Part shown: positions 1 through 49,355 of the stretch, piece by piece
Position numbering within the stretch: the stretch's first letter is position 1
Layout of the letters: each line of letters opens with the position of its first letter
NCBI GenBank assembly: GCA_023138875.1
Contig: JAGLOO010000045.1
Span: forward strand, 1 to 49,355
Origin: Bacteroidales bacterium
GTDB lineage: Bacteria > Bacteroidota > Bacteroidia > Bacteroidales > GCA-2748055
Reading direction: 5' to 3'
DNA length: 49,355 nt
The notes under the pieces: generated by a model
Database searches by the model: none
What the model was told of the DNA's origin: nothing
What the model saw: the letters and a program-made list of their open reading frames with translations, nothing else
Translations under genes and position numbers: made by a program

Positions 1-995
1 GTCTGTTTTTAATACCCTGAAAGTGGCCTCTATCTCGGTCAGTGTGTTATAAATGGTCCACAGGGTGGTTTCCTGGCTTTCATCCAGGTTGGTCTGTACA
101 AAATATACTCCCTCGCTTGATCCGGTCCTGGGTGTTTTCTTAGACCATTTCAGGTCAATGGCATTAACATTTTCTCCATCCGGTGTTATTGTAATATTGT
201 AATGCTTATTGGCTGAGGGATAGCGTTCTTTTAACCGGCCAACCCGCTCCCATACCTTATCCAGTTTTTTAGTTCCTCCTTTTTTATGTAATCCTTCACG
301 GATCCTCTCCAGATCCTGTTCGTATCGCTGTGAAAAGTGATCGTTCATTGACGCCTCTTTGACAGCTTCCTGCTGATTGCATACAACTTGTACCTGTTCA
401 CCTTATGCTCAGGAATATTACATAGCTCTGCAACCGAGGAGTTTTCTTTTATCCACTGGGCTGTTTTGTATTCCGAGGCAGGGTAAACAGCCCGGCTTAC
501 AATATGCATAATAGCCGTTGAAGCCTGATTATTATCAAATCCACACTGTTCACTAAGAAAACCATGGAGCTTTAATTTATCGGCAGATTGTTTGCATAGC
601 CACTCTGAGCCAAGTTCACGGACTTCCTCATGGACGATACTGTTTACATCTACTTTCCTGTAATCCGTTTCTGCTTTTTCACTCGCTTGCTTTGTCATTG
701 GATTGAGATCCAGCAGCTTCTCGTCACGTATGCGTTTGTATGCTGCCTGAGCATACTGCTCTATTATTGGACTTGGAGAATAACCAAACAAGGGCACATC
801 TCCTTTTATCAGTGATTCAACCCTGTCCGCAAGAAGCTTCTTATCTTCCTTTGTTTCAACGCCTTCCAGCTTTCCAAGGGTAAGTATGGAGCGGTGGCGA
901 ACCTTATCTGCAATGCGGTAACCTTCGCATAATCGGTAATATTCGTACCTTTTACCGGTGTTTTTATCCGTTTTTATGATAGTTTTGATAAACAT
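1..995 (-). pseudogene. IS1634-family transposase remnant, internally deleted and frameshifted, partial at window edge
   Basis: The first reading frame (995 down to 345) starts at MFIKTIIKTDKNTG and resembles the N-terminal part of Bacteroidota IS1634-type (IS4-superfamily) DDE transposases, up to LYAISRKL. It then meets a stop at 345-347. The other frame, open from about 370 to base 1, reads EASMNDHFSQRYEQ and later WTIYNTLTEIEATFRVLKTD, which matches the C-terminal part of the same family. In intact members roughly 200 or more residues, including the first catalytic aspartates, separate these parts. The locus therefore looks like an internal deletion that also shifted the frame, not a programmed frameshift. 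An upstream ATG at 1073 in the same frame would add 26 residues, but family homology begins at MFIKT. The C-terminus lies off the window. Family assignment is from motif memory. Confidence 0.75.
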
Positions 996-1213
996 CCTGC
1001 AAAGATAAGTAAACTGATTTACATATACAATCATTTTCGGGGACAACAAACGACTCTGAAAATCGTTAACCATTGATAATCTAGGTTATACGATTTTGAA
1101 ATATGTGAGAAAAGTGCGTTTTTCTTGATTTTTTAACATTTTTCGAGGTAAAAAGCCCAAGTTGGGTTAATAAATATGTCATATCTTGCCGCTTAACATC
1201 AACTCTCTGAATC

Positions 1214-2101
1214 ATGGATAAAATTTCCACAATTATTCTGGCTTCATCTCTTATTATCATTATGTTAGGCATGGGATTGTCGCTGGTAACTGACGATTTT
1301 AAAAGGATCATCATATACCCGAAAGCCATCTTCGTTGGCCTGGTCAATCAGTTAATACTCTTACCTCTCATTGGATTTGCTATTGCAGTATTATTCCCTT
1401 TAACACCGGAGATTGCCATTGGATTAATGATCCTTGCTGCCTGTCCCGGTGGCCCCACCTCTAATTTGATCGCTCACCTGGCCAAGGGAGATACGGCATT
1501 GTCTGTGACTCTAACTGCGTTAAGCAGTTTTGTCACCATATTGACCATTCCGTTCATTGTAAATTTCGCCCTGATCCATTTTTTAGATGAAGGACAGATG
1601 ATTAAGTTGGATGTGGTAGAGACGATCATTCGGATCTTTATCATCATCATCATCCCGATCAGCATTGGAATGATTATCAGACGCTATAAGGAGAGTTTTG
1701 CTTTGCGAATGGCCAATCCGGTACGGAAGGCATCTGGTATTGTAATAGCACTGGTTATTATTGGAATCGTAATTAAAGAAAGGGAGAACTTTGTTTCTTA
1801 TTTTCAACAGGCAGGAATTGTTGCCCTGATTTTAAATGTAACCACCATGCTGGTGGGATACTATTCAGCGAAACTATTCAGGATCAAAGATAAAAGGGCT
1901 GTATCCATATCAATCGAATCGGGTATTCAGAATGGGACTTTAGCCATTACCATTGCCGTGGTCCTGCTTGGAAGTACCGAATTGGCCATTACCCCGGCCA
2001 TATATAGCTTATTGATGTTTTTTACCGGTGGTGTTGCGATTTATTTTGGAAATAAAAGAGATAAAGTATCGAACAGAGTACTGTCCGGGATAGAATTATA
2101 G
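1214..2101 (+). CDS. Bile acid:sodium symporter (BASS) family transporter
   Basis: A 295-residue integral membrane protein with about nine or ten hydrophobic segments, the usual length for bacterial ASBT/BASS proteins. Family features are GMGLSL near residue 20, the ACPGGPTSNLIAHLAKGD crossover-helix motif near residue 80 (the PGG and following polar residues lie at the Na+/substrate site in structurally known members), and SIESGIQNGTLA near residue 235 for the second unwound helix. It probably imports an organic anion with sodium. The substrate cannot be read from sequence; bacterial members range from bile acids to pantoate and pyruvate. The gene stands alone between the transposase remnant and the efflux operon. 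ATG at 1214 gives the first transmembrane helix directly at the N-terminus. Confidence 0.85.
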   Translation: MDKISTIILASSLIIIMLGMGLSLVTDDFKRIIIYPKAIFVGLVNQLILLPLIGFAIAVLFPLTPEIAIGLMILAACPGGPTSNLIAHLAKGDTALSVTLTALSSFVTILTIPFIVNFALIHFLDEGQMIKLDVVETIIRIFIIIIIPISIGMIIRRYKESFALRMANPVRKASGIVIALVIIGIVIKERENFVSYFQQAGIVALILNVTTMLVGYYSAKLFRIKDKRAVSISIESGIQNGTLAITIAVVLLGSTELAITPAIYSLLMFFTGGVAIYFGNKRDKVSNRVLSGIEL

Positions 2102-2284
2102 CTTTCTCCACCGGCTATCACAGGTTTGATAATGGTCCAGATCCGGTTATGATCGTCTGCTGTGGCCTTCCTGATATTTATGTTCATGGGTGCTTGTTTT
2201 TTTGTATTGACACCGCATTCATTTTAGTTTTTTTTAATCAGATCTTCAAGGAAAAGGTAAAGTTAAAACTATCTTCAACTATTC

Positions 2285-2312
2285 TTTGAATTAGTTGTTA
2301 TCCAATATTTTG
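2285..2312 (+). promoter_or_regulatory. Possible Bacteroidota-type promoter of the RND efflux operon
   Basis: TTTG at 2285-2288, 17 bases, then TATTTTG at 2306-2312, which is close to but not an exact TAnnTTTG -7 box. It lies about 40 bases before the adaptor ATG at 2350, in a 248-base gap with no gene. The match is imperfect and the region is AT-rich, so this is a suggestion only. Confidence 0.3.
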
Positions 2313-2349
2313 CTAACTTAGTGTTACCCTATATCAATCAAATACTCCC

Positions 2350-3510
2350 ATGAAAAAACATAATCTGGTAATAACTTTTGCCCTGATGCTGGTTGCGATC
2401 GTTTCGGGTTGCAAAGAGAAAAGCGTGAGACAATTGCCTCCTCCCAGTGTGCAGGTAGTACAGGTGATTCAGCAGGACATACCTGTGATGGAAGAATTTG
2501 TGGGACAAACCCATGGTCTGTTCGACATCTCCATTCAGGCGCGTGTGGATGGTTTCCTCGAAGGGATACATTTCGAAGAAGGAAGAAGGGTGAGGAAAGG
2601 TCAATTGCTATACTCAATCGATCCTCAACCCTTTGAAGCAAAGGTGGCCGTATCCATGGGTCAGCTTGCTGAAGCAAACACCATGCTGGTAAAAGCCGAA
2701 AGTGACTTTATCAGGATCAAACCCCTCGCCGAGATCAATGCAGTGAGTCAGAGTGACCTGGATGCAGCCGTGGCCCAGCGTGACGCGGCAGGTGCGGCAG
2801 TTGATGCTGCAGAAGCAGCCGTTGAATCAGCGAAGATAGAGTTGGGATATACGAAAATCTACTCACCCATAGATGGTATTATAGGTAAAACTGAAGCTTA
2901 TCCGGGAGACTATGTGGGAAGAGGTCTTACGAATGTGATTCTGAATGAAGTATCCAGGATCGATACGGTACTGGTTAATTTTCATATCCCCGAAGAGAAG
3001 TACCTGGAGATTGTCCGTCCATTCCTTGCCGGAACTGATTCAGTCAGGATCCAGCGGAAGCAGACAAATCGGGGACTGACCATGATCCTGGCGGATGGAA
3101 GCCTCTATCCGCTTGAGGGAAAAATCGAATTTATTAACCGTCAGGTAAATGCGACCACCGGAACCATTTTGTTGCAGGCATCTTTCCCCAATCCAAGTCT
3201 GATACTCAGACCGGGACAATTTGCCAGGGTAAGGGTTGTCATTGATGTCATTTCAGAAGGGTTGCTGATCCCCCAGAGATGTGCGCAGGAGCTGCAGGGC
3301 ATTTATAATGTCTATGTGGTGAATGATCAGGATGAAGTAGAATTTCGGGAAATCGAAGTGGGATCCACATACCAAACAAGCTACCTGATTGTTACATCAG
3401 GTCTCGGTCCGGGAGATAAGATTATATATGAAGGCCTGCAGAAGGTAAAAAGCGGTATCAAAGTAAATCCGGTGTTGAAGGATATTTCCACTTCAGAATC
3501 AGAAAATTAA
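2350..3510 (+). CDS. RND efflux periplasmic adaptor (membrane fusion protein), lipoprotein
   Basis: A 386-residue HlyD/AcrA-type adaptor that links the inner-membrane pump to the outer-membrane channel. The N-terminus is a lipoprotein signal ending in VSGC, so the mature protein is anchored to a membrane by Cys21. The order is: beta-barrel/lipoyl half (IQARVDGFLEGIHFEEG, RRVRKGQLLYSIDP near residues 60-95), an Ala-rich alpha-helical hairpin (AAVAQRDAAGAAVDAAEAAVESA near 138-160), the second lipoyl half (YTKIYSPIDGIIGKTEAYPGDYV), then beta-barrel and membrane-proximal domains (LRPGQFARVRVVID). Length fits the AcrA/MexA class. It is followed after 6 bases by the pump gene, so the two are surely co-transcribed. 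Substrate is unknown. Confidence 0.93.
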   Translation: MKKHNLVITFALMLVAIVSGCKEKSVRQLPPPSVQVVQVIQQDIPVMEEFVGQTHGLFDISIQARVDGFLEGIHFEEGRRVRKGQLLYSIDPQPFEAKVAVSMGQLAEANTMLVKAESDFIRIKPLAEINAVSQSDLDAAVAQRDAAGAAVDAAEAAVESAKIELGYTKIYSPIDGIIGKTEAYPGDYVGRGLTNVILNEVSRIDTVLVNFHIPEEKYLEIVRPFLAGTDSVRIQRKQTNRGLTMILADGSLYPLEGKIEFINRQVNATTGTILLQASFPNPSLILRPGQFARVRVVIDVISEGLLIPQRCAQELQGIYNVYVVNDQDEVEFREIEVGSTYQTSYLIVTSGLGPGDKIIYEGLQKVKSGIKVNPVLKDISTSESEN

Positions 3511-3516
3511 GATCAC

Positions 3517-6500
3517 ATGGGTAATTTTTTCGTAAGACGACCAATCGTGGCGATGGTCATTGCCATTGTCATTTTAATCATCGGCACCCTCTCCTTGCTC
3601 ACTCTTCCCATGGAGCAATATCCCGATATCACTCCGCCCATGGTGGAGGTCCGTGCATCCTATACCGGTGCAAATGCACTGAATGTGGAGCAATCGGTGG
3701 CCACACCGTTGGAGCAGCAGATCAACGGGGTGGACAATATGATCTATATGAAATCGATCAATGCCAACGACGGATCGATGAACATCCAGATCACCTTCGA
3801 GGTGGGTACAGATCCCGACATGAATACTGTGTTCTCCCAGAACCGTGTCTCATCAGCCACACCCAAACTTCCCGAAGAGGTGAAGCGGATCGGGGTAAAC
3901 ACCGATAAGACCATGAGCAGCATGATCATGGCCATCTCTCTCTATTCTGATGGAAGGTATGACCAGGATTTTCTGGGCAATTATGCACTGATCAACATTA
4001 AAGACATCCTGGCCAGGATAAAAGGTGTTGGGCGTGTCAATGTTCTCGGAGCAAGTGATTATTCAATGCGCATATGGGTGAAACCGGACAGACTGGCCCA
4101 TCTGGGTATAACTGTTCCTGAAATCATTAATGCCATCAGGCAGCAGAATGTAATCGTGCCAGGAGGTAAATTCGGAGCTGAACCCGCGCCTCCGGGAACC
4201 GATTTTACATACAATGTGCGGATGCCTGAACGGCTTGTTTCGGAAGAGGAGTTTGGAGCCATTGTGATCAGAACCACCAGCGATGGATCACAGGTTAGGA
4301 TCAGGGATGTGGCCTCTGTTGAACTGGGTGTGGAATCATACAATGTTGTAACCCGCTTTGCGAAACAGGAGTGTGCGCTTATTACCCTTTACCAGGCACC
4401 CGGAACCAATGCGGTGGATCTTGCCAGTCAGGTGATCGGGGCCCTGGAAGAGATGAAGGGATCATTTCCGGAGGGTGTATCTTACGACGTTGGACTTGAT
4501 GCCACATTGCCGATTACCGCAGGAATCAGGGAGATTGTGATCACGCTGCTGATAGCGCTTTCACTGGTGATCCTGGTTGTTTTCATTTTTATACAGGATT
4601 TCAGGGCTACCCTCATACCTACCGTCGCCATTCCTGTTTCATTGATTGGTGCATTTGCCATTTTCCCTCTGCTTGGATTTACCATCAATGTGCTTTCACT
4701 CCTTGGATTGGTGCTTGCCATCGGAATTGTGGTGGATGATGCCATTGTGGTGGTGGAGGCGGTGCAGGTAAACCTTCAAAAGGGAATGAATTCCCGTGAA
4801 GCCACCATTCATGCTATGAAGGAGGTTACCGCTCCTGTAATCGCGACTACACTGGTTCTGGTGGCTGTGTTTATTCCGGTGGCCTCCATGGGGGGGATTA
4901 CCGGCAGACTTTATCAACAGTTTGCCATTACGGTAGCGGTTTCAGTGGTTTTCTCTTCGCTCAATGCCCTTACCCTCAGTCCGGCATTATGTTCACTCCT
5001 CCTGCGGAAGCCTAAACCCATCGGGGGACCTCTGGGCTGGTTCTTTAAGAAATTCAACAGTGGATTCGACCGGACCTCGGTTGGATATATGAAATTCACC
5101 AATATCCTTACAAGGAAACTGAAGCGGGGTGTGGTCTTTATTGTGATTCTGACTGCCTCAATTGTAGTCATCTCAAAATTCGTTCCGGGTGGCTTCGTGC
5201 CTGAGGAGGACCAGGGCTATCTTTACGTAAATATGCAACTTCCCAATGCAGCCTCACTCCAGCGTTCTGATGCAGTTATGGCAAAGATTGAAGCCGTCCT
5301 TGACCAGTTTGAGGAGGTTAAATATGTAACCTCTGTATCGGGTTTCAACCTGCTTTCAGGAAGTATGTCCACCAATTCAGGGGTGGTATTCCTTACCCTG
5401 ACCGATTGGAAAGAGCGGGATATAACGGCCCTTCAGCTGGCAAAGAAAATTAATGCTGCTTTCTATATGGGAATTCCGGATGCACAGGTATTTGCGTTTG
5501 GGCCACCTGCCATTCCCGGGCTGGGAACGGGTGCCGGTTTTACCATGATGCTTCAGGATAAAGGAGGCAACACCACCGATTACCTGGCCGAACAGACCAT
5601 GAAGTTTATTGCGGCAGCGCAACAGCGTCCCGAAATTGGAAATGTTTTCACCACTTTCCAGGCCAATACGCCCCAGAGATCTGTTGAGATAAACCGGGAT
5701 AAGGTGCTGAAATCGGGTGTGGCCCTCAATGACCTGTACACAACCATTAGTGCTTTTCTTGGCGGGGCATATGTAAATGATTTCAACCGGTTTGGCCGTC
5801 TTTATAAGGCCTACGTGCAGGCCGAACCGGAATACAGGCAGGATGAGCAGCAGCTCGCCCTGTTTTTCGTTAAAAATAGTCAGGGAGAAGACATCCCCCT
5901 CTCTTCACTGGTCTCGGTGAGTAAAATATCGGGTCCGGAGTATACATACAGGTATAATCTCTACAGGGCTGTGGAAGTCTCAGGTACACCGGCTTCCGGT
6001 TACTCATCAACCCAGGCACTGGATGCGTTGGAGGAGGTGGCTGCCGAGGTATTGCCCTTCGATATGGGATATGAATGGAGCAACATGTCGTACCAGGAGA
6101 AGGCTGCATCCGGATCGGGTAATGCGGTTTTCCTCTTTGCACTGATCTTTGTGTTCCTGATCCTGGCTGCCCAGTATGAGAGCTGGACGCTGCCGTTCAG
6201 TATCCTTCTGGGGACACCATTTGCCGTCTTTGGGGCCATGTTGTTCCTGATGGTGGCCCGTTTTTTCAGTGAGAGTTTCGAAAACAATGTCTTTACACAG
6301 ATCTCACTGGTGATGCTGATTGCCATGGCTGCTAAAAATGCGATCCTGATCGTTGAATTTGCAAAATTAAAGTTTGATGAGGGAATGAGCCTTGTAGAAT
6401 CGGCCAGGGAATCGGCCAGGCTCAGGTTCCGCCCCATACTGATGACTGCGTTTTCATTTATCCTGGGAATATTTCCACTGGTTGTGGCCAGTGGGGCAGG

Positions 6501-6663
6501 TGCAGAGGCACGAAAAGTAATGGGCATGGCCCTGTTGGGAGGAATGACCCTTGCCACCCTGCTGGGTGTATTCTTTTACCCCATGCTGTTTGTTCTGATT
6601 GGAAAACTTGGCAAGTATGAGCAGAAACGAGAAAAACTGCAATCACAAAATTCAAAAGACTGA
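3517..6663 (+). CDS. RND multidrug efflux pump, HAE1/AcrB family inner-membrane subunit
   Basis: A 1048-residue protein, nearly identical in length to AcrB (1049), starting MGNFFVRRPIVAMV like the HAE1 group. Proton-relay residues align without gaps: Asp407 and Asp408 in GIVVDDAIVVVEA (TM4) and Lys940 in MAAKNAILIVEF (TM10), the same numbers as in AcrB. Two large periplasmic porter/docking regions (about 40-330 and 560-870) separate the two sets of six helices. It exports hydrophobic or amphiphilic compounds using the proton gradient, as a trimer with the adaptor upstream and the outer-membrane factor downstream. The next gene begins about 5 bases after the stop. It appears intact. No regulator gene is adjacent. 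Confidence 0.95.
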   Translation: MGNFFVRRPIVAMVIAIVILIIGTLSLLTLPMEQYPDITPPMVEVRASYTGANALNVEQSVATPLEQQINGVDNMIYMKSINANDGSMNIQITFEVGTDPDMNTVFSQNRVSSATPKLPEEVKRIGVNTDKTMSSMIMAISLYSDGRYDQDFLGNYALINIKDILARIKGVGRVNVLGASDYSMRIWVKPDRLAHLGITVPEIINAIRQQNVIVPGGKFGAEPAPPGTDFTYNVRMPERLVSEEEFGAIVIRTTSDGSQVRIRDVASVELGVESYNVVTRFAKQECALITLYQAPGTNAVDLASQVIGALEEMKGSFPEGVSYDVGLDATLPITAGIREIVITLLIALSLVILVVFIFIQDFRATLIPTVAIPVSLIGAFAIFPLLGFTINVLSLLGLVLAIGIVVDDAIVVVEAVQVNLQKGMNSREATIHAMKEVTAPVIATTLVLVAVFIPVASMGGITGRLYQQFAITVAVSVVFSSLNALTLSPALCSLLLRKPKPIGGPLGWFFKKFNSGFDRTSVGYMKFTNILTRKLKRGVVFIVILTASIVVISKFVPGGFVPEEDQGYLYVNMQLPNAASLQRSDAVMAKIEAVLDQFEEVKYVTSVSGFNLLSGSMSTNSGVVFLTLTDWKERDITALQLAKKINAAFYMGIPDAQVFAFGPPAIPGLGTGAGFTMMLQDKGGNTTDYLAEQTMKFIAAAQQRPEIGNVFTTFQANTPQRSVEINRDKVLKSGVALNDLYTTISAFLGGAYVNDFNRFGRLYKAYVQAEPEYRQDEQQLALFFVKNSQGEDIPLSSLVSVSKISGPEYTYRYNLYRAVEVSGTPASGYSSTQALDALEEVAAEVLPFDMGYEWSNMSYQEKAASGSGNAVFLFALIFVFLILAAQYESWTLPFSILLGTPFAVFGAMLFLMVARFFSESFENNVFTQISLVMLIAMAAKNAILIVEFAKLKFDEGMSLVESARESARLRFRPILMTAFSFILGIFPLVVASGAGAEARKVMGMALLGGMTLATLLGVFFYPMLFVLIGKLGKYEQKREKLQSQNSKD

Positions 6664-6667
6664 TCCA

Positions 6668-8074
6668 ATGACCATCTTGAAAATGAACATATTTAAATCC
6701 ATTCTTTTTTCAATATCGTTGTCCATTGCTGTTACAGGTTGTATGGTTGGTCCGAATCTTGAAAAACCGGTAGCTGAAGTGGAGGATCAATTCAGATTTG
6801 ATAGCATTGCCAATGATTCAATGATCAACCTTGCCTGGTGGCAGATGTATAACGATCCAATGCTGGACACCCTGATCTATATGGCCCTGGAGCGCAACCG
6901 GGATGTTTTAATCGCCATCTCCCGTATTGAGCAGGCTTATGCAGTCCTTGGTGTTTCCAGGGCAGATCTGTTCCCTCAGTTCGGATATGATGCTTCCGCC
7001 ACCTATGGCAAACCAGATCCTGCCGGAACAAGTGATCCCGGGGCTCTGTTTACCATCACCCCAAGTGTTTACTGGGAACTCGATTTCTGGGGAAAAGTAC
7101 GTAGATCAAACCAGGCCGCCAGGGCCGAGATCGCTGCCTCTGAAGAAGCATTGCGGCTTGTGCAGGTCAGTCTGATTGCTGCAGTGGCAGATGGATATTT
7201 TCAATTGCTGGACTATGATAAGAGACTGGAAATATCCCGCAGGACCTGGGAAACCAGGAAAGAATCCCTCTGGATCATTGAGCAACGCTTTCTGAAAGGT
7301 ATAGTTCCTGAAATAGACCTGAACCAGGCCCAACAACAGGAGGCTGTTGCAGCTGTGGCTGTTCCTGTGTATGAGAGAAATGTCGCGCGAACTGAGAATT
7401 ACCTCAGTATCCTGATCGGTCAGAATCCCAGGAACATCAAGCGCTGTATGCTTGATGACCGGGTTTTGCCTCCGGAAGTGCCTGTTGGCATTCCCTCCGA
7501 GTTACTTTTGCGTCGCCCGGATATTATCCAGGCGGAACAGGTATTTTATGCTGAAACAGCACGAATTGGTGTGGCTCAGGCCATGCGTTTTCCATCATTC
7601 AGCATCACAGGGGCACTGGGTGTAGCCAGTAGCGATCTCTCCTCACTTGTGAGTGGTGATGCCCTTATTTATTCAATAGGAGGGAGTGTGTTGGGACCGG
7701 TCTTTAACTGGGGTAAGAACAAACGCAGGGTTGAGATCCAACAGGAGGTGGCTGAACAGGCATTGTATCGCTATGAACAATCTGTATTGAATGCATTCAG
7801 GGAAGTAGATGATGCCCTGATCGATCTGCAGACATACGGAGCCGAATCCGAGTCCAGGCAAAGACAGAAAAAAGCTGCCATCAATGCAGCCATGTTATCG
7901 AGGGCACGTTATGATGGTGGTCAGACAGGTTACCTGGAAGTACTGGACACCGAACGTTCCATGTTCAGCGCAGAACTTGAGGCCACCGCTTCCAGAAGGA
8001 ACCACCTGTCATCTTACATTTATCTGTATAAAGCGCTGGGTGGAGGCTGGATCACTCCGGCCGATCAACCATGA
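6668..8074 (+). CDS. Outer-membrane efflux factor (TolC/NodT/OprM type), lipoprotein
   Basis: A 468-residue protein closing the tripartite efflux operon. From ATG 6668 it has a lipoprotein signal ending in AVTGC followed by MVGPN, the usual OprM/NodT start. Two OEP repeats follow: LAWWQMYNDPMLDTLI near residue 55, and SVYWELDFWGKVRRSN, typical of the first OEP half. LRRPDIIQAEQ near residue 280 and SIGGSVLGPVFNWGKNKRR near 335 mark the second half. It forms the trimeric outer-membrane and periplasmic tunnel. Start choice: the frame is open back to 6599 inside the pump gene, but 6668 (or ATG 6683) gives a clean signal peptide. The last 10 bases overlap the convergent hydE stop. Confidence 0.92.
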   Translation: MTILKMNIFKSILFSISLSIAVTGCMVGPNLEKPVAEVEDQFRFDSIANDSMINLAWWQMYNDPMLDTLIYMALERNRDVLIAISRIEQAYAVLGVSRADLFPQFGYDASATYGKPDPAGTSDPGALFTITPSVYWELDFWGKVRRSNQAARAEIAASEEALRLVQVSLIAAVADGYFQLLDYDKRLEISRRTWETRKESLWIIEQRFLKGIVPEIDLNQAQQQEAVAAVAVPVYERNVARTENYLSILIGQNPRNIKRCMLDDRVLPPEVPVGIPSELLLRRPDIIQAEQVFYAETARIGVAQAMRFPSFSITGALGVASSDLSSLVSGDALIYSIGGSVLGPVFNWGKNKRRVEIQQEVAEQALYRYEQSVLNAFREVDDALIDLQTYGAESESRQRQKKAAINAAMLSRARYDGGQTGYLEVLDTERSMFSAELEATASRRNHLSSYIYLYKALGGGWITPADQP

Positions 8075-9162
8075 TCAATCCTCTGCTCTGTCCGCCTTGC
8101 AAAGTGTTTTGAATCACCCCACTCACCATAACCGATCTTACCGTCGACCAGTTGGATACGCACATCCAGACAGTTCTTACATTCCTCCGGTTCTTCATCC
8201 ACACAGGGTTTGTTTTCATAGAGGGCATAGTCGTTCCGGTATTTTCCGGGAGTGATGTTTGGCATGATGATGTTGGCACCCACCTTGATTGCCTTTTCCC
8301 GGCCCATGGGATCAATAGCTTGTAGGGCGGTAGCCGCGGCAATGTTGATATCTTTCATGAGGATCCTCAGAGTGGCTATCATCTTCAGGGCCAGGTCAAA
8401 CCGCTCCTGGATAGGCAGGAGTTGATGCCGATATTGAAATAGGGGAGTGTGCTGGTGTTCGATAAACGGCCCCATGCCTACCATATCCACATCAAAGTCT
8501 TTCATAAACAGGAGATCTTCGGCCAGGTGTCCTCTATCCTGGAAGGGGAGTCCTATCATCACACCTGTGCCGGTCTGGTAGCCAATCGACTTAAGAGTAT
8601 ACAGGCAGCCCAGGCGTTTTTCAAAATCATGAAGTGCATCGTTGGGATGGTATTTCTTGTAAAGTTCCGGATTGGAGGTCTCAATCCTTAACAGGTAGCG
8701 ATGTGCACCTGCCTCATACCACCGCTCATAAACCTCCCTGCTTTGTTCTCCCAGGGAAAGGGTAATTCCCAGTTTTCCGTCCGAGAGCTTCTTGATCTCC
8801 CTGAGCAGGTTTTCAATCCTGTTGGTGAATGCGGATGATTCGAGTTCACCTGCCTGCATGACCAAAGAACCGTAATCATTCTCATGTGCAAACCGCGCTG
8901 CATCCAGGATCTGCTCATCGGTCACATTGTACCTGTGTGCCTCCCTGTTGGACCGCCGGATGCCACAGTAGTAGCAGTCCTTCCCGCAGATGTTCGAGAA
9001 TTCAACCAGTCCCCGGAAATGCACCTTATTGCCGATCTCCCGAAGTTTTACCTCTTCTGCCTTCTTGAACAGCAACTGTCTGTCTGCAGCCTCGGCTGAC
9101 AGCAGATTCACAAGGTCTTCCCTGTCAAGTATTTCTTTCTCCAGTATCTTTATTACACCCAT
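8065..9162 (-). CDS. hydE: [FeFe]-hydrogenase H-cluster maturation radical SAM enzyme HydE
   Basis: A 365-residue radical SAM protein. HydE works on the organometallic Fe(CO)2(CN)-cysteine product of HydG during assembly of the [2Fe] subcluster of [FeFe] hydrogenase. The radical SAM cluster ligands are Cys59, Cys63 and Cys66 in CGKDCYYCGIRRSN, the CxxxCxxC pattern with the YYCGIRxxN context of HydE/PylB. Near the C-terminus CVDEEPEECKNC supplies Cys320, Cys328 and Cys331, with the same 8- and 3-residue spacing I recall for the auxiliary cluster of Thermotoga maritima HydE (C311, C319, C322). That separates it from BioB and PylB. It starts one base after the hydF stop, as third gene of aspA-hydF-hydE. 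The end overlaps the convergent efflux operon by 10 bases. Confidence 0.93.
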   Translation of the reverse strand: MGVIKILEKEILDREDLVNLLSAEAADRQLLFKKAEEVKLREIGNKVHFRGLVEFSNICGKDCYYCGIRRSNREAHRYNVTDEQILDAARFAHENDYGSLVMQAGELESSAFTNRIENLLREIKKLSDGKLGITLSLGEQSREVYERWYEAGAHRYLLRIETSNPELYKKYHPNDALHDFEKRLGCLYTLKSIGYQTGTGVMIGLPFQDRGHLAEDLLFMKDFDVDMVGMGPFIEHQHTPLFQYRHQLLPIQERFDLALKMIATLRILMKDINIAAATALQAIDPMGREKAIKVGANIIMPNITPGKYRNDYALYENKPCVDEEPEECKNCLDVRIQLVDGKIGYGEWGDSKHFARRTEQRIDHG

Positions 9163-9163
9163 G

Positions 9164-10390
9164 CTATAAATACGTCATTGAATCCGGTTCCAGTTTCACA
9201 AATGGTGCCACAGCCCGTTTATAGATCCCGTGCATATAGGCTATGGCCATGCCGTAATTGGTAACCGGGATACCTGCCTCCACGGCTGGTTTTAAACGAT
9301 TGATCAATTGTTTTCGTGTGATCATGCACCCCCCGCACTGGATCACCATGCTGTAATCGGTGATCTCTCCAGGCACCTTGTTCAGACCGGCAACCACCTG
9401 GTATTCCAGTTGTTTCCCGGAAAAGTTTGAAAGCCACCTGGGGATCTTGATCCTCCCGATGTCATCACAGGATACGTGGTGTGTACACGATTCCAGGATC
9501 AGTATCTTATCGCCGTTTTTTAGTTTCGACAGGTGGGGGGTCCCTTTCAGATAGTTCTCAAAATCACCTTTGTACCTGGCCAGCACAGTACTGAAACTGG
9601 TCAGGGGAATGTCATCGGGAATGGATGCATCGGCTTTCTTGAATACCTGGCTGTCAGTAATGACCAGGGCAGGCCTGGGTCGAAGGCGTTTCAGCAAAGC
9701 GTCTATTTCCCGCTCTTTGGCCACTATGGCAATGGCATCGTTATCCAGGATGTCCCTGATGGCCTGCACCTGGGGAAGGATCAGCCTGCCCTCCGGGGCC
9801 TCGTCGTCGATGGGGGTGATCAGCAACACCAGCTCTCCCTGGCGAATGATATCGCCAACCAGCGATTTGGAGAGGTAGGCTGTTTCCGGTATGGCTGTCT
9901 GGATCAGACCGATCAGGTGCTCCTTGTTACGGGGATGGAGGGCTGAAAAATCGAATACCTCTTTGCTGTAAGTCGCCTGGATCTTTGCCTTCAGCTCATC
10001 ACCCGTGGAAACCAGGTCCGACTTGTTATGGACCATGATGAAAGGTACTTCCCATTTCTCAAGCTGCTGGATGATGCCCTCTTCTTCGGCATTAAAAATA
10101 TTCCCTGCCAGCACCAGGATTCCAAGATCAATGTTGCGGATCATTTCCCGGGTTTTTCCAACCCGTTTTTTACCCAGCTCACCGGTATCATCTGTCCCTG
10201 CCGTGTCGATCATGACCACGGGTCCGACTCCCGGGATCTCCATGGATTTCTTCACCGGATCGGTGGTGGTCCCGGGTTCGTGCGAAACAATGGCCACCTC
10301 CTGGCCTGCCAGACAGTTGATCAGCGAGGATTTCCCGTTGTTCCTTCTTCCAAATATCCCTATATGTGGCTTGGCATCTCTTCCCTTCAT
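9164..10390 (-). CDS. hydF: [FeFe]-hydrogenase H-cluster maturation GTPase HydF
   Basis: A 408-residue GTPase scaffold that carries the [2Fe] precursor and delivers it to apo-hydrogenase. The N-terminal Era-like G domain shows G14RRNNGKS21 (P-loop), TTTDPV near 41-46 (switch I), D62TAG65 and N122KSD125. The C-terminal cluster domain has Cys302 in CTHH and Cys352/Cys355 in QCGGC, close to the Thermotoga HydF positions as I remember them (C302, C353, C356). The His often written before CxxC is Gln here. The ATG at 10390 overlaps the aspA stop by four bases (ATGA) and the stop lies one base from the hydE start, so translation of all three is likely coupled. Confidence 0.95.
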   Translation of the reverse strand: MKGRDAKPHIGIFGRRNNGKSSLINCLAGQEVAIVSHEPGTTTDPVKKSMEIPGVGPVVMIDTAGTDDTGELGKKRVGKTREMIRNIDLGILVLAGNIFNAEEEGIIQQLEKWEVPFIMVHNKSDLVSTGDELKAKIQATYSKEVFDFSALHPRNKEHLIGLIQTAIPETAYLSKSLVGDIIRQGELVLLITPIDDEAPEGRLILPQVQAIRDILDNDAIAIVAKEREIDALLKRLRPRPALVITDSQVFKKADASIPDDIPLTSFSTVLARYKGDFENYLKGTPHLSKLKNGDKILILESCTHHVSCDDIGRIKIPRWLSNFSGKQLEYQVVAGLNKVPGEITDYSMVIQCGGCMITRKQLINRLKPAVEAGIPVTNYGMAIAYMHGIYKRAVAPFVKLEPDSMTYL

Positions 10391-11835
10391 AACACTTCCC
10401 TGATATCATTCATGGTAAATCCCATTTTCAGCAGGTTGTCCGGTTCCATCAATTGCTCAAGCTTCCCTTTTTCCATGATCTTCAATCCTTCGTTCACCGT
10501 AAAAATATCCTTCCCGGTTTCTTTCATCATTTTTGCCAGAGTGGCTGCTTTGTGATATCCGATGAGAGGGGAGAGGGCTGTGGTGACCGCCGGACTCCGG
10601 AAAAGCTTTTCCCTTGCTACCTTTTCATTGACATCAAATCCTTCCAGCATCTGTTCTTTGATCGACCGGTTCATGGATATCATGAGCTTCAGGCTATCCA
10701 GCATGGCACATCCGATTTCAGGAAGGTAGGCATTCAGATCGAGGCATCCCTGGGCTGACAGTGAGGTGATCAGCTGGTCATTGGCGTAGATCCGGTGGGC
10801 CGAGGAGATCACATATTCTGGGATTACGGGATTTACCTTGCCGGGCATGATGGAACTGCCCACCTGTCTGGCAGGCAATGCTACTTCCCGGGTATCACCG
10901 GCGCCGGAGGCCAGGAGCCTGAGGTCGGAGACTATCTTTTCCAGGTTTACCGCATGTGCCTTCAGGATGGCATGTACCTCCACCCATTTGTCCATGTTAC
11001 AGGTGGCATCAGGCAGGTTCTCCCCCTGGTTCACAGGCAATGCTGTTAATCTCTTAAGGGCGGGCACCACCTCCATGATAAAGAACCGCGGAATGGAAAT
11101 ACCCGTACCGATAGCCCCACCGCCCAGGTTGACAACCTTGATCCGTTCAAATCCCTTGGATACCCTCCACCAGTCACGCGATAACGCTTCACTGTAAGTG
11201 CTGAATAATTGCCCGAATGTTGATGGAACAGCCTCCTGCATCTGGGTATATCCCAGTCTCAGGGAGTTTCTGTATTTCGTTTCCAGTTGCTCAAAGGAAG
11301 ACCTGGTCAGGTTGATGGCTTCCTCAAGTTCATTTAATAGCAGCATGATTGCAACGGTGAGTGCTGTGGGGATCACATCGTTGGTGGACTGGAAAATATT
11401 GGCTGTCTCAATGGGATCCAAAAAACTGTATTCTCCCGGTTTCTTTCCAAGTGTACCTAATGCTACATTTGTGATTATCTCATTGATATTTAAATTGATG
11501 CTGGTTCCCGCACCTCCCTGTACAGATGGTACAATGAAGTGGTCGAAGTGGGACCCCCGGGCGACTTCCGTAGCTGCGGACTCCAGCGCATCCAGTCTGT
11601 CTTCATCCGGCAGCCGGAGATGAGAAACAAGATCCGGGTGTTCCCTGCGGAGTGCCTCCAGAAACTTTCTTACAGTCTTGTAACAGGCAAGCTTCACAGT
11701 ACCGGTGGCCCTGTACCATTCAACTGGAAATGGTACCTGGTTGGGGAAATTCTGCTGTGCACGGTAAGAGTGAATACCATACAGCGCATCATCCGGTATT
11801 GAGACTTCTCCAATAAAATCCTTCTCAGTACGCAT
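10387..11835 (-). CDS. aspA: Aspartate ammonia-lyase (aspartase) in the hydrogenase maturation operon
   Basis: A 482-residue member of the fumarase/aspartase superfamily; E. coli AspA has 478. It interconverts L-aspartate with fumarate plus ammonia. The family signature GSSIMPGKVNPVIPE is near residue 325, with STNDVIPTA near 152 and GGAGTSINLNINE near 107. Aspartase is favoured over fumarase or argininosuccinate lyase by FIGEVSIPDDALYGIHSYRAQQNF at the N-terminus and VALPARQVGSSIMPGK. It is the first gene of the operon and shares a 4-base overlap with hydF. That placement suggests its ammonia or fumarate serves H-cluster assembly or hydrogen-linked fumarate metabolism, an inference. ATG at 11835 follows a possible -7 box by about 17 bases. 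Confidence 0.92.
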   Translation of the reverse strand: MRTEKDFIGEVSIPDDALYGIHSYRAQQNFPNQVPFPVEWYRATGTVKLACYKTVRKFLEALRREHPDLVSHLRLPDEDRLDALESAATEVARGSHFDHFIVPSVQGGAGTSINLNINEIITNVALGTLGKKPGEYSFLDPIETANIFQSTNDVIPTALTVAIMLLLNELEEAINLTRSSFEQLETKYRNSLRLGYTQMQEAVPSTFGQLFSTYSEALSRDWWRVSKGFERIKVVNLGGGAIGTGISIPRFFIMEVVPALKRLTALPVNQGENLPDATCNMDKWVEVHAILKAHAVNLEKIVSDLRLLASGAGDTREVALPARQVGSSIMPGKVNPVIPEYVISSAHRIYANDQLITSLSAQGCLDLNAYLPEIGCAMLDSLKLMISMNRSIKEQMLEGFDVNEKVAREKLFRSPAVTTALSPLIGYHKAATLAKMMKETGKDIFTVNEGLKIMEKGKLEQLMEPDNLLKMGFTMNDIREVL

Positions 11836-11852
11836 GAAACCTAAATTTCACA

Positions 11853-11860
11853 CAAAAATA
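11853..11860 (-). promoter_or_regulatory. Possible -7 box (TATTTTTG) before aspA-hydF-hydE
   Basis: On the minus strand TATTTTTG fits the Bacteroidota TAnnTTTG -7 consensus exactly and lies 17 bases before the aspA ATG. No TTG-type -33 element is seen 17-20 bases upstream, and the preceding beta-barrel gene ends only 44 bases before aspA on the same strand. Read-through from that gene is an alternative. Confidence 0.3.
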
Positions 11861-11879
11861 CTTGAATAAAATGAATATG

Positions 11880-12524
11880 CTAATTCGGAGAAAGCCTGAT
11901 GGTAATACCACCGGAGAATTCACCCTGGAAGGGTGTGATGCGGGTGTATAAATTGCCTCCACAGTTGGATCCACCTGTTCCAATACCGCAACCGAATCCA
12001 AAACCATCGAATATCATGGGCATCAGCATGCTTCCCTGCAGCCTGATGCCGATCATATCTGTAAGCCAGAGTTTGAGACCTGCGCCTACGGTGGCACTGA
12101 ACTGTGTCTTGCTAGAATAAAGAGAACTTTTTGGACTCCAAACGGCGATTCCCATGGCAACAGTGGCAAAGGGAGATACCCTGCCATAATGGACCTCCTG
12201 CAATCCGCCCACCTGGATGTAATTGGAACTAAAGGCCACCTGGTCACCGAGATCACCAGAGAAGGGATAAAACTGTCCTTTGGTATCTGAGCGCATATAG
12301 GATATCTCAGCGAAGGTGGTAGAGGATATTCCAAAAGCAATTTTCCCACCATAATTCTGGGCATCATTGATCCGGAAGTCTCCGTCATAAAGCCTGACCT
12401 TGCCTCCCAGATGTATCCCTGTAAATCCGTTTATTTCAATGATCTGCGCAGAGATGTCAGGCGCTGAAATGATCATAATCATCACAATGAATGCAATAAA
12501 GAACTTATCTTCCTTTCTGTTCAT
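11880..12524 (-). CDS. Predicted outer-membrane beta-barrel protein
   Basis: A 214-residue protein with a signal peptide (hydrophobic FFIAFIVMIMIISAP, likely cut after ISAQ near residue 27). The rest is alternating short beta-strand-like stretches with many Gly and aromatic residues, ending in the strand GEFSGGITIRLSPN. This is the pattern of small eight- to ten-strand barrels common in Bacteroidota. A Gly/Cys segment FGFGCGIGTGGSNCGG near residue 175 has two cysteines that may form a disulfide in a loop. No enzymatic motif is seen. It lies directly upstream of aspA on the same strand and may be co-transcribed, though the functional link is doubtful. Confidence 0.6.
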   Translation of the reverse strand: MNRKEDKFFIAFIVMIMIISAPDISAQIIEINGFTGIHLGGKVRLYDGDFRINDAQNYGGKIAFGISSTTFAEISYMRSDTKGQFYPFSGDLGDQVAFSSNYIQVGGLQEVHYGRVSPFATVAMGIAVWSPKSSLYSSKTQFSATVGAGLKLWLTDMIGIRLQGSMLMPMIFDGFGFGCGIGTGGSNCGGNLYTRITPFQGEFSGGITIRLSPN

Positions 12525-12612
12525 GGTCCGGTTTATAAAAATGTGTTACAATAATTAAAAGTAACAAAAAAAAATAAGAAATGTTTATAGTGTTGCTGAA
12601 CAGAGTACAGAT

Positions 12613-13329
12613 TCAGGTCCCTTCTTTAACAAATGGAAAGGTTGCCCCGAATTGAATTATGGAAGTGGTGTACCGATCTCCGCTGTTCTCTTTAAGCAGA
12701 TCCACAAAACCCCTGCTGTATCGAACATAGATATTAATGCCCTTTCCTCCTACGGGGGGGACCAGGATATATTCAAAGTCAATCACAGCTCCGGCATCAA
12801 TGGTGTTCAGTTCTGATTTGATATCCAGTTCAACGGTTAATACGGTACCGTTAATAGGACTCGATTTATAGGTGTCTGTAGCCCCGGTAAGGAAACTAAT
12901 CTGGGGCCCGGCTGATATGTTAAACCGTTCTCCAAGCTTCACCCGCAATAATACCGGGATGTCGATGTAGTTTAGTTTTCTGTCGGAGGAGTGTGGGTCT
13001 ATCAGCAGATCATCCAGATCCGGATCACCTGTGCTTAACAGGGGCACATCGCTTATCCCCCTGGGAGACAAGGGTAAAAATTCAGGTATAAGCGAAAGTT
13101 TTTCGGTTAGCCTAATATTATTCACAAGGCCAAAATTCAGGCTAAATCCATTTTTCCCATCCTCATACCCGTGAATAATCGAATAATTCCCTCCCAGCTT
13201 CAAACTGAAATTGAAATTCTCAGTGGCCACCTTATCTCCAAATATCAACACCAGTAACGCTGCCTGGCCCCTGACTAAAGGGGTTGATATGAGCAGGAGA
13301 AATAGGGAAGTGTAGATGTATTTTTTCAT
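12613..13329 (-). CDS. Outer-membrane beta-barrel (PorT-like) protein
   Basis: A 238-residue protein from ATG 13329, beginning MKKYIYTSLFLLLISTPLVRG, a clear signal peptide. The frame continues upstream to 13461, but those 44 residues would place the signal sequence internally, so the shorter start is preferred. The mature part resembles the outer-membrane protein beta-barrel group that includes PorT: repeated amphipathic strands, NIRLTEKLSLIPEFLPLSPRG near residue 72, and ISAGPQISFLTG near 140. It ends in IQFGATFPFVKEGT, a plausible C-terminal strand with a short tail. Divergent from the DUF4421 gene, with about 110 bases between. Specific role unknown. Confidence 0.65.
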   Translation of the reverse strand: MKKYIYTSLFLLLISTPLVRGQAALLVLIFGDKVATENFNFSLKLGGNYSIIHGYEDGKNGFSLNFGLVNNIRLTEKLSLIPEFLPLSPRGISDVPLLSTGDPDLDDLLIDPHSSDRKLNYIDIPVLLRVKLGERFNISAGPQISFLTGATDTYKSSPINGTVLTVELDIKSELNTIDAGAVIDFEYILVPPVGGKGINIYVRYSRGFVDLLKENSGDRYTTSIIQFGATFPFVKEGT

Positions 13330-13438
13330 TTTGATTGAATGTGGACAGGTTCGGCCAATAAAATGTAACGAATCCATCGTAAATATAAATAAACACTTCG
13401 ACAATCTATGGTGATCAAATAACAATGCTATTTTTGTT

Positions 13439-14512
13439 ATGATGAAACTTACCTCATTCATAGCAACGATAGTTGTTTTTCTTTCTTTTTTTACAAATTC
13501 CGCTACTGCTCAATTATTCGATGAAAGCACCATCGTAAAGCATGATACAAACTATATTAAGATCTATAAGGATGAGCTGACCACAAGGATGTTTTTATCC
13601 AGAAAGCAAAATGGTTATACGCTTTCGGATCGATTGCTCAATCCATGGATCCGGTATAAAACCAATGATAACCTGTTGTTAGGAATCGGTTATACCTATA
13701 GCTTCCTTACCCTGAACCTTGCCGTTAAGATGCCTTTTATTAACAGGGATGATGATATATACGGGAAGTCAAAATACGTCGATCTTCAGAGTCACACCAT
13801 TTTCAGGAGCTATATCTTGGATTTATACATCCAGTGGAACAAAGGATATTACATTTCAAATCCCGATGAGGTATTTGAAACCCGGAGTTCCAGTACGGTT
13901 TATCCATATAGAGGGGATCTTCGCACCAACATTCTGGGTTTGAATATCCAGTACCTGTTTAATTCATCCCGCTATTCTTATAAGGCATCATTTCTTCAGA
14001 ACGAGTTTCAGAGGAAGAGCGCGGGTTCACCCATCCTTGGAATAGAGGGTTACTGGATGCTGGGTATGGGAGATTCACTCATTGTTCCCGGATCAATTCC
14101 ACCAAGAGACTTTGTAGATAATGTCCCGTTTAACCAGGCTGATCTGTTCAATGTGGGTCTAAACGGAGGGTATGCCTACACATTTGTATGGAAGGAAAGT
14201 ATCTATCTTTCATTATCTTCGGTAATAGGCCTGGCGTGTGCTCAAAGCGTGATGCACAACACTGAAACATCCGGGTCTTACCGATCCGGTATCTCCCTGG
14301 GTATCAATAATGTGACAAGGGCTTCCCTGGGATTCAATAAGAATGATTTTTTCATTGGAGTGAGCTATATTGGCTTCACTATGACCAATCTGGCGGGGGG
14401 GGACAATGACTGGATCTCTTACTCCACAGGGAACATCAGGTTCAATGTGGTCAAGCGCTTCAAACTGAAAAGATCTATCAAGATATTGCGTCCGGACCTC
14501 TGGATATTCTGA
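13439..14512 (+). CDS. DUF4421 domain outer-membrane protein
   Basis: A 357-residue protein with an N-terminal signal peptide (MMKLTSFIATIVVFLSFFTNSATAQ, cut after TAQ). The following YIKIYKDELTTRMFLSRKQNGYTL, WIRYKTNDNLLLGIGYTYSFLTLNL and YGKSKYVDLQSH match the DUF4421 family of Bacteroidota as I remember it. The protein is rich in beta-strand patterns and is probably an outer-membrane barrel of about fourteen strands. The ATG pair at 13439/13442 leaves the exact start open by one residue. It heads a run of three same-strand envelope genes (DUF4421, DUF481-like, DUF4136). Function unknown. Confidence 0.75.
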   Translation: MMKLTSFIATIVVFLSFFTNSATAQLFDESTIVKHDTNYIKIYKDELTTRMFLSRKQNGYTLSDRLLNPWIRYKTNDNLLLGIGYTYSFLTLNLAVKMPFINRDDDIYGKSKYVDLQSHTIFRSYILDLYIQWNKGYYISNPDEVFETRSSSTVYPYRGDLRTNILGLNIQYLFNSSRYSYKASFLQNEFQRKSAGSPILGIEGYWMLGMGDSLIVPGSIPPRDFVDNVPFNQADLFNVGLNGGYAYTFVWKESIYLSLSSVIGLACAQSVMHNTETSGSYRSGISLGINNVTRASLGFNKNDFFIGVSYIGFTMTNLAGGDNDWISYSTGNIRFNVVKRFKLKRSIKILRPDLWIF

Positions 14513-14587
14513 TATGTTGAATTCAGGATATGTTCTTCATGATGTTTAACAGGAATAAATGCTTAGTTTTATTAAACAAACCATCCA

Positions 14588-15619
14588 ATGAAGATCAAAA
14601 AGATCCATTTGTTGCTTTTATGGCTGATCTTCGTTTCGATCTCCCTGGTGGCCTCATCCAAGATCGATACCATTTATTTCCAGAATGGAGACAGGATAAC
14701 TGCTGAAGTAAAATCCCTGGAAAATAATCAATTGAGGTTATCAACGGATGATGCCAGTACAATCAGGATCGAGTGGAATAAGGTGGATAGTGTAGATATC
14801 CTGAACACCATGCGCATTGTGCTTAATAATGGTGAGATCTTATATGGAAAGCTTTTGCCTTCCGGAGTGGTAAGAAGCTGTTTCATTTGGCACAGGGAAG
14901 GAGATCCAAGGATGGTGGCCATGGAAAGCATTGTTGTGTTATCGCCCGTTGAAGACAAATTTATCAACCGGCTGAATGGATCATTGAGCTCCGGTTTCAG
15001 TTACACCAAAGCCAGTGAAGTAATGCAGATGAATCTAAACGGTTCAATAAAATACCTGGCTGAAAAGAACCACCTTGAAGTCTCCTACGATGGCATCGTT
15101 ACCCGCGAACCCGAATCGGGGACCACCCAGCGGCAAAATGGGGGGGCTACATTCCGAAGGATCCTTCCGAAGAAGTGGTTTCTGATTTCTCAATTATCGG
15201 CAGAGAGCAGTTCCGAGCAACAGCTCGACCTCAGGACCAGTCTTGGGATTGGAGGAGGTAAAAGCATTATCCATTCCAGCAACACACATTTTTTTACAGC
15301 GTCCGGAATTCTGGCAAACAAGGAGGTTTCACTGGACACAATCCAGTATAATATTGAGGGATTGATTTCATTCAGCTACTCTGTTTTTATCTATGAATCA
15401 CCTGAAGTTTCCTTTAATATCAGTGCTGATATAATTCCCAGCTTGAATGACCTGGGAAGGATTCGAAGTCAAGTTGATTCAAACCTGAAATGGGAGATCT
15501 TCAATGATTTCTATTTGAAATGGACATTCTTTTATAGCTTTGACAGCAGAACACTCTCCTCTTCAGGGGCCAGAAGCGACTGGGCTATTTCATTGCTGGG
15601 ACTGGAATATAAACTATAA
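14588..15619 (+). CDS. DUF481-type outer-membrane protein with N-terminal SH3-like segment
   Basis: A 343-residue protein with a signal peptide (LLLLWLIFVSISLVASS). Residues about 25-110 carry two short beta repeats (IYFQNGDRITAEVKSLENN and VLNNGEILYGKLLPSG), a pattern seen before DUF481 barrels. The rest (about 115-343) is the barrel: GSLSSGFSYTKASEVMQMNLNG, WFLISQLSAESSSEQQLDLR, LGIGGGKSIIHS, ending WAISLLGLEYKL. DUF481 proteins are salt-inducible-type outer-membrane proteins of unknown function. It follows the DUF4421 gene by 75 bases and precedes the DUF4136 gene by 49, so co-transcription is plausible. Confidence 0.7.
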   Translation: MKIKKIHLLLLWLIFVSISLVASSKIDTIYFQNGDRITAEVKSLENNQLRLSTDDASTIRIEWNKVDSVDILNTMRIVLNNGEILYGKLLPSGVVRSCFIWHREGDPRMVAMESIVVLSPVEDKFINRLNGSLSSGFSYTKASEVMQMNLNGSIKYLAEKNHLEVSYDGIVTREPESGTTQRQNGGATFRRILPKKWFLISQLSAESSSEQQLDLRTSLGIGGGKSIIHSSNTHFFTASGILANKEVSLDTIQYNIEGLISFSYSVFIYESPEVSFNISADIIPSLNDLGRIRSQVDSNLKWEIFNDFYLKWTFFYSFDSRTLSSSGARSDWAISLLGLEYKL

Positions 15620-15668
15620 TGATTATTTTGTTTAACTTGTGGTTTGAATTAGAAACAAAATAGATTTA

Positions 15669-16253
15669 ATGATGAAAACAATCAAATTTCTTTTTGCGTC
15701 CATATTATCCATCTTTCTTGTGATTGGATGCTCTCCGGTGAAAGTTGTTATTGACACCAAATCAGACGCCGATTTTTCTAATTACCAAACTTTTAAAGTG
15801 GTTCATTTTGTCAATGAAGAAGATCAGCAGGCGCAAAAGTACAGGATTAATCAGATGAACAGAAGCAGGATTGAACAGGCAATCACCAGCAATGCTGAGT
15901 TGCATGGAATGAAAAAAGTAGAATCCAATCCTGACGTTGTACTTCTTTGGGCCACAGATGTGGATATTGAAAAATCATATTCATCCCATACAACCTATAC
16001 CGGTGGAGCTTACATGGGCTACCGGGGCAGGTACTATATGGGTGGAGGACCCACCTATACAACCACTGATGTAAACCAGTACTATATTGGAAAGCTCACC
16101 ATCGCTGTGGTTGAGCCAGATGATGAGGATATGTTATGGTACGGCCAGGGCCAGAAGGACATTTCCGGAGATGCCGGTAAAGCAGAGGAAACCATCAATC
16201 TGATCGTTGGAAAGATCATGGAGCAGTTTCCCATTGGCTCATTGGAGCAATAA
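15669..16253 (+). CDS. DUF4136 family lipoprotein
   Basis: A 194-residue lipoprotein: signal MMKTIKFLFASILSIFLVIGC with lipobox VIGC, so the mature chain starts at Cys21. After it, VKVVIDTKSDADFSNYQTFKV and the RIEQAITSNAELHGMKKVESNPDVVLLW stretch are typical of DUF4136, a domain of envelope lipoproteins in Bacteroidota and Proteobacteria. A Gly/Tyr-rich loop (GGAYMGYRGRYYMGGG) lies near residue 113. The C-terminal part, with IAVVEPDDEDMLWYGQGQKD and KAEETINLIVGKIMEQFP, fits the same family. Function unknown. It ends 23 bases from the convergent ketopantoate-reductase-like gene. Confidence 0.8.
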   Translation: MMKTIKFLFASILSIFLVIGCSPVKVVIDTKSDADFSNYQTFKVVHFVNEEDQQAQKYRINQMNRSRIEQAITSNAELHGMKKVESNPDVVLLWATDVDIEKSYSSHTTYTGGAYMGYRGRYYMGGGPTYTTTDVNQYYIGKLTIAVVEPDDEDMLWYGQGQKDISGDAGKAEETINLIVGKIMEQFPIGSLEQ

Positions 16254-16276
16254 GCTTTAACCAATAAGTATAGACC

Positions 16277-17296
16277 TTACAGGTGTTCGTCAAGAAGCTC
16301 ATCTTCCAGGTTCACGGGACTGATGGGACGTCTTTTAATCTCGATTTCATGGACCATCTGCGCCAGTCTGCGGTTTACGGGAGTATCCACTCCAAGCTGT
16401 TCTCCCTTCCCGACAATGTACCCGTTCAGAAAATCTATTTCTGTTTTGTTGCCTCGTTCCAGGGATCGCAGATTGGTTGATCTCAGCTTCTTATACTTCC
16501 ATCCGAACAGCCTGATGAATAGATGTTGCCAGAAGGGAGGTTGTTTCAGGAGGGAATAATACCGGACCTTTCCTGCATAAGGCACCAGATGCAGACGCAT
16601 GGCATCAGCTACTGCCACGGCTTCCCGGGCAATGGCAATGAACAGGTGCCTTGCCTTTTTACGCTTCAGCAGGGGACCAAGGTCCAGTCCGCTGATGGCT
16701 CCCAGGGTGGAGGTGCATGAGTTGATGATCAGTTTGGAGTATAGGTGGGACATGATCCGGTCCGTTGTGCGGGCAGGTACAACACTGCTGAGCATCTCTG
16801 AGATTTCCTCAAGTACACCATCAGGACCCCGGTCCAGATAACCTACCACCATATCACCCCTGGAAGTCATTTCAAGTACACCAGGTTCGTGCATGGTGGC
16901 TCCAAAGCTCACCACGCAACCCACAGCCCGGTCCGGACCTACGATCTTTGCCAGCTCTTCCTCAACGATCCCGTTCTGCATGGAAACTACCCGGCTTGAG
17001 GATTTCAGCAGGGGAATGGAGGCATGGGCAGCCTGGTTCATCTCTGTGGCTTTGGTGGCTATAAATACCACATCCATCTCTCCTTCCACTTCACCAGTGG
17101 TAGCCACAGAGGGGATCCTGATCCGCTGGTCACCGCAGTATCCAAAAAGATGAAGACCTTTATGGGTTATTCTTTCGGCCAGGTCGGGGTACTTGCAAAC
17201 CAGGGTAACGTCGTAGCCGTGTTGTTTCATTAAGGCTGCCGTAATACCTCCGACAGCTCCGGCTCCAATGATCAATATTCTTGTATCTGATGGCAT
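16277..17296 (-). CDS. 2-dehydropantoate 2-reductase (ketopantoate reductase) family protein
   Basis: A 339-residue NAD(P)-binding protein. The N-terminus RILIIGAGAVGGITAALMKQHGYDV is the Rossmann GxGxxG motif of the ApbA/PanE family. VVSMQNGIVEEEL near residue 105 is the NG motif with the substrate-binding Asn, and LYSKLIINSCTSTLGAISGLDLG near 188 corresponds to the conserved catalytic Lys-Asn segment. The C-terminal helical domain follows. PanE reduces ketopantoate to pantoate in pantothenate and CoA synthesis; many paralogues reduce other 2-oxoacids. At 339 residues it is longer than E. coli PanE (303), and no pan genes are nearby, so the substrate is unproven. It starts five bases after the stop of the Nudix gene and is probably translated with it. 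Confidence 0.82.
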   Translation of the reverse strand: MPSDTRILIIGAGAVGGITAALMKQHGYDVTLVCKYPDLAERITHKGLHLFGYCGDQRIRIPSVATTGEVEGEMDVVFIATKATEMNQAAHASIPLLKSSSRVVSMQNGIVEEELAKIVGPDRAVGCVVSFGATMHEPGVLEMTSRGDMVVGYLDRGPDGVLEEISEMLSSVVPARTTDRIMSHLYSKLIINSCTSTLGAISGLDLGPLLKRKKARHLFIAIAREAVAVADAMRLHLVPYAGKVRYYSLLKQPPFWQHLFIRLFGWKYKKLRSTNLRSLERGNKTEIDFLNGYIVGKGEQLGVDTPVNRRLAQMVHEIEIKRRPISPVNLEDELLDEHL

Positions 17297-17301
17297 CCCT
17301 T

Positions 17302-17928
17302 TTAATCAATGATGGGCCAGTGGATCCTGTTGTAGTGAAAATCAAACATCTTAATGATTTGGTATGCAGTGTTTCGCGGGGTGGAGAGTTCGGGCAGTTC
17401 ATCCTGCCTGAAAAAACCGACATCAAGGGTTTCCATACCGGTGGAGATCTCGAAATCCTCGGGTTCGCACTCCATAAATATCTTGTAGGTATAGAACAGA
17501 TCATCCGGATGCTCGTGGCATTTCTTATCGAAGATAGCAAGTACACGTTTCCCTTTGACTTTGATACCTGCTTCTTCAAACGCTTCTTTTTCAGCCACCT
17601 CTGTTGGTGTATAGCCAATATCACACCACCCTCCCGGCAGGGACCAGCAAGAATCGGCCCGCTCTTTTACCATCAGTATCTCATCTTTATCATTGAATAC
17701 CACGCAGCGTACGTCTGTTTTGGGAGTTCTGTATCCATTCTTTTCAGGGGTAGTTACCTGAATGATTTCATGGGATTGGTTGGTGATCAGGGAAAGCATC
17801 CTGGCAGAGATCTCTTCAAGGTCACTGTAACGGTCCTGGTCATAATCATTTTCTGAATAATGAAGTCCGTTCTCTGCGATGGCCTGGACCCTTTTGGCCA
17901 TTAATAATAGTTCACTGTGATCTTTCAT
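17302..17928 (-). CDS. Nudix hydrolase with N-terminal Nudix_N-type domain
   Basis: A 208-residue protein. Residues 1-60 form the helical N-terminal domain seen in ADP-ribose pyrophosphatase-like Nudix proteins (LLLMAKRVQAIAENGLHYSENDYDQDRY). The Nudix domain follows with VRCVVFNDKDEILMVKE, then SWSLPGGWCDIGYTP-like context and the helix TEVAEKEAFEEAGI, which gives the catalytic EExG glutamates with Lys in place of the usual Arg of REUxEE. It should hydrolyse a nucleoside diphosphate linked to another group, releasing a phosphorylated product; the exact substrate is not determinable. It forms a two-gene unit with the downstream reductase. Confidence 0.85.
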   Translation of the reverse strand: MKDHSELLLMAKRVQAIAENGLHYSENDYDQDRYSDLEEISARMLSLITNQSHEIIQVTTPEKNGYRTPKTDVRCVVFNDKDEILMVKERADSCWSLPGGWCDIGYTPTEVAEKEAFEEAGIKVKGKRVLAIFDKKCHEHPDDLFYTYKIFMECEPEDFEISTGMETLDVGFFRQDELPELSTPRNTAYQIIKMFDFHYNRIHWPIID

Positions 17929-17985
17929 TCTCTTATCTTTAAGATCTAAAATTAAGAAAAAAGGTAACTTGATCTATTCGAAGCG

Positions 17986-18915
17986 ATGGTTTCTGTCTAT
18001 CTTCGCGGAGTGGAAAAGGGAAATAGCAAGGGTGAAACGACCGGCAGAAAAAGGCTACCTCCATGGATGCGCATGCACATGCCCGGAGGAGACCGTTATA
18101 TGTATGTGAAGGAGCAGGTTACCAGGCATGACCTGCATACCATATGTTCCAGCGGCAATTGCCCCAACATAGGGGAGTGCTGGGGAGCAGGAACGGCGAC
18201 CTTTATGATCCTTGGTGAGATATGCACCAGGGCATGCAAATTTTGTGCTGTAAAAACCGGTCGGCCGCTACCGGTTGATGAAGAGGAGCCATACAGACTT
18301 GCAGATTCTATTAAAACCATGGGGATCAAACATGCTGTGATCACCTCGGTGGACAGGGATGACCTTCCCGACAAGGGAGCCGGTGCATGGACAAGGACCA
18401 TCCGGATCCTGAAACAAGAAGTACCCGGGTTGACAATGGAGACGCTGGTGCCTGATTTTGATGCAATTCCCGAATTGGTCCGGATGGTGATTGCAGCTGC
18501 TCCGGAAGTGATCTCCCACAACCTGGAAACGGTGGAGCGATTGACTCCAAAGATCCGTTCCAGGGCAAAATACAGGACAAGCCTTGAGGTGATTGGCATG
18601 CTCTCCAACTCGTCTGTTACTTCAAAGTCAGGCATAATGCTGGGTCTGGGAGAAAGGGAGGAAGAGGTCCTGCAAACAATGGATGATCTGCTTGCGGCAG
18701 GTTGTGACGTGCTGACCCTGGGACAATATCTTCAGCCTACCATGGATCATATGCCCGTTGAGGCATATATTCATCCGGAGAAATTTGATTTTCTGAAGAA
18801 CCAGGCATTGCAGAAAGGATTCAGGGCCGTGGAGTCAAGCCCCCTGGTACGTTCCTCTTATCATGCGGAGAAACATGTTTTTACAAAATCGGGAAAGGAT
18901 ACCGGAGGTGAGTGA
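17986..18915 (+). CDS. lipA: Lipoyl synthase LipA
   Basis: A 309-residue radical SAM enzyme that inserts two sulfurs into octanoyl chains on lipoyl-dependent proteins (pyruvate and 2-oxoglutarate dehydrogenase E2, glycine cleavage H protein). The auxiliary cluster ligands are Cys54, Cys59 and Cys65 (CSSGNCPNIGEC, the diagnostic Cx4Cx5C). The radical SAM ligands are Cys80, Cys84 and Cys87 (CTRACKFC). The C-terminal RSSYHA provides the Ser ligand of the auxiliary cluster. GQYLQP is also conserved. Its stop lies inside the start region of lipB, so the two are co-translated. No SD is obvious before ATG 17986; ATG codons at 18067 and 18073 are alternatives, but the upstream basic region is normal for the family. 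Confidence 0.96.
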   Translation: MVSVYLRGVEKGNSKGETTGRKRLPPWMRMHMPGGDRYMYVKEQVTRHDLHTICSSGNCPNIGECWGAGTATFMILGEICTRACKFCAVKTGRPLPVDEEEPYRLADSIKTMGIKHAVITSVDRDDLPDKGAGAWTRTIRILKQEVPGLTMETLVPDFDAIPELVRMVIAAAPEVISHNLETVERLTPKIRSRAKYRTSLEVIGMLSNSSVTSKSGIMLGLGEREEEVLQTMDDLLAAGCDVLTLGQYLQPTMDHMPVEAYIHPEKFDFLKNQALQKGFRAVESSPLVRSSYHAEKHVFTKSGKDTGGE

Positions 18916-19618
18916 CACACAAAAGGAGATATTATTCCAGGATCTTGGACTGATGGATTACCGGGAGGCCTGGGATTATCAGGAAGAGCGGTTCAATAGA
19001 CTGGTGACCTACAAACGAGATACTTCAGGTACGGATCGTCCTGAACAATACCTGCTCTTCTGTGAGCATCCCCATGTGTATACCCTGGGTAAAAGCGGGA
19101 ACGAAACAAATCTTTTGATACGACAGGATTTTCTAAAGAAGATTAATGCCACCTACTATAAAACCAACAGGGGAGGGGACATCACCTATCATGGACCGGG
19201 ACAGATTGTGGGTTACCCTATCGTTGACCTGGAATTCCTGGGTATTGGATTGAAACAATATGTAGCCCTTCTTGAGGATGCTATCATTGCATTGCTAAGG
19301 AATTACAGGATTACAGCCACCCGGATGGATGGATCCACCGGTGTTTGGCTGGATGCTGAGCATCCGGTCAAAGCACGGAAGATCTGCGCCATTGGAGTAA
19401 GGTCCAGCAGGCATATAACCATGCATGGATTTGCCCTGAACGTAAATACCAACCTGGATTATTTTACTTACATCAATCCCTGTGGGTTTGAGACCAAGGG
19501 CGTAACATCTATGGAGAAGGAGCTTGGGAAAGAGATAAACATGGATCTGATCAAACTTGAACTCAGGAAGAACCTGATGCAGGGATTCCGTTCTCCAGTG
19601 CCCCCAGCAGAAGCATAG
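18875..19618 (+). CDS. lipB: Lipoyl(octanoyl) transferase LipB
   Basis: A 247-residue protein (from ATG 18875) that transfers octanoyl from acyl carrier protein to lipoyl domains, the step before LipA. Core motifs are RGGDITYHGPGQIVGYP, KICAIGV (the catalytic Lys) and CGFETKGVTSM (the catalytic Cys). These match the Lys-Cys dyad chemistry of the family. The gene overlaps lipA. Three starts are possible: ATG 18863; ATG 18875, which has GGAG four bases upstream; and GTG 18908, overlapping the lipA stop. Homology begins near QKEILFQDLGL, so the first residues are uncertain. The 3' end overlaps the convergent YkgJ-type gene by 56 bases. Confidence 0.95.
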   Translation: MFLQNRERIPEVSDTQKEILFQDLGLMDYREAWDYQEERFNRLVTYKRDTSGTDRPEQYLLFCEHPHVYTLGKSGNETNLLIRQDFLKKINATYYKTNRGGDITYHGPGQIVGYPIVDLEFLGIGLKQYVALLEDAIIALLRNYRITATRMDGSTGVWLDAEHPVKARKICAIGVRSSRHITMHGFALNVNTNLDYFTYINPCGFETKGVTSMEKELGKEINMDLIKLELRKNLMQGFRSPVPPAEA

Positions 19619-19829
19619 CTTCATCCCTGGAGGTTCCGCAAACTTCAGGGTCCGCCTTAAAATCACCGCATACTTGTGGCCGTCCGGGATGGTCGTATAT
19701 CAGGCATTGATATTCTTCAGAAAGATGGATACAAGCCACTCCGGCCGGCTTGCCATCAGGCATGCCAGGGATGGGGGAGGATATGGATGGAGCAATGCAG
19801 CATGCTCCGCATTTTTCACGGCACAGCAT
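19563..19829 (-). CDS. YkgJ-type cysteine-cluster protein
   Basis: An 88-residue protein from ATG 19829 with a metal-binding cysteine set: CREKCGACC at the very N-terminus, then CIHLSEEYQCLIYDHPGRPQVC and a final VCG. This is the CxxxCxxCC...C...C...C pattern of the YkgJ/UPF0153 family, thought to bind zinc or an Fe-S cluster; the function is unknown. A GTG at 19853 would extend the frame by eight residues, but that start lies inside the terminator hairpin that ends gltD, so ATG 19829 is preferred. The last 56 bases overlap lipB on the other strand. The gene lies just past the gltBD terminator, so it is transcribed by read-through or from a weak local promoter. Confidence 0.75.
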   Translation of the reverse strand: MLCREKCGACCIAPSISSPIPGMPDGKPAGVACIHLSEEYQCLIYDHPGRPQVCGDFKADPEVCGTSRDEAMLLLGALENGIPASGSS

Positions 19830-19857
19830 AAAAAAAGGAGTGGGATCAACCACTCCT
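19824..19857 (-). terminator. Intrinsic terminator at the end of gltD
   Basis: On the minus strand AGGAGTGG (19857-19850), loop TTGATC, CCACTCCT (19843-19836) form a perfect eight-base-pair stem, followed directly by TTTTTTT. The gltD stop codon TAG is partly inside the upstream arm. This is a classic Rho-independent terminator for the gltB-gltD transcript, and it separates gltD from the small Cys-cluster gene. Confidence 0.8.
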
Positions 19858-21247
19858 AAAATACAAAAGAAAGAAGAAAGTCATCGATTTTTTTCGCCAC
19901 TTTCCTTCCGGAGGCAATGGCGGTTACTACCAGGCTGGCACCGTTTGCTGCATCTCCTGTGGCAAATACTTTGTCGATATTGGTAGCCATTCTGTTATCA
20001 ACTTCCACATTTTTTCTCGTGTTCAAGGCAATGCCCAGTTCAGAAACAAGTCCTTCATGTTCGGGATGAACGAATCCCATGGCCAGCAGGATCAGGTCAG
20101 TTTCTATCTGCTGGCGTGTGCCAGGAAAATCTATCTCTTCTACTTCCGCATGGGTAACTCTATGTTGCATACCGATAAACCGGAGTGTGGAGAGGCTCCA
20201 CATTCTTTCACAACCTTCTTCGTGGGAAGTTGTAGTTTTCAGAGTTTTTGCAAAATAGGGCCAGGGATTGTCATCTGCCCGCTTTTCAGGAGGTTTGGGC
20301 AGGATCTCGATCTGGGTCACGCAGGTGGCACCCTGTCTGATGGCGGTACCTACACAGTCTGATCCGGTATCACCTCCTCCAATGACCAGGACTTTCCGGC
20401 CTTTGGCCGTGATCCTTTTATCGTAGGCCACATACGCCCCGTCATTGATCCGGTTTTGCTGGGTAAGGTATTCCATGGCAAAATGAATACCATCCAGTTC
20501 ACGGCCATCCACTGTGAGATCCCTGGGTCGCAAGGCTCCGATGGCCAGGCATACTGCATCATACTGGTCTATGATCTCCTTCCCGGAAATATCCCTCCCG
20601 ACTTCAATTCCAGTCCTGATCTCAAGGCCCTCTGCCACCATTACCTCCAGTCTTCTGTCAATGGTCCGTTTATTAAGTTTAAAATCGGGGATCCCAAACC
20701 TGAGCAATCCGCCGATCTTCTCGTCTTTCTCAAATAGAGTAACAGAATGCCCGGCTTTGTTAAGCTGGTCTGCTGCTGCCATCCCGGCGGGACCACTACC
20801 GATCACTGCAACCTTTTTACCTGTCCTTATTTCGGGTGGTACAGGCTTGATGTAACTCTCTGCAAATGCCCTCTCGACAACGGCAACTTCATTTTCACGG
20901 ATGGTTACCGGATCTTCACCGATATTCAGTACACAGGAATGCTCACACGGGGCAGGACAGATTCTGCCTGTAAATTCTGGAAAATTATTGGTTGAATGCA
21001 ACCGGTCACACGCTCCTTTCCAGTCACCACGGTAGAACAGATCATTCCATTCGGGGATCAGGTTGTCCACCGGACAACCCCAGTGACAGAATGGTATTCC
21101 GCAATCCATACACCTGGATGCCTGAAGCATCCGGTCTTCCGAGTTCAGTGTCTGTTCAACTTCACTGTAATCCCCGATGCGCTCATGTACCGGCCTGTTT
21201 CCGGCCGGTTTCTTACCTATCTTCAAGAATCCTTTAGGATCTCCCAT
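19856..21247 (-). CDS. gltD: Glutamate synthase (NADPH) small subunit
   Basis: A 463-residue flavoprotein that oxidises NAD(P)H and feeds electrons to GltB. The N-terminal Fe-S region has CMDCGIPFCHWGCPVDNLIPEWN near residues 44-66 and CPAPCEHSC near 95-103, the usual two [4Fe-4S] sites. The FAD-binding motif is VIGSGPAGMAAADQL near 148, and the second dinucleotide motif VIGGGDTGSDCVGTA is near 290. The C-terminal segment VFATGDAANGASLVVTAIASGRKVA is typical of the family. It starts 11 bases after the gltB stop and ends in an intrinsic terminator, so gltB-gltD is a two-gene unit. Confidence 0.95.
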   Translation of the reverse strand: MGDPKGFLKIGKKPAGNRPVHERIGDYSEVEQTLNSEDRMLQASRCMDCGIPFCHWGCPVDNLIPEWNDLFYRGDWKGACDRLHSTNNFPEFTGRICPAPCEHSCVLNIGEDPVTIRENEVAVVERAFAESYIKPVPPEIRTGKKVAVIGSGPAGMAAADQLNKAGHSVTLFEKDEKIGGLLRFGIPDFKLNKRTIDRRLEVMVAEGLEIRTGIEVGRDISGKEIIDQYDAVCLAIGALRPRDLTVDGRELDGIHFAMEYLTQQNRINDGAYVAYDKRITAKGRKVLVIGGGDTGSDCVGTAIRQGATCVTQIEILPKPPEKRADDNPWPYFAKTLKTTTSHEEGCERMWSLSTLRFIGMQHRVTHAEVEEIDFPGTRQQIETDLILLAMGFVHPEHEGLVSELGIALNTRKNVEVDNRMATNIDKVFATGDAANGASLVVTAIASGRKVAKKIDDFLLSFVF

Positions 21248-21258
21248 AGTTCTTTCAT

Positions 21259-24200
21259 TTAAACATCACCAATCATTTCCACATCCTTCTCCACGGTAGC
21301 CAACTTCTGCCTGATCTCCTCCAGTTCCATCTCCTGCATCACCTTTTTGTATTCATAGGGGATGACCTTGATAAACCGATCAATGAATGAATCCAGGTCT
21401 GTGAGGATCTTCTCGGCGATTTTGCTTCCGGTTAACTCAAAATGCTTGGAAATCAAATCAGTCAGTTCTTTTTTATCATTCAGGTCCTCCACGAGCGATA
21501 GCTCCACCATTCCCATGTTGCAGTAGTAATCAAAATCACCTTCTTCATCGAAAACATAGGCGATCCCGCCGCTCATGCCGGCTGCAAAATTGCGACCGGT
21601 TTTACCCAGCACAACCACGCGTCCGCCAGTCATATACTCGCAGCAATGGTCGCCAACACCTTCCACCACAGCTGTTGCACCACTATTTCTTACTGCAAAC
21701 CGTTCTCCTGCCATACCTGAGATATATGCTTCACCCATGGTGGCACCGTAAAGTATGGTGTTTCCAATGATAATATTCTGATCGGATTCAAAGGTGGATC
21801 CTTCGGGCGGGATTACGATGATCCGTCCACCTGCCAGTCCTTTGCCCAGGTAATCGTTGGTATCACCTTCCAGGTAGAATTCTACTCCGGGGACAAGGAA
21901 TGCGCCGAAACTCTGGCCGGCAGATCCGGCAAACCGAGCCTTGATCGTGCCTTCGGGAAGGCCTTCGCTGCCATAAAGTTTTGCGATCTTTCCGGACAGC
22001 ATGGCTCCGGTTGTTCGATCGGTATTCTTGATGGGCATATGAATGGTCACAGGCTGCTTCTCTTCAATCGCCTGCCTAGACTGTTCTATGAGATAGTGGT
22101 CAAGAACCCCATCGATTTTATGATGTTGCTGTTCGACCTTGTGCAATGGATTTCTCTTTGAAGCCGGTAAAAAAGCGGTGAGATCGCTAAGGTCAAGATT
22201 CTTTGTTTTCCAGTGGGATACAGAGTCATCCCTGATGAGCAGGTCTGCCCTTCCAACAATTTCTTCAAAAGAACGAAATCCTAGTTCAGCAAGGTGCTCA
22301 CGTACTTCCTCCGCTACAAACCTGAAATAATTCTCCACAAAGTCGGCTTTGCCACGAAAACGTTTTCTAAGTTCTGCATCCTGAGTGGCCACTCCCACAG
22401 GGCAGGTGTTCAGGTGACATTTGCGCATCATGACACAACCCAGTACAACCAGAGCACTGGTTGCGAAACCAAATTCTTCGGCGCCAAGGAGGGCTGCCAT
22501 GATCACATCCCTTCCTGTTTTCATTTGTCCATCTGCCTGTAAAACAACTTTTCTCCGGAGGTTATTCATGACCAGGGTCTGTTGTGTTTCGGCAAGTCCA
22601 ATCTCCAGGGGCAATCCGGCATGTTTGATCGAAGAAGATGGACTGGCACCTGTACCTCCTTCTGCACCACTGATGGTGATCAGGTCTGCCGAGGCTTTGG
22701 CCACACCGGCAGCGATGGTCCCTACACCTGTTTCAGAAACAAGCTTTACCGATATCTTCGCATCGGGATTTACGTTTTTCAGATCAAAGATCAGCTGTGC
22801 CAGGTCTTCAATGGAATAGATATCATGATGGGGCGGAGGAGAGATGAGGGTGATTCCGGGAATGGAGTAGCGCGTTTTGGCGATAATCTTATCCACTTTA
22901 TGTCCGGGCAACTGACCCCCTTCTCCGGGCTTGGCACCCTGTGCGACTTTGATCTGTATCTCATCTGCGTTGACCAGGTATTCGGTGGTGACTCCAAAGC
23001 GTCCACTGGCTACTTGTTTGATTGAACTACGCCTGGAATCGCCATTCTCCAGCGGTTGAAACCGATCGGGATCTTCCCCCCCTTCCCCGGTATTGCTTCT
23101 ACCCCCTATGCGGTTCATAGCAATGGCCAGGGCTTCATGGGCCTCCTTACTGATGGAGCCATAGGACATGGCTCCGGTAACAAACCGCTTTATAACCTTT
23201 TCAAGGGATTCAACTTCATCAATGGGGATGGGATTTTTTTTATAGGTAAGAAGTCCCCTCAGGAAACCTGGACGGCTGGTCTCACAATCCACAAGGGCAG
23301 AATATTCCTTATACTTATTGTAATCGTTATTCCGGGTACTCCATTGAAGCAGAGCGACCGAGTCCGGATTCCAGGCATGATGTTCTCCGAATTTACGGTA
23401 GGAATAAACCCCTTCGGTAAAAATCATTGAATGTATATCCTCGGTATATGCCCTTCGGTGGGGGATAAGTACCTCCTCAGCGATCTCTTCCATTCCGATC
23501 CCGCCAATGCGGGACACAGTGCCATTAAAATATTTATCAATCACCGATGGATGAATGCCGATGGCTTCAAATATCTGGGCAGCCCGGTAACTGCGAAGGG
23601 TGCTGATCCCCATCTTTGAAAGGATCTTTAAAAGTCCCTTGTTGATGGCCTGGATGTAATTTTCCTGGGCCTTATCGAAATCCTGCTGAATGACCCGGCT
23701 TTCTACCAGTTGTTCGATGACAGCAAAACTCATGTAGGGATTGATAATACTGGCTCCGTATCCAAACAAAAGGGCAAAGTGCATCACTTCACGCGGCTCT
23801 GCAGATTCTACCACGATGTCAATCTGCATGCGTTTCCGGCAACTGATCAGGTGATGGTGAACTGCCGAAACTGCCAGCAGGGAAGGGATGGGAGCTTTGT
23901 CTTCAGTGATTTCCCTGTCGGTTAAAATGATGTAGTTGTTGTTTTCATCCACAGCCTCTTCTGCAAGGCGGCACATTTCATCCACAGCCTCTTCCAGTCC
24001 GCGTGCACCCTTTTTTGCATTAAAATGCATGGGGATTACCCTGTTTGAAAACCCCTTGTAACGCAGGTTTTTTACCACCTGGAAATAGGTGTTGTTGATG
24101 ACCGGACTCTTGAACTTAACCATTTTTACATGGTCAGGAGATTCATCCAGAATATTGGTCTGCAACGATCCCAGGTAACCGGTAAGTGTCATCACCATCT

Positions 24201-25788
24201 CTTCACGGATGGGATCGATGGCCGGGTTGGTAACCTGGGCAAAAAGCTGTTTAAAATAATTGAACAGTCTGTAAGGCTTCTTGCTCAAAACGGTGATGGG
24301 TATATCATTGCCCATGGATCCGATGGGCTCTTTTCCAGATTCGGCCATGGGTTTGAGGATGGTCCCGATATCCTCCCTGCTGTAGTTAAATGAGGCCAGA
24401 TAGCGATTGTATGATTCTCCAAGACCCGGAGGTATAATGTTTCCGGTTTGTATCTGTTCAAGGTTGACCATGTTCTTTCCGATCCAGCTCATGTATGGAT
24501 GCGCCGATGCCAGCTGGGCTTTTAGGACCTCATCCCTGTAGATCTTTCCTTCCTGTACATCCACCAAGATCAGCTTACCTGGCTTAAGCCTTCCTTTCTC
24601 CTTTATATCTTCAGCCGGAAAAGTTTGTACACCTACTTCCGACCCCATGATGATCATGTCAGCATTCGTAATTACATACCTGGAGGGACGCAGTCCGTTA
24701 CGGTCGAGCATACCACCGATGTACCTCCCGTCGCTGAAGATCAGGGAAGCCGGACCATCCCAGGGTTCCATAAAAGTAGAGTAATACTGATAAAAGGCTT
24801 TTAACTCCGGGGAGATGGGATTTTTTTCATTCCATGACTCGGGAATCAGGATGGACATGGCATAGGGAAGGGATTTCCCGCTCATAATCAGAAATTCCAG
24901 CACGTTGTCAAGTGATGCAGAATCACTTTTATCGGGTTCAATCACAGGATATATCCTGCCCAGGTCACCCAGGATGTCTGATTTAAGGATAGACTCGCGT
25001 GCCTCCATCCAGAAACGGTTGCCCTTTACGGTATTGATCTCACCATTGTGGGCGAGCATGCGGAATGGTTGTGCCAGGTCCCAACTGGGGAATGTGTTTG
25101 TGCTGAACCTGGAATGTACAAGGGCAATGGCACTATGGATCCTGCTATCCTGAAGGTCAAGAAAATATTCACCCAGTTGCTCTGAAGTTAACATCCCCTT
25201 ATAAATCAGGATCTTTGTAGAGAGACTGGGCAGGTAAAAGAAGCTTTTCTGTTTCAGGTGGGAAGTTGCTACGTATTTCTCCGTCCTTTTTCGTATAATG
25301 TATAGTTTACGTTCCAGTTCATCCTGTGGCAGGTCGGCACCCAGAAGGATCTGCTTCATGCCGGGTTCGGCAGTTCTGGCGATGTCGCCGATGGTACTGT
25401 TATCCCTGGGTACTTCCCTGAAACCAATAAGCCGGACCCCCTCATCGTTCACAAACTGTACCAGGATCTCTTCGCACTTTTTGGCTTCTGCAGGATCCTG
25501 AGGAAGGAAGACAAGGCCCGTTCCGAACTGGCCCTCGGGTGGGATGGCATACCCTTGAATAAGATAAAAGTCCCTGGGTATCTGTATCATAACTCCTGCT
25601 CCATCCCCGGATTTACTATCTGATCCTTCTGCGCCCCGGTGTGTCATGTTCACCAGGGTTTCCAGTCCCCGCTTGATGATATCATGCGATTTCTTTCCTT
25701 TCAGATGTGCTACGAATCCTATCCCGCAGTTGTCATGTTCAAATGCGCTTCTGTATAATCCTGCATGTTCGGGTCTCTCTTTTCTCAT
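21259..25788 (-). CDS. gltB: Glutamate synthase large subunit
   Basis: A 1509-residue GOGAT large subunit that makes two glutamates from glutamine and 2-oxoglutarate. The N-terminal type-2 glutaminase domain starts at Cys21 (EHDNCGIGFVAH), so a 20-residue propeptide should be removed. The central domain follows (about 450-750), then the FMN synthase domain with KVAQGAKPGEGGQLPGHKV near 940. The [3Fe-4S] ligands are in CVMMRKCHLNTC, and the C-terminal beta-helix domain (about 1230-1480) has the GGRVVVLGKTGRNFAAGMSGG repeat. Length matches the bacterial enzyme (about 1500). An unusually strong SD, GGAGGTGA (25802-25795), lies six bases before the ATG. The leader carries an attenuator-like structure. 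Confidence 0.97.
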   Translation of the reverse strand: MRKERPEHAGLYRSAFEHDNCGIGFVAHLKGKKSHDIIKRGLETLVNMTHRGAEGSDSKSGDGAGVMIQIPRDFYLIQGYAIPPEGQFGTGLVFLPQDPAEAKKCEEILVQFVNDEGVRLIGFREVPRDNSTIGDIARTAEPGMKQILLGADLPQDELERKLYIIRKRTEKYVATSHLKQKSFFYLPSLSTKILIYKGMLTSEQLGEYFLDLQDSRIHSAIALVHSRFSTNTFPSWDLAQPFRMLAHNGEINTVKGNRFWMEARESILKSDILGDLGRIYPVIEPDKSDSASLDNVLEFLIMSGKSLPYAMSILIPESWNEKNPISPELKAFYQYYSTFMEPWDGPASLIFSDGRYIGGMLDRNGLRPSRYVITNADMIIMGSEVGVQTFPAEDIKEKGRLKPGKLILVDVQEGKIYRDEVLKAQLASAHPYMSWIGKNMVNLEQIQTGNIIPPGLGESYNRYLASFNYSREDIGTILKPMAESGKEPIGSMGNDIPITVLSKKPYRLFNYFKQLFAQVTNPAIDPIREEMVMTLTGYLGSLQTNILDESPDHVKMVKFKSPVINNTYFQVVKNLRYKGFSNRVIPMHFNAKKGARGLEEAVDEMCRLAEEAVDENNNYIILTDREITEDKAPIPSLLAVSAVHHHLISCRKRMQIDIVVESAEPREVMHFALLFGYGASIINPYMSFAVIEQLVESRVIQQDFDKAQENYIQAINKGLLKILSKMGISTLRSYRAAQIFEAIGIHPSVIDKYFNGTVSRIGGIGMEEIAEEVLIPHRRAYTEDIHSMIFTEGVYSYRKFGEHHAWNPDSVALLQWSTRNNDYNKYKEYSALVDCETSRPGFLRGLLTYKKNPIPIDEVESLEKVIKRFVTGAMSYGSISKEAHEALAIAMNRIGGRSNTGEGGEDPDRFQPLENGDSRRSSIKQVASGRFGVTTEYLVNADEIQIKVAQGAKPGEGGQLPGHKVDKIIAKTRYSIPGITLISPPPHHDIYSIEDLAQLIFDLKNVNPDAKISVKLVSETGVGTIAAGVAKASADLITISGAEGGTGASPSSSIKHAGLPLEIGLAETQQTLVMNNLRRKVVLQADGQMKTGRDVIMAALLGAEEFGFATSALVVLGCVMMRKCHLNTCPVGVATQDAELRKRFRGKADFVENYFRFVAEEVREHLAELGFRSFEEIVGRADLLIRDDSVSHWKTKNLDLSDLTAFLPASKRNPLHKVEQQHHKIDGVLDHYLIEQSRQAIEEKQPVTIHMPIKNTDRTTGAMLSGKIAKLYGSEGLPEGTIKARFAGSAGQSFGAFLVPGVEFYLEGDTNDYLGKGLAGGRIIVIPPEGSTFESDQNIIIGNTILYGATMGEAYISGMAGERFAVRNSGATAVVEGVGDHCCEYMTGGRVVVLGKTGRNFAAGMSGGIAYVFDEEGDFDYYCNMGMVELSLVEDLNDKKELTDLISKHFELTGSKIAEKILTDLDSFIDRFIKVIPYEYKKVMQEMELEEIRQKLATVEKDVEMIGDV

Positions 25789-25794
25789 ACCAGG

Positions 25795-25802
25795 TCACCT
25801 CC
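25795..25802 (-). promoter_or_regulatory. Strong Shine-Dalgarno sequence of gltB
   Basis: GGAGGTGA six bases upstream of the gltB ATG. Most genes in this window lack a recognisable SD, as usual for Bacteroidota, so this one stands out. The bases TGACCT that overlap its 3' end (25797-25792) are complementary to AGGTCA in the loop of the upstream terminator hairpin (25845-25840). That could allow loop-SD pairing, although six bases is a short match. Confidence 0.6.
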
Positions 25803-25819
25803 TGTGTTAATGCATAGAT

Positions 25820-25857
25820 AAAAAAAACCGTTCTCTTCATGACCTGAGAACGGTTTT
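25820..25857 (-). terminator. Intrinsic terminator inside the gltB leader (attenuator)
   Basis: On the minus strand AAAACCGTTCTC (25857-25846), a ten-base loop, then GAGAACGGTTTT (25835-25824) give a perfect 12-base-pair stem that runs into eight consecutive T residues. It lies about 32 bases before gltB and downstream of the gltB promoter. No gene precedes it on that strand, so its natural role is conditional termination before gltB. On the plus strand the hairpin is followed by CTTATATTT, a poorer U-tract. Confidence 0.85.
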
Positions 25858-25884
25858 CTTATATTTCAGTTCATACCATTCTCA
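25845..25884 (-). promoter_or_regulatory. Candidate antiterminator pairing in the gltB leader
   Basis: TGAGAATGGT (25884-25875) can pair with ACCGTTCTCA (25854-25845): ten consecutive pairs with one U-G wobble. The second segment is most of the 5' arm of the terminator stem, so the two structures exclude each other. The intervening loop is 20 bases. The first three bases of the upstream segment are the TGA stop of the leader ORF, so a ribosome there would cover the antiterminator and favour termination. Confidence 0.6.
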
Positions 25885-25944
25885 TCCAGACCATATGATC
25901 CCAATTGTCATATGCCTATTTACTGTATTAGAATGTGATTTCAT
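25882..25944 (-). CDS. Candidate 20-residue leader peptide of gltB
   Basis: An ATG at 25944 opens a short frame encoding MKSHSNTVNRHMTIGIIWSG and ending in TGA at 25884-25882, the first bases of the antiterminator segment. It begins about 20 bases after the predicted transcription start. Codon content does not point to one amino acid: there is no Gln or Glu, and three Ile and three Ser are scattered. A perfect inverted repeat CATATGA/TCATATG (25914-25908 and 25898-25892) lies within the coding part. Translation is not demonstrated. The case rests on position and on the stop codon falling exactly at the regulatory stem. Confidence 0.4.
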   Translation of the reverse strand: MKSHSNTVNRHMTIGIIWSG

Positions 25945-25972
25945 GTAATAATAACACTTTATTAAGTGAAGG

Positions 25973-26003
25973 CAAATATATGCAATTAAATTACGAATCA
26001 AAA
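25973..26003 (-). promoter_or_regulatory. Predicted gltB promoter (-33 TTTTG, -7 TATATTTG)
   Basis: TTTTG (26003-25999), an 18-base spacer, then TATATTTG (25980-25973), an exact match to the Bacteroidota TAnnTTTG -7 consensus. Transcription should start near 25966, giving a leader of about 178 bases before the gltB ATG. This is the best promoter match I found in the window. Confidence 0.6.
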
Positions 26004-26183
26004 CATAACCGTGGAAATTAATTATATATTGGTAAGAAAAGAGTGTCTATAGCTTATAAACTGAAAGCAATATCTGCTCCAATGGACAGCACTTTCTGAT
26101 CATGAAAACCATTGCCTTGATTGATTGGTGTCAAATCCTTAAATTGCGGTAATACCGGAATCCTTAAACCTGAATTTCAAGTT

Positions 26184-26780
26184 ATGAGATATAATGTTCA
26201 ACATCTTCTTATCATCATTCTGTTGTGCGTATTTAACATGCTACATGGACAGAAAACTGCACTTCTGATCATTGACGTCCAGGATTTCTATTTTCCTGGT
26301 GGAAGGCTCCAGCTTGAAAAACCTGAAGAAGCCGGGATGAATGCCGGGCTTCTGCTGGATCATTTCAGGAAAATTGCATTACCGGTGTATCATGTAAGAC
26401 ATAATTTTGAACCGGGTGGGAACATCCATCATTATGTGAAGCCAATCAATGGCGAAAGCGTGATTTCCAAAGACGAGGTCAATGTTTTTCTCAATACAGA
26501 GTTACTTGACATCCTTCAAGGAGATTCAGTTGGGCAACTGGTGATATGCGGGATGCAAACCCACATGTGTGTGGAGGCAGCTGTAAGGGCTGCACATGAT
26601 TTCGGCTTCTCCTGTCTGCTGGTTTCCGATGCCTGTGCAACCCGGGCACTTCAGTACGAAGAACACATTATTCCGGCAAAAAATGTTCATTTCTCAACCA
26701 TCCAAACCCTGAAGGACACCTATGCGAAAGTAATTACCACCGAAGAACTGTTAAGGGAATTCAATCAATTCATCAGGTAA
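26184..26780 (+). CDS. Secreted isochorismatase-family cysteine hydrolase
   Basis: A 198-residue protein from ATG 26184. The first 23 residues (hydrophobic LLIIILLCVFNMLHG) look like a signal peptide, so the enzyme is probably periplasmic. The isochorismatase-like fold follows: TALLIIDVQDFYFPGG with the catalytic Asp, VYHVRHNFEPGG, and VICGMQTHMCVEAAVRAAHDFGF with the catalytic Cys and the preceding cis-peptide region. Known members hydrolyse amides, nicotinamide or isochorismate; the substrate here is not evident. The frame is open further upstream to 26121, but that would bury the signal sequence. A secreted location is unusual for this mostly cytosolic family. Confidence 0.82.
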   Translation: MRYNVQHLLIIILLCVFNMLHGQKTALLIIDVQDFYFPGGRLQLEKPEEAGMNAGLLLDHFRKIALPVYHVRHNFEPGGNIHHYVKPINGESVISKDEVNVFLNTELLDILQGDSVGQLVICGMQTHMCVEAAVRAAHDFGFSCLLVSDACATRALQYEEHIIPAKNVHFSTIQTLKDTYAKVITTEELLREFNQFIR

Positions 26781-26805
26781 GAATATCGGGTATCATCATT
26801 TATAC

Positions 26806-26813
26806 TAACTTTG
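26806..26813 (+). promoter_or_regulatory. Possible -7 box (TAACTTTG) before the SIS-kinase operon
   Basis: TAACTTTG fits TAnnTTTG exactly and lies about 87 bases before the SIS gene at 26900, in a 119-base gap. No TTG is present at the proper -33 distance. Suggestive only. Confidence 0.3.
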
Positions 26814-26899
26814 ATTTCTGATCAAAATGGCGTCTGAAAACCTATTTTTCGGGGCTTGAAAAATTCGTTGAAGAGAGAATGAGATGATTTGAAGCAAAA

Positions 26900-27523
26900 A
26901 TGAATAGGAATCAATTGGAAGAAATTAGAGAGATACTTGAGAGAGAAGCTACAGCCATTTCCTCAATCCCGGTGAATGAGGATTATGGCCGGGTAGTGGA
27001 ATTGATCCATGAGAAGGTGCATGTCCGTGGAGGAAAGATCATTGCCAGTGGCATGGGAAAGGCAGGCCATGTGGCCAATCACATGGCTATGACCTTAAGT
27101 TCAACCGGAACACCGGCCCTTTTTATTCATCCCAGTGAGGCCCAGCATGGCGACCTTGGGGTGATCAGGGAGAACGATGTATTACTGGTGCTTTCAAATT
27201 CCGGAAAAACCAGAGAAATACTTGAGCTTGTGGAGCTCACTCATATCCTTCATCCGGGAATTCCAGTGGTCATTATCACGGGAAATCCTGAAGGACCGCT
27301 GGCCCGTCAATCTCGTCTGGTTCTTTTCACTGGCAATCCCGACGAGGTGTGTCCGCTTGGATTGACTCCCACTACTTCTGCCACCACCATGGCTGTGATC
27401 GGAGATGTGCTTGTGGTATTGCTTATGAAAAAGATCAAGTTTACCGCGGTGGATTATTCCAGGAGACATCATGGGGGGTACCTTGGACAAAAATCAAGGG
27501 AATCGGGTCATGAGAATAAATAG
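26900..27523 (+). CDS. SIS-domain sugar-phosphate isomerase (KpsF/GutQ-like, without CBS domains)
   Basis: A 207-residue protein consisting of one SIS domain. GGKIIASGMGKAGHVANHMAMTLSSTGTPALFIHPSEAQHGDLG (about 38-85) and VLLVLSNSGKTREILELV match arabinose-5-phosphate isomerases of the KdsD/KpsF/GutQ type, including the His after EAQ and the SNSGKT phosphate loop. LGLTPTTSATTMAVIGDVLVVLLM is also typical. Those enzymes usually carry two C-terminal CBS domains (about 320 residues), which are absent here. It may interconvert a ketose and an aldose phosphate for the PfkB kinase downstream, an inference from the operon. The next gene overlaps its 3' end by 14 bases. Confidence 0.85.
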   Translation: MNRNQLEEIREILEREATAISSIPVNEDYGRVVELIHEKVHVRGGKIIASGMGKAGHVANHMAMTLSSTGTPALFIHPSEAQHGDLGVIRENDVLLVLSNSGKTREILELVELTHILHPGIPVVIITGNPEGPLARQSRLVLFTGNPDEVCPLGLTPTTSATTMAVIGDVLVVLLMKKIKFTAVDYSRRHHGGYLGQKSRESGHENK

Positions 27524-27836
27524 AGACGACTGTACAGGATTGGTCATTGACATTCAGGAGAAGCTCTTTCCCCATATGGATCAAAAGGAAGCACTTCTGA
27601 AGAAAAATCTTATTCTGCTGGAGGGATTACAGGTCATGGAGGTGCCGGTCTTGTTAACCGAGCAGTATCCCAAAGGTCTGGGTCAAACCCTTGAGCAGGT
27701 TAGGTTGGTCCTTGAAAATTTCAATCCGGTCGAGAAAATTGCCTTTTCATGTTGCGATGAATCAGCATTCCGGGTGGAGCTCAGTCGGGCGGCAGGGACA
27801 GATGAATTTAAAGCCATTTCCCACCTGGTTAAATAA
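27510..27836 (+). pseudogene. Isochorismatase-family gene with in-frame internal deletion (catalytic Cys lost)
   Basis: The 108-residue product begins MRINRDDCTGLVIDIQEKL (catalytic Asp14) and continues through VLLTEQYPKGLGQTLEQV and EKIAFSCCDESAFRVEL, as in full-length YcaC-like isochorismatases of about 180 residues. It then jumps to SRAAGTDEFKAISHLVK, which resembles the extreme C-terminus of the same family. The roughly 70 residues between, with the GxxxHxCV segment and nucleophilic Cys, are missing while the frame is kept. It overlaps the SIS gene by 14 bases and ends 10 bases before the kinase, so it sits inside a working operon. Likely inactive as a hydrolase. An assembly collapse is also possible. 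Confidence 0.65.
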
Positions 27837-27846
27837 CTATTGAAAT

Positions 27847-28794
27847 ATGCAACATATATATGCAGTAGGAGAAACCATCCTGGATATTATATTCAGGGAG
27901 AACCAGCCAAAGGCTGCAAAGCCCGGAGGATCCTCATTTAATGCTTCCATAACCCTGGGTCGCCTGGGTGCTCCCATAACCTTTATCAGTGAGATGGGCA
28001 ACGACCGGGTAGGGGATCTGATCCAGGATTTTCTTGAAGAGAACGGGGTCGACTCGAATTACATGTCCAGGTATGAGAATGGTCAGTCGGCCATTGCCCT
28101 TGCTTTTCTCAATGATAAAAGTGATGCCGAATATCAGTTTTACAAGGATTATCCGCATCAGCGACTAAACGTGGAATTTCCGGAACTTCAAAAAGACGAC
28201 CTGCTCATGTTCGGATCATTCTATGCCCTGAATCCGGGTATACGTCCAAGGGTAAAGGAGTTGCTCGATAAGGCCCGAAGGGCGGGTACCATGGTAATCT
28301 ATGATCCCAACTTCAGGAGCACCCATGCTCCGAATCGCGATGACCTGTTATCAGTCATCAAAGAGAATATGGATTATGCAACCATTGTAAGGGCATCCGA
28401 CGAAGACCTGGTCAACATTTTCAATGTGAATAATCCGGATGATGCCTGGAAACAGATCAGACCCCACTGTTCCATATTAATCTACACAGCCAATGTACAC
28501 GGTGTTCATCTCAGGACAGAGGGACTAGAGGTTCATATGGATGTGGAAAGGATTGAACCGGTAAGTACCATTGGTGCCGGGGATACATTTAATGCCGGTC
28601 TGTTATACGGAATATACCGGAATGGATACAAGATGGAACAGATCAGTAGCCTCGGTAGTAAGGAGTGGGAGCAACTCCTAAAAGGTGCCATTGATTTCTC
28701 CAGGGAAGTATGCCTGAGCTATGATAATTATCTACCCACCATTTATGCCGACAAAGTGAAACAGAATCATTTGATGTGGAAAAAAGAAGACTAG
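27847..28794 (+). CDS. PfkB-family carbohydrate kinase (fructokinase-like)
   Basis: A 315-residue sugar kinase. The N-terminal YAVGETILDIIF and PGGSSFNASITLGRLGAP (substrate-binding GG motif near residue 28) and the C-terminal STIGAGDTFNAGLLYG near 240, with the GAGD anion hole and catalytic Asp, are PfkB signatures. VIYDPNFRSTHAP near 153 fits fructokinase-like members. It probably phosphorylates fructose or a related sugar with ATP. It is preceded by the SIS gene and the deleted isochorismatase, and its last 19 bases overlap the aldo/keto reductase. This suggests a small sugar-interconversion operon. Confidence 0.9.
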   Translation: MQHIYAVGETILDIIFRENQPKAAKPGGSSFNASITLGRLGAPITFISEMGNDRVGDLIQDFLEENGVDSNYMSRYENGQSAIALAFLNDKSDAEYQFYKDYPHQRLNVEFPELQKDDLLMFGSFYALNPGIRPRVKELLDKARRAGTMVIYDPNFRSTHAPNRDDLLSVIKENMDYATIVRASDEDLVNIFNVNNPDDAWKQIRPHCSILIYTANVHGVHLRTEGLEVHMDVERIEPVSTIGAGDTFNAGLLYGIYRNGYKMEQISSLGSKEWEQLLKGAIDFSREVCLSYDNYLPTIYADKVKQNHLMWKKED

Positions 28795-29771
28795 GAAAAT
28801 CAGATTTACTAGTTTCACCTATTGCCCTGGGTGCATGGGCCATAGGAGGATGGATGTGGGGTGGATCCGACCGGAAAGAATCCATCAGGGCCATCCATGC
28901 CTGTCTTGACCATGGCATATCGTCCATCGATACGGCACCCATCTATGGTTTTGGACACTCGGAAAAGATCCTGGGTGAAGCCATCAAAGGTAAAAGGGAA
29001 AAATTTGAGATCCTGACTAAGGCGGGAATGCGTTGGGAGGACACAAAAGGGGAGTATTACTTCACAACGAATGACAACTATGGCCATAGCAGGGATGTAT
29101 ACAAGTATTCGGATCGGGAAAGTATTATCCGGGAATGTGAAGAGAGCCTGCAGAGATTGGGGACTGATTATATTGACCTATACCAGATACACTGGCCGGA
29201 TCCAACCACTCCCATTGAAGAGACAATGGAAGCCCTTCAACTGCTGCTCCACCAGGGAAAGATAAGGGCTATTGGAGTCAGTAATTATTCTGTGGATCAG
29301 ATGCAAAAGGCAAACACTGTGGTGGAACTCAGTTCCAATCAGTTACCATACAGCATGGTTCGAAAGGGGATTGAAGAGGAAATTGTTCCCTGGTGCGTGA
29401 AGAATGATTGCGGAATCCTGGCCTACAGTCCCCTGCAGCGGGGATTGCTTACCGGCAAGATCACCCCGGATTACCCATTTCCTCCCGGTGATTCCCGGCC
29501 TGAGATGCCCCATTTTAAGATCAATAACCTGATCATAACAAACCAGTTCCTCGAAAAGATCAAACCAATAGCGGAGAAGAAAGGGGCCACATTGTCCCAG
29601 CTGGTTATTCAGTGGACCCTTAAGCAACCAGGGATAACAGTTGCACTGGTGGGGGCCAGGAATGAAAAGCAGGTGGAGCAAAATGCCGGATCAATGCTGG
29701 TCAGCTTATCTGAAGAGGAGGTAAACCTGATAAACGCTGAACTTGAGAATCTTGACCTCGATCTGGAGTAA
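28776..29771 (+). CDS. Aldo/keto reductase
   Basis: A 331-residue TIM-barrel oxidoreductase. The tetrad appears in order: DTAPIYGFGHSEKILGEAI (Asp and Tyr), EILTKAG (Lys) and LYQIHWPDP (His). The NADPH-binding segment is near the C-terminus, with VALVGARNEKQVEQN. It starts RRLGKSDLLVSPIALGAWAIGGWMWGG, like the YajO/general stress protein 69 group. It should reduce an aldehyde or ketose with NADPH. ATG 28776 overlaps the kinase gene by 19 bases, so the two are co-translated. The physiological substrate is not evident. Confidence 0.92.
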   Translation: MEKRRLGKSDLLVSPIALGAWAIGGWMWGGSDRKESIRAIHACLDHGISSIDTAPIYGFGHSEKILGEAIKGKREKFEILTKAGMRWEDTKGEYYFTTNDNYGHSRDVYKYSDRESIIRECEESLQRLGTDYIDLYQIHWPDPTTPIEETMEALQLLLHQGKIRAIGVSNYSVDQMQKANTVVELSSNQLPYSMVRKGIEEEIVPWCVKNDCGILAYSPLQRGLLTGKITPDYPFPPGDSRPEMPHFKINNLIITNQFLEKIKPIAEKKGATLSQLVIQWTLKQPGITVALVGARNEKQVEQNAGSMLVSLSEEEVNLINAELENLDLDLE

Positions 29772-29799
29772 TTATTCTCCCATGCAGCAAGAATAATTA
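29769..29799. terminator. AT-rich inverted repeat between convergent aldo/keto reductase genes
   Basis: TAATTATTCT (29769-29778) and AGAATAATTA (29790-29799) form a perfect ten-base-pair stem with an 11-base loop, exactly in the 29-base gap between two convergent genes. It could act as a bidirectional terminator or RNA 3'-end stabiliser, but the stem has only two G-C pairs and lacks a clear U-tract. Confidence 0.35.
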
Positions 29800-29800
29800 A

Positions 29801-30790
29801 TCAGATCAGGATGTTATCGATGTAGGCCAGTTCATCCCTCGTAAACTGGAGGTTATGCATGGTGCCTGCATTGCTGTTCAATTGTGAAACTGAGCTGGCA
29901 CCGATGAGCACCGAGGTTACCTGTTTTCGGTTCAGGATCCATGCCAGGGCCATCTGGGCGAGTATTTGCCCCCTCTGTTCAGCATGCTGGTTCAGGGCCT
30001 TCACTTTAAACATGAGTTCAGGATCAAGATGATCCTTTTTCAGGAAGATACTGTCACCGGCAATTCTGGAGTCTTCGGGGATTCCATGCAGGTACCTGTC
30101 GGTCAGCAAACCCTGGGCGAGGGGACTGAAAGAAATGCACCCAACACCTTTTTTGTCCAGTACATCCAACAGCTCCTCTTCCACCCACCGGTCAAACATG
30201 TTGTACCTGGACTGGTGGATTAAACAGGGCGTACCCAGGTCCTGAAGAATACTCACGGCTTTCATTGTTTGCTCAGCATCATAATTTGAAATTCCGGCAT
30301 AGAGTGCCTTCCCATGCTGAACAGCATCGTGCAAAGCCATCATGGTTTCTTCCATCGGTGTATCAGGATCGGGCCTGTGTGAATAGAAAATATCCACGTA
30401 ATCAAGCCCCATTCTCTTCAGGCTCTGGTCCAGGCTTGCCATTAAGTATTTCCTGCTTCCCCATTCCCCATAGGGTCCGTCCCACATCAGATAACCGGCC
30501 TTGGTGGAAATAATCAGTTCATCCCTGTGAGCACCCAGCTCAGATTGCATGATATTCTTGAAATTTGATTCTGCACTTCCTGGAGGTGGGCCATAATTGT
30601 TGGCGAGATCAAAATGAGTGATCCCCATGTCAAAAGCACCGAGGATGATCTCTTTCATCGTCTGGAAATCTTCCAGACCTCCGAAATTGTGCCAGAGACC
30701 CAGTGAAATAGCTGGTAACAGCAGGCCACTGTTACCACACCTGTTATACTTCATGTTGAGATAACGGTCTTTTGATGCAAAGTATGCCAT
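29801..30790 (-). CDS. Aldo/keto reductase, YghZ/Kv-beta-like
   Basis: A 329-residue aldo/keto reductase beginning AYFASKDRYLNMKYNRCG then NSGLLLPAISLGLWHNFGG. This resembles YghZ (L-glyceraldehyde-3-phosphate reductase, AKR14), which begins with a similar run ending in GLWHNFG. Catalytic residues are visible in HFDLANNYGPPPGSAE, STKAGYLMWDGPYGEWGSRK and VDIFYSHRPDPDTPMEET. YghZ-type enzymes detoxify methylglyoxal and L-glyceraldehyde 3-phosphate. The gene is convergent with the other aldo/keto reductase, from which it differs clearly in sequence, so this is not a recent tandem duplication. Confidence 0.92.
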   Translation of the reverse strand: MAYFASKDRYLNMKYNRCGNSGLLLPAISLGLWHNFGGLEDFQTMKEIILGAFDMGITHFDLANNYGPPPGSAESNFKNIMQSELGAHRDELIISTKAGYLMWDGPYGEWGSRKYLMASLDQSLKRMGLDYVDIFYSHRPDPDTPMEETMMALHDAVQHGKALYAGISNYDAEQTMKAVSILQDLGTPCLIHQSRYNMFDRWVEEELLDVLDKKGVGCISFSPLAQGLLTDRYLHGIPEDSRIAGDSIFLKKDHLDPELMFKVKALNQHAEQRGQILAQMALAWILNRKQVTSVLIGASSVSQLNSNAGTMHNLQFTRDELAYIDNILI

Positions 30791-30810
30791 GTCGAATGAG
30801 TTTGGATTTT

Positions 30811-31473
30811 CTATCGCTTGAAAAGGGGGATTTTATAAAAGATGGAGTATGTGAATCCGAATCCCCGGTCAGCGGTGCCTCGCCCATAGCCTGGAACAAG
30901 CAGGGGAGTCACAAATGGATCCATTTCAGGATTAAGGAGGACCTTGTAGCGCAACGACCATCCAAGAAAGAGGTTGGGTGTAACTTCTGTCATCAAACCT
31001 CCTACCAGTTCAAACCAATTGCCTGTCAGGTTATTCTCATAGGTATCCACAATAACATCGCCCCAGTAAGCACTTGGTACGAATGCATCTTCAACCCTGT
31101 GCGAGAATAATGAAACTCCGTAACGGAATCCCACGGTAATACTATGGTGCACGGAACGGTCTGTCACCGATAATAGATTATAGTCGACACCTGCCCTGGC
31201 ATACGACCCTCCTGCGGAATAATCAAACAGATCCCCGGTTTCGGAGATATAGCAATAACCGATCTCGAAAACAGGAAATATATTTTTATACACTTCAGCA
31301 TCCACGGACAACTCGGCCCCAATTTCTGATGGATCGGCAAATATATAAGCAAACCTGGCCAGGTCAATACCGATCCTTGGTCCGTATGTACGCAGTGTAT
31401 CCTGTCCGGCCAGAGGCTGGGTCAGAACCAGGAGCAGCAAAGAACTAATAATAGATCCAGATATGTTCTTCAT
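30811..31473 (-). CDS. DUF6048-family predicted outer-membrane protein
   Basis: A 220-residue protein with signal peptide (SIISSLLLLVLTQPLAGQ). The mature start DTLRTYGPRIGIDLARFAYIFADP and the closing YGRGTADRGFGFTYSIFYKIPLFKR fit the DUF6048 family I know from Bacteroidota, usually next to a DUF6452 lipoprotein as here. The pattern of alternating hydrophobic residues and the aromatic C-terminus suggest an outer-membrane barrel. It overlaps the end of the upstream DUF6452 gene by 29 bases, so the two are co-expressed. Function unknown. It ends 20 bases before the aldo/keto reductase start on the same strand. Confidence 0.72.
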   Translation of the reverse strand: MKNISGSIISSLLLLVLTQPLAGQDTLRTYGPRIGIDLARFAYIFADPSEIGAELSVDAEVYKNIFPVFEIGYCYISETGDLFDYSAGGSYARAGVDYNLLSVTDRSVHHSITVGFRYGVSLFSHRVEDAFVPSAYWGDVIVDTYENNLTGNWFELVGGLMTEVTPNLFLGWSLRYKVLLNPEMDPFVTPLLVPGYGRGTADRGFGFTYSIFYKIPLFKR

Positions 31474-31915
31474 CTTGTAAAAGCTCGGTGTCGACTATGG
31501 AGTCTTTTATCTCTATATCCTTGATCATCAAACTGGTGTATCCGATGTTTTCAAGGTTAAACAGGGTAGCAAATCCGCAGGTATATGATATCAAATACAC
31601 TTCATTCCTGTGTGTTACCACGAGGGTATCATTTTGCTTATTCATGTTCAGTACAAACCGGGATTGTTCTAGGTTGGGATCAAGGGGCAGCAGGATTATC
31701 GATGTAGAAACTGAATCGTATAACAGGCTGTCGGATTGTCCTTCCCTGATCCCGTGAATGGATACGTCTGACATTATTGTATCGGAAGTGATTGTGGATT
31801 CTATTGTTTTAAACCGGGCAACCAGCTCGGATTGACTGTCATCATCGCAAATTTCCTGGGTGATACATGAGACCTGTAAAACAAGTAAAAGAAATGGTAA
31901 TAAACCGATTTTCAT
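31445..31915 (-). CDS. DUF6452-family lipoprotein
   Basis: A 156-residue lipoprotein from ATG 31915: MKIGLLPFLLLVLQVSC gives the lipobox, and CITQEICDDDSQSELVARF follows, typical of DUF6452 proteins. Seven extra upstream residues (ATG 31936) are possible but would weaken the signal sequence. The body is predicted beta-rich, with SILLPLDPNLEQSRFVL and TCGFATLFNLENI. A conserved neighbour pair with DUF6048 is seen in many Bacteroidota; this pair overlaps by 29 bases. A joint envelope role is likely, but nothing more specific can be said. Confidence 0.72.
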   Translation of the reverse strand: MKIGLLPFLLLVLQVSCITQEICDDDSQSELVARFKTIESTITSDTIMSDVSIHGIREGQSDSLLYDSVSTSIILLPLDPNLEQSRFVLNMNKQNDTLVVTHRNEVYLISYTCGFATLFNLENIGYTSLMIKDIEIKDSIVDTELLQDEEHIWIYY

Positions 31916-32026
31916 TGACAGGAGAAATATGAACAAAGATGATAAAAGCGATGGCAGGAAACAAGAAAATTAGTTTCCGTATCCTTCCTGAGAATTTCTT
32001 AGTTGAATGGATGAAAGGTAAATATT

Positions 32027-32980
32027 ATGACTATTTCTTATATTGTCTTTCCATTGACCATTTTAAGATCGTTGGAAATTTTTCATATCAATACAAAGCT
32101 CACCCTTGAGGAGAGCCTGAAAGGAGTTATCATTCGGCAGATTTCCTTTATGGAGGATCAGATAAGGAATCAGGCGGATGTGCATAAAGCCATCCATGAA
32201 TCGCGTAAATCTATCAAACGGATCAGGGCTGTCCTGCAGTTGATCAGGGATGAGATTGGTTACAGCCATTATTACAGGGAGAACAGGTTTTATCGTGATT
32301 TGTCCAGGCGTATGACACATGTAAGGGATAGTTATGTTCTTTTTGAGACTGTAGGGTTGATTGAGCACAATCATCCGGAATTGTTACCAGCAGATGACTT
32401 TTTATACCTGAAAGACCGTTTGACGCTGCGAATTGAAGAGGATCTTTCCAGGTTTATTCATTCTTCGGGTGGATTCGAAGAAATTCTTGGGGATATTAAC
32501 CTGGCAAGGGAGCGGATTGACCATTTCTGTCAGCTCCGAAATGGAACTATTTCCATCCGAAAAGGGATCAGGAGGATTTACCGGAGGGGGCGCAGGTACC
32601 TTTCCAGTGTGCAGAAACAATTCAACATGGATGAATTTCATGAGTATCGGAAAAATACGAAGTACCTGTTGTATCATATGGAACTTTTCCAGCCCATATT
32701 CCCTAAGCTGATTAAAGCATATGCAAATACCATTGACAGGCATGCTGAGATATTGGGTATTATCCGCGATTACGACAGGTTGGAGTTATATCTTCAGGAT
32801 GCAACGCGAGAGGAGATCTCTCCAACCACAAGGAAGAAGCTGTTAGAAAAGATCAGGGACCACAGGCAGGAATTAATGGGTAAAATCTTTTTAAAGTCCG
32901 ATCTGATCTACGCGGAAAAACCAAAGGAATTTGTCAAACGGATCAATACTTACTGGAATCATCATTATAACTTAACCTAA
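32027..32980 (+). CDS. CHAD domain protein
   Basis: A 317-residue helical protein. VHKAIHESRKSIKRIRAVLQLIRDEIG (about 52-78) is the hallmark of CHAD (conserved histidine alpha-helical domain): a His pair followed by Arg/Lys-rich helices. A second similar unit, DEFHEYRKNTKYLLYHMELFQPIFPKLI, is near 203-230. CHAD domains bind polyphosphate through a basic channel and often locate to polyphosphate granules; some are fused or linked to CYTH triphosphatases, which are absent here. The first 20 residues from ATG 32027 are hydrophobic and may not belong to the real protein; the domain starts near KLTLEESL. The next gene begins 11 bases after the stop. Confidence 0.85.
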   Translation: MTISYIVFPLTILRSLEIFHINTKLTLEESLKGVIIRQISFMEDQIRNQADVHKAIHESRKSIKRIRAVLQLIRDEIGYSHYYRENRFYRDLSRRMTHVRDSYVLFETVGLIEHNHPELLPADDFLYLKDRLTLRIEEDLSRFIHSSGGFEEILGDINLARERIDHFCQLRNGTISIRKGIRRIYRRGRRYLSSVQKQFNMDEFHEYRKNTKYLLYHMELFQPIFPKLIKAYANTIDRHAEILGIIRDYDRLELYLQDATREEISPTTRKKLLEKIRDHRQELMGKIFLKSDLIYAEKPKEFVKRINTYWNHHYNLT

Positions 32981-32991
32981 TAAAGCCCGTC

Positions 32992-33681
32992 ATGACTGAA
33001 AAGCAACAAAATCAGCTAGCTGTTCAAAAAGCTGTTATGGATGTAATGGAAAAGAACATCACAAAATGGCAGTCCATCGCAGAGCTAAAAAGCAAGTATG
33101 ATCTGTTTGTATGGAACATTAAGAAGATTGATGGCTACAAGGTCATACTTCAAACTGACCTGGCTTCCCTGAAGGAGAAGAAGACGAACACCCGAAAGGA
33201 GCTAACTGAGCAGGCATTTCCTGTAACCAGTGTTTTGGGTGTATTTATGTATGATATGGGAGACAAAAAGCTGGGAAAATTTATCAACATGAAATACAGT
33301 GAGCTTGAAAAGATGAATCCTGATGTATTGGAGAGGTATTGTATCAAAGTCTTAAAGATTTCCAGGGCGCTGATGGATCAAAATGTGGAGGCAGAAAAAA
33401 AGGCGCCGAAACATGTGATCGGAGACTATGGATTGACAGCCAAACACCTGGACACCCTGCAAATTGCCCTGGATCAGTATATCAGGGAGGAAGCAGTTTT
33501 TAGTGAGACCAGGTTGAGTAAGAAGAAAAGCAAGAGTAAACTTAACCGGCGCATCCGGGAGAACAACGTATTGCTGAAGAAGAAGATTGACAGGATGATG
33601 CATCTGTTCCGAGACAGCCAGAAAACCTTCTATAAGGCTTATATAAAATCGAGGATACCTGCTGAATCGGAACCAGCTTAA
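32992..33681 (+). CDS. Uncharacterised basic helical protein paired with the CHAD gene
   Basis: A 229-residue protein I do not recognise. It has no signal peptide or membrane segment. Almost all of it is predicted helical and highly charged: EKNITKWQSIAELKSKYDLFVWNIKKIDG near residue 20, TSVLGVFMYDMGDKKLGKF near 79 (the only Gly-rich stretch), and a basic C-terminal region SKKKSKSKLNRRIRENNVLLKKKIDRMMHLF near 176-206. It lies 11 bases after the CHAD gene on the same strand, so the two are surely co-expressed. A cytoplasmic polyanion-binding or granule-associated helical bundle would fit both neighbours, but that is only a guess. Confidence 0.7.
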   Translation: MTEKQQNQLAVQKAVMDVMEKNITKWQSIAELKSKYDLFVWNIKKIDGYKVILQTDLASLKEKKTNTRKELTEQAFPVTSVLGVFMYDMGDKKLGKFINMKYSELEKMNPDVLERYCIKVLKISRALMDQNVEAEKKAPKHVIGDYGLTAKHLDTLQIALDQYIREEAVFSETRLSKKKSKSKLNRRIRENNVLLKKKIDRMMHLFRDSQKTFYKAYIKSRIPAESEPA

Positions 33682-33691
33682 GGGTAATTGT

Positions 33692-35902
33692 TCATGTCCC
33701 GGACTTCAGGTATTTCTCAAGCCAATCCAGGTACTCAGAGTAGAGGAACAACCTGCTGTTCATATCGTAAGCGACACCATGGGTGCCAGGAGGATAGATC
33801 TTCAGGTCAATGCTTTTTCCGTTGTCGATCATTGCTTTGGCAAGCTGAAAGGTGTTCTGCGGGTGCACATTATCATCCAGCAGTGAATGGACCAGCAATA
33901 TATGTCCCTCCAGTTTTCCTGCCTGGGCAACCATGGAGCTATTTCGGTATCCTTCCTCATTCTCTTCGATAAGTCCCATTAATCTTTCTGTGAGGATACA
34001 ATCGTAATTCATGTGATCCGAAATGGCAGCAGTCACGATGCCAGCCCTGAAGACTTCAGGGTGGAGGAGGAGCGACATGCCTGCAGAAAACCCTCCAAAG
34101 CTGTGACCCATGATCCCGATGCGTTCCCTGTCGATCCATGACTCTTTTGACAGGTACTCGGCTGCCTCGGCAAAATCCCGGGTTTCCCATTTGCCCAGTT
34201 GTTTATGCACGATCTTTTCGAAATCACGTCCATAACCCCCATTACCCCGGTTGTTGATATTTGCGATCACATATCCGCGTTGGGCCAGGTACTGGTGCCA
34301 CCCACTGGTTTCAAAGGTGTTATACACTCCCTGGGATCCCGGGCCACCGTATACATCCAGGAGCAGGGGATAGGATTTGTCCGGATCAAAATTCATGGGT
34401 TTGATCAGGCAGCCGTCGATTTGTTGTCCATCCGATGTAGTAAATGTAAACAGTTCCTTACTGGCATATTCGAACTCCTCCAGATGGGATGTGGCACGTT
34501 CATGACCGGCAAGGACCTTGATCAGTTCTCCTTTTCCATCCCTCAAATCTATCTGTGATGGGGTGTGGATATCCGAATAGCTGTCGATGAAATATTGGCC
34601 TGATGGCGATACATTCACACGGTGATTACCTGGTGCAGATGTAATCTGCTGTTTTCCCTTGCCATTGAATTTCACACTGAAGAGATTTCTCTCCATGGGA
34701 GATACTTCTGCAGACAAATAATAGAGTGTCTTCTTCTTTGTATCAATGGCCTTGATCCCAACCACGTCATATTCGTCCTCGGTGGCCTGACCAATCATAT
34801 TGCCCTCATAATCGTACTGATAGATATGAGAATATCCATCCCTGTCTGATAGCCAGAAGAATGATTCCATATTTTCGGGGAAGTACAACAGGTGGGGTTC
34901 GCCGGCAAAAAAGTCAAAAATATCGATCCATGAGTCAGACTTTTCCTCAAGGATCATGGTCTTTTCTCCGGTTTGTACATCAAACAGGTATAATTTCATC
35001 TGGCTCTGGACCCTGTTCATCCAAACTACAGCCAGTGTATTTTTCCTTGCAGTCCAGTAGATCCTGGGAATATAGCCTCCATCTATGTTGATATCCAGCC
35101 ATTTCTTGCTACCACTCTCTATATCGAGAATACCGAGTTTTTCAATCGGAGGTGTATCACCTACTTTGGGATAGGGTATTTCTATGTATTCGGGGTGCTG
35201 GCCGGAAAAATCAGTCAATTTGTAAATGGGTACCTCCCGCTCGTCCGACTGCCAGAAGGCAATGTATCTGCTGTCCCAAGACCATTCCCAGGCTTGCACC
35301 AGTCCAAACTCTTCCTCGTTGGCCCAGCCAAAACGACCATTGTAAAACTGGTCCTTTCCATCTTCGGTGAGTTGTGTATGTGTCCCGGAGGCCAGGTCGA
35401 ACACAAACAAGTCACCTTCCTTTCCATATCCAATTTTTTTTCCATCGGGGGAAACTTCAGCCGTAAAAGCTCCCTGTACGATGGACTTCATACTTTTATC
35501 CTTCAATGAATACAAATAATAGTCGGCATCTCCGGAATACCTCCAGATGCGCTGGAAATTGGTTTGAAAGAGCAGGTACTGGTAATCCCGGGTCCATTGA
35601 AAGGACCGGTACCTGAAAGGTTCTTCAGATTCGGGATAAGTATGGCCATTTTCACTGAATATAATTTCTTCCGTTTGATCATCCGGATTGTATGTCCAGA
35701 TCTGCTGACTCCCATCTTCGCTTTTTGTGAAGGAGTACCGTTCACCTTCCTCGATCCACTGAATATCTGATGGACCCCGGTCACCACGCAGCGACACTGA
35801 GCTAAAGAAAGCTTCTCTTAAAGAACTGTATTGCTTCTTCTGTGCAACAATTGAAATGGAAAACAGGATTAACAGACCTGTTATGGTCAATTTTTTCATC
35901 AT
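33692..35902 (-). CDS. S9B dipeptidyl peptidase IV-family serine peptidase, secreted
   Basis: A 736-residue peptidase from ATG 35902 with signal peptide (LTITGLLILFSISIVAQ). The N-terminal eight-bladed propeller (about 30-470) has DPP-IV features such as WANEEEFGLVQAWEWSWDSRYIAFWQSDE, which includes the Glu motif that binds the substrate amino terminus. The C-terminal hydrolase domain has YGGPGSQGVYN, GIMGHSFGGFSAG (nucleophile Ser), LLDDNVHPQN (Asp) and PGTHGVAYD (His). It removes N-terminal dipeptides, usually X-Pro or X-Ala, in the periplasm or outside. Length fits bacterial DPP-IV (about 720-740). Last gene of the minus-strand directon. ATG 35899 is an equal start; the upstream 13-residue extension is not credible. 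Confidence 0.93.
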   Translation of the reverse strand: MMKKLTITGLLILFSISIVAQKKQYSSLREAFFSSVSLRGDRGPSDIQWIEEGERYSFTKSEDGSQQIWTYNPDDQTEEIIFSENGHTYPESEEPFRYRSFQWTRDYQYLLFQTNFQRIWRYSGDADYYLYSLKDKSMKSIVQGAFTAEVSPDGKKIGYGKEGDLFVFDLASGTHTQLTEDGKDQFYNGRFGWANEEEFGLVQAWEWSWDSRYIAFWQSDEREVPIYKLTDFSGQHPEYIEIPYPKVGDTPPIEKLGILDIESGSKKWLDINIDGGYIPRIYWTARKNTLAVVWMNRVQSQMKLYLFDVQTGEKTMILEEKSDSWIDIFDFFAGEPHLLYFPENMESFFWLSDRDGYSHIYQYDYEGNMIGQATEDEYDVVGIKAIDTKKKTLYYLSAEVSPMERNLFSVKFNGKGKQQITSAPGNHRVNVSPSGQYFIDSYSDIHTPSQIDLRDGKGELIKVLAGHERATSHLEEFEYASKELFTFTTSDGQQIDGCLIKPMNFDPDKSYPLLLDVYGGPGSQGVYNTFETSGWHQYLAQRGYVIANINNRGNGGYGRDFEKIVHKQLGKWETRDFAEAAEYLSKESWIDRERIGIMGHSFGGFSAGMSLLLHPEVFRAGIVTAAISDHMNYDCILTERLMGLIEENEEGYRNSSMVAQAGKLEGHILLVHSLLDDNVHPQNTFQLAKAMIDNGKSIDLKIYPPGTHGVAYDMNSRLFLYSEYLDWLEKYLKSGT

Positions 35903-35954
35903 CTTAAAAACTATTGGTTTTGAAGGGAGTAAATCTAACAAAAATGATTCGATA

Positions 35955-36905
35955 TCATTCCAGCAAATTCCTGGCGTTCTTATGGTGGATCTTCTCCATC
36001 TGTTTCTTTTCCAATTTCATAGATTGAAGCAGTTCCTGTAAGGGGAAACGGGTATTGTCGGTTCCGTACAGGATTTTATGGGCGTGTTTCTGAAGAAATA
36101 CTTTTGATTGTTTGTGGTCCCTGTTCAGGGCATTGAATCCACTTGTTCCCGAAATATCACAGTAGAAGTTGGAATACTCCTCCAACAACCTGTCTATTAT
36201 TCCGAACTCCTGGATCTGACCTTTCTGGTGGATGTATTTTGGATGTTGAAAGGCACTTATATTGTTCCAGAAATCAGGACCGTGACCAATGAACTGGATG
36301 CCGGGAAATTGACGGATCCTCTTTTCAAGAAAGGCAAAATCGAAAAGGATACCCGGAAATGGAACCCGGTTTTTTCTGATTTTCTTTCGGAGGATCCCCG
36401 TTCTTTCTGCAAAATTACTGATATAGTACCTTGAAACCCCATTGTATTTGTCATTCAGCAACCTTTCCATGAGCCACTGAAAATACCCATCATTTTCAGG
36501 TAAGTACTGCTGGCGGGGATTCTCCATGTGAAAAACAACTACAGAATGGTGTTGTTGAACGATCTGGAGATAGGATTCAATGAGCGGATCTTCCCATTTT
36601 CGTGATACCTTTAATTCACCACAGCCCCTGATCCCCTGGTCTTTGTATTTGATAATTCGTTCCTCCAGTTTATCGGTGGCCGGATCCGGGGCATAAAATG
36701 GTATGAAACGGCCGGGATGCCTGGTAAATGCTTCGAGGACCGGTTCGGGGAGAAGATCCATATGCAGACCCTGGATCGGAGGATCAAGCTCTTCCCAGGT
36801 AAGTAACCAGCTTATTTCGACTCCATTCCTGTCCATGGACTCAATGATCATCTTCACATCAAATCCTGCCAGGTCCACATGCATATGGGAATCGATCAAC
36901 TTCAT
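35955..36905 (-). CDS. Amidohydrolase-2 family metal-dependent hydrolase
   Basis: A 316-residue TIM-barrel protein of the amidohydrolase-related (PF04909-type) family. Metal-site residues are recognisable: DSHMHVDL at the N-terminus (HxH), VVFHMENP near 125, FIGHGPDFW near 208 and LYGTDNTRF near 283 (final Asp). Many members are decarboxylases or hydrolases of aromatic or lactone substrates; this one cannot be assigned further. No signal peptide, so cytoplasmic. It lies 52 bases before the DPP-IV start and 37 bases after the alpha/beta hydrolase, within the minus-strand directon. Confidence 0.85.
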   Translation of the reverse strand: MKLIDSHMHVDLAGFDVKMIIESMDRNGVEISWLLTWEELDPPIQGLHMDLLPEPVLEAFTRHPGRFIPFYAPDPATDKLEERIIKYKDQGIRGCGELKVSRKWEDPLIESYLQIVQQHHSVVVFHMENPRQQYLPENDGYFQWLMERLLNDKYNGVSRYYISNFAERTGILRKKIRKNRVPFPGILFDFAFLEKRIRQFPGIQFIGHGPDFWNNISAFQHPKYIHQKGQIQEFGIIDRLLEEYSNFYCDISGTSGFNALNRDHKQSKVFLQKHAHKILYGTDNTRFPLQELLQSMKLEKKQMEKIHHKNARNLLE

Positions 36906-36942
36906 GCTATATTGTTAGCCTTGTGAATCTTATCAGTTCAGA

Positions 36943-37677
36943 TTATTCAAGAAGCAGGACTTCACCTATGATCTGGTTGATCTCATTAGCGCGGGTGACC
37001 ATCATCATATGCGATCCATCCTCCACAAGATAATTATATTGAACGTTTTTTATGGGGATCGTATGATCTTTATCCCCGTGAATGTGGACAACCTGGTCCG
37101 GGTACTCCGTTCTGTTCCAGTTGACGATCATGTCAACCGTCCTTTTTAAATAGAGGGGATCCTTGGCTTTCAGCATCTCCTTGAAAGTCTCCTTATCATG
37201 TTTCCGGTCAGGTTCCACAATTCCCTGGAGGAGCCTGGCTCCCCCTTTGGTAAGTCTCTTCGGAATGATCCTGTAAAGGGGTATTTTTTGTTGGAAGGTA
37301 TACCTGCCAGGTAGTTCGGTGGATCTCTTTGCACTGGAGATAATAATTACTCTCTCCGGGGTAAGTGTGTCAGCCAGTTCTATACAGATCATGCCACCCA
37401 GCGATACACCAATCAGAATAAAGGGTGATGTGGTGTCAATTTCCAGAATAAATCGCAAGGCATAGGTAGCAAGGCTTTCCTTCCTGTCAGGGACAGGATA
37501 CGCGATATGGGTGGTGTCAAATCCAACCGGGATACGGAAATGTTTAAACAGACGGGCATCTGAGCCCTGTCCGGGGAAAAGATAGATCATTGTATCCTTT
37601 CCCGTGTGGGTTTTCCCGGAAACATCCGGAGCAATGAGGAAGAACAATATGAAGAATAAGATTCTTGACAAATGCAT
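36943..37677 (-). CDS. Secreted alpha/beta hydrolase
   Basis: A 244-residue protein with signal peptide (ILFFILFFLIAPDVSG). MIYLFPGQGSDARLF near residue 30 replaces the usual HGxxG oxyanion motif, and FILIGVSLGGMICIELA near 87 gives the nucleophile elbow GxSxG. VVHIHGDKDHTIP near 198 carries the acid residue, and VEDGSHMMMVTRANEI supplies the His. It should hydrolyse an ester, thioester or similar bond in the periplasm; the substrate is unknown. It starts 37 bases upstream of the amidohydrolase stop and follows the DUF4332 gene by 13 bases. Confidence 0.8.
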   Translation of the reverse strand: MHLSRILFFILFFLIAPDVSGKTHTGKDTMIYLFPGQGSDARLFKHFRIPVGFDTTHIAYPVPDRKESLATYALRFILEIDTTSPFILIGVSLGGMICIELADTLTPERVIIISSAKRSTELPGRYTFQQKIPLYRIIPKRLTKGGARLLQGIVEPDRKHDKETFKEMLKAKDPLYLKRTVDMIVNWNRTEYPDQVVHIHGDKDHTIPIKNVQYNYLVEDGSHMMMVTRANEINQIIGEVLLLE

Positions 37678-37690
37678 ATTTTGCCTGATT

Positions 37691-38362
37691 TCATGCTTTT
37701 TCTATGATCACCCTGGCATAATCAATGCAATACTGAATATCCTCTTCCACAAAATGACCAGCAGCATATCCGTGTTTTTCACTAATATCCAGGTACTTTT
37801 TACAATGGGTGGAAGCATCTGTATTTGCAAATTGCCTTACAGAACGAATTCCTGACTCAAAAACGATCCTTGCAAACACAGCTCCTATCCCCGTAATTCT
37901 GGAGAGGTCTGTAAGAGAAAATATTTCCATTAACCTTGCTTCAGGGATACCTGTCAATCCGGACAGTTTGTGCCGTTGATCGTCTGTTTGTGCCCTCTCG
38001 AAAAATTCCCTGGTATGCCTGATCTCTTTTGCCTTCAAAGCCTCCACATATTCGTGGGGAATTCCGGGAAAGTCTGAGAGGGGGAATGGCCTGGCCAGAT
38101 AGCTGCCTGCTTCCCGTTTCAAAAGGACCAGGTATTCTGCCGGTACTCCGGAAGAGGATGCAAACGCAGCAATTTTCTGTTTCGATCCCAATATCTTGAT
38201 CAGCTCCCCGAGGTTGCTGATCCCGGCATTCTTCAGGAACTGGAATCGCTCATTGATCTGTTCATGAAGGATTATCCGGCTTGGTATCAGTCGTTTTGAT
38301 ATGGTTAATTCATTAAACCGTTCAAGGCTTATGCGGGTTGGATCAAGGGTATAGTTCTCCAT
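37691..38362 (-). CDS. DUF4332 (helix-hairpin-helix-like) protein
   Basis: A 223-residue cytoplasmic protein made of repeated helix-hairpin-helix-like units: FQFLKNAGISNLGELIKIL near residue 36, LVLLKREAGSYLARPFPLSDFPGIP near 80, and LSRITGIGAVFARIVFESGIRSVRQFA near 152. This is the DUF4332 pattern. HhH motifs often contact DNA or other proteins, but the function of this family is not known. Nine bases after the alpha-amylase stop and 13 before the alpha/beta hydrolase, so co-transcription is likely even though no functional link is obvious. Confidence 0.75.
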   Translation of the reverse strand: MENYTLDPTRISLERFNELTISKRLIPSRIILHEQINERFQFLKNAGISNLGELIKILGSKQKIAAFASSSGVPAEYLVLLKREAGSYLARPFPLSDFPGIPHEYVEALKAKEIRHTREFFERAQTDDQRHKLSGLTGIPEARLMEIFSLTDLSRITGIGAVFARIVFESGIRSVRQFANTDASTHCKKYLDISEKHGYAAGHFVEEDIQYCIDYARVIIEKA

Positions 38363-38371
38363 TGATGATGT

Positions 38372-40075
38372 CTATTTCTGGCCCAGCAGAACAATACTTT
38401 CTGCAGAAGTAAGCTTGATCTTCCCCTTTTCAACTATGGCATACTTCCCGGAGTAATAATCAAACAACCGGGTACCGTCCTCAAAGAATTTCTCCACTTC
38501 AAAGGACTTTTCCCCCGGATCCAGGTCCAGCCCCACCACCACATGATCTGAATAATCCCCGGAACTGAAGCTTCTTGAGAACACATAAGGGGCTTCTGTA
38601 ATCATTCTGTGTATTCCGGCTCCAACCGATGGGTGAGCACTTCGGAAAGTACCCAGTTTTCGGTAATGGTCCATCACCTCCCGTATGGAATACCCATTCC
38701 TGGAGGCATCCGATTCGATCTCCTCCCAGTTCATCAATCCACGCAATGTGGCATCTCCGTTGGTCCCGGGGATGATCAGCTTCCTGCAGCTTTCATCACC
38801 ATAATAGACCTGGGAGGCTCCGGGGGAGAGCAATAGTTTTGTTGCAGCTTCCATGGGTTTGATCCGCTCTTTGTCAAAGGGTTCTCCGTCGTCATGTGAA
38901 GTAATATAGTTGAGTACACCTTTCCCTTCCAGTACTCCGTTCAAATGATCAGAGTAGGTTGAAAAAAGCTTTTCATAGGGCTCGGTAGCATTGTATTTGA
39001 ATTCGAAGTTGATCATGCTGTGGATAGCGTGGGCAAAGAAATCCACATCCCGGTCCCCAAACCAGAAGTTTCTCCCTGATGATATCCCATAGCCATAGAC
39101 TTCAGCAACCATATAGAAATCGTTGTCATCCAGCACCTTGTCGGGATGTTGCTTCTTCCATTCCATAAATGCGATCTGGGCCTCGCTGCCAAGTTCACTC
39201 CACACACTCTCTTCAATATGCTTGGCCGTGTCCAGCCTGTATCCGTCTATGCCATATTTACGGATAACATCGGTGAGCCATTTGATAATATAGTACCTGG
39301 GAGTCCGGGTATACCCTGTTCTTTCAAAAAAAGCTTCGAGTTCATTCATCTCCTTTTCCAGCCTGCCATCCTCTTCCCATTTTTCAAGCAGTTGGGATGG
39401 GAGATCAACCGGATTCTCCGATTCAGTCCTTATGTCGGGAAGGTTATCCACCAGTGTACAGGTTACGGTAGTCTCATAGCTCTCATAGGTGCATTTGGGA
39501 CTGGTCCTGACCCATTCATCTGGCCACACCGGATCCTTATCTGTCACAGGTCCGGTATGGTTGATGATCACATCCATAATGATTCTGATGCCATGGGAAT
39601 GGGCAGTTTCCACCAGTTTGAACAGATCCTCCTCCGTTCCAAAATTGGGATCAAAGCTGGTCCAGTCTTTCGTCCAGTAACCGTGATACCCGTAGGTGAC
39701 TCCGGTACCCTCATTTGTATTCCCATGGATCTGCTCGAAATATGGTGTCAGCCAGAGCGCTGTAATTCCCAACTTATCAAAGTAGCCCTCTTCGATCTTC
39801 TGAGTTACGCCTTTCATATCACCACCTTCAAACCCACGCAATTTTGCTGTTTTAGCGGTACGGTCAAAATTCAGATCATTGGAGGTATCCCCATTATAAA
39901 ACCTGTCAGTAAGTAAAAAATAGACATTGGCATTGTTCCAGACAAATGGCGTCTCAGAAATGTTAGGTTTCCTGGTTTTTTCGCCTCCTTTGGCGCCCTG
40001 GTTACAGGAGGTCAGGGTCAGCATTGTAAATGCAGCAAAAAGCAGCGATACGTTTAGATATACCTTTTTAGTCAT
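38372..40075 (-). CDS. GH13 alpha-amylase, lipoprotein
   Basis: A 567-residue protein from ATG 40075: MTKKVYLNVSLLFAAFTMLTLTSC gives the lipobox, so the enzyme is anchored to a membrane. The GH13 regions appear in order: DVIINHTGP (region I), GYRLDTAKHI with the nucleophile Asp (region II), MVAEVYGYG with the acid/base Glu (region III), and YITSHDDGEPF (region IV, SHD instead of the commoner NHD, as in some MalS-like amylases). WLTPYFEQIHG and DRFYNGDTSND near the N-terminus are also typical. It cleaves alpha-1,4 glucans. No SusCD or other starch-utilisation genes are next to it. The upstream-extended frame to 40129 is not credible. Confidence 0.93.
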   Translation of the reverse strand: MTKKVYLNVSLLFAAFTMLTLTSCNQGAKGGEKTRKPNISETPFVWNNANVYFLLTDRFYNGDTSNDLNFDRTAKTAKLRGFEGGDMKGVTQKIEEGYFDKLGITALWLTPYFEQIHGNTNEGTGVTYGYHGYWTKDWTSFDPNFGTEEDLFKLVETAHSHGIRIIMDVIINHTGPVTDKDPVWPDEWVRTSPKCTYESYETTVTCTLVDNLPDIRTESENPVDLPSQLLEKWEEDGRLEKEMNELEAFFERTGYTRTPRYYIIKWLTDVIRKYGIDGYRLDTAKHIEESVWSELGSEAQIAFMEWKKQHPDKVLDDNDFYMVAEVYGYGISSGRNFWFGDRDVDFFAHAIHSMINFEFKYNATEPYEKLFSTYSDHLNGVLEGKGVLNYITSHDDGEPFDKERIKPMEAATKLLLSPGASQVYYGDESCRKLIIPGTNGDATLRGLMNWEEIESDASRNGYSIREVMDHYRKLGTFRSAHPSVGAGIHRMITEAPYVFSRSFSSGDYSDHVVVGLDLDPGEKSFEVEKFFEDGTRLFDYYSGKYAIVEKGKIKLTSAESIVLLGQK

Positions 40076-40170
40076 CCCTTCAATAATATGATTCATATTA
40101 AAAGTAGTCATAAGTACTGATATATACATCTCCGAAACTTACTCCCGGTGCATCATATTCCCTGGATCGG

Positions 40171-41208
40171 CTAATCTGATAGATCCTTGATGCTGGACTT
40201 TTCAGGGAGCAGGATTATTTTTCCCGCCGACATGTTCTCCCTGTAGATGCTGATTGCCTCCTCTACCTCCTCCAGGGACATGCTTCGGTTGATATGGGAT
40301 GTGAGTGACGCTGACAGTTGCTTTTTCACCCTTCTTATGAACCTGAGCTTATAAAGGATACTTTTTGTATGCAACCAATTGCCCAGTTGGAATCCTTCGA
40401 TCTGCTTATCTTCTTTGATCAGTATCCCGGGATCTACGCTGATGGGATCTCCCGACAGCCTTGCATATGCGAGCAGTGTCGATCCCCGTGGTGCAGCTTT
40501 AAGGAGGATAGAAGTCTGTTTACCGGTCACAGCATCAAGAAAAAGGGTGGCACCCAGATCAACGGAGAGCTTCTGCAGATCATTTGCAAAGGACTCATCC
40601 CTGCTGTTCAGAACATAGGTAGCTCCTTCGCTTTTCAGTTCAGGGACCTGCTCTTTTTTCCTTACAATATTGATCAGAGGGATCCGGTGCTGATTGGTTA
40701 AACGAATAAGCATCTTTCCCAGTGCACTTGCGGCTGCATTGTTGACCATTGCCTTATGCCCACCTTTTAATGCAATTTGAATGAAGGCCATAGTTGTCAT
40801 AGGATTGACAAGCATCATTGCACCCTGTTCGGATCCAACACCGGAGGGCAGCGGGACAGTTCGCATGACCGAAGTTTTCATATATTGGGCCCAGGTTCCG
40901 TCCCCTTCAGGATTGGGAGAACAGGCTACCCGTTTCCTTACCCTCAGACGGGACAGCAGGCCGCCTCCTGATCTTATTACAACACCACTGCCTTCCAGTC
41001 CGGGAATAAAAGGATAATTGCGAGCCAGGTAGTTGCCTTGTAACAGCGCAAGGTCCGAAGGATTGATGGGTGCAGCTGCCATCTTCACCAGTACCTCACC
41101 GGGTCCCGGTTTTGGTACCGGGATGGATTCAATCATCAGTTTTCCACCGGCCTCATGCTGCCTGACGGCATGCATCATTTCTGGTAACTGTACATATTTT
41201 GCTTTCAT
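40171..41208 (-). CDS. Medium-chain dehydrogenase/reductase, quinone-oxidoreductase-like, zinc-free
   Basis: A 345-residue MDR protein from ATG 41208. The N-terminal GroES-like domain shows VPKPGPGEVLVKMAAAPINPSDLALLQGNY and FIPGLEGSGVV. The NADPH domain has MVNNAAASALGKMLIRL in place of the usual AxxGGVG motif and VLNSRDESFANDLQKL. The catalytic zinc ligands of alcohol dehydrogenases are absent, as expected for the quinone reductase/enoyl reductase branch. It should reduce an enone or quinone with NADPH; the substrate is unknown. It starts 30 bases after the NTPase stop in the minus-strand directon. Confidence 0.82.
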   Translation of the reverse strand: MKAKYVQLPEMMHAVRQHEAGGKLMIESIPVPKPGPGEVLVKMAAAPINPSDLALLQGNYLARNYPFIPGLEGSGVVIRSGGGLLSRLRVRKRVACSPNPEGDGTWAQYMKTSVMRTVPLPSGVGSEQGAMMLVNPMTTMAFIQIALKGGHKAMVNNAAASALGKMLIRLTNQHRIPLINIVRKKEQVPELKSEGATYVLNSRDESFANDLQKLSVDLGATLFLDAVTGKQTSILLKAAPRGSTLLAYARLSGDPISVDPGILIKEDKQIEGFQLGNWLHTKSILYKLRFIRRVKKQLSASLTSHINRSMSLEEVEEAISIYRENMSAGKIILLPEKSSIKDLSD

Positions 41209-41238
41209 TCCGATCCACAAATTTAGTCAATTTCGTTT

Positions 41239-41784
41239 TTAACAATTATCCAGGAGACGATCTCTAAGCCGGTCGGCCTGATTTTTTTCTGCCAGGTATA
41301 CATTTTCCACCGGGATGTTCCATCGATCAAGGACTTCCGGGAGGATCTGGTTCCTGACAATCCAGAGCTGGGAAACCTGGTAATCTTCAGCAAGTGATTC
41401 CAGGATACCCGACCATCCCTGTCCCTGGAGTTCCATAGGACCTACCTCATCAATCACAATAAGATCAGGATTGGTCCGGAGGCCTTCCCTGATCAATTCT
41501 TCACCCTTTTTCAGTGCGAACGGATTGAAATAGAATTTCCGGAATCTCGTCCATCCTTCCTCAGGGTAAATGGTGGCCAGGGGGAGTTGCACACCACATT
41601 TTAAATCAATGAGGGAAAATTTTTCCCTTTGTCCGTTAGCAAATGTACCCTTGCTCAGAAAACCGGAGATGCTTAGTTGCTTCTCCCTCAGGCGCTCCAC
41701 AAGGTTGCTGACAAAGGTGGTCTTGCCGGAGTGGACTTTTCCCGTAACCACAAAAATGTTATGGTGTGGATCAGATGGCATCAT
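41239..41784 (-). CDS. THEP1-like nucleoside-triphosphatase (NTPase_1 type)
   Basis: A 181-residue P-loop protein from ATG 41784 (ATG 41781 also possible). FVVTGKVHSGKTTFVSNLVERL near residue 12 contains GKVHSGKT (Walker A), and LIVIDEVGPMELQGQGW near 110 contains the Walker B aspartate followed by EVGPMEL, the signature of the THEP1/NTPase_1 family. This family hydrolyses nucleoside triphosphates; the cellular role is uncertain, though some relatives lie near cofactor genes. It lies between a methyltransferase (63 bases) and the MDR gene (30 bases). The extended N-terminus to 41832 lacks family similarity. Confidence 0.82.
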   Translation of the reverse strand: MMPSDPHHNIFVVTGKVHSGKTTFVSNLVERLREKQLSISGFLSKGTFANGQREKFSLIDLKCGVQLPLATIYPEEGWTRFRKFYFNPFALKKGEELIREGLRTNPDLIVIDEVGPMELQGQGWSGILESLAEDYQVSQLWIVRNQILPEVLDRWNIPVENVYLAEKNQADRLRDRLLDNC

Positions 41785-41847
41785 TGTGGGCCTGGCTGAT
41801 TGAAACAAATGCCAGGAAAAAAATGAATGCAACGAATAGTTTCAACA

Positions 41848-42468
41848 TCAAGCTTTTTCTACATAGAAATAGGCGGTGGATAAGCGGCCTGATCTTTTTG
41901 AGTAGGTGCGGGGTGATATGTGAACAGTTTCTCCAAATCCGGACATGATCCTGAACATACTGCTTACTGTAAATTTATTCACATGCTCCCGGTTTCGGTC
42001 CCTGATCCCTTTCACCGGTACTGAAATGAGCATAATCCCCCCGGGCTTTACTTTGTTCCATAATCGATCCATGATCTCCTGGTACTCTGTAATGTGTTCC
42101 AGGACCTCTATGGACATCACCAGGTCGACCGATTCGTTTGGGATATCCTGGAGGTCCAGGGTATATTCAAATGTGTTGCCCCTGTCGTCTTTGGTGCCCA
42201 ATAGTTCATCTCTGACAAAATTCTGGGATATTTCACTGTGATCCAGGAGGATGAAGTGGGTTATTTCAAGCTTTGTAGAAAGGTACTGAATATTGCCTCC
42301 CATGCCGGAACCAAAATCCATAATGGATCCTGCCTTTTTGAAAAGAGGCATAAACTTTTGCAGATGATCGCCATCTGACCTGATTTCCCGGGTTTCAATT
42401 TTCTTGCTGTAACTTTTATCCCAGTAGTTTTTGGTATTCGGATTGAATATTTCTTTTATTTTTTTCAT
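41848..42468 (-). CDS. Class I SAM-dependent methyltransferase
   Basis: A 206-residue methyltransferase. Motif I is IMDFGSGMGGNIQYLS near residue 49. The acidic residue after strand 2 is in ILLDHSE. VDLVMSIEVLEHI near 114 is the motif IV region, and LWNKVKPGGIMLISVPV near 136 is the post-IV helix/strand. The substrate cannot be told from sequence. The ATG overlaps the stop of the aromatic amino acid decarboxylase by four bases (ATGA). That tight coupling makes the amine product of the decarboxylase a candidate substrate, but this is untested and the fold is equally common on small oxygen or nitrogen acceptors. Confidence 0.85.
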   Translation of the reverse strand: MKKIKEIFNPNTKNYWDKSYSKKIETREIRSDGDHLQKFMPLFKKAGSIMDFGSGMGGNIQYLSTKLEITHFILLDHSEISQNFVRDELLGTKDDRGNTFEYTLDLQDIPNESVDLVMSIEVLEHITEYQEIMDRLWNKVKPGGIMLISVPVKGIRDRNREHVNKFTVSSMFRIMSGFGETVHISPRTYSKRSGRLSTAYFYVEKA

Positions 42469-43880
42469 AATAAGCCTTTTGCTATAGTCCGGATCTCATC
42501 AAGTGCAACATCCACATGTTTCTTTTCCACATAGGTTTGTCCGATCACCATCCTCAGGGTATATTTCTCCTGGATTTTTGTGTGGGTAAGAAATAATCTA
42601 CCACCCCGGTTAATTTCTTCAAGGAGCCTCTCATTCAGGCTATTCACTGTATCCAGACCGCCTGTTTCTGAAGGATTTAAGCGGAAACATGTGAAGTTCA
42701 GGAACGGTTCCAGGGCCAGTTCAAATCCGGGAACTTTTTGAATTTCAGTGGAAAAATATTCATTCAGTTCAATGTGGTACCGCAATCTCTCCTGAATTCC
42801 ATTCAGTCCAAAGCTTCTCATGACAAACCATAGTTTCAGGGCCCTGAACCGCCTGCCAAGCGGTACACCCCAATCCCTGTAATCGTTCACGCTGCCCCTT
42901 GATTTTGTCTTCAGATATTCAGGAAGCACCTCGAAGGTCTTAATAAGCAGATCTGCATCCTTTACATAATAGACAGAACAGTCGAAATTGGTAAACATCC
43001 ATTTGTGCGGATTGAATACGAAACTATCCACTTTTTCAATCCCTTCGATCATCCATCGGTATTCAGGCAGAAGCAGTGCAGTCCCTGCATAGGCAGCATC
43101 CACATGCATCCAGAGTCCATATTTCTGACAGATGGTCCCTATTGAATCGATAGGGTCTACAGCCAGGGTACCGGTGGTACCTATGGTTGCAACAACAGCA
43201 CAAGGATCATAATCGTTCTGTATGTCTGATTGTATACACTTTTCCAGCTCTTCAGGCTGCATCTGCATCTGGTTATCCACACCGACCTTCACCAGGTTCT
43301 TTTTTCCGATGCCGCTAACACCAACTGCTTTTTCAATGGAAGAGTGTGTCTCGTCCGAACAATAGATCCTCAGGTTGTTTGGCACTCCCTCCTCATTGGA
43401 TCTGAATCCTGTTTTCACTTCCCTGGCAGTTAGCACAGCTACAAGTGTAGCAGATGAGGCGCTGTCCTGGATCACACCCTCAAATTGGGCAGGCAGTCCC
43501 ATACCATCCCTTAGCCACTCCATCATGCGTTGTTCAAGCTCTGCAGCTGCCGGAGAAGTATCCCAGATCATACATTGGGCACCAATAGCAGAGGTAATAA
43601 ATTCGGCAAGGATCGATTCTACCGAGCTGTTGGCTGGGAAATAGGCATGGAAATTGGGATGCTGCCAGTGTGTGATACCGGGAAGTATGATTTCATCCAG
43701 GTCTGTTATAATACTGTCCAGCGATTCTGACTGAACTGGTGCCTGATCGGGTATCTTTTCGTAGATATCTCCGGGTGTGGCGGGGGACTTTACAGGGTAG
43801 GAAGTAATTTGATTCAGGTAGCGATCAATCCATTCAATAATGCTATTGGACGAACTCTTGAAGTTTTTTGGATCCAGCAT
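42465..43880 (-). CDS. Group II PLP-dependent aromatic L-amino acid decarboxylase
   Basis: A 471-residue fold-type I PLP enzyme. The cofactor lysine is Lys293 in FNPHKWM; Asp261 in HVDAAYAG contacts the pyridine nitrogen; His179 is in SDETHSS. The motif LPGITHWQHPNFHAYFPAN (about 66-84) is typical of aromatic decarboxylases (DDC, TDC) rather than glutamate decarboxylase. Tyr322 in EYLKTK aligns with the catalytic loop Tyr332 of DOPA decarboxylase, which favours simple decarboxylation over aldehyde synthesis. It probably makes tryptamine, tyramine or phenethylamine. First gene of a nine-gene directon; it overlaps the methyltransferase start by four bases. No dedicated transporter is nearby. 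Confidence 0.92.
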   Translation of the reverse strand: MLDPKNFKSSSNSIIEWIDRYLNQITSYPVKSPATPGDIYEKIPDQAPVQSESLDSIITDLDEIILPGITHWQHPNFHAYFPANSSVESILAEFITSAIGAQCMIWDTSPAAAELEQRMMEWLRDGMGLPAQFEGVIQDSASSATLVAVLTAREVKTGFRSNEEGVPNNLRIYCSDETHSSIEKAVGVSGIGKKNLVKVGVDNQMQMQPEELEKCIQSDIQNDYDPCAVVATIGTTGTLAVDPIDSIGTICQKYGLWMHVDAAYAGTALLLPEYRWMIEGIEKVDSFVFNPHKWMFTNFDCSVYYVKDADLLIKTFEVLPEYLKTKSRGSVNDYRDWGVPLGRRFRALKLWFVMRSFGLNGIQERLRYHIELNEYFSTEIQKVPGFELALEPFLNFTCFRLNPSETGGLDTVNSLNERLLEEINRGGRLFLTHTKIQEKYTLRMVIGQTYVEKKHVDVALDEIRTIAKGLL

Positions 43881-43956
43881 AATAGATCTAAAAGTAGTAA
43901 TTTCCGATTTAGTATATTAGCCTTTTCTTTATAATAACAAGCAAACTGATGGCCTT

Positions 43957-46900
43957 ATGAAATACCTGTCATTCATTCTGATTGTGCTTTGCACATCACT
44001 TTTTGCCCAGGAACAGAAGGAGATTCTTTCTGATAGCACATTAAATGGATTGAAATTTCGCAATATCGGTCCTGCATTTGTATCGGGCCGCATTGCAGAC
44101 ATCGCCGTACACCCGGAAGATGATAACTGCTGGTACGTTGCCGTTGGTTCCGGTGGCGTATGGAAAACAGTTAATGCCGGGGTAACGTGGACTCCCATAT
44201 TCGATGGTCAACCCTCATATTCTATTGGTTGCGTTACCATTGATCCCAACAATCCACATACCATCTGGGTCGGCACCGGGGAGAATGTGGGTGGAAGGCA
44301 TGTAGGTTTTGGAGATGGAATCTATAAAAGTATCGATGATGGAAAGAGCTGGGAAAATATGGGCCTTGGTTCATCAGAACACATTTCGAAAATCATTGTG
44401 CATCCTGACAATCCGGATATTGTTTTTGTGGCTGTTCAGGGTCCGCTATGGAGCGAAGGTGGTGAGCGGGGGCTATACAAATCAACCGATGGAGGAGAAA
44501 ACTGGAATAAGGTGCTGGGTGATGACAGGTGGATAGGTGTAACTGATCTGGTGATGGATACCGAGGATCCTGACTGGTTATACGCCGCTTCCTGGCAAAG
44601 GCACAGGAATGTTGCGGCATATGTGGGTGGCGGACCTGGTACTGCTATTTACAGAAGCTCCGATGGTGGAGATAGCTGGGAAAAGATGACCGATGGCCTT
44701 CCCAAATCGAATCTCGGTAAAATTGGTTTGGCCATCTCTCCTTTTAACCGGGACGTTATTTACGCTGCCATTGAGCTGGATAGAAGGAGCGGGGGGGTAT
44801 TCATGTCCGAAAACCGCGGTGTTTCATGGAAGAAACAATCCGGTGCTGTAGCTGGAGCCACCGGCCCCCACTATTACCAGGAGCTCTATGCATCACCACA
44901 CCAGGAAGGCACACTTTACCTTGTTGATTACAACATTCAGATATCTGACGATCATGGAAAGACTTTTCGCCGGATGACTGAAAGAAAAAAACATTCTGAT
45001 AGTCATTCTATTAATTTTCGTGATGACGACCCCGACTATTTTCTTATAGGTACTGATGGTGGAATCTATGAAAGCTTTGATCTCGCAGAAAACTGGAGAT
45101 TCGTTACCAACCTGCCCATTACGCAGTATTACAAACTGGCAGTGGACGACAGCGAACCATTCTATTATATATATGGTGGTACCCAGGACAACGGATCCCA
45201 TGGTGGACCTTCCAGAACGGATAATGTGCATGGTATCAGGAATGCCGATTGGTTTAAGATCCTGGGAGCCGATGGGCACCAGACGGCCACCGAACCGGGG
45301 AATCCGGATATTGTTTATGCTGAATTCCAGCAGGGTGTTTTACACCGCATCGACCGGACCACCGGGGAGCAGGTTTTCATTCAGCCTCAAGCCGGAGAAG
45401 GAGAGCCCCATGAGAGGTTCAACTGGGACACTCCCATCCTGGTCAGTCCCCATAACCCCGCCCGGATTTATACCGGATCCTACCGGGTATGGCGGTCGGA
45501 TAACAGGGGAGACAGCTGGGATGCTATTTCACCAGATCTGACCAGGAACCAGGAACGCCTTACGTTACCTATCATGGGTAGGGTCCAGAGCTGGGATAAT
45601 TCGTGGGACATCTATGCTATGTCCACATACAATACCATTACATCGCTTGCTGAATCGCCACTTCAGGAAGGACTGATCTATGCCGGAACCGACGACGGGA
45701 TTATCCAGGTGACTGAAGATGGTGGTAATAGTTGGCGAAAGTTGGAAGTGAGTTCTATCAAGGGGATCCCTGCGACTGCCTTTTTAAATGATATCCGTGC
45801 CGATCTTTTTGATGCGCGGACTGTCTACGCAGTACTGGATAACCATAAGTTCGGGGATTTTAAACCTTATGTGGTTAAGAGTACGGACGCTGGGAAGAGC
45901 TGGAACTCTATCGCCGGAAACCTTCCTGACCGGACAATGGTATGGCGATTGGTTCAGGATCATGAGAACAGGAACCTGTTGTTTGCAGCCACAGAATTCG
46001 GAATTTTCTTCACTGTAAATGGTGGTGAGAAGTGGATAGAGCTAACCGGCGGAATACCAACCATTTCCTTCAGGGATATCACCATACAACGCCGTGAAAA
46101 TGACCTGGTTGGCGCCTCTTTTGGCAGGGGATTCTTTGTCCTGGACGATTACTCACCACTTCGCCGGATATCGGAGGCTCTTCTAAACCAGGATGTTGTG
46201 CTTTTCCCTGTTAAGGATGCCTGGTGGTACATTCAAAAAAATGTGGTTGGTTCCCAGGGAGCTTCAGATTATGTGGCTGAGAATCCCTCTTTCGGAGCTT
46301 TGTTTACTTACTATTTGAAAGATGATGTAAAAGCCAGCAGGGTACAAAGAAGAGATGAGGAGAAGAAACTTGAAAAAGAGCAGGCGGATATTCCATTCCC
46401 TGGCTGGGAGGCACTGGATCAGGAAAAGGTGGAAGATAAACCAATGCTTCTGTTTACCATCAAAGATGACCGGGGTAATATCGTTAACCGGATCACAGGT
46501 CCTGCCAACAGTGGTTTCCACAGGGTAAGCTGGAACCTCAGGTATGCATCAAAAAGAATCATTGGGCTGGATGCTGGTCAGGAGAGTCCTTCATCATCAA
46601 ACGGTTTTCTTGTCACGCCCGGTATCTATTCGGTTACGCTCTCCTGTGTTTCTGAAAAGGGAGTTGTTCAATTAGCCGGGGAGCAACATTTTGAAGTTAA
46701 ACCCCTGCGTGAAGGTGCTTTGCAGGGTGCTTCTTACAACGAAATAGGGCAATTCAGGACAACGCTTGAAGAGTTCCAGCAGGAATTGGGTGCTGTAAGC
46801 GCAACACTGAACCATGGTATGAAAAGAATCAGGGCAATGAAACAGGCCTATTACAGGATCGATCTGGAAACACCTGACTTGCTGAACAGGATCAATGGTG

Positions 46901-47208
46901 TTGAAGCGGTTCTGCATGATCTGGAAAAACAACTGAATGGAAGTCCATCGAAGATGGAAGTGGGAGAGAAGCAACCGGCTACACCACGAAACAGGATGTC
47001 GGTAAGTTCAAGGGGATTGTCCACTACCTATGGGCCCAGCGACCTTCATATGGAAAGTCTCATACTGGGTAGAAAAGAGCTTGAACCCATCAGGGATGGT
47101 TTAATGGAAGTAATGGAAGCGGTATTGCCGCAGCTTGAAAGGGACCTGAAAGAGGCAGGAGCGCCCTGGATTGAGGGACAGGAATTGATCGATAATCCAC
47201 ACTTATAA
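43957..47208 (+). CDS. Secreted Asp-box (BNR/VPS10-type) beta-propeller protein
   Basis: A 1083-residue protein with a signal peptide (LSFILIVLCTSLFAQ). I count ten Asp-box repeats of the S/T-x-D/N-x-G-x-x-W/F type from about residue 70 to 700: TVNAGVTW, SIDDGKSW, STDGGENW, SSDGGDSW, SENRGVSW, SDDHGKTF, SDNRGDSW, TEDGGNSW, STDAGKSW and TVNGGEKW. This indicates large (probably paired) beta-propellers like the sortilin/glycosyl-hydrolase-like family. A FlgD-like Ig segment (IKDDRGNIVNRITGPANSG near 830) and a C-terminal helical part follow. Such proteins are common in Bacteroidota; activity is unknown. No catalytic hydrolase motif is evident. The Tricorn-like gene follows after 10 bases. Confidence 0.85.
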   Translation: MKYLSFILIVLCTSLFAQEQKEILSDSTLNGLKFRNIGPAFVSGRIADIAVHPEDDNCWYVAVGSGGVWKTVNAGVTWTPIFDGQPSYSIGCVTIDPNNPHTIWVGTGENVGGRHVGFGDGIYKSIDDGKSWENMGLGSSEHISKIIVHPDNPDIVFVAVQGPLWSEGGERGLYKSTDGGENWNKVLGDDRWIGVTDLVMDTEDPDWLYAASWQRHRNVAAYVGGGPGTAIYRSSDGGDSWEKMTDGLPKSNLGKIGLAISPFNRDVIYAAIELDRRSGGVFMSENRGVSWKKQSGAVAGATGPHYYQELYASPHQEGTLYLVDYNIQISDDHGKTFRRMTERKKHSDSHSINFRDDDPDYFLIGTDGGIYESFDLAENWRFVTNLPITQYYKLAVDDSEPFYYIYGGTQDNGSHGGPSRTDNVHGIRNADWFKILGADGHQTATEPGNPDIVYAEFQQGVLHRIDRTTGEQVFIQPQAGEGEPHERFNWDTPILVSPHNPARIYTGSYRVWRSDNRGDSWDAISPDLTRNQERLTLPIMGRVQSWDNSWDIYAMSTYNTITSLAESPLQEGLIYAGTDDGIIQVTEDGGNSWRKLEVSSIKGIPATAFLNDIRADLFDARTVYAVLDNHKFGDFKPYVVKSTDAGKSWNSIAGNLPDRTMVWRLVQDHENRNLLFAATEFGIFFTVNGGEKWIELTGGIPTISFRDITIQRRENDLVGASFGRGFFVLDDYSPLRRISEALLNQDVVLFPVKDAWWYIQKNVVGSQGASDYVAENPSFGALFTYYLKDDVKASRVQRRDEEKKLEKEQADIPFPGWEALDQEKVEDKPMLLFTIKDDRGNIVNRITGPANSGFHRVSWNLRYASKRIIGLDAGQESPSSSNGFLVTPGIYSVTLSCVSEKGVVQLAGEQHFEVKPLREGALQGASYNEIGQFRTTLEEFQQELGAVSATLNHGMKRIRAMKQAYYRIDLETPDLLNRINGVEAVLHDLEKQLNGSPSKMEVGEKQPATPRNRMSVSSRGLSTTYGPSDLHMESLILGRKELEPIRDGLMEVMEAVLPQLERDLKEAGAPWIEGQELIDNPHL

Positions 47209-47218
47209 TATCAATCTC

Positions 47219-49345
47219 ATGATTCATCAGCCTACATACAAAAAGCCCAGGTTAATAAAGTCTAACAACAATTCCATTCACCTATCCAGACAATTCATTA
47301 AAGTATTACTTGCTGGACTATTCCTTTTTGTTTTCATTATTTCAGCGATTTCACAGGGCACTGGATTGCTGAGGCAGCCAACGATCAGCTCTACCCATAT
47401 CGCATTCGCATACGGAGGAGATGTATGGGTTTCAGAACTTAACAATCAGAAAGCAGCTGTACGACTCACCAGCACACCGGCAGTTGAAAGCGATCCCCAT
47501 TTTTCTCCTGATGGAAAATGGCTTGCATTTTCATCCAACAGATCAGGAAATACAGCTGTCTATGTTGTATCTGTTCATGGTGGCGATGCAACCAGACTCA
47601 CCTGGCATCCAAGTCCATCAATCGCACGAGGATGGACAAATGATGGGAAGCGAGTACTTTACGCATCAACAAGAGAAACAGCTCCTTCCGGTTTTAACCG
47701 CTTATGGACCGTATCAATTGAAGGAGGCCCATCATCGCTTCTCACCTCTCAGTGGGCTACAGATGGCTCTTTTTCATCTGAGAGTGAACAAATTGTTATA
47801 GATAGAGTGAGGCGCTGGGATGTAGAATGGCGAGCCTATAGAGGTGGTCAGAATACACCTTTGATATTACTAAACCTCAATGATTTAACCGAAAAGTTGA
47901 TTCCCAGTGAGTCCACTACTGATATTCAACCTTTATGGATGGGTGAACTGATCTATTTTCTATCGGATAGAGACTGGACGTCGAACATTTGGTCTTTCTC
48001 ACCTGAAACCGGAAACCTTAAACAGATAACAAAGTATAGCGGACCAGATGTAAAATGGCTATCCGGTAACGGTGATAAGCTTGCTTTTGAACGGAATGGC
48101 TATTTACATACACTTGATCCTCTGACCGGAGCCAAGGAACAATTGAACATTACAGTAAAAGGTGACTTTCCATGGGCAGAAACCAGATGGGAAGATGTAA
48201 GTAAAAATGTAAGATCCGTTTCACTTTCTCCCACCGGCAAGCGAGCAATCATGGAATCTCGTGGTGAAATATTCACCATTCCTGTTGAGCATGGAGATGC
48301 CAGAAATATCACTCAGAATTCAGGCGCTGCAGAACGTGCTCCTGTCTGGTCTCCTGAAGGGAATCAAATAGCATGGTTTTCTGACATTGACGGAAAGGGT
48401 TATGCCCTGATGATTGCGTCACAGGATGGTTTATCCAAACCAAGAAGTATTTCCATAGGAGAATCAAAGATGGCATGGAAACCGGCCTGGTCACCCGACG
48501 GAAAATATATTGTTTTTACAGATGATGATGTTAGAATCAGGGTTGTGGAAATTGAATCCGGAGATATTCGAACAATAGATATTGGGGGAACAAATCTTGA
48601 ACGAGGCTCTCTTGGTCTTACCTGGTCGCCCGACTCAAAGTGGTTGGCCTATTCCAAAAGCGGGAGCAACAACTTCAAACGTATTGTGATATGGTCAGAA
48701 GAAGAGAATAAGATTCGAGAAATAACAAATGCCTTTGCGGATTCTTTTTATCCTTCATGGGACCTGGATGGCCGTCATCTCTATTTTCTGGCAAGTACCA
48801 ACCTTGCGCTTGGATCCGGTTGGGCAAACACAAGTGCAATAACATCCGATCCGGTGTATGGAGTTTACATTATTAATCTGCGAAAAGATGATCCATCACC
48901 TTTCGTTCCCCGCAGTGATGAAGAACCAATTGAAAAGGATACAATCCCTGAAGAAGAAATAAAGAAAACCTCCAAAAAGAAATCAGAAAAAGATTCACCA
49001 AGCCCGGATACAACCAAAGCAAAGCTTGTCCGCATTGATTTTAATGGAATAGAACGCAGAACTATTCCCATTCCGATGCCTAAACGCAACTATCGATTGA
49101 TCCTGAATGGACCAGAAGGTTCTGTTTTTATCGGTGAAAAGAATCCAAATGGAAAGGGTTTGGTTCTTCAGAAATTTACATTGAAAGAACGTGAAGCCAA
49201 AGAGTACGTTAGTGGAGTTTCACAAGTTTCAATATCAGCGGATGGCAAAAAGATCCTTGGAAAGATTGGTGACAACTGGAAGGTTATGACAGCTTCAAAA
49301 CCTAAAGGAGATGATGGTAAATCCCTTAAGACAATGGTTCGTTAA
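47219..49345 (+). CDS. Tricorn-like protease N-terminal half, stops before the S41 protease domains
   Basis: A 708-residue frame. After a hydrophobic signal segment (FIKVLLAGLFLFVFIISAISQ) it has repeated PD40/TolB-like propeller units: PHFSPDGKWLAFSSNRSGN, PVWSPEGNQIAWFSDIDG, PAWSPDGKYIVFTDDD and TWSPDSKWLAYSKSGS. A Lys/Ser/Glu-rich linker (about 580-605) follows. The end at KPKGDDGKSLKTMVR corresponds to where Tricorn-core proteases (about 1050-1100 residues) continue into the C1-PDZ-C2 (S41) half. Here a TAA at 49343 ends the frame ten bases from the window edge. It may be a real truncation, a frameshift or a sequencing error. Base composition looks more AT-rich than the upstream gene. Confidence 0.75.
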   Translation: MIHQPTYKKPRLIKSNNNSIHLSRQFIKVLLAGLFLFVFIISAISQGTGLLRQPTISSTHIAFAYGGDVWVSELNNQKAAVRLTSTPAVESDPHFSPDGKWLAFSSNRSGNTAVYVVSVHGGDATRLTWHPSPSIARGWTNDGKRVLYASTRETAPSGFNRLWTVSIEGGPSSLLTSQWATDGSFSSESEQIVIDRVRRWDVEWRAYRGGQNTPLILLNLNDLTEKLIPSESTTDIQPLWMGELIYFLSDRDWTSNIWSFSPETGNLKQITKYSGPDVKWLSGNGDKLAFERNGYLHTLDPLTGAKEQLNITVKGDFPWAETRWEDVSKNVRSVSLSPTGKRAIMESRGEIFTIPVEHGDARNITQNSGAAERAPVWSPEGNQIAWFSDIDGKGYALMIASQDGLSKPRSISIGESKMAWKPAWSPDGKYIVFTDDDVRIRVVEIESGDIRTIDIGGTNLERGSLGLTWSPDSKWLAYSKSGSNNFKRIVIWSEEENKIREITNAFADSFYPSWDLDGRHLYFLASTNLALGSGWANTSAITSDPVYGVYIINLRKDDPSPFVPRSDEEPIEKDTIPEEEIKKTSKKKSEKDSPSPDTTKAKLVRIDFNGIERRTIPIPMPKRNYRLILNGPEGSVFIGEKNPNGKGLVLQKFTLKEREAKEYVSGVSQVSISADGKKILGKIGDNWKVMTASKPKGDDGKSLKTMVR

Positions 49346-49355
49346 ACTTTTAAGC

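Follow-up and report, generated by a model that had tools for sequence, protein, structure and literature searches.

In the classic ribosome-mediated attenuators, segment 2 of the leader can pair with an earlier part of the leader ORF, and this 1:2 pairing keeps the operon off without translation. Within Bacteroidota, Vitreschak and colleagues are said to have predicted in 2004 attenuators of branched-chain amino-acid (BCAA) genes in Bacteroidetes/Chlorobi, and Weinberg reportedly described in 2010 the Bacteroid-trp RNA, an attenuator-like leader of this phylum. To our knowledge, the control of nitrogen assimilation in Bacteroidota is little understood. Among the sources available in part, one treats the theory of control codons and places those of trp at codons 10 and 11 of a 14-residue peptide (PMC1183508); others offer clues to leader-peptide attenuation before amino-acid operons in Flavobacterium psychrophilum (PMC9723704) and leader-like short ORFs in long 5' UTRs of B. 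thetaiotaomicron (PMC7366714). In the available text of a source dealing with ilvB1 leader peptides in mycobacteria, gltB is named only as a vulnerable gene (PMC13236596); in Corynebacterium without (p)ppGpp, gltBD is raised, and ilv, aro and trp are named as attenuated (PMC6892785, in part). The available parts of PMC2965389, PMC4833913 and PMC8305728 hold nothing on gltB. Titles and abstract openings in the open full-text literature, a scope that stops short of supplements and most subscription papers, name no gltB attenuator, either for papers that join gltB or glutamate synthase with attenuation or leader peptides or among the matches listed on attenuation in Bacteroidetes. This literature agrees, as does Rfam (below), with a first-pass annotation of the present locus, which knew of no report of such an attenuator before gltB in Bacteroidota.

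Here we describe the gltB leader of a Bacteroidales bacterium (GCA_023138875.1, contig JAGLOO010000045.1), which lies on the minus strand at 25,789-26,003 of the 49,355-nt stretch of DNA that was analysed (the window). Judged from sequence, the gltBD leader is very probably a ribosome-mediated transcription attenuator, with the following parts from promoter to genes:

25994..26003, minus strand: -33 promoter-like element TTTTGATTCG, with TTTTG at 26003-25999 (sequence)
25973..25980, minus strand: -7 promoter-like element TATATTTG (sequence)
25882..25944, minus strand: leader ORF of 20 codons plus TGA, encoding MKSHSNTVNRHMTIGIIWSG (sequence; ORF placement in relatives)
25897..25917, minus strand: putative control stretch, -36 to -18 from GAATGG (I/L/V positions in BCAA leaders; AGG position)
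25875..25884, minus strand: segment 2, TGAGAATGGT, antiterminator 5' strand, its first triplet being the ORF stop codon (sequence, covariation)
25846..25857, minus strand: segment 3, AAAACCGTTCTC, which forms the 5' arm of the terminator and can pair with segment 2 instead (sequence, covariation)
25820..25835, minus strand: segment 4, the 3' arm and tail of the terminator, made up of GAGAACGGTTTT and the remainder of the eight-T run (sequence, covariation)
25798..25803, minus strand: AGGAGG ahead of gltB, outside the terminator (sequence)
21259..25788, minus strand: gltB, the gene under control, encoding the 1509-aa large subunit of glutamate synthase (NCBIfam)
19856..21247, minus strand: gltD, glutamate synthase small subunit, 11 bases 3' of gltB (NCBIfam) and presumably co-transcribed with it

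Two features of a ribosome-mediated attenuator are evident in the window itself, namely an intrinsic terminator between promoter and first gene and an exclusive antiterminator that uses the terminator's 5' arm. AAAACCGTTCTC (25857-25846) pairs perfectly with GAGAACGGTTTT (25835-25824) over 12 bp, with eight T at 25827-25820, four of which lie inside the hairpin arm; alternatively, TGAGAATGGT (25884-25875) pairs with ACCGTTCTCA (25854-25845) over 10 bp, one of them G-U. TTTTG and TATATTTG resemble a promoter pair of the Bacteroidota type, and transcription probably starts near 25966. The upstream neighbour, an isochorismatase-domain gene (26121-26780, plus strand), is divergent. All of this bears out the first-pass annotation, which had described a -33/-7 promoter-like pair with a leader of about 178 bases, a perfect 12-bp hairpin with eight T at 25857-25820, an upstream segment able to pair over ten bases with the terminator's 5' arm, the mutual exclusion of two pairings that share that arm, and the lack of a same-strand upstream gene for the terminator to serve. 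A repeat or mobile hairpin was considered and rejected, the leader giving a single blastn match in the genome.

The layout recurs well beyond the window. In a family sample of 27 other genomes, the N-terminal 200 aa of GltB matched in 23 (15 of the same genus, 8 of other genera), and ORF, GAATGG-like segment and hairpin are present in all 23, with a degraded GAATGG core in three family members (L023, L024, L025) and a GTG start of the leader ORF in L017. At the level of the order, GltB matched in 92 of 295 genomes and the upstream region was read in 90 (G188 and G302 being left out); the element precedes gltB in at least 15 of these 90, spread over six families of the sample (G000, G003, G019, G024, G040, G068, G090, G138, G156, G174, G178, G194, G252, G271 and G286), a borderline case (G144) not being counted among them, and 75 of the 90 upstream regions showed no such element. 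G138 was missed by the terminator scan and caught by R1, a covariance model that captures the core as seen in 41 leaders (30 gltB, 11 BCAA), so other elements may have been missed as well.

An exact-pattern scan of a species-level genome collection gave 68 loci, of which 43 precede gltB (including L080, which ends before the gene and was assigned by its near-identical leader) and 13 precede BCAA genes; 12 were dropped, namely ten outside Bacteroidota together with L098 (chance or coding matches) and L079 (masked leader). At E<=0.001, R1 matches at least once in 35 of the 295 genomes sampled from the order and in 19 of the 395 from the class, several weaker matches in these samples being plain terminators. 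From the 61 rows of R1 hits that were read, 13 were left out of the counts: two duplicates, eight with an unrecognised or unrelated gene, several of them resembling plain terminators (L134, L139, L140, L141, L143, L147, L148, L153), and three whose ORFs look ilvB- or ilvE-like by eye and were missed by the text filter (L144, L146, L150); L084 was also dropped as a near-copy. The resulting collection holds 118 distinct elements, 63 before gltB and 55 before BCAA genes. Within the window's own genome, R1 at E<=0.01 finds the gltB element (77.8 bits), one before ilvD (46.2 bits), the gltB palindrome as read from the opposite strand (34.7 bits) and nothing else; five weaker hits have E from 0.46 to 6.4, and the three inspected lie before ORFs that look unrelated by eye.

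Covariation was assessed in a gapless alignment of 105 distinct leaders, against shuffles that leave relatedness among the leaders in place. The antiterminator is paired in 88.8% of cells, versus 34-52% for versions slid by 1-3 columns; it has 56 two-sided changed cells against 24.5 in shuffles (0/500 as high), 6 of 11 pairs changed on both sides against 3.9 (4/500 as high) and a covariation score of 0.215 against 0.142 (0/500). The terminator is paired in 98.1% of cells, with 113 two-sided changed cells against 34.4 (0/500) and a score of 0.411 against 0.228 (0/500), its two-sided pairs (5) and further pair types (16) not standing clearly above shuffles (329/500 and 44/500). Since the terminator arms were placed by their pairing, the terminator test is tilted towards the structure; the tilt is smaller in the antiterminator test, for which segment 2 was found from its own sequence. 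Many elements entered the collection through a match to the core, and the conservation of its sequence therefore cannot count as independent evidence. With the layout conserved and both helices covarying in relatives, the hairpin arrangement reflects more than chance. The first-pass annotation had proposed looking for just such conservation and covariation, and both stems covary over the 105 leaders. Its reading, that conditional termination in the leader sets gltB expression, is likewise supported by these exclusive, covarying helices and is the one we prefer; it was incomplete in missing both the leader ORF as the likely sensor and the core shared with ilv/leu genes.

Other stretches of the leader are conserved too. 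A TANNTTTG box lies 60-110 nt 5' of segment 2 in 59 of 63 gltB leaders, with 45 occurrences starting at -86 to -89, and TTTTGATTCGKWA is found at the -33 element in 19 of 63. Around this element, TTTTGATTCGTAAT (25990-26003, minus strand) is conserved well past the usual TTG in many leaders of the genus and family; combined with the -7 box it occurs once in this genome, and it may perhaps be the site of a regulator. Separately, a clade including L032, L035 and L036 has an extra conserved stretch (approximately GGATTAGGGAT) between segments 2 and 3 of its gltB leaders, and nothing like it is present in the window's genus.

In Bacteroidota this core is also found ahead of ilvD, leuA, ilvE and ilvB, with downstream genes identified by NCBIfam for ilvD (L101), leuA (L114), ilvE (L094) and ilvB (L071); these four were checked, and other BCAA gene labels come from similar N-terminal sequence or text matches. 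Leader peptides of these ilv/leu elements are rich in I/L/V (56% vs 29% shuffled). The window's genome has such a sister attenuator before its own ilvD, with the peptide MTKSILHIILVVVVLVLIPGAT carrying Ile/Leu/Val codons (L101:1501-1578; C17:57492-57569, plus strand), and gltB, ilvD and leuA elements occur together in G286, G271 and G090. With an RNA core in common with ilv/leu attenuators of the phylum, the gltB element belongs to a wider kind. Across Bacteroidales the core is seen in leuA and ilvD leaders, and in other orders in ilvE leaders (L114, L124, L130, L236, L242 and others). Two leaders, before ilvE (L094, ~225-335) and ilvB (L071, ~215-330), appear as tandem attenuators in which a second I/V-rich short ORF (MQYIVVIIIIIIIIPLRL and MKKFKNILTPIVIIVVIVRPSG, respectively) and a second CCCTTCTC hairpin with T-run lie past the first terminator.

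A third feature of a ribosome-mediated attenuator is a short ORF with its stop codon placed at the strand of the antiterminator. The ORF at 25944-25882, the likely sensor and the part that had been overlooked, starts about 20 nt past the likely transcription start, and its TGA is the first triplet of TGAGAATGGT. Of the 63 gltB leaders, 59 carry an ATG-started ORF of at least 14 aa with its end within -14 to +3 of segment 2, where dinucleotide shuffling of the upstream part leads one to expect 7.3; the BCAA leaders have such an ORF in 42 of 55, with 6.6 expected. In the gltB leaders the stop lies at -3 in 54 of 63, at -2 in three, at -6 in two and at -12 in two, the remaining two having no ATG ORF. 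A mini-ORF within segment 2 (ATG GTA TGA) was not counted, its frame not being kept across families by eye.

The cluster of codons cognate to the operon product, typical of the classic trp/his/ilv leaders, is absent from the gltB leaders. Among 59 of the 63 gltB peptides, taken as clade means, D+E is 5% vs 7% shuffled, I/L/V 28% vs 25% and H/K/N/Q/R over whole peptides 34% vs 30%; the window peptide has no Glu run, and gltB peptides have no run of any one amino acid. Overall composition also failed to yield a single sensed amino acid, His being raised in clades A, B, C and E (7-18% vs 3-4%) and not in most others. Side-chain nitrogen over the whole peptide is up in 8 of 11 clades, which is unconvincing alone, and was set aside for the stronger position-specific test given below. 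Nor is 1:2 pairing supported as a general feature of gltB leaders, strong as it is in L117, L050, L052 and L118: in the window it has z 0.0 (p 0.47), and mean z is -0.89 over gltB leaders, with 3 of 63 at p<=0.01, versus -2.04 and 14 of 55 over ilv/leu leaders.

The edge of a ribosome lies about 12-15 nt ahead of its A site. In BCAA leaders, I/L/V codons make up 70-88% of positions -36 to -18 from GAATGG and 23% at -15, and this stretch marks where a stalled ribosome must stand with segment 2 left free, in keeping with that ribosome edge. At codon -21 (21 nt before the GAATGG of segment 2), I/L/V falls from 88% in ilv/leu leaders to 8% in gltB leaders, 59 of 63 of which have Arg, Lys, His, Asn or Gln there, mostly as AGG. 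Weighted over 12 hand-made clades, H/K/N/Q/R at -21 reaches 88% against a mean of 33% in position permutations (0/2000), for a residue set picked after the data were seen. In-frame AGG at -21 (-20 in three) is found in 42 of 61 ATG-started gltB ORFs, compared with a mean of 3.5 and a maximum of 10 in 500 codon shuffles, and in 43 of 63 leaders with any start codon. Where the stop lies at -6 or -12 (L044, L097, L073, L083) AGG is still at -21, and where it lies at -2 (L011, L014, L015) AGG is at -20, one base nearer with the frame kept; The position of AGG is thus tied, within the reading frame, to segment 2 and not to the stop. In families that lack AGG, the residue at -21 is mostly Lys, His, Asn or Gln, and once Arg as AGA (L060). 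Five non-AGG clades agree with H/K/N/Q/R, the single-leader clade of L017 disagrees, and for clade B the agreement is 3 of 5. On the GltB tree the AGG lineages group together (7 label changes over 62 rows vs 19.3 shuffled, AGG being scored at codon -6 from the stop), so the effective independent observations are few.

The window is itself one of four exceptions at -21 (Gly; the others are L017 with Ile, L023 with Ser and L024 with Gly). Its codon there is GGG (25902-25900, minus strand), set between Ile codons and followed by Ile-Ile, and the codons flanking it also differ from those of its relatives, while the 15 other leaders of the genus keep AGG at -21/-20. In the window species, AGG and CAT at codons 10-11 are further candidates for the sensed codon.

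As the likeliest signal, a shortage of charged tRNA for nitrogen-rich amino acids is, on a tentative view, quite possible, with less confidence for the window species and its Gly at -21. The sensed residue would be Arg in most of the window's genus and other AGG lineages, and mostly Lys, His, Asn or Gln elsewhere. RNA polymerase would start near 25966 and a ribosome would begin the 20-codon leader ORF. Free translation to the stop would let the ribosome cover segment 2, whereupon segment 3 would pair with segment 4 and transcription would stop at the T-run; a stall at least about five or six codons before the stop (at or before -18) would let segment 2 capture segment 3, in which case no terminator would form and gltBD would be transcribed. 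A shortage of the most nitrogen-costly residues would thereby raise nitrogen assimilation. It is conceivable, as a more speculative proposal, that this is a 'nitrogen-cost' attenuator, in which a control codon for any of Arg, Lys, His, Asn or Gln, swapped among lineages, sets gltBD.

The ORF might instead be read by a ribosome that reports general translation rate or initiation (or BCAA in some lineages), with AGG acting as a pause or a Shine-Dalgarno-like site, a reading we regard as unlikely and still worth weighing. It would fit the lack of a dominant single amino acid in gltB peptides, the 51-59% I/L/V of gltB leaders at -45, -42, -30 and -27, and the window peptide's end, IGIIWSG. Furthermore, Arg at codon -6 from the stop is AGG in 38 of 39 cases, versus 30% AGG among the Arg codons of gltB genes, which suggests a constraint on sequence over one on the amino acid; however, a choice among synonymous codons is what the available part of PMC1183508 expects of regulatory codons. 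The triplets flanking AGG vary, although AAA or AAG precedes it in 27 of 43, a three-base core is short for a Shine-Dalgarno site, and most families without AGG have Lys, His, Asn or Gln at that place, all of which counts against this reading.

Leader peptides such as TnaC and SpeFL arrest the ribosome on binding a small molecule. A similar arrest at or before the stop, here favouring termination, is improbable for gltB: the stop does abut the GAATGG of segment 2 in 54 of 63 leaders, and peptide ends such as SG or RQSG before the stop are conserved within clades, but the layout stays constant while peptide sequences differ between families. Moreover, amino-acid constraint seems mild in one clade, the window's genus, where the ORFs of 15 species have a pN/pS of 0.63 in frame vs 0.97 and 0.87 in shifted frames, and it is absent in a second ('fen', 11 species' ORFs, pN/pS 1.07).

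A switch independent of translation, in which a ligand-binding RNA, an RNA-binding protein or an antisense RNA picks the hairpin, is very improbable. GAATGG is near-invariant beyond the needs of pairing, though partly because some leaders were found by the core, and a gltD riboswitch candidate has been proposed in Negativicutes (PMC8632094, in part); yet the ilv/leu relatives have I/L/V leader peptides, and a known riboswitch was rejected on the absence of Rfam matches at gathering score in the window and in 18 related loci, ilv/leu loci included, the leader's five sub-threshold matches at E<=10 being noise from microRNA and snoRNA families. That the hairpin is nothing but a terminator, there to reduce gltB expression or to close off a small RNA, is scarcely credible, for although minimum-free-energy folds favour it (segments 2-3 only give the antiterminator at -12.4 kcal/mol, and with segment 4 added the terminator wins at -18.8), the antiterminator has two-sided covariation and the ORF placement is conserved.

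If the nitrogen-cost reading is true, a single RNA core would act in the BCAA branch and the nitrogen branch alike, with leader peptides exchanged between them. A gltB switch read by translation would tie nitrogen entry to tRNA charging, not to a dedicated nitrogen sensor alone. The shared core also provides a covariance model for listing attenuators of the phylum, with sensed residues proposed from one codon position.

Compared with known systems, the gltB leader resembles the enterobacterial trp/his/ilv/leu attenuators in its leader ORF, in an antiterminator and a terminator sharing one arm, in a stop beside segment 2 and in control codons a few codons before that stop. It differs in that the control codons are not for the operon product, that the target is a nitrogen-assimilation enzyme and that 1:2 pairing is not significant in the window; lacking product-cognate codons, it is said to work like a classic attenuator and is not classed as that type. 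With the Bacteroidota ilvD/leuA/ilvE/ilvB attenuators it has in common GAATGG, then CC followed by G/A/T and TTC, a matching 3' arm with T-run and a similar stop placement, differing from their I/L/V-rich peptides. The Bacteroid-trp RNA is likewise an attenuator-like Bacteroidota leader, found with trp genes, and the gltB leader has no Rfam hit. The gltD (SRC-18-1) candidate of Negativicutes is also a cis element before a glutamate synthase gene, in another phylum and thought to hide the ribosome site, with no leader ORF mentioned in the available part of its source (PMC8632094). Within the literature covered, gltBD is a previously undescribed target and the codon rule is unusual, in a leader that works like a ribosome-mediated attenuator.
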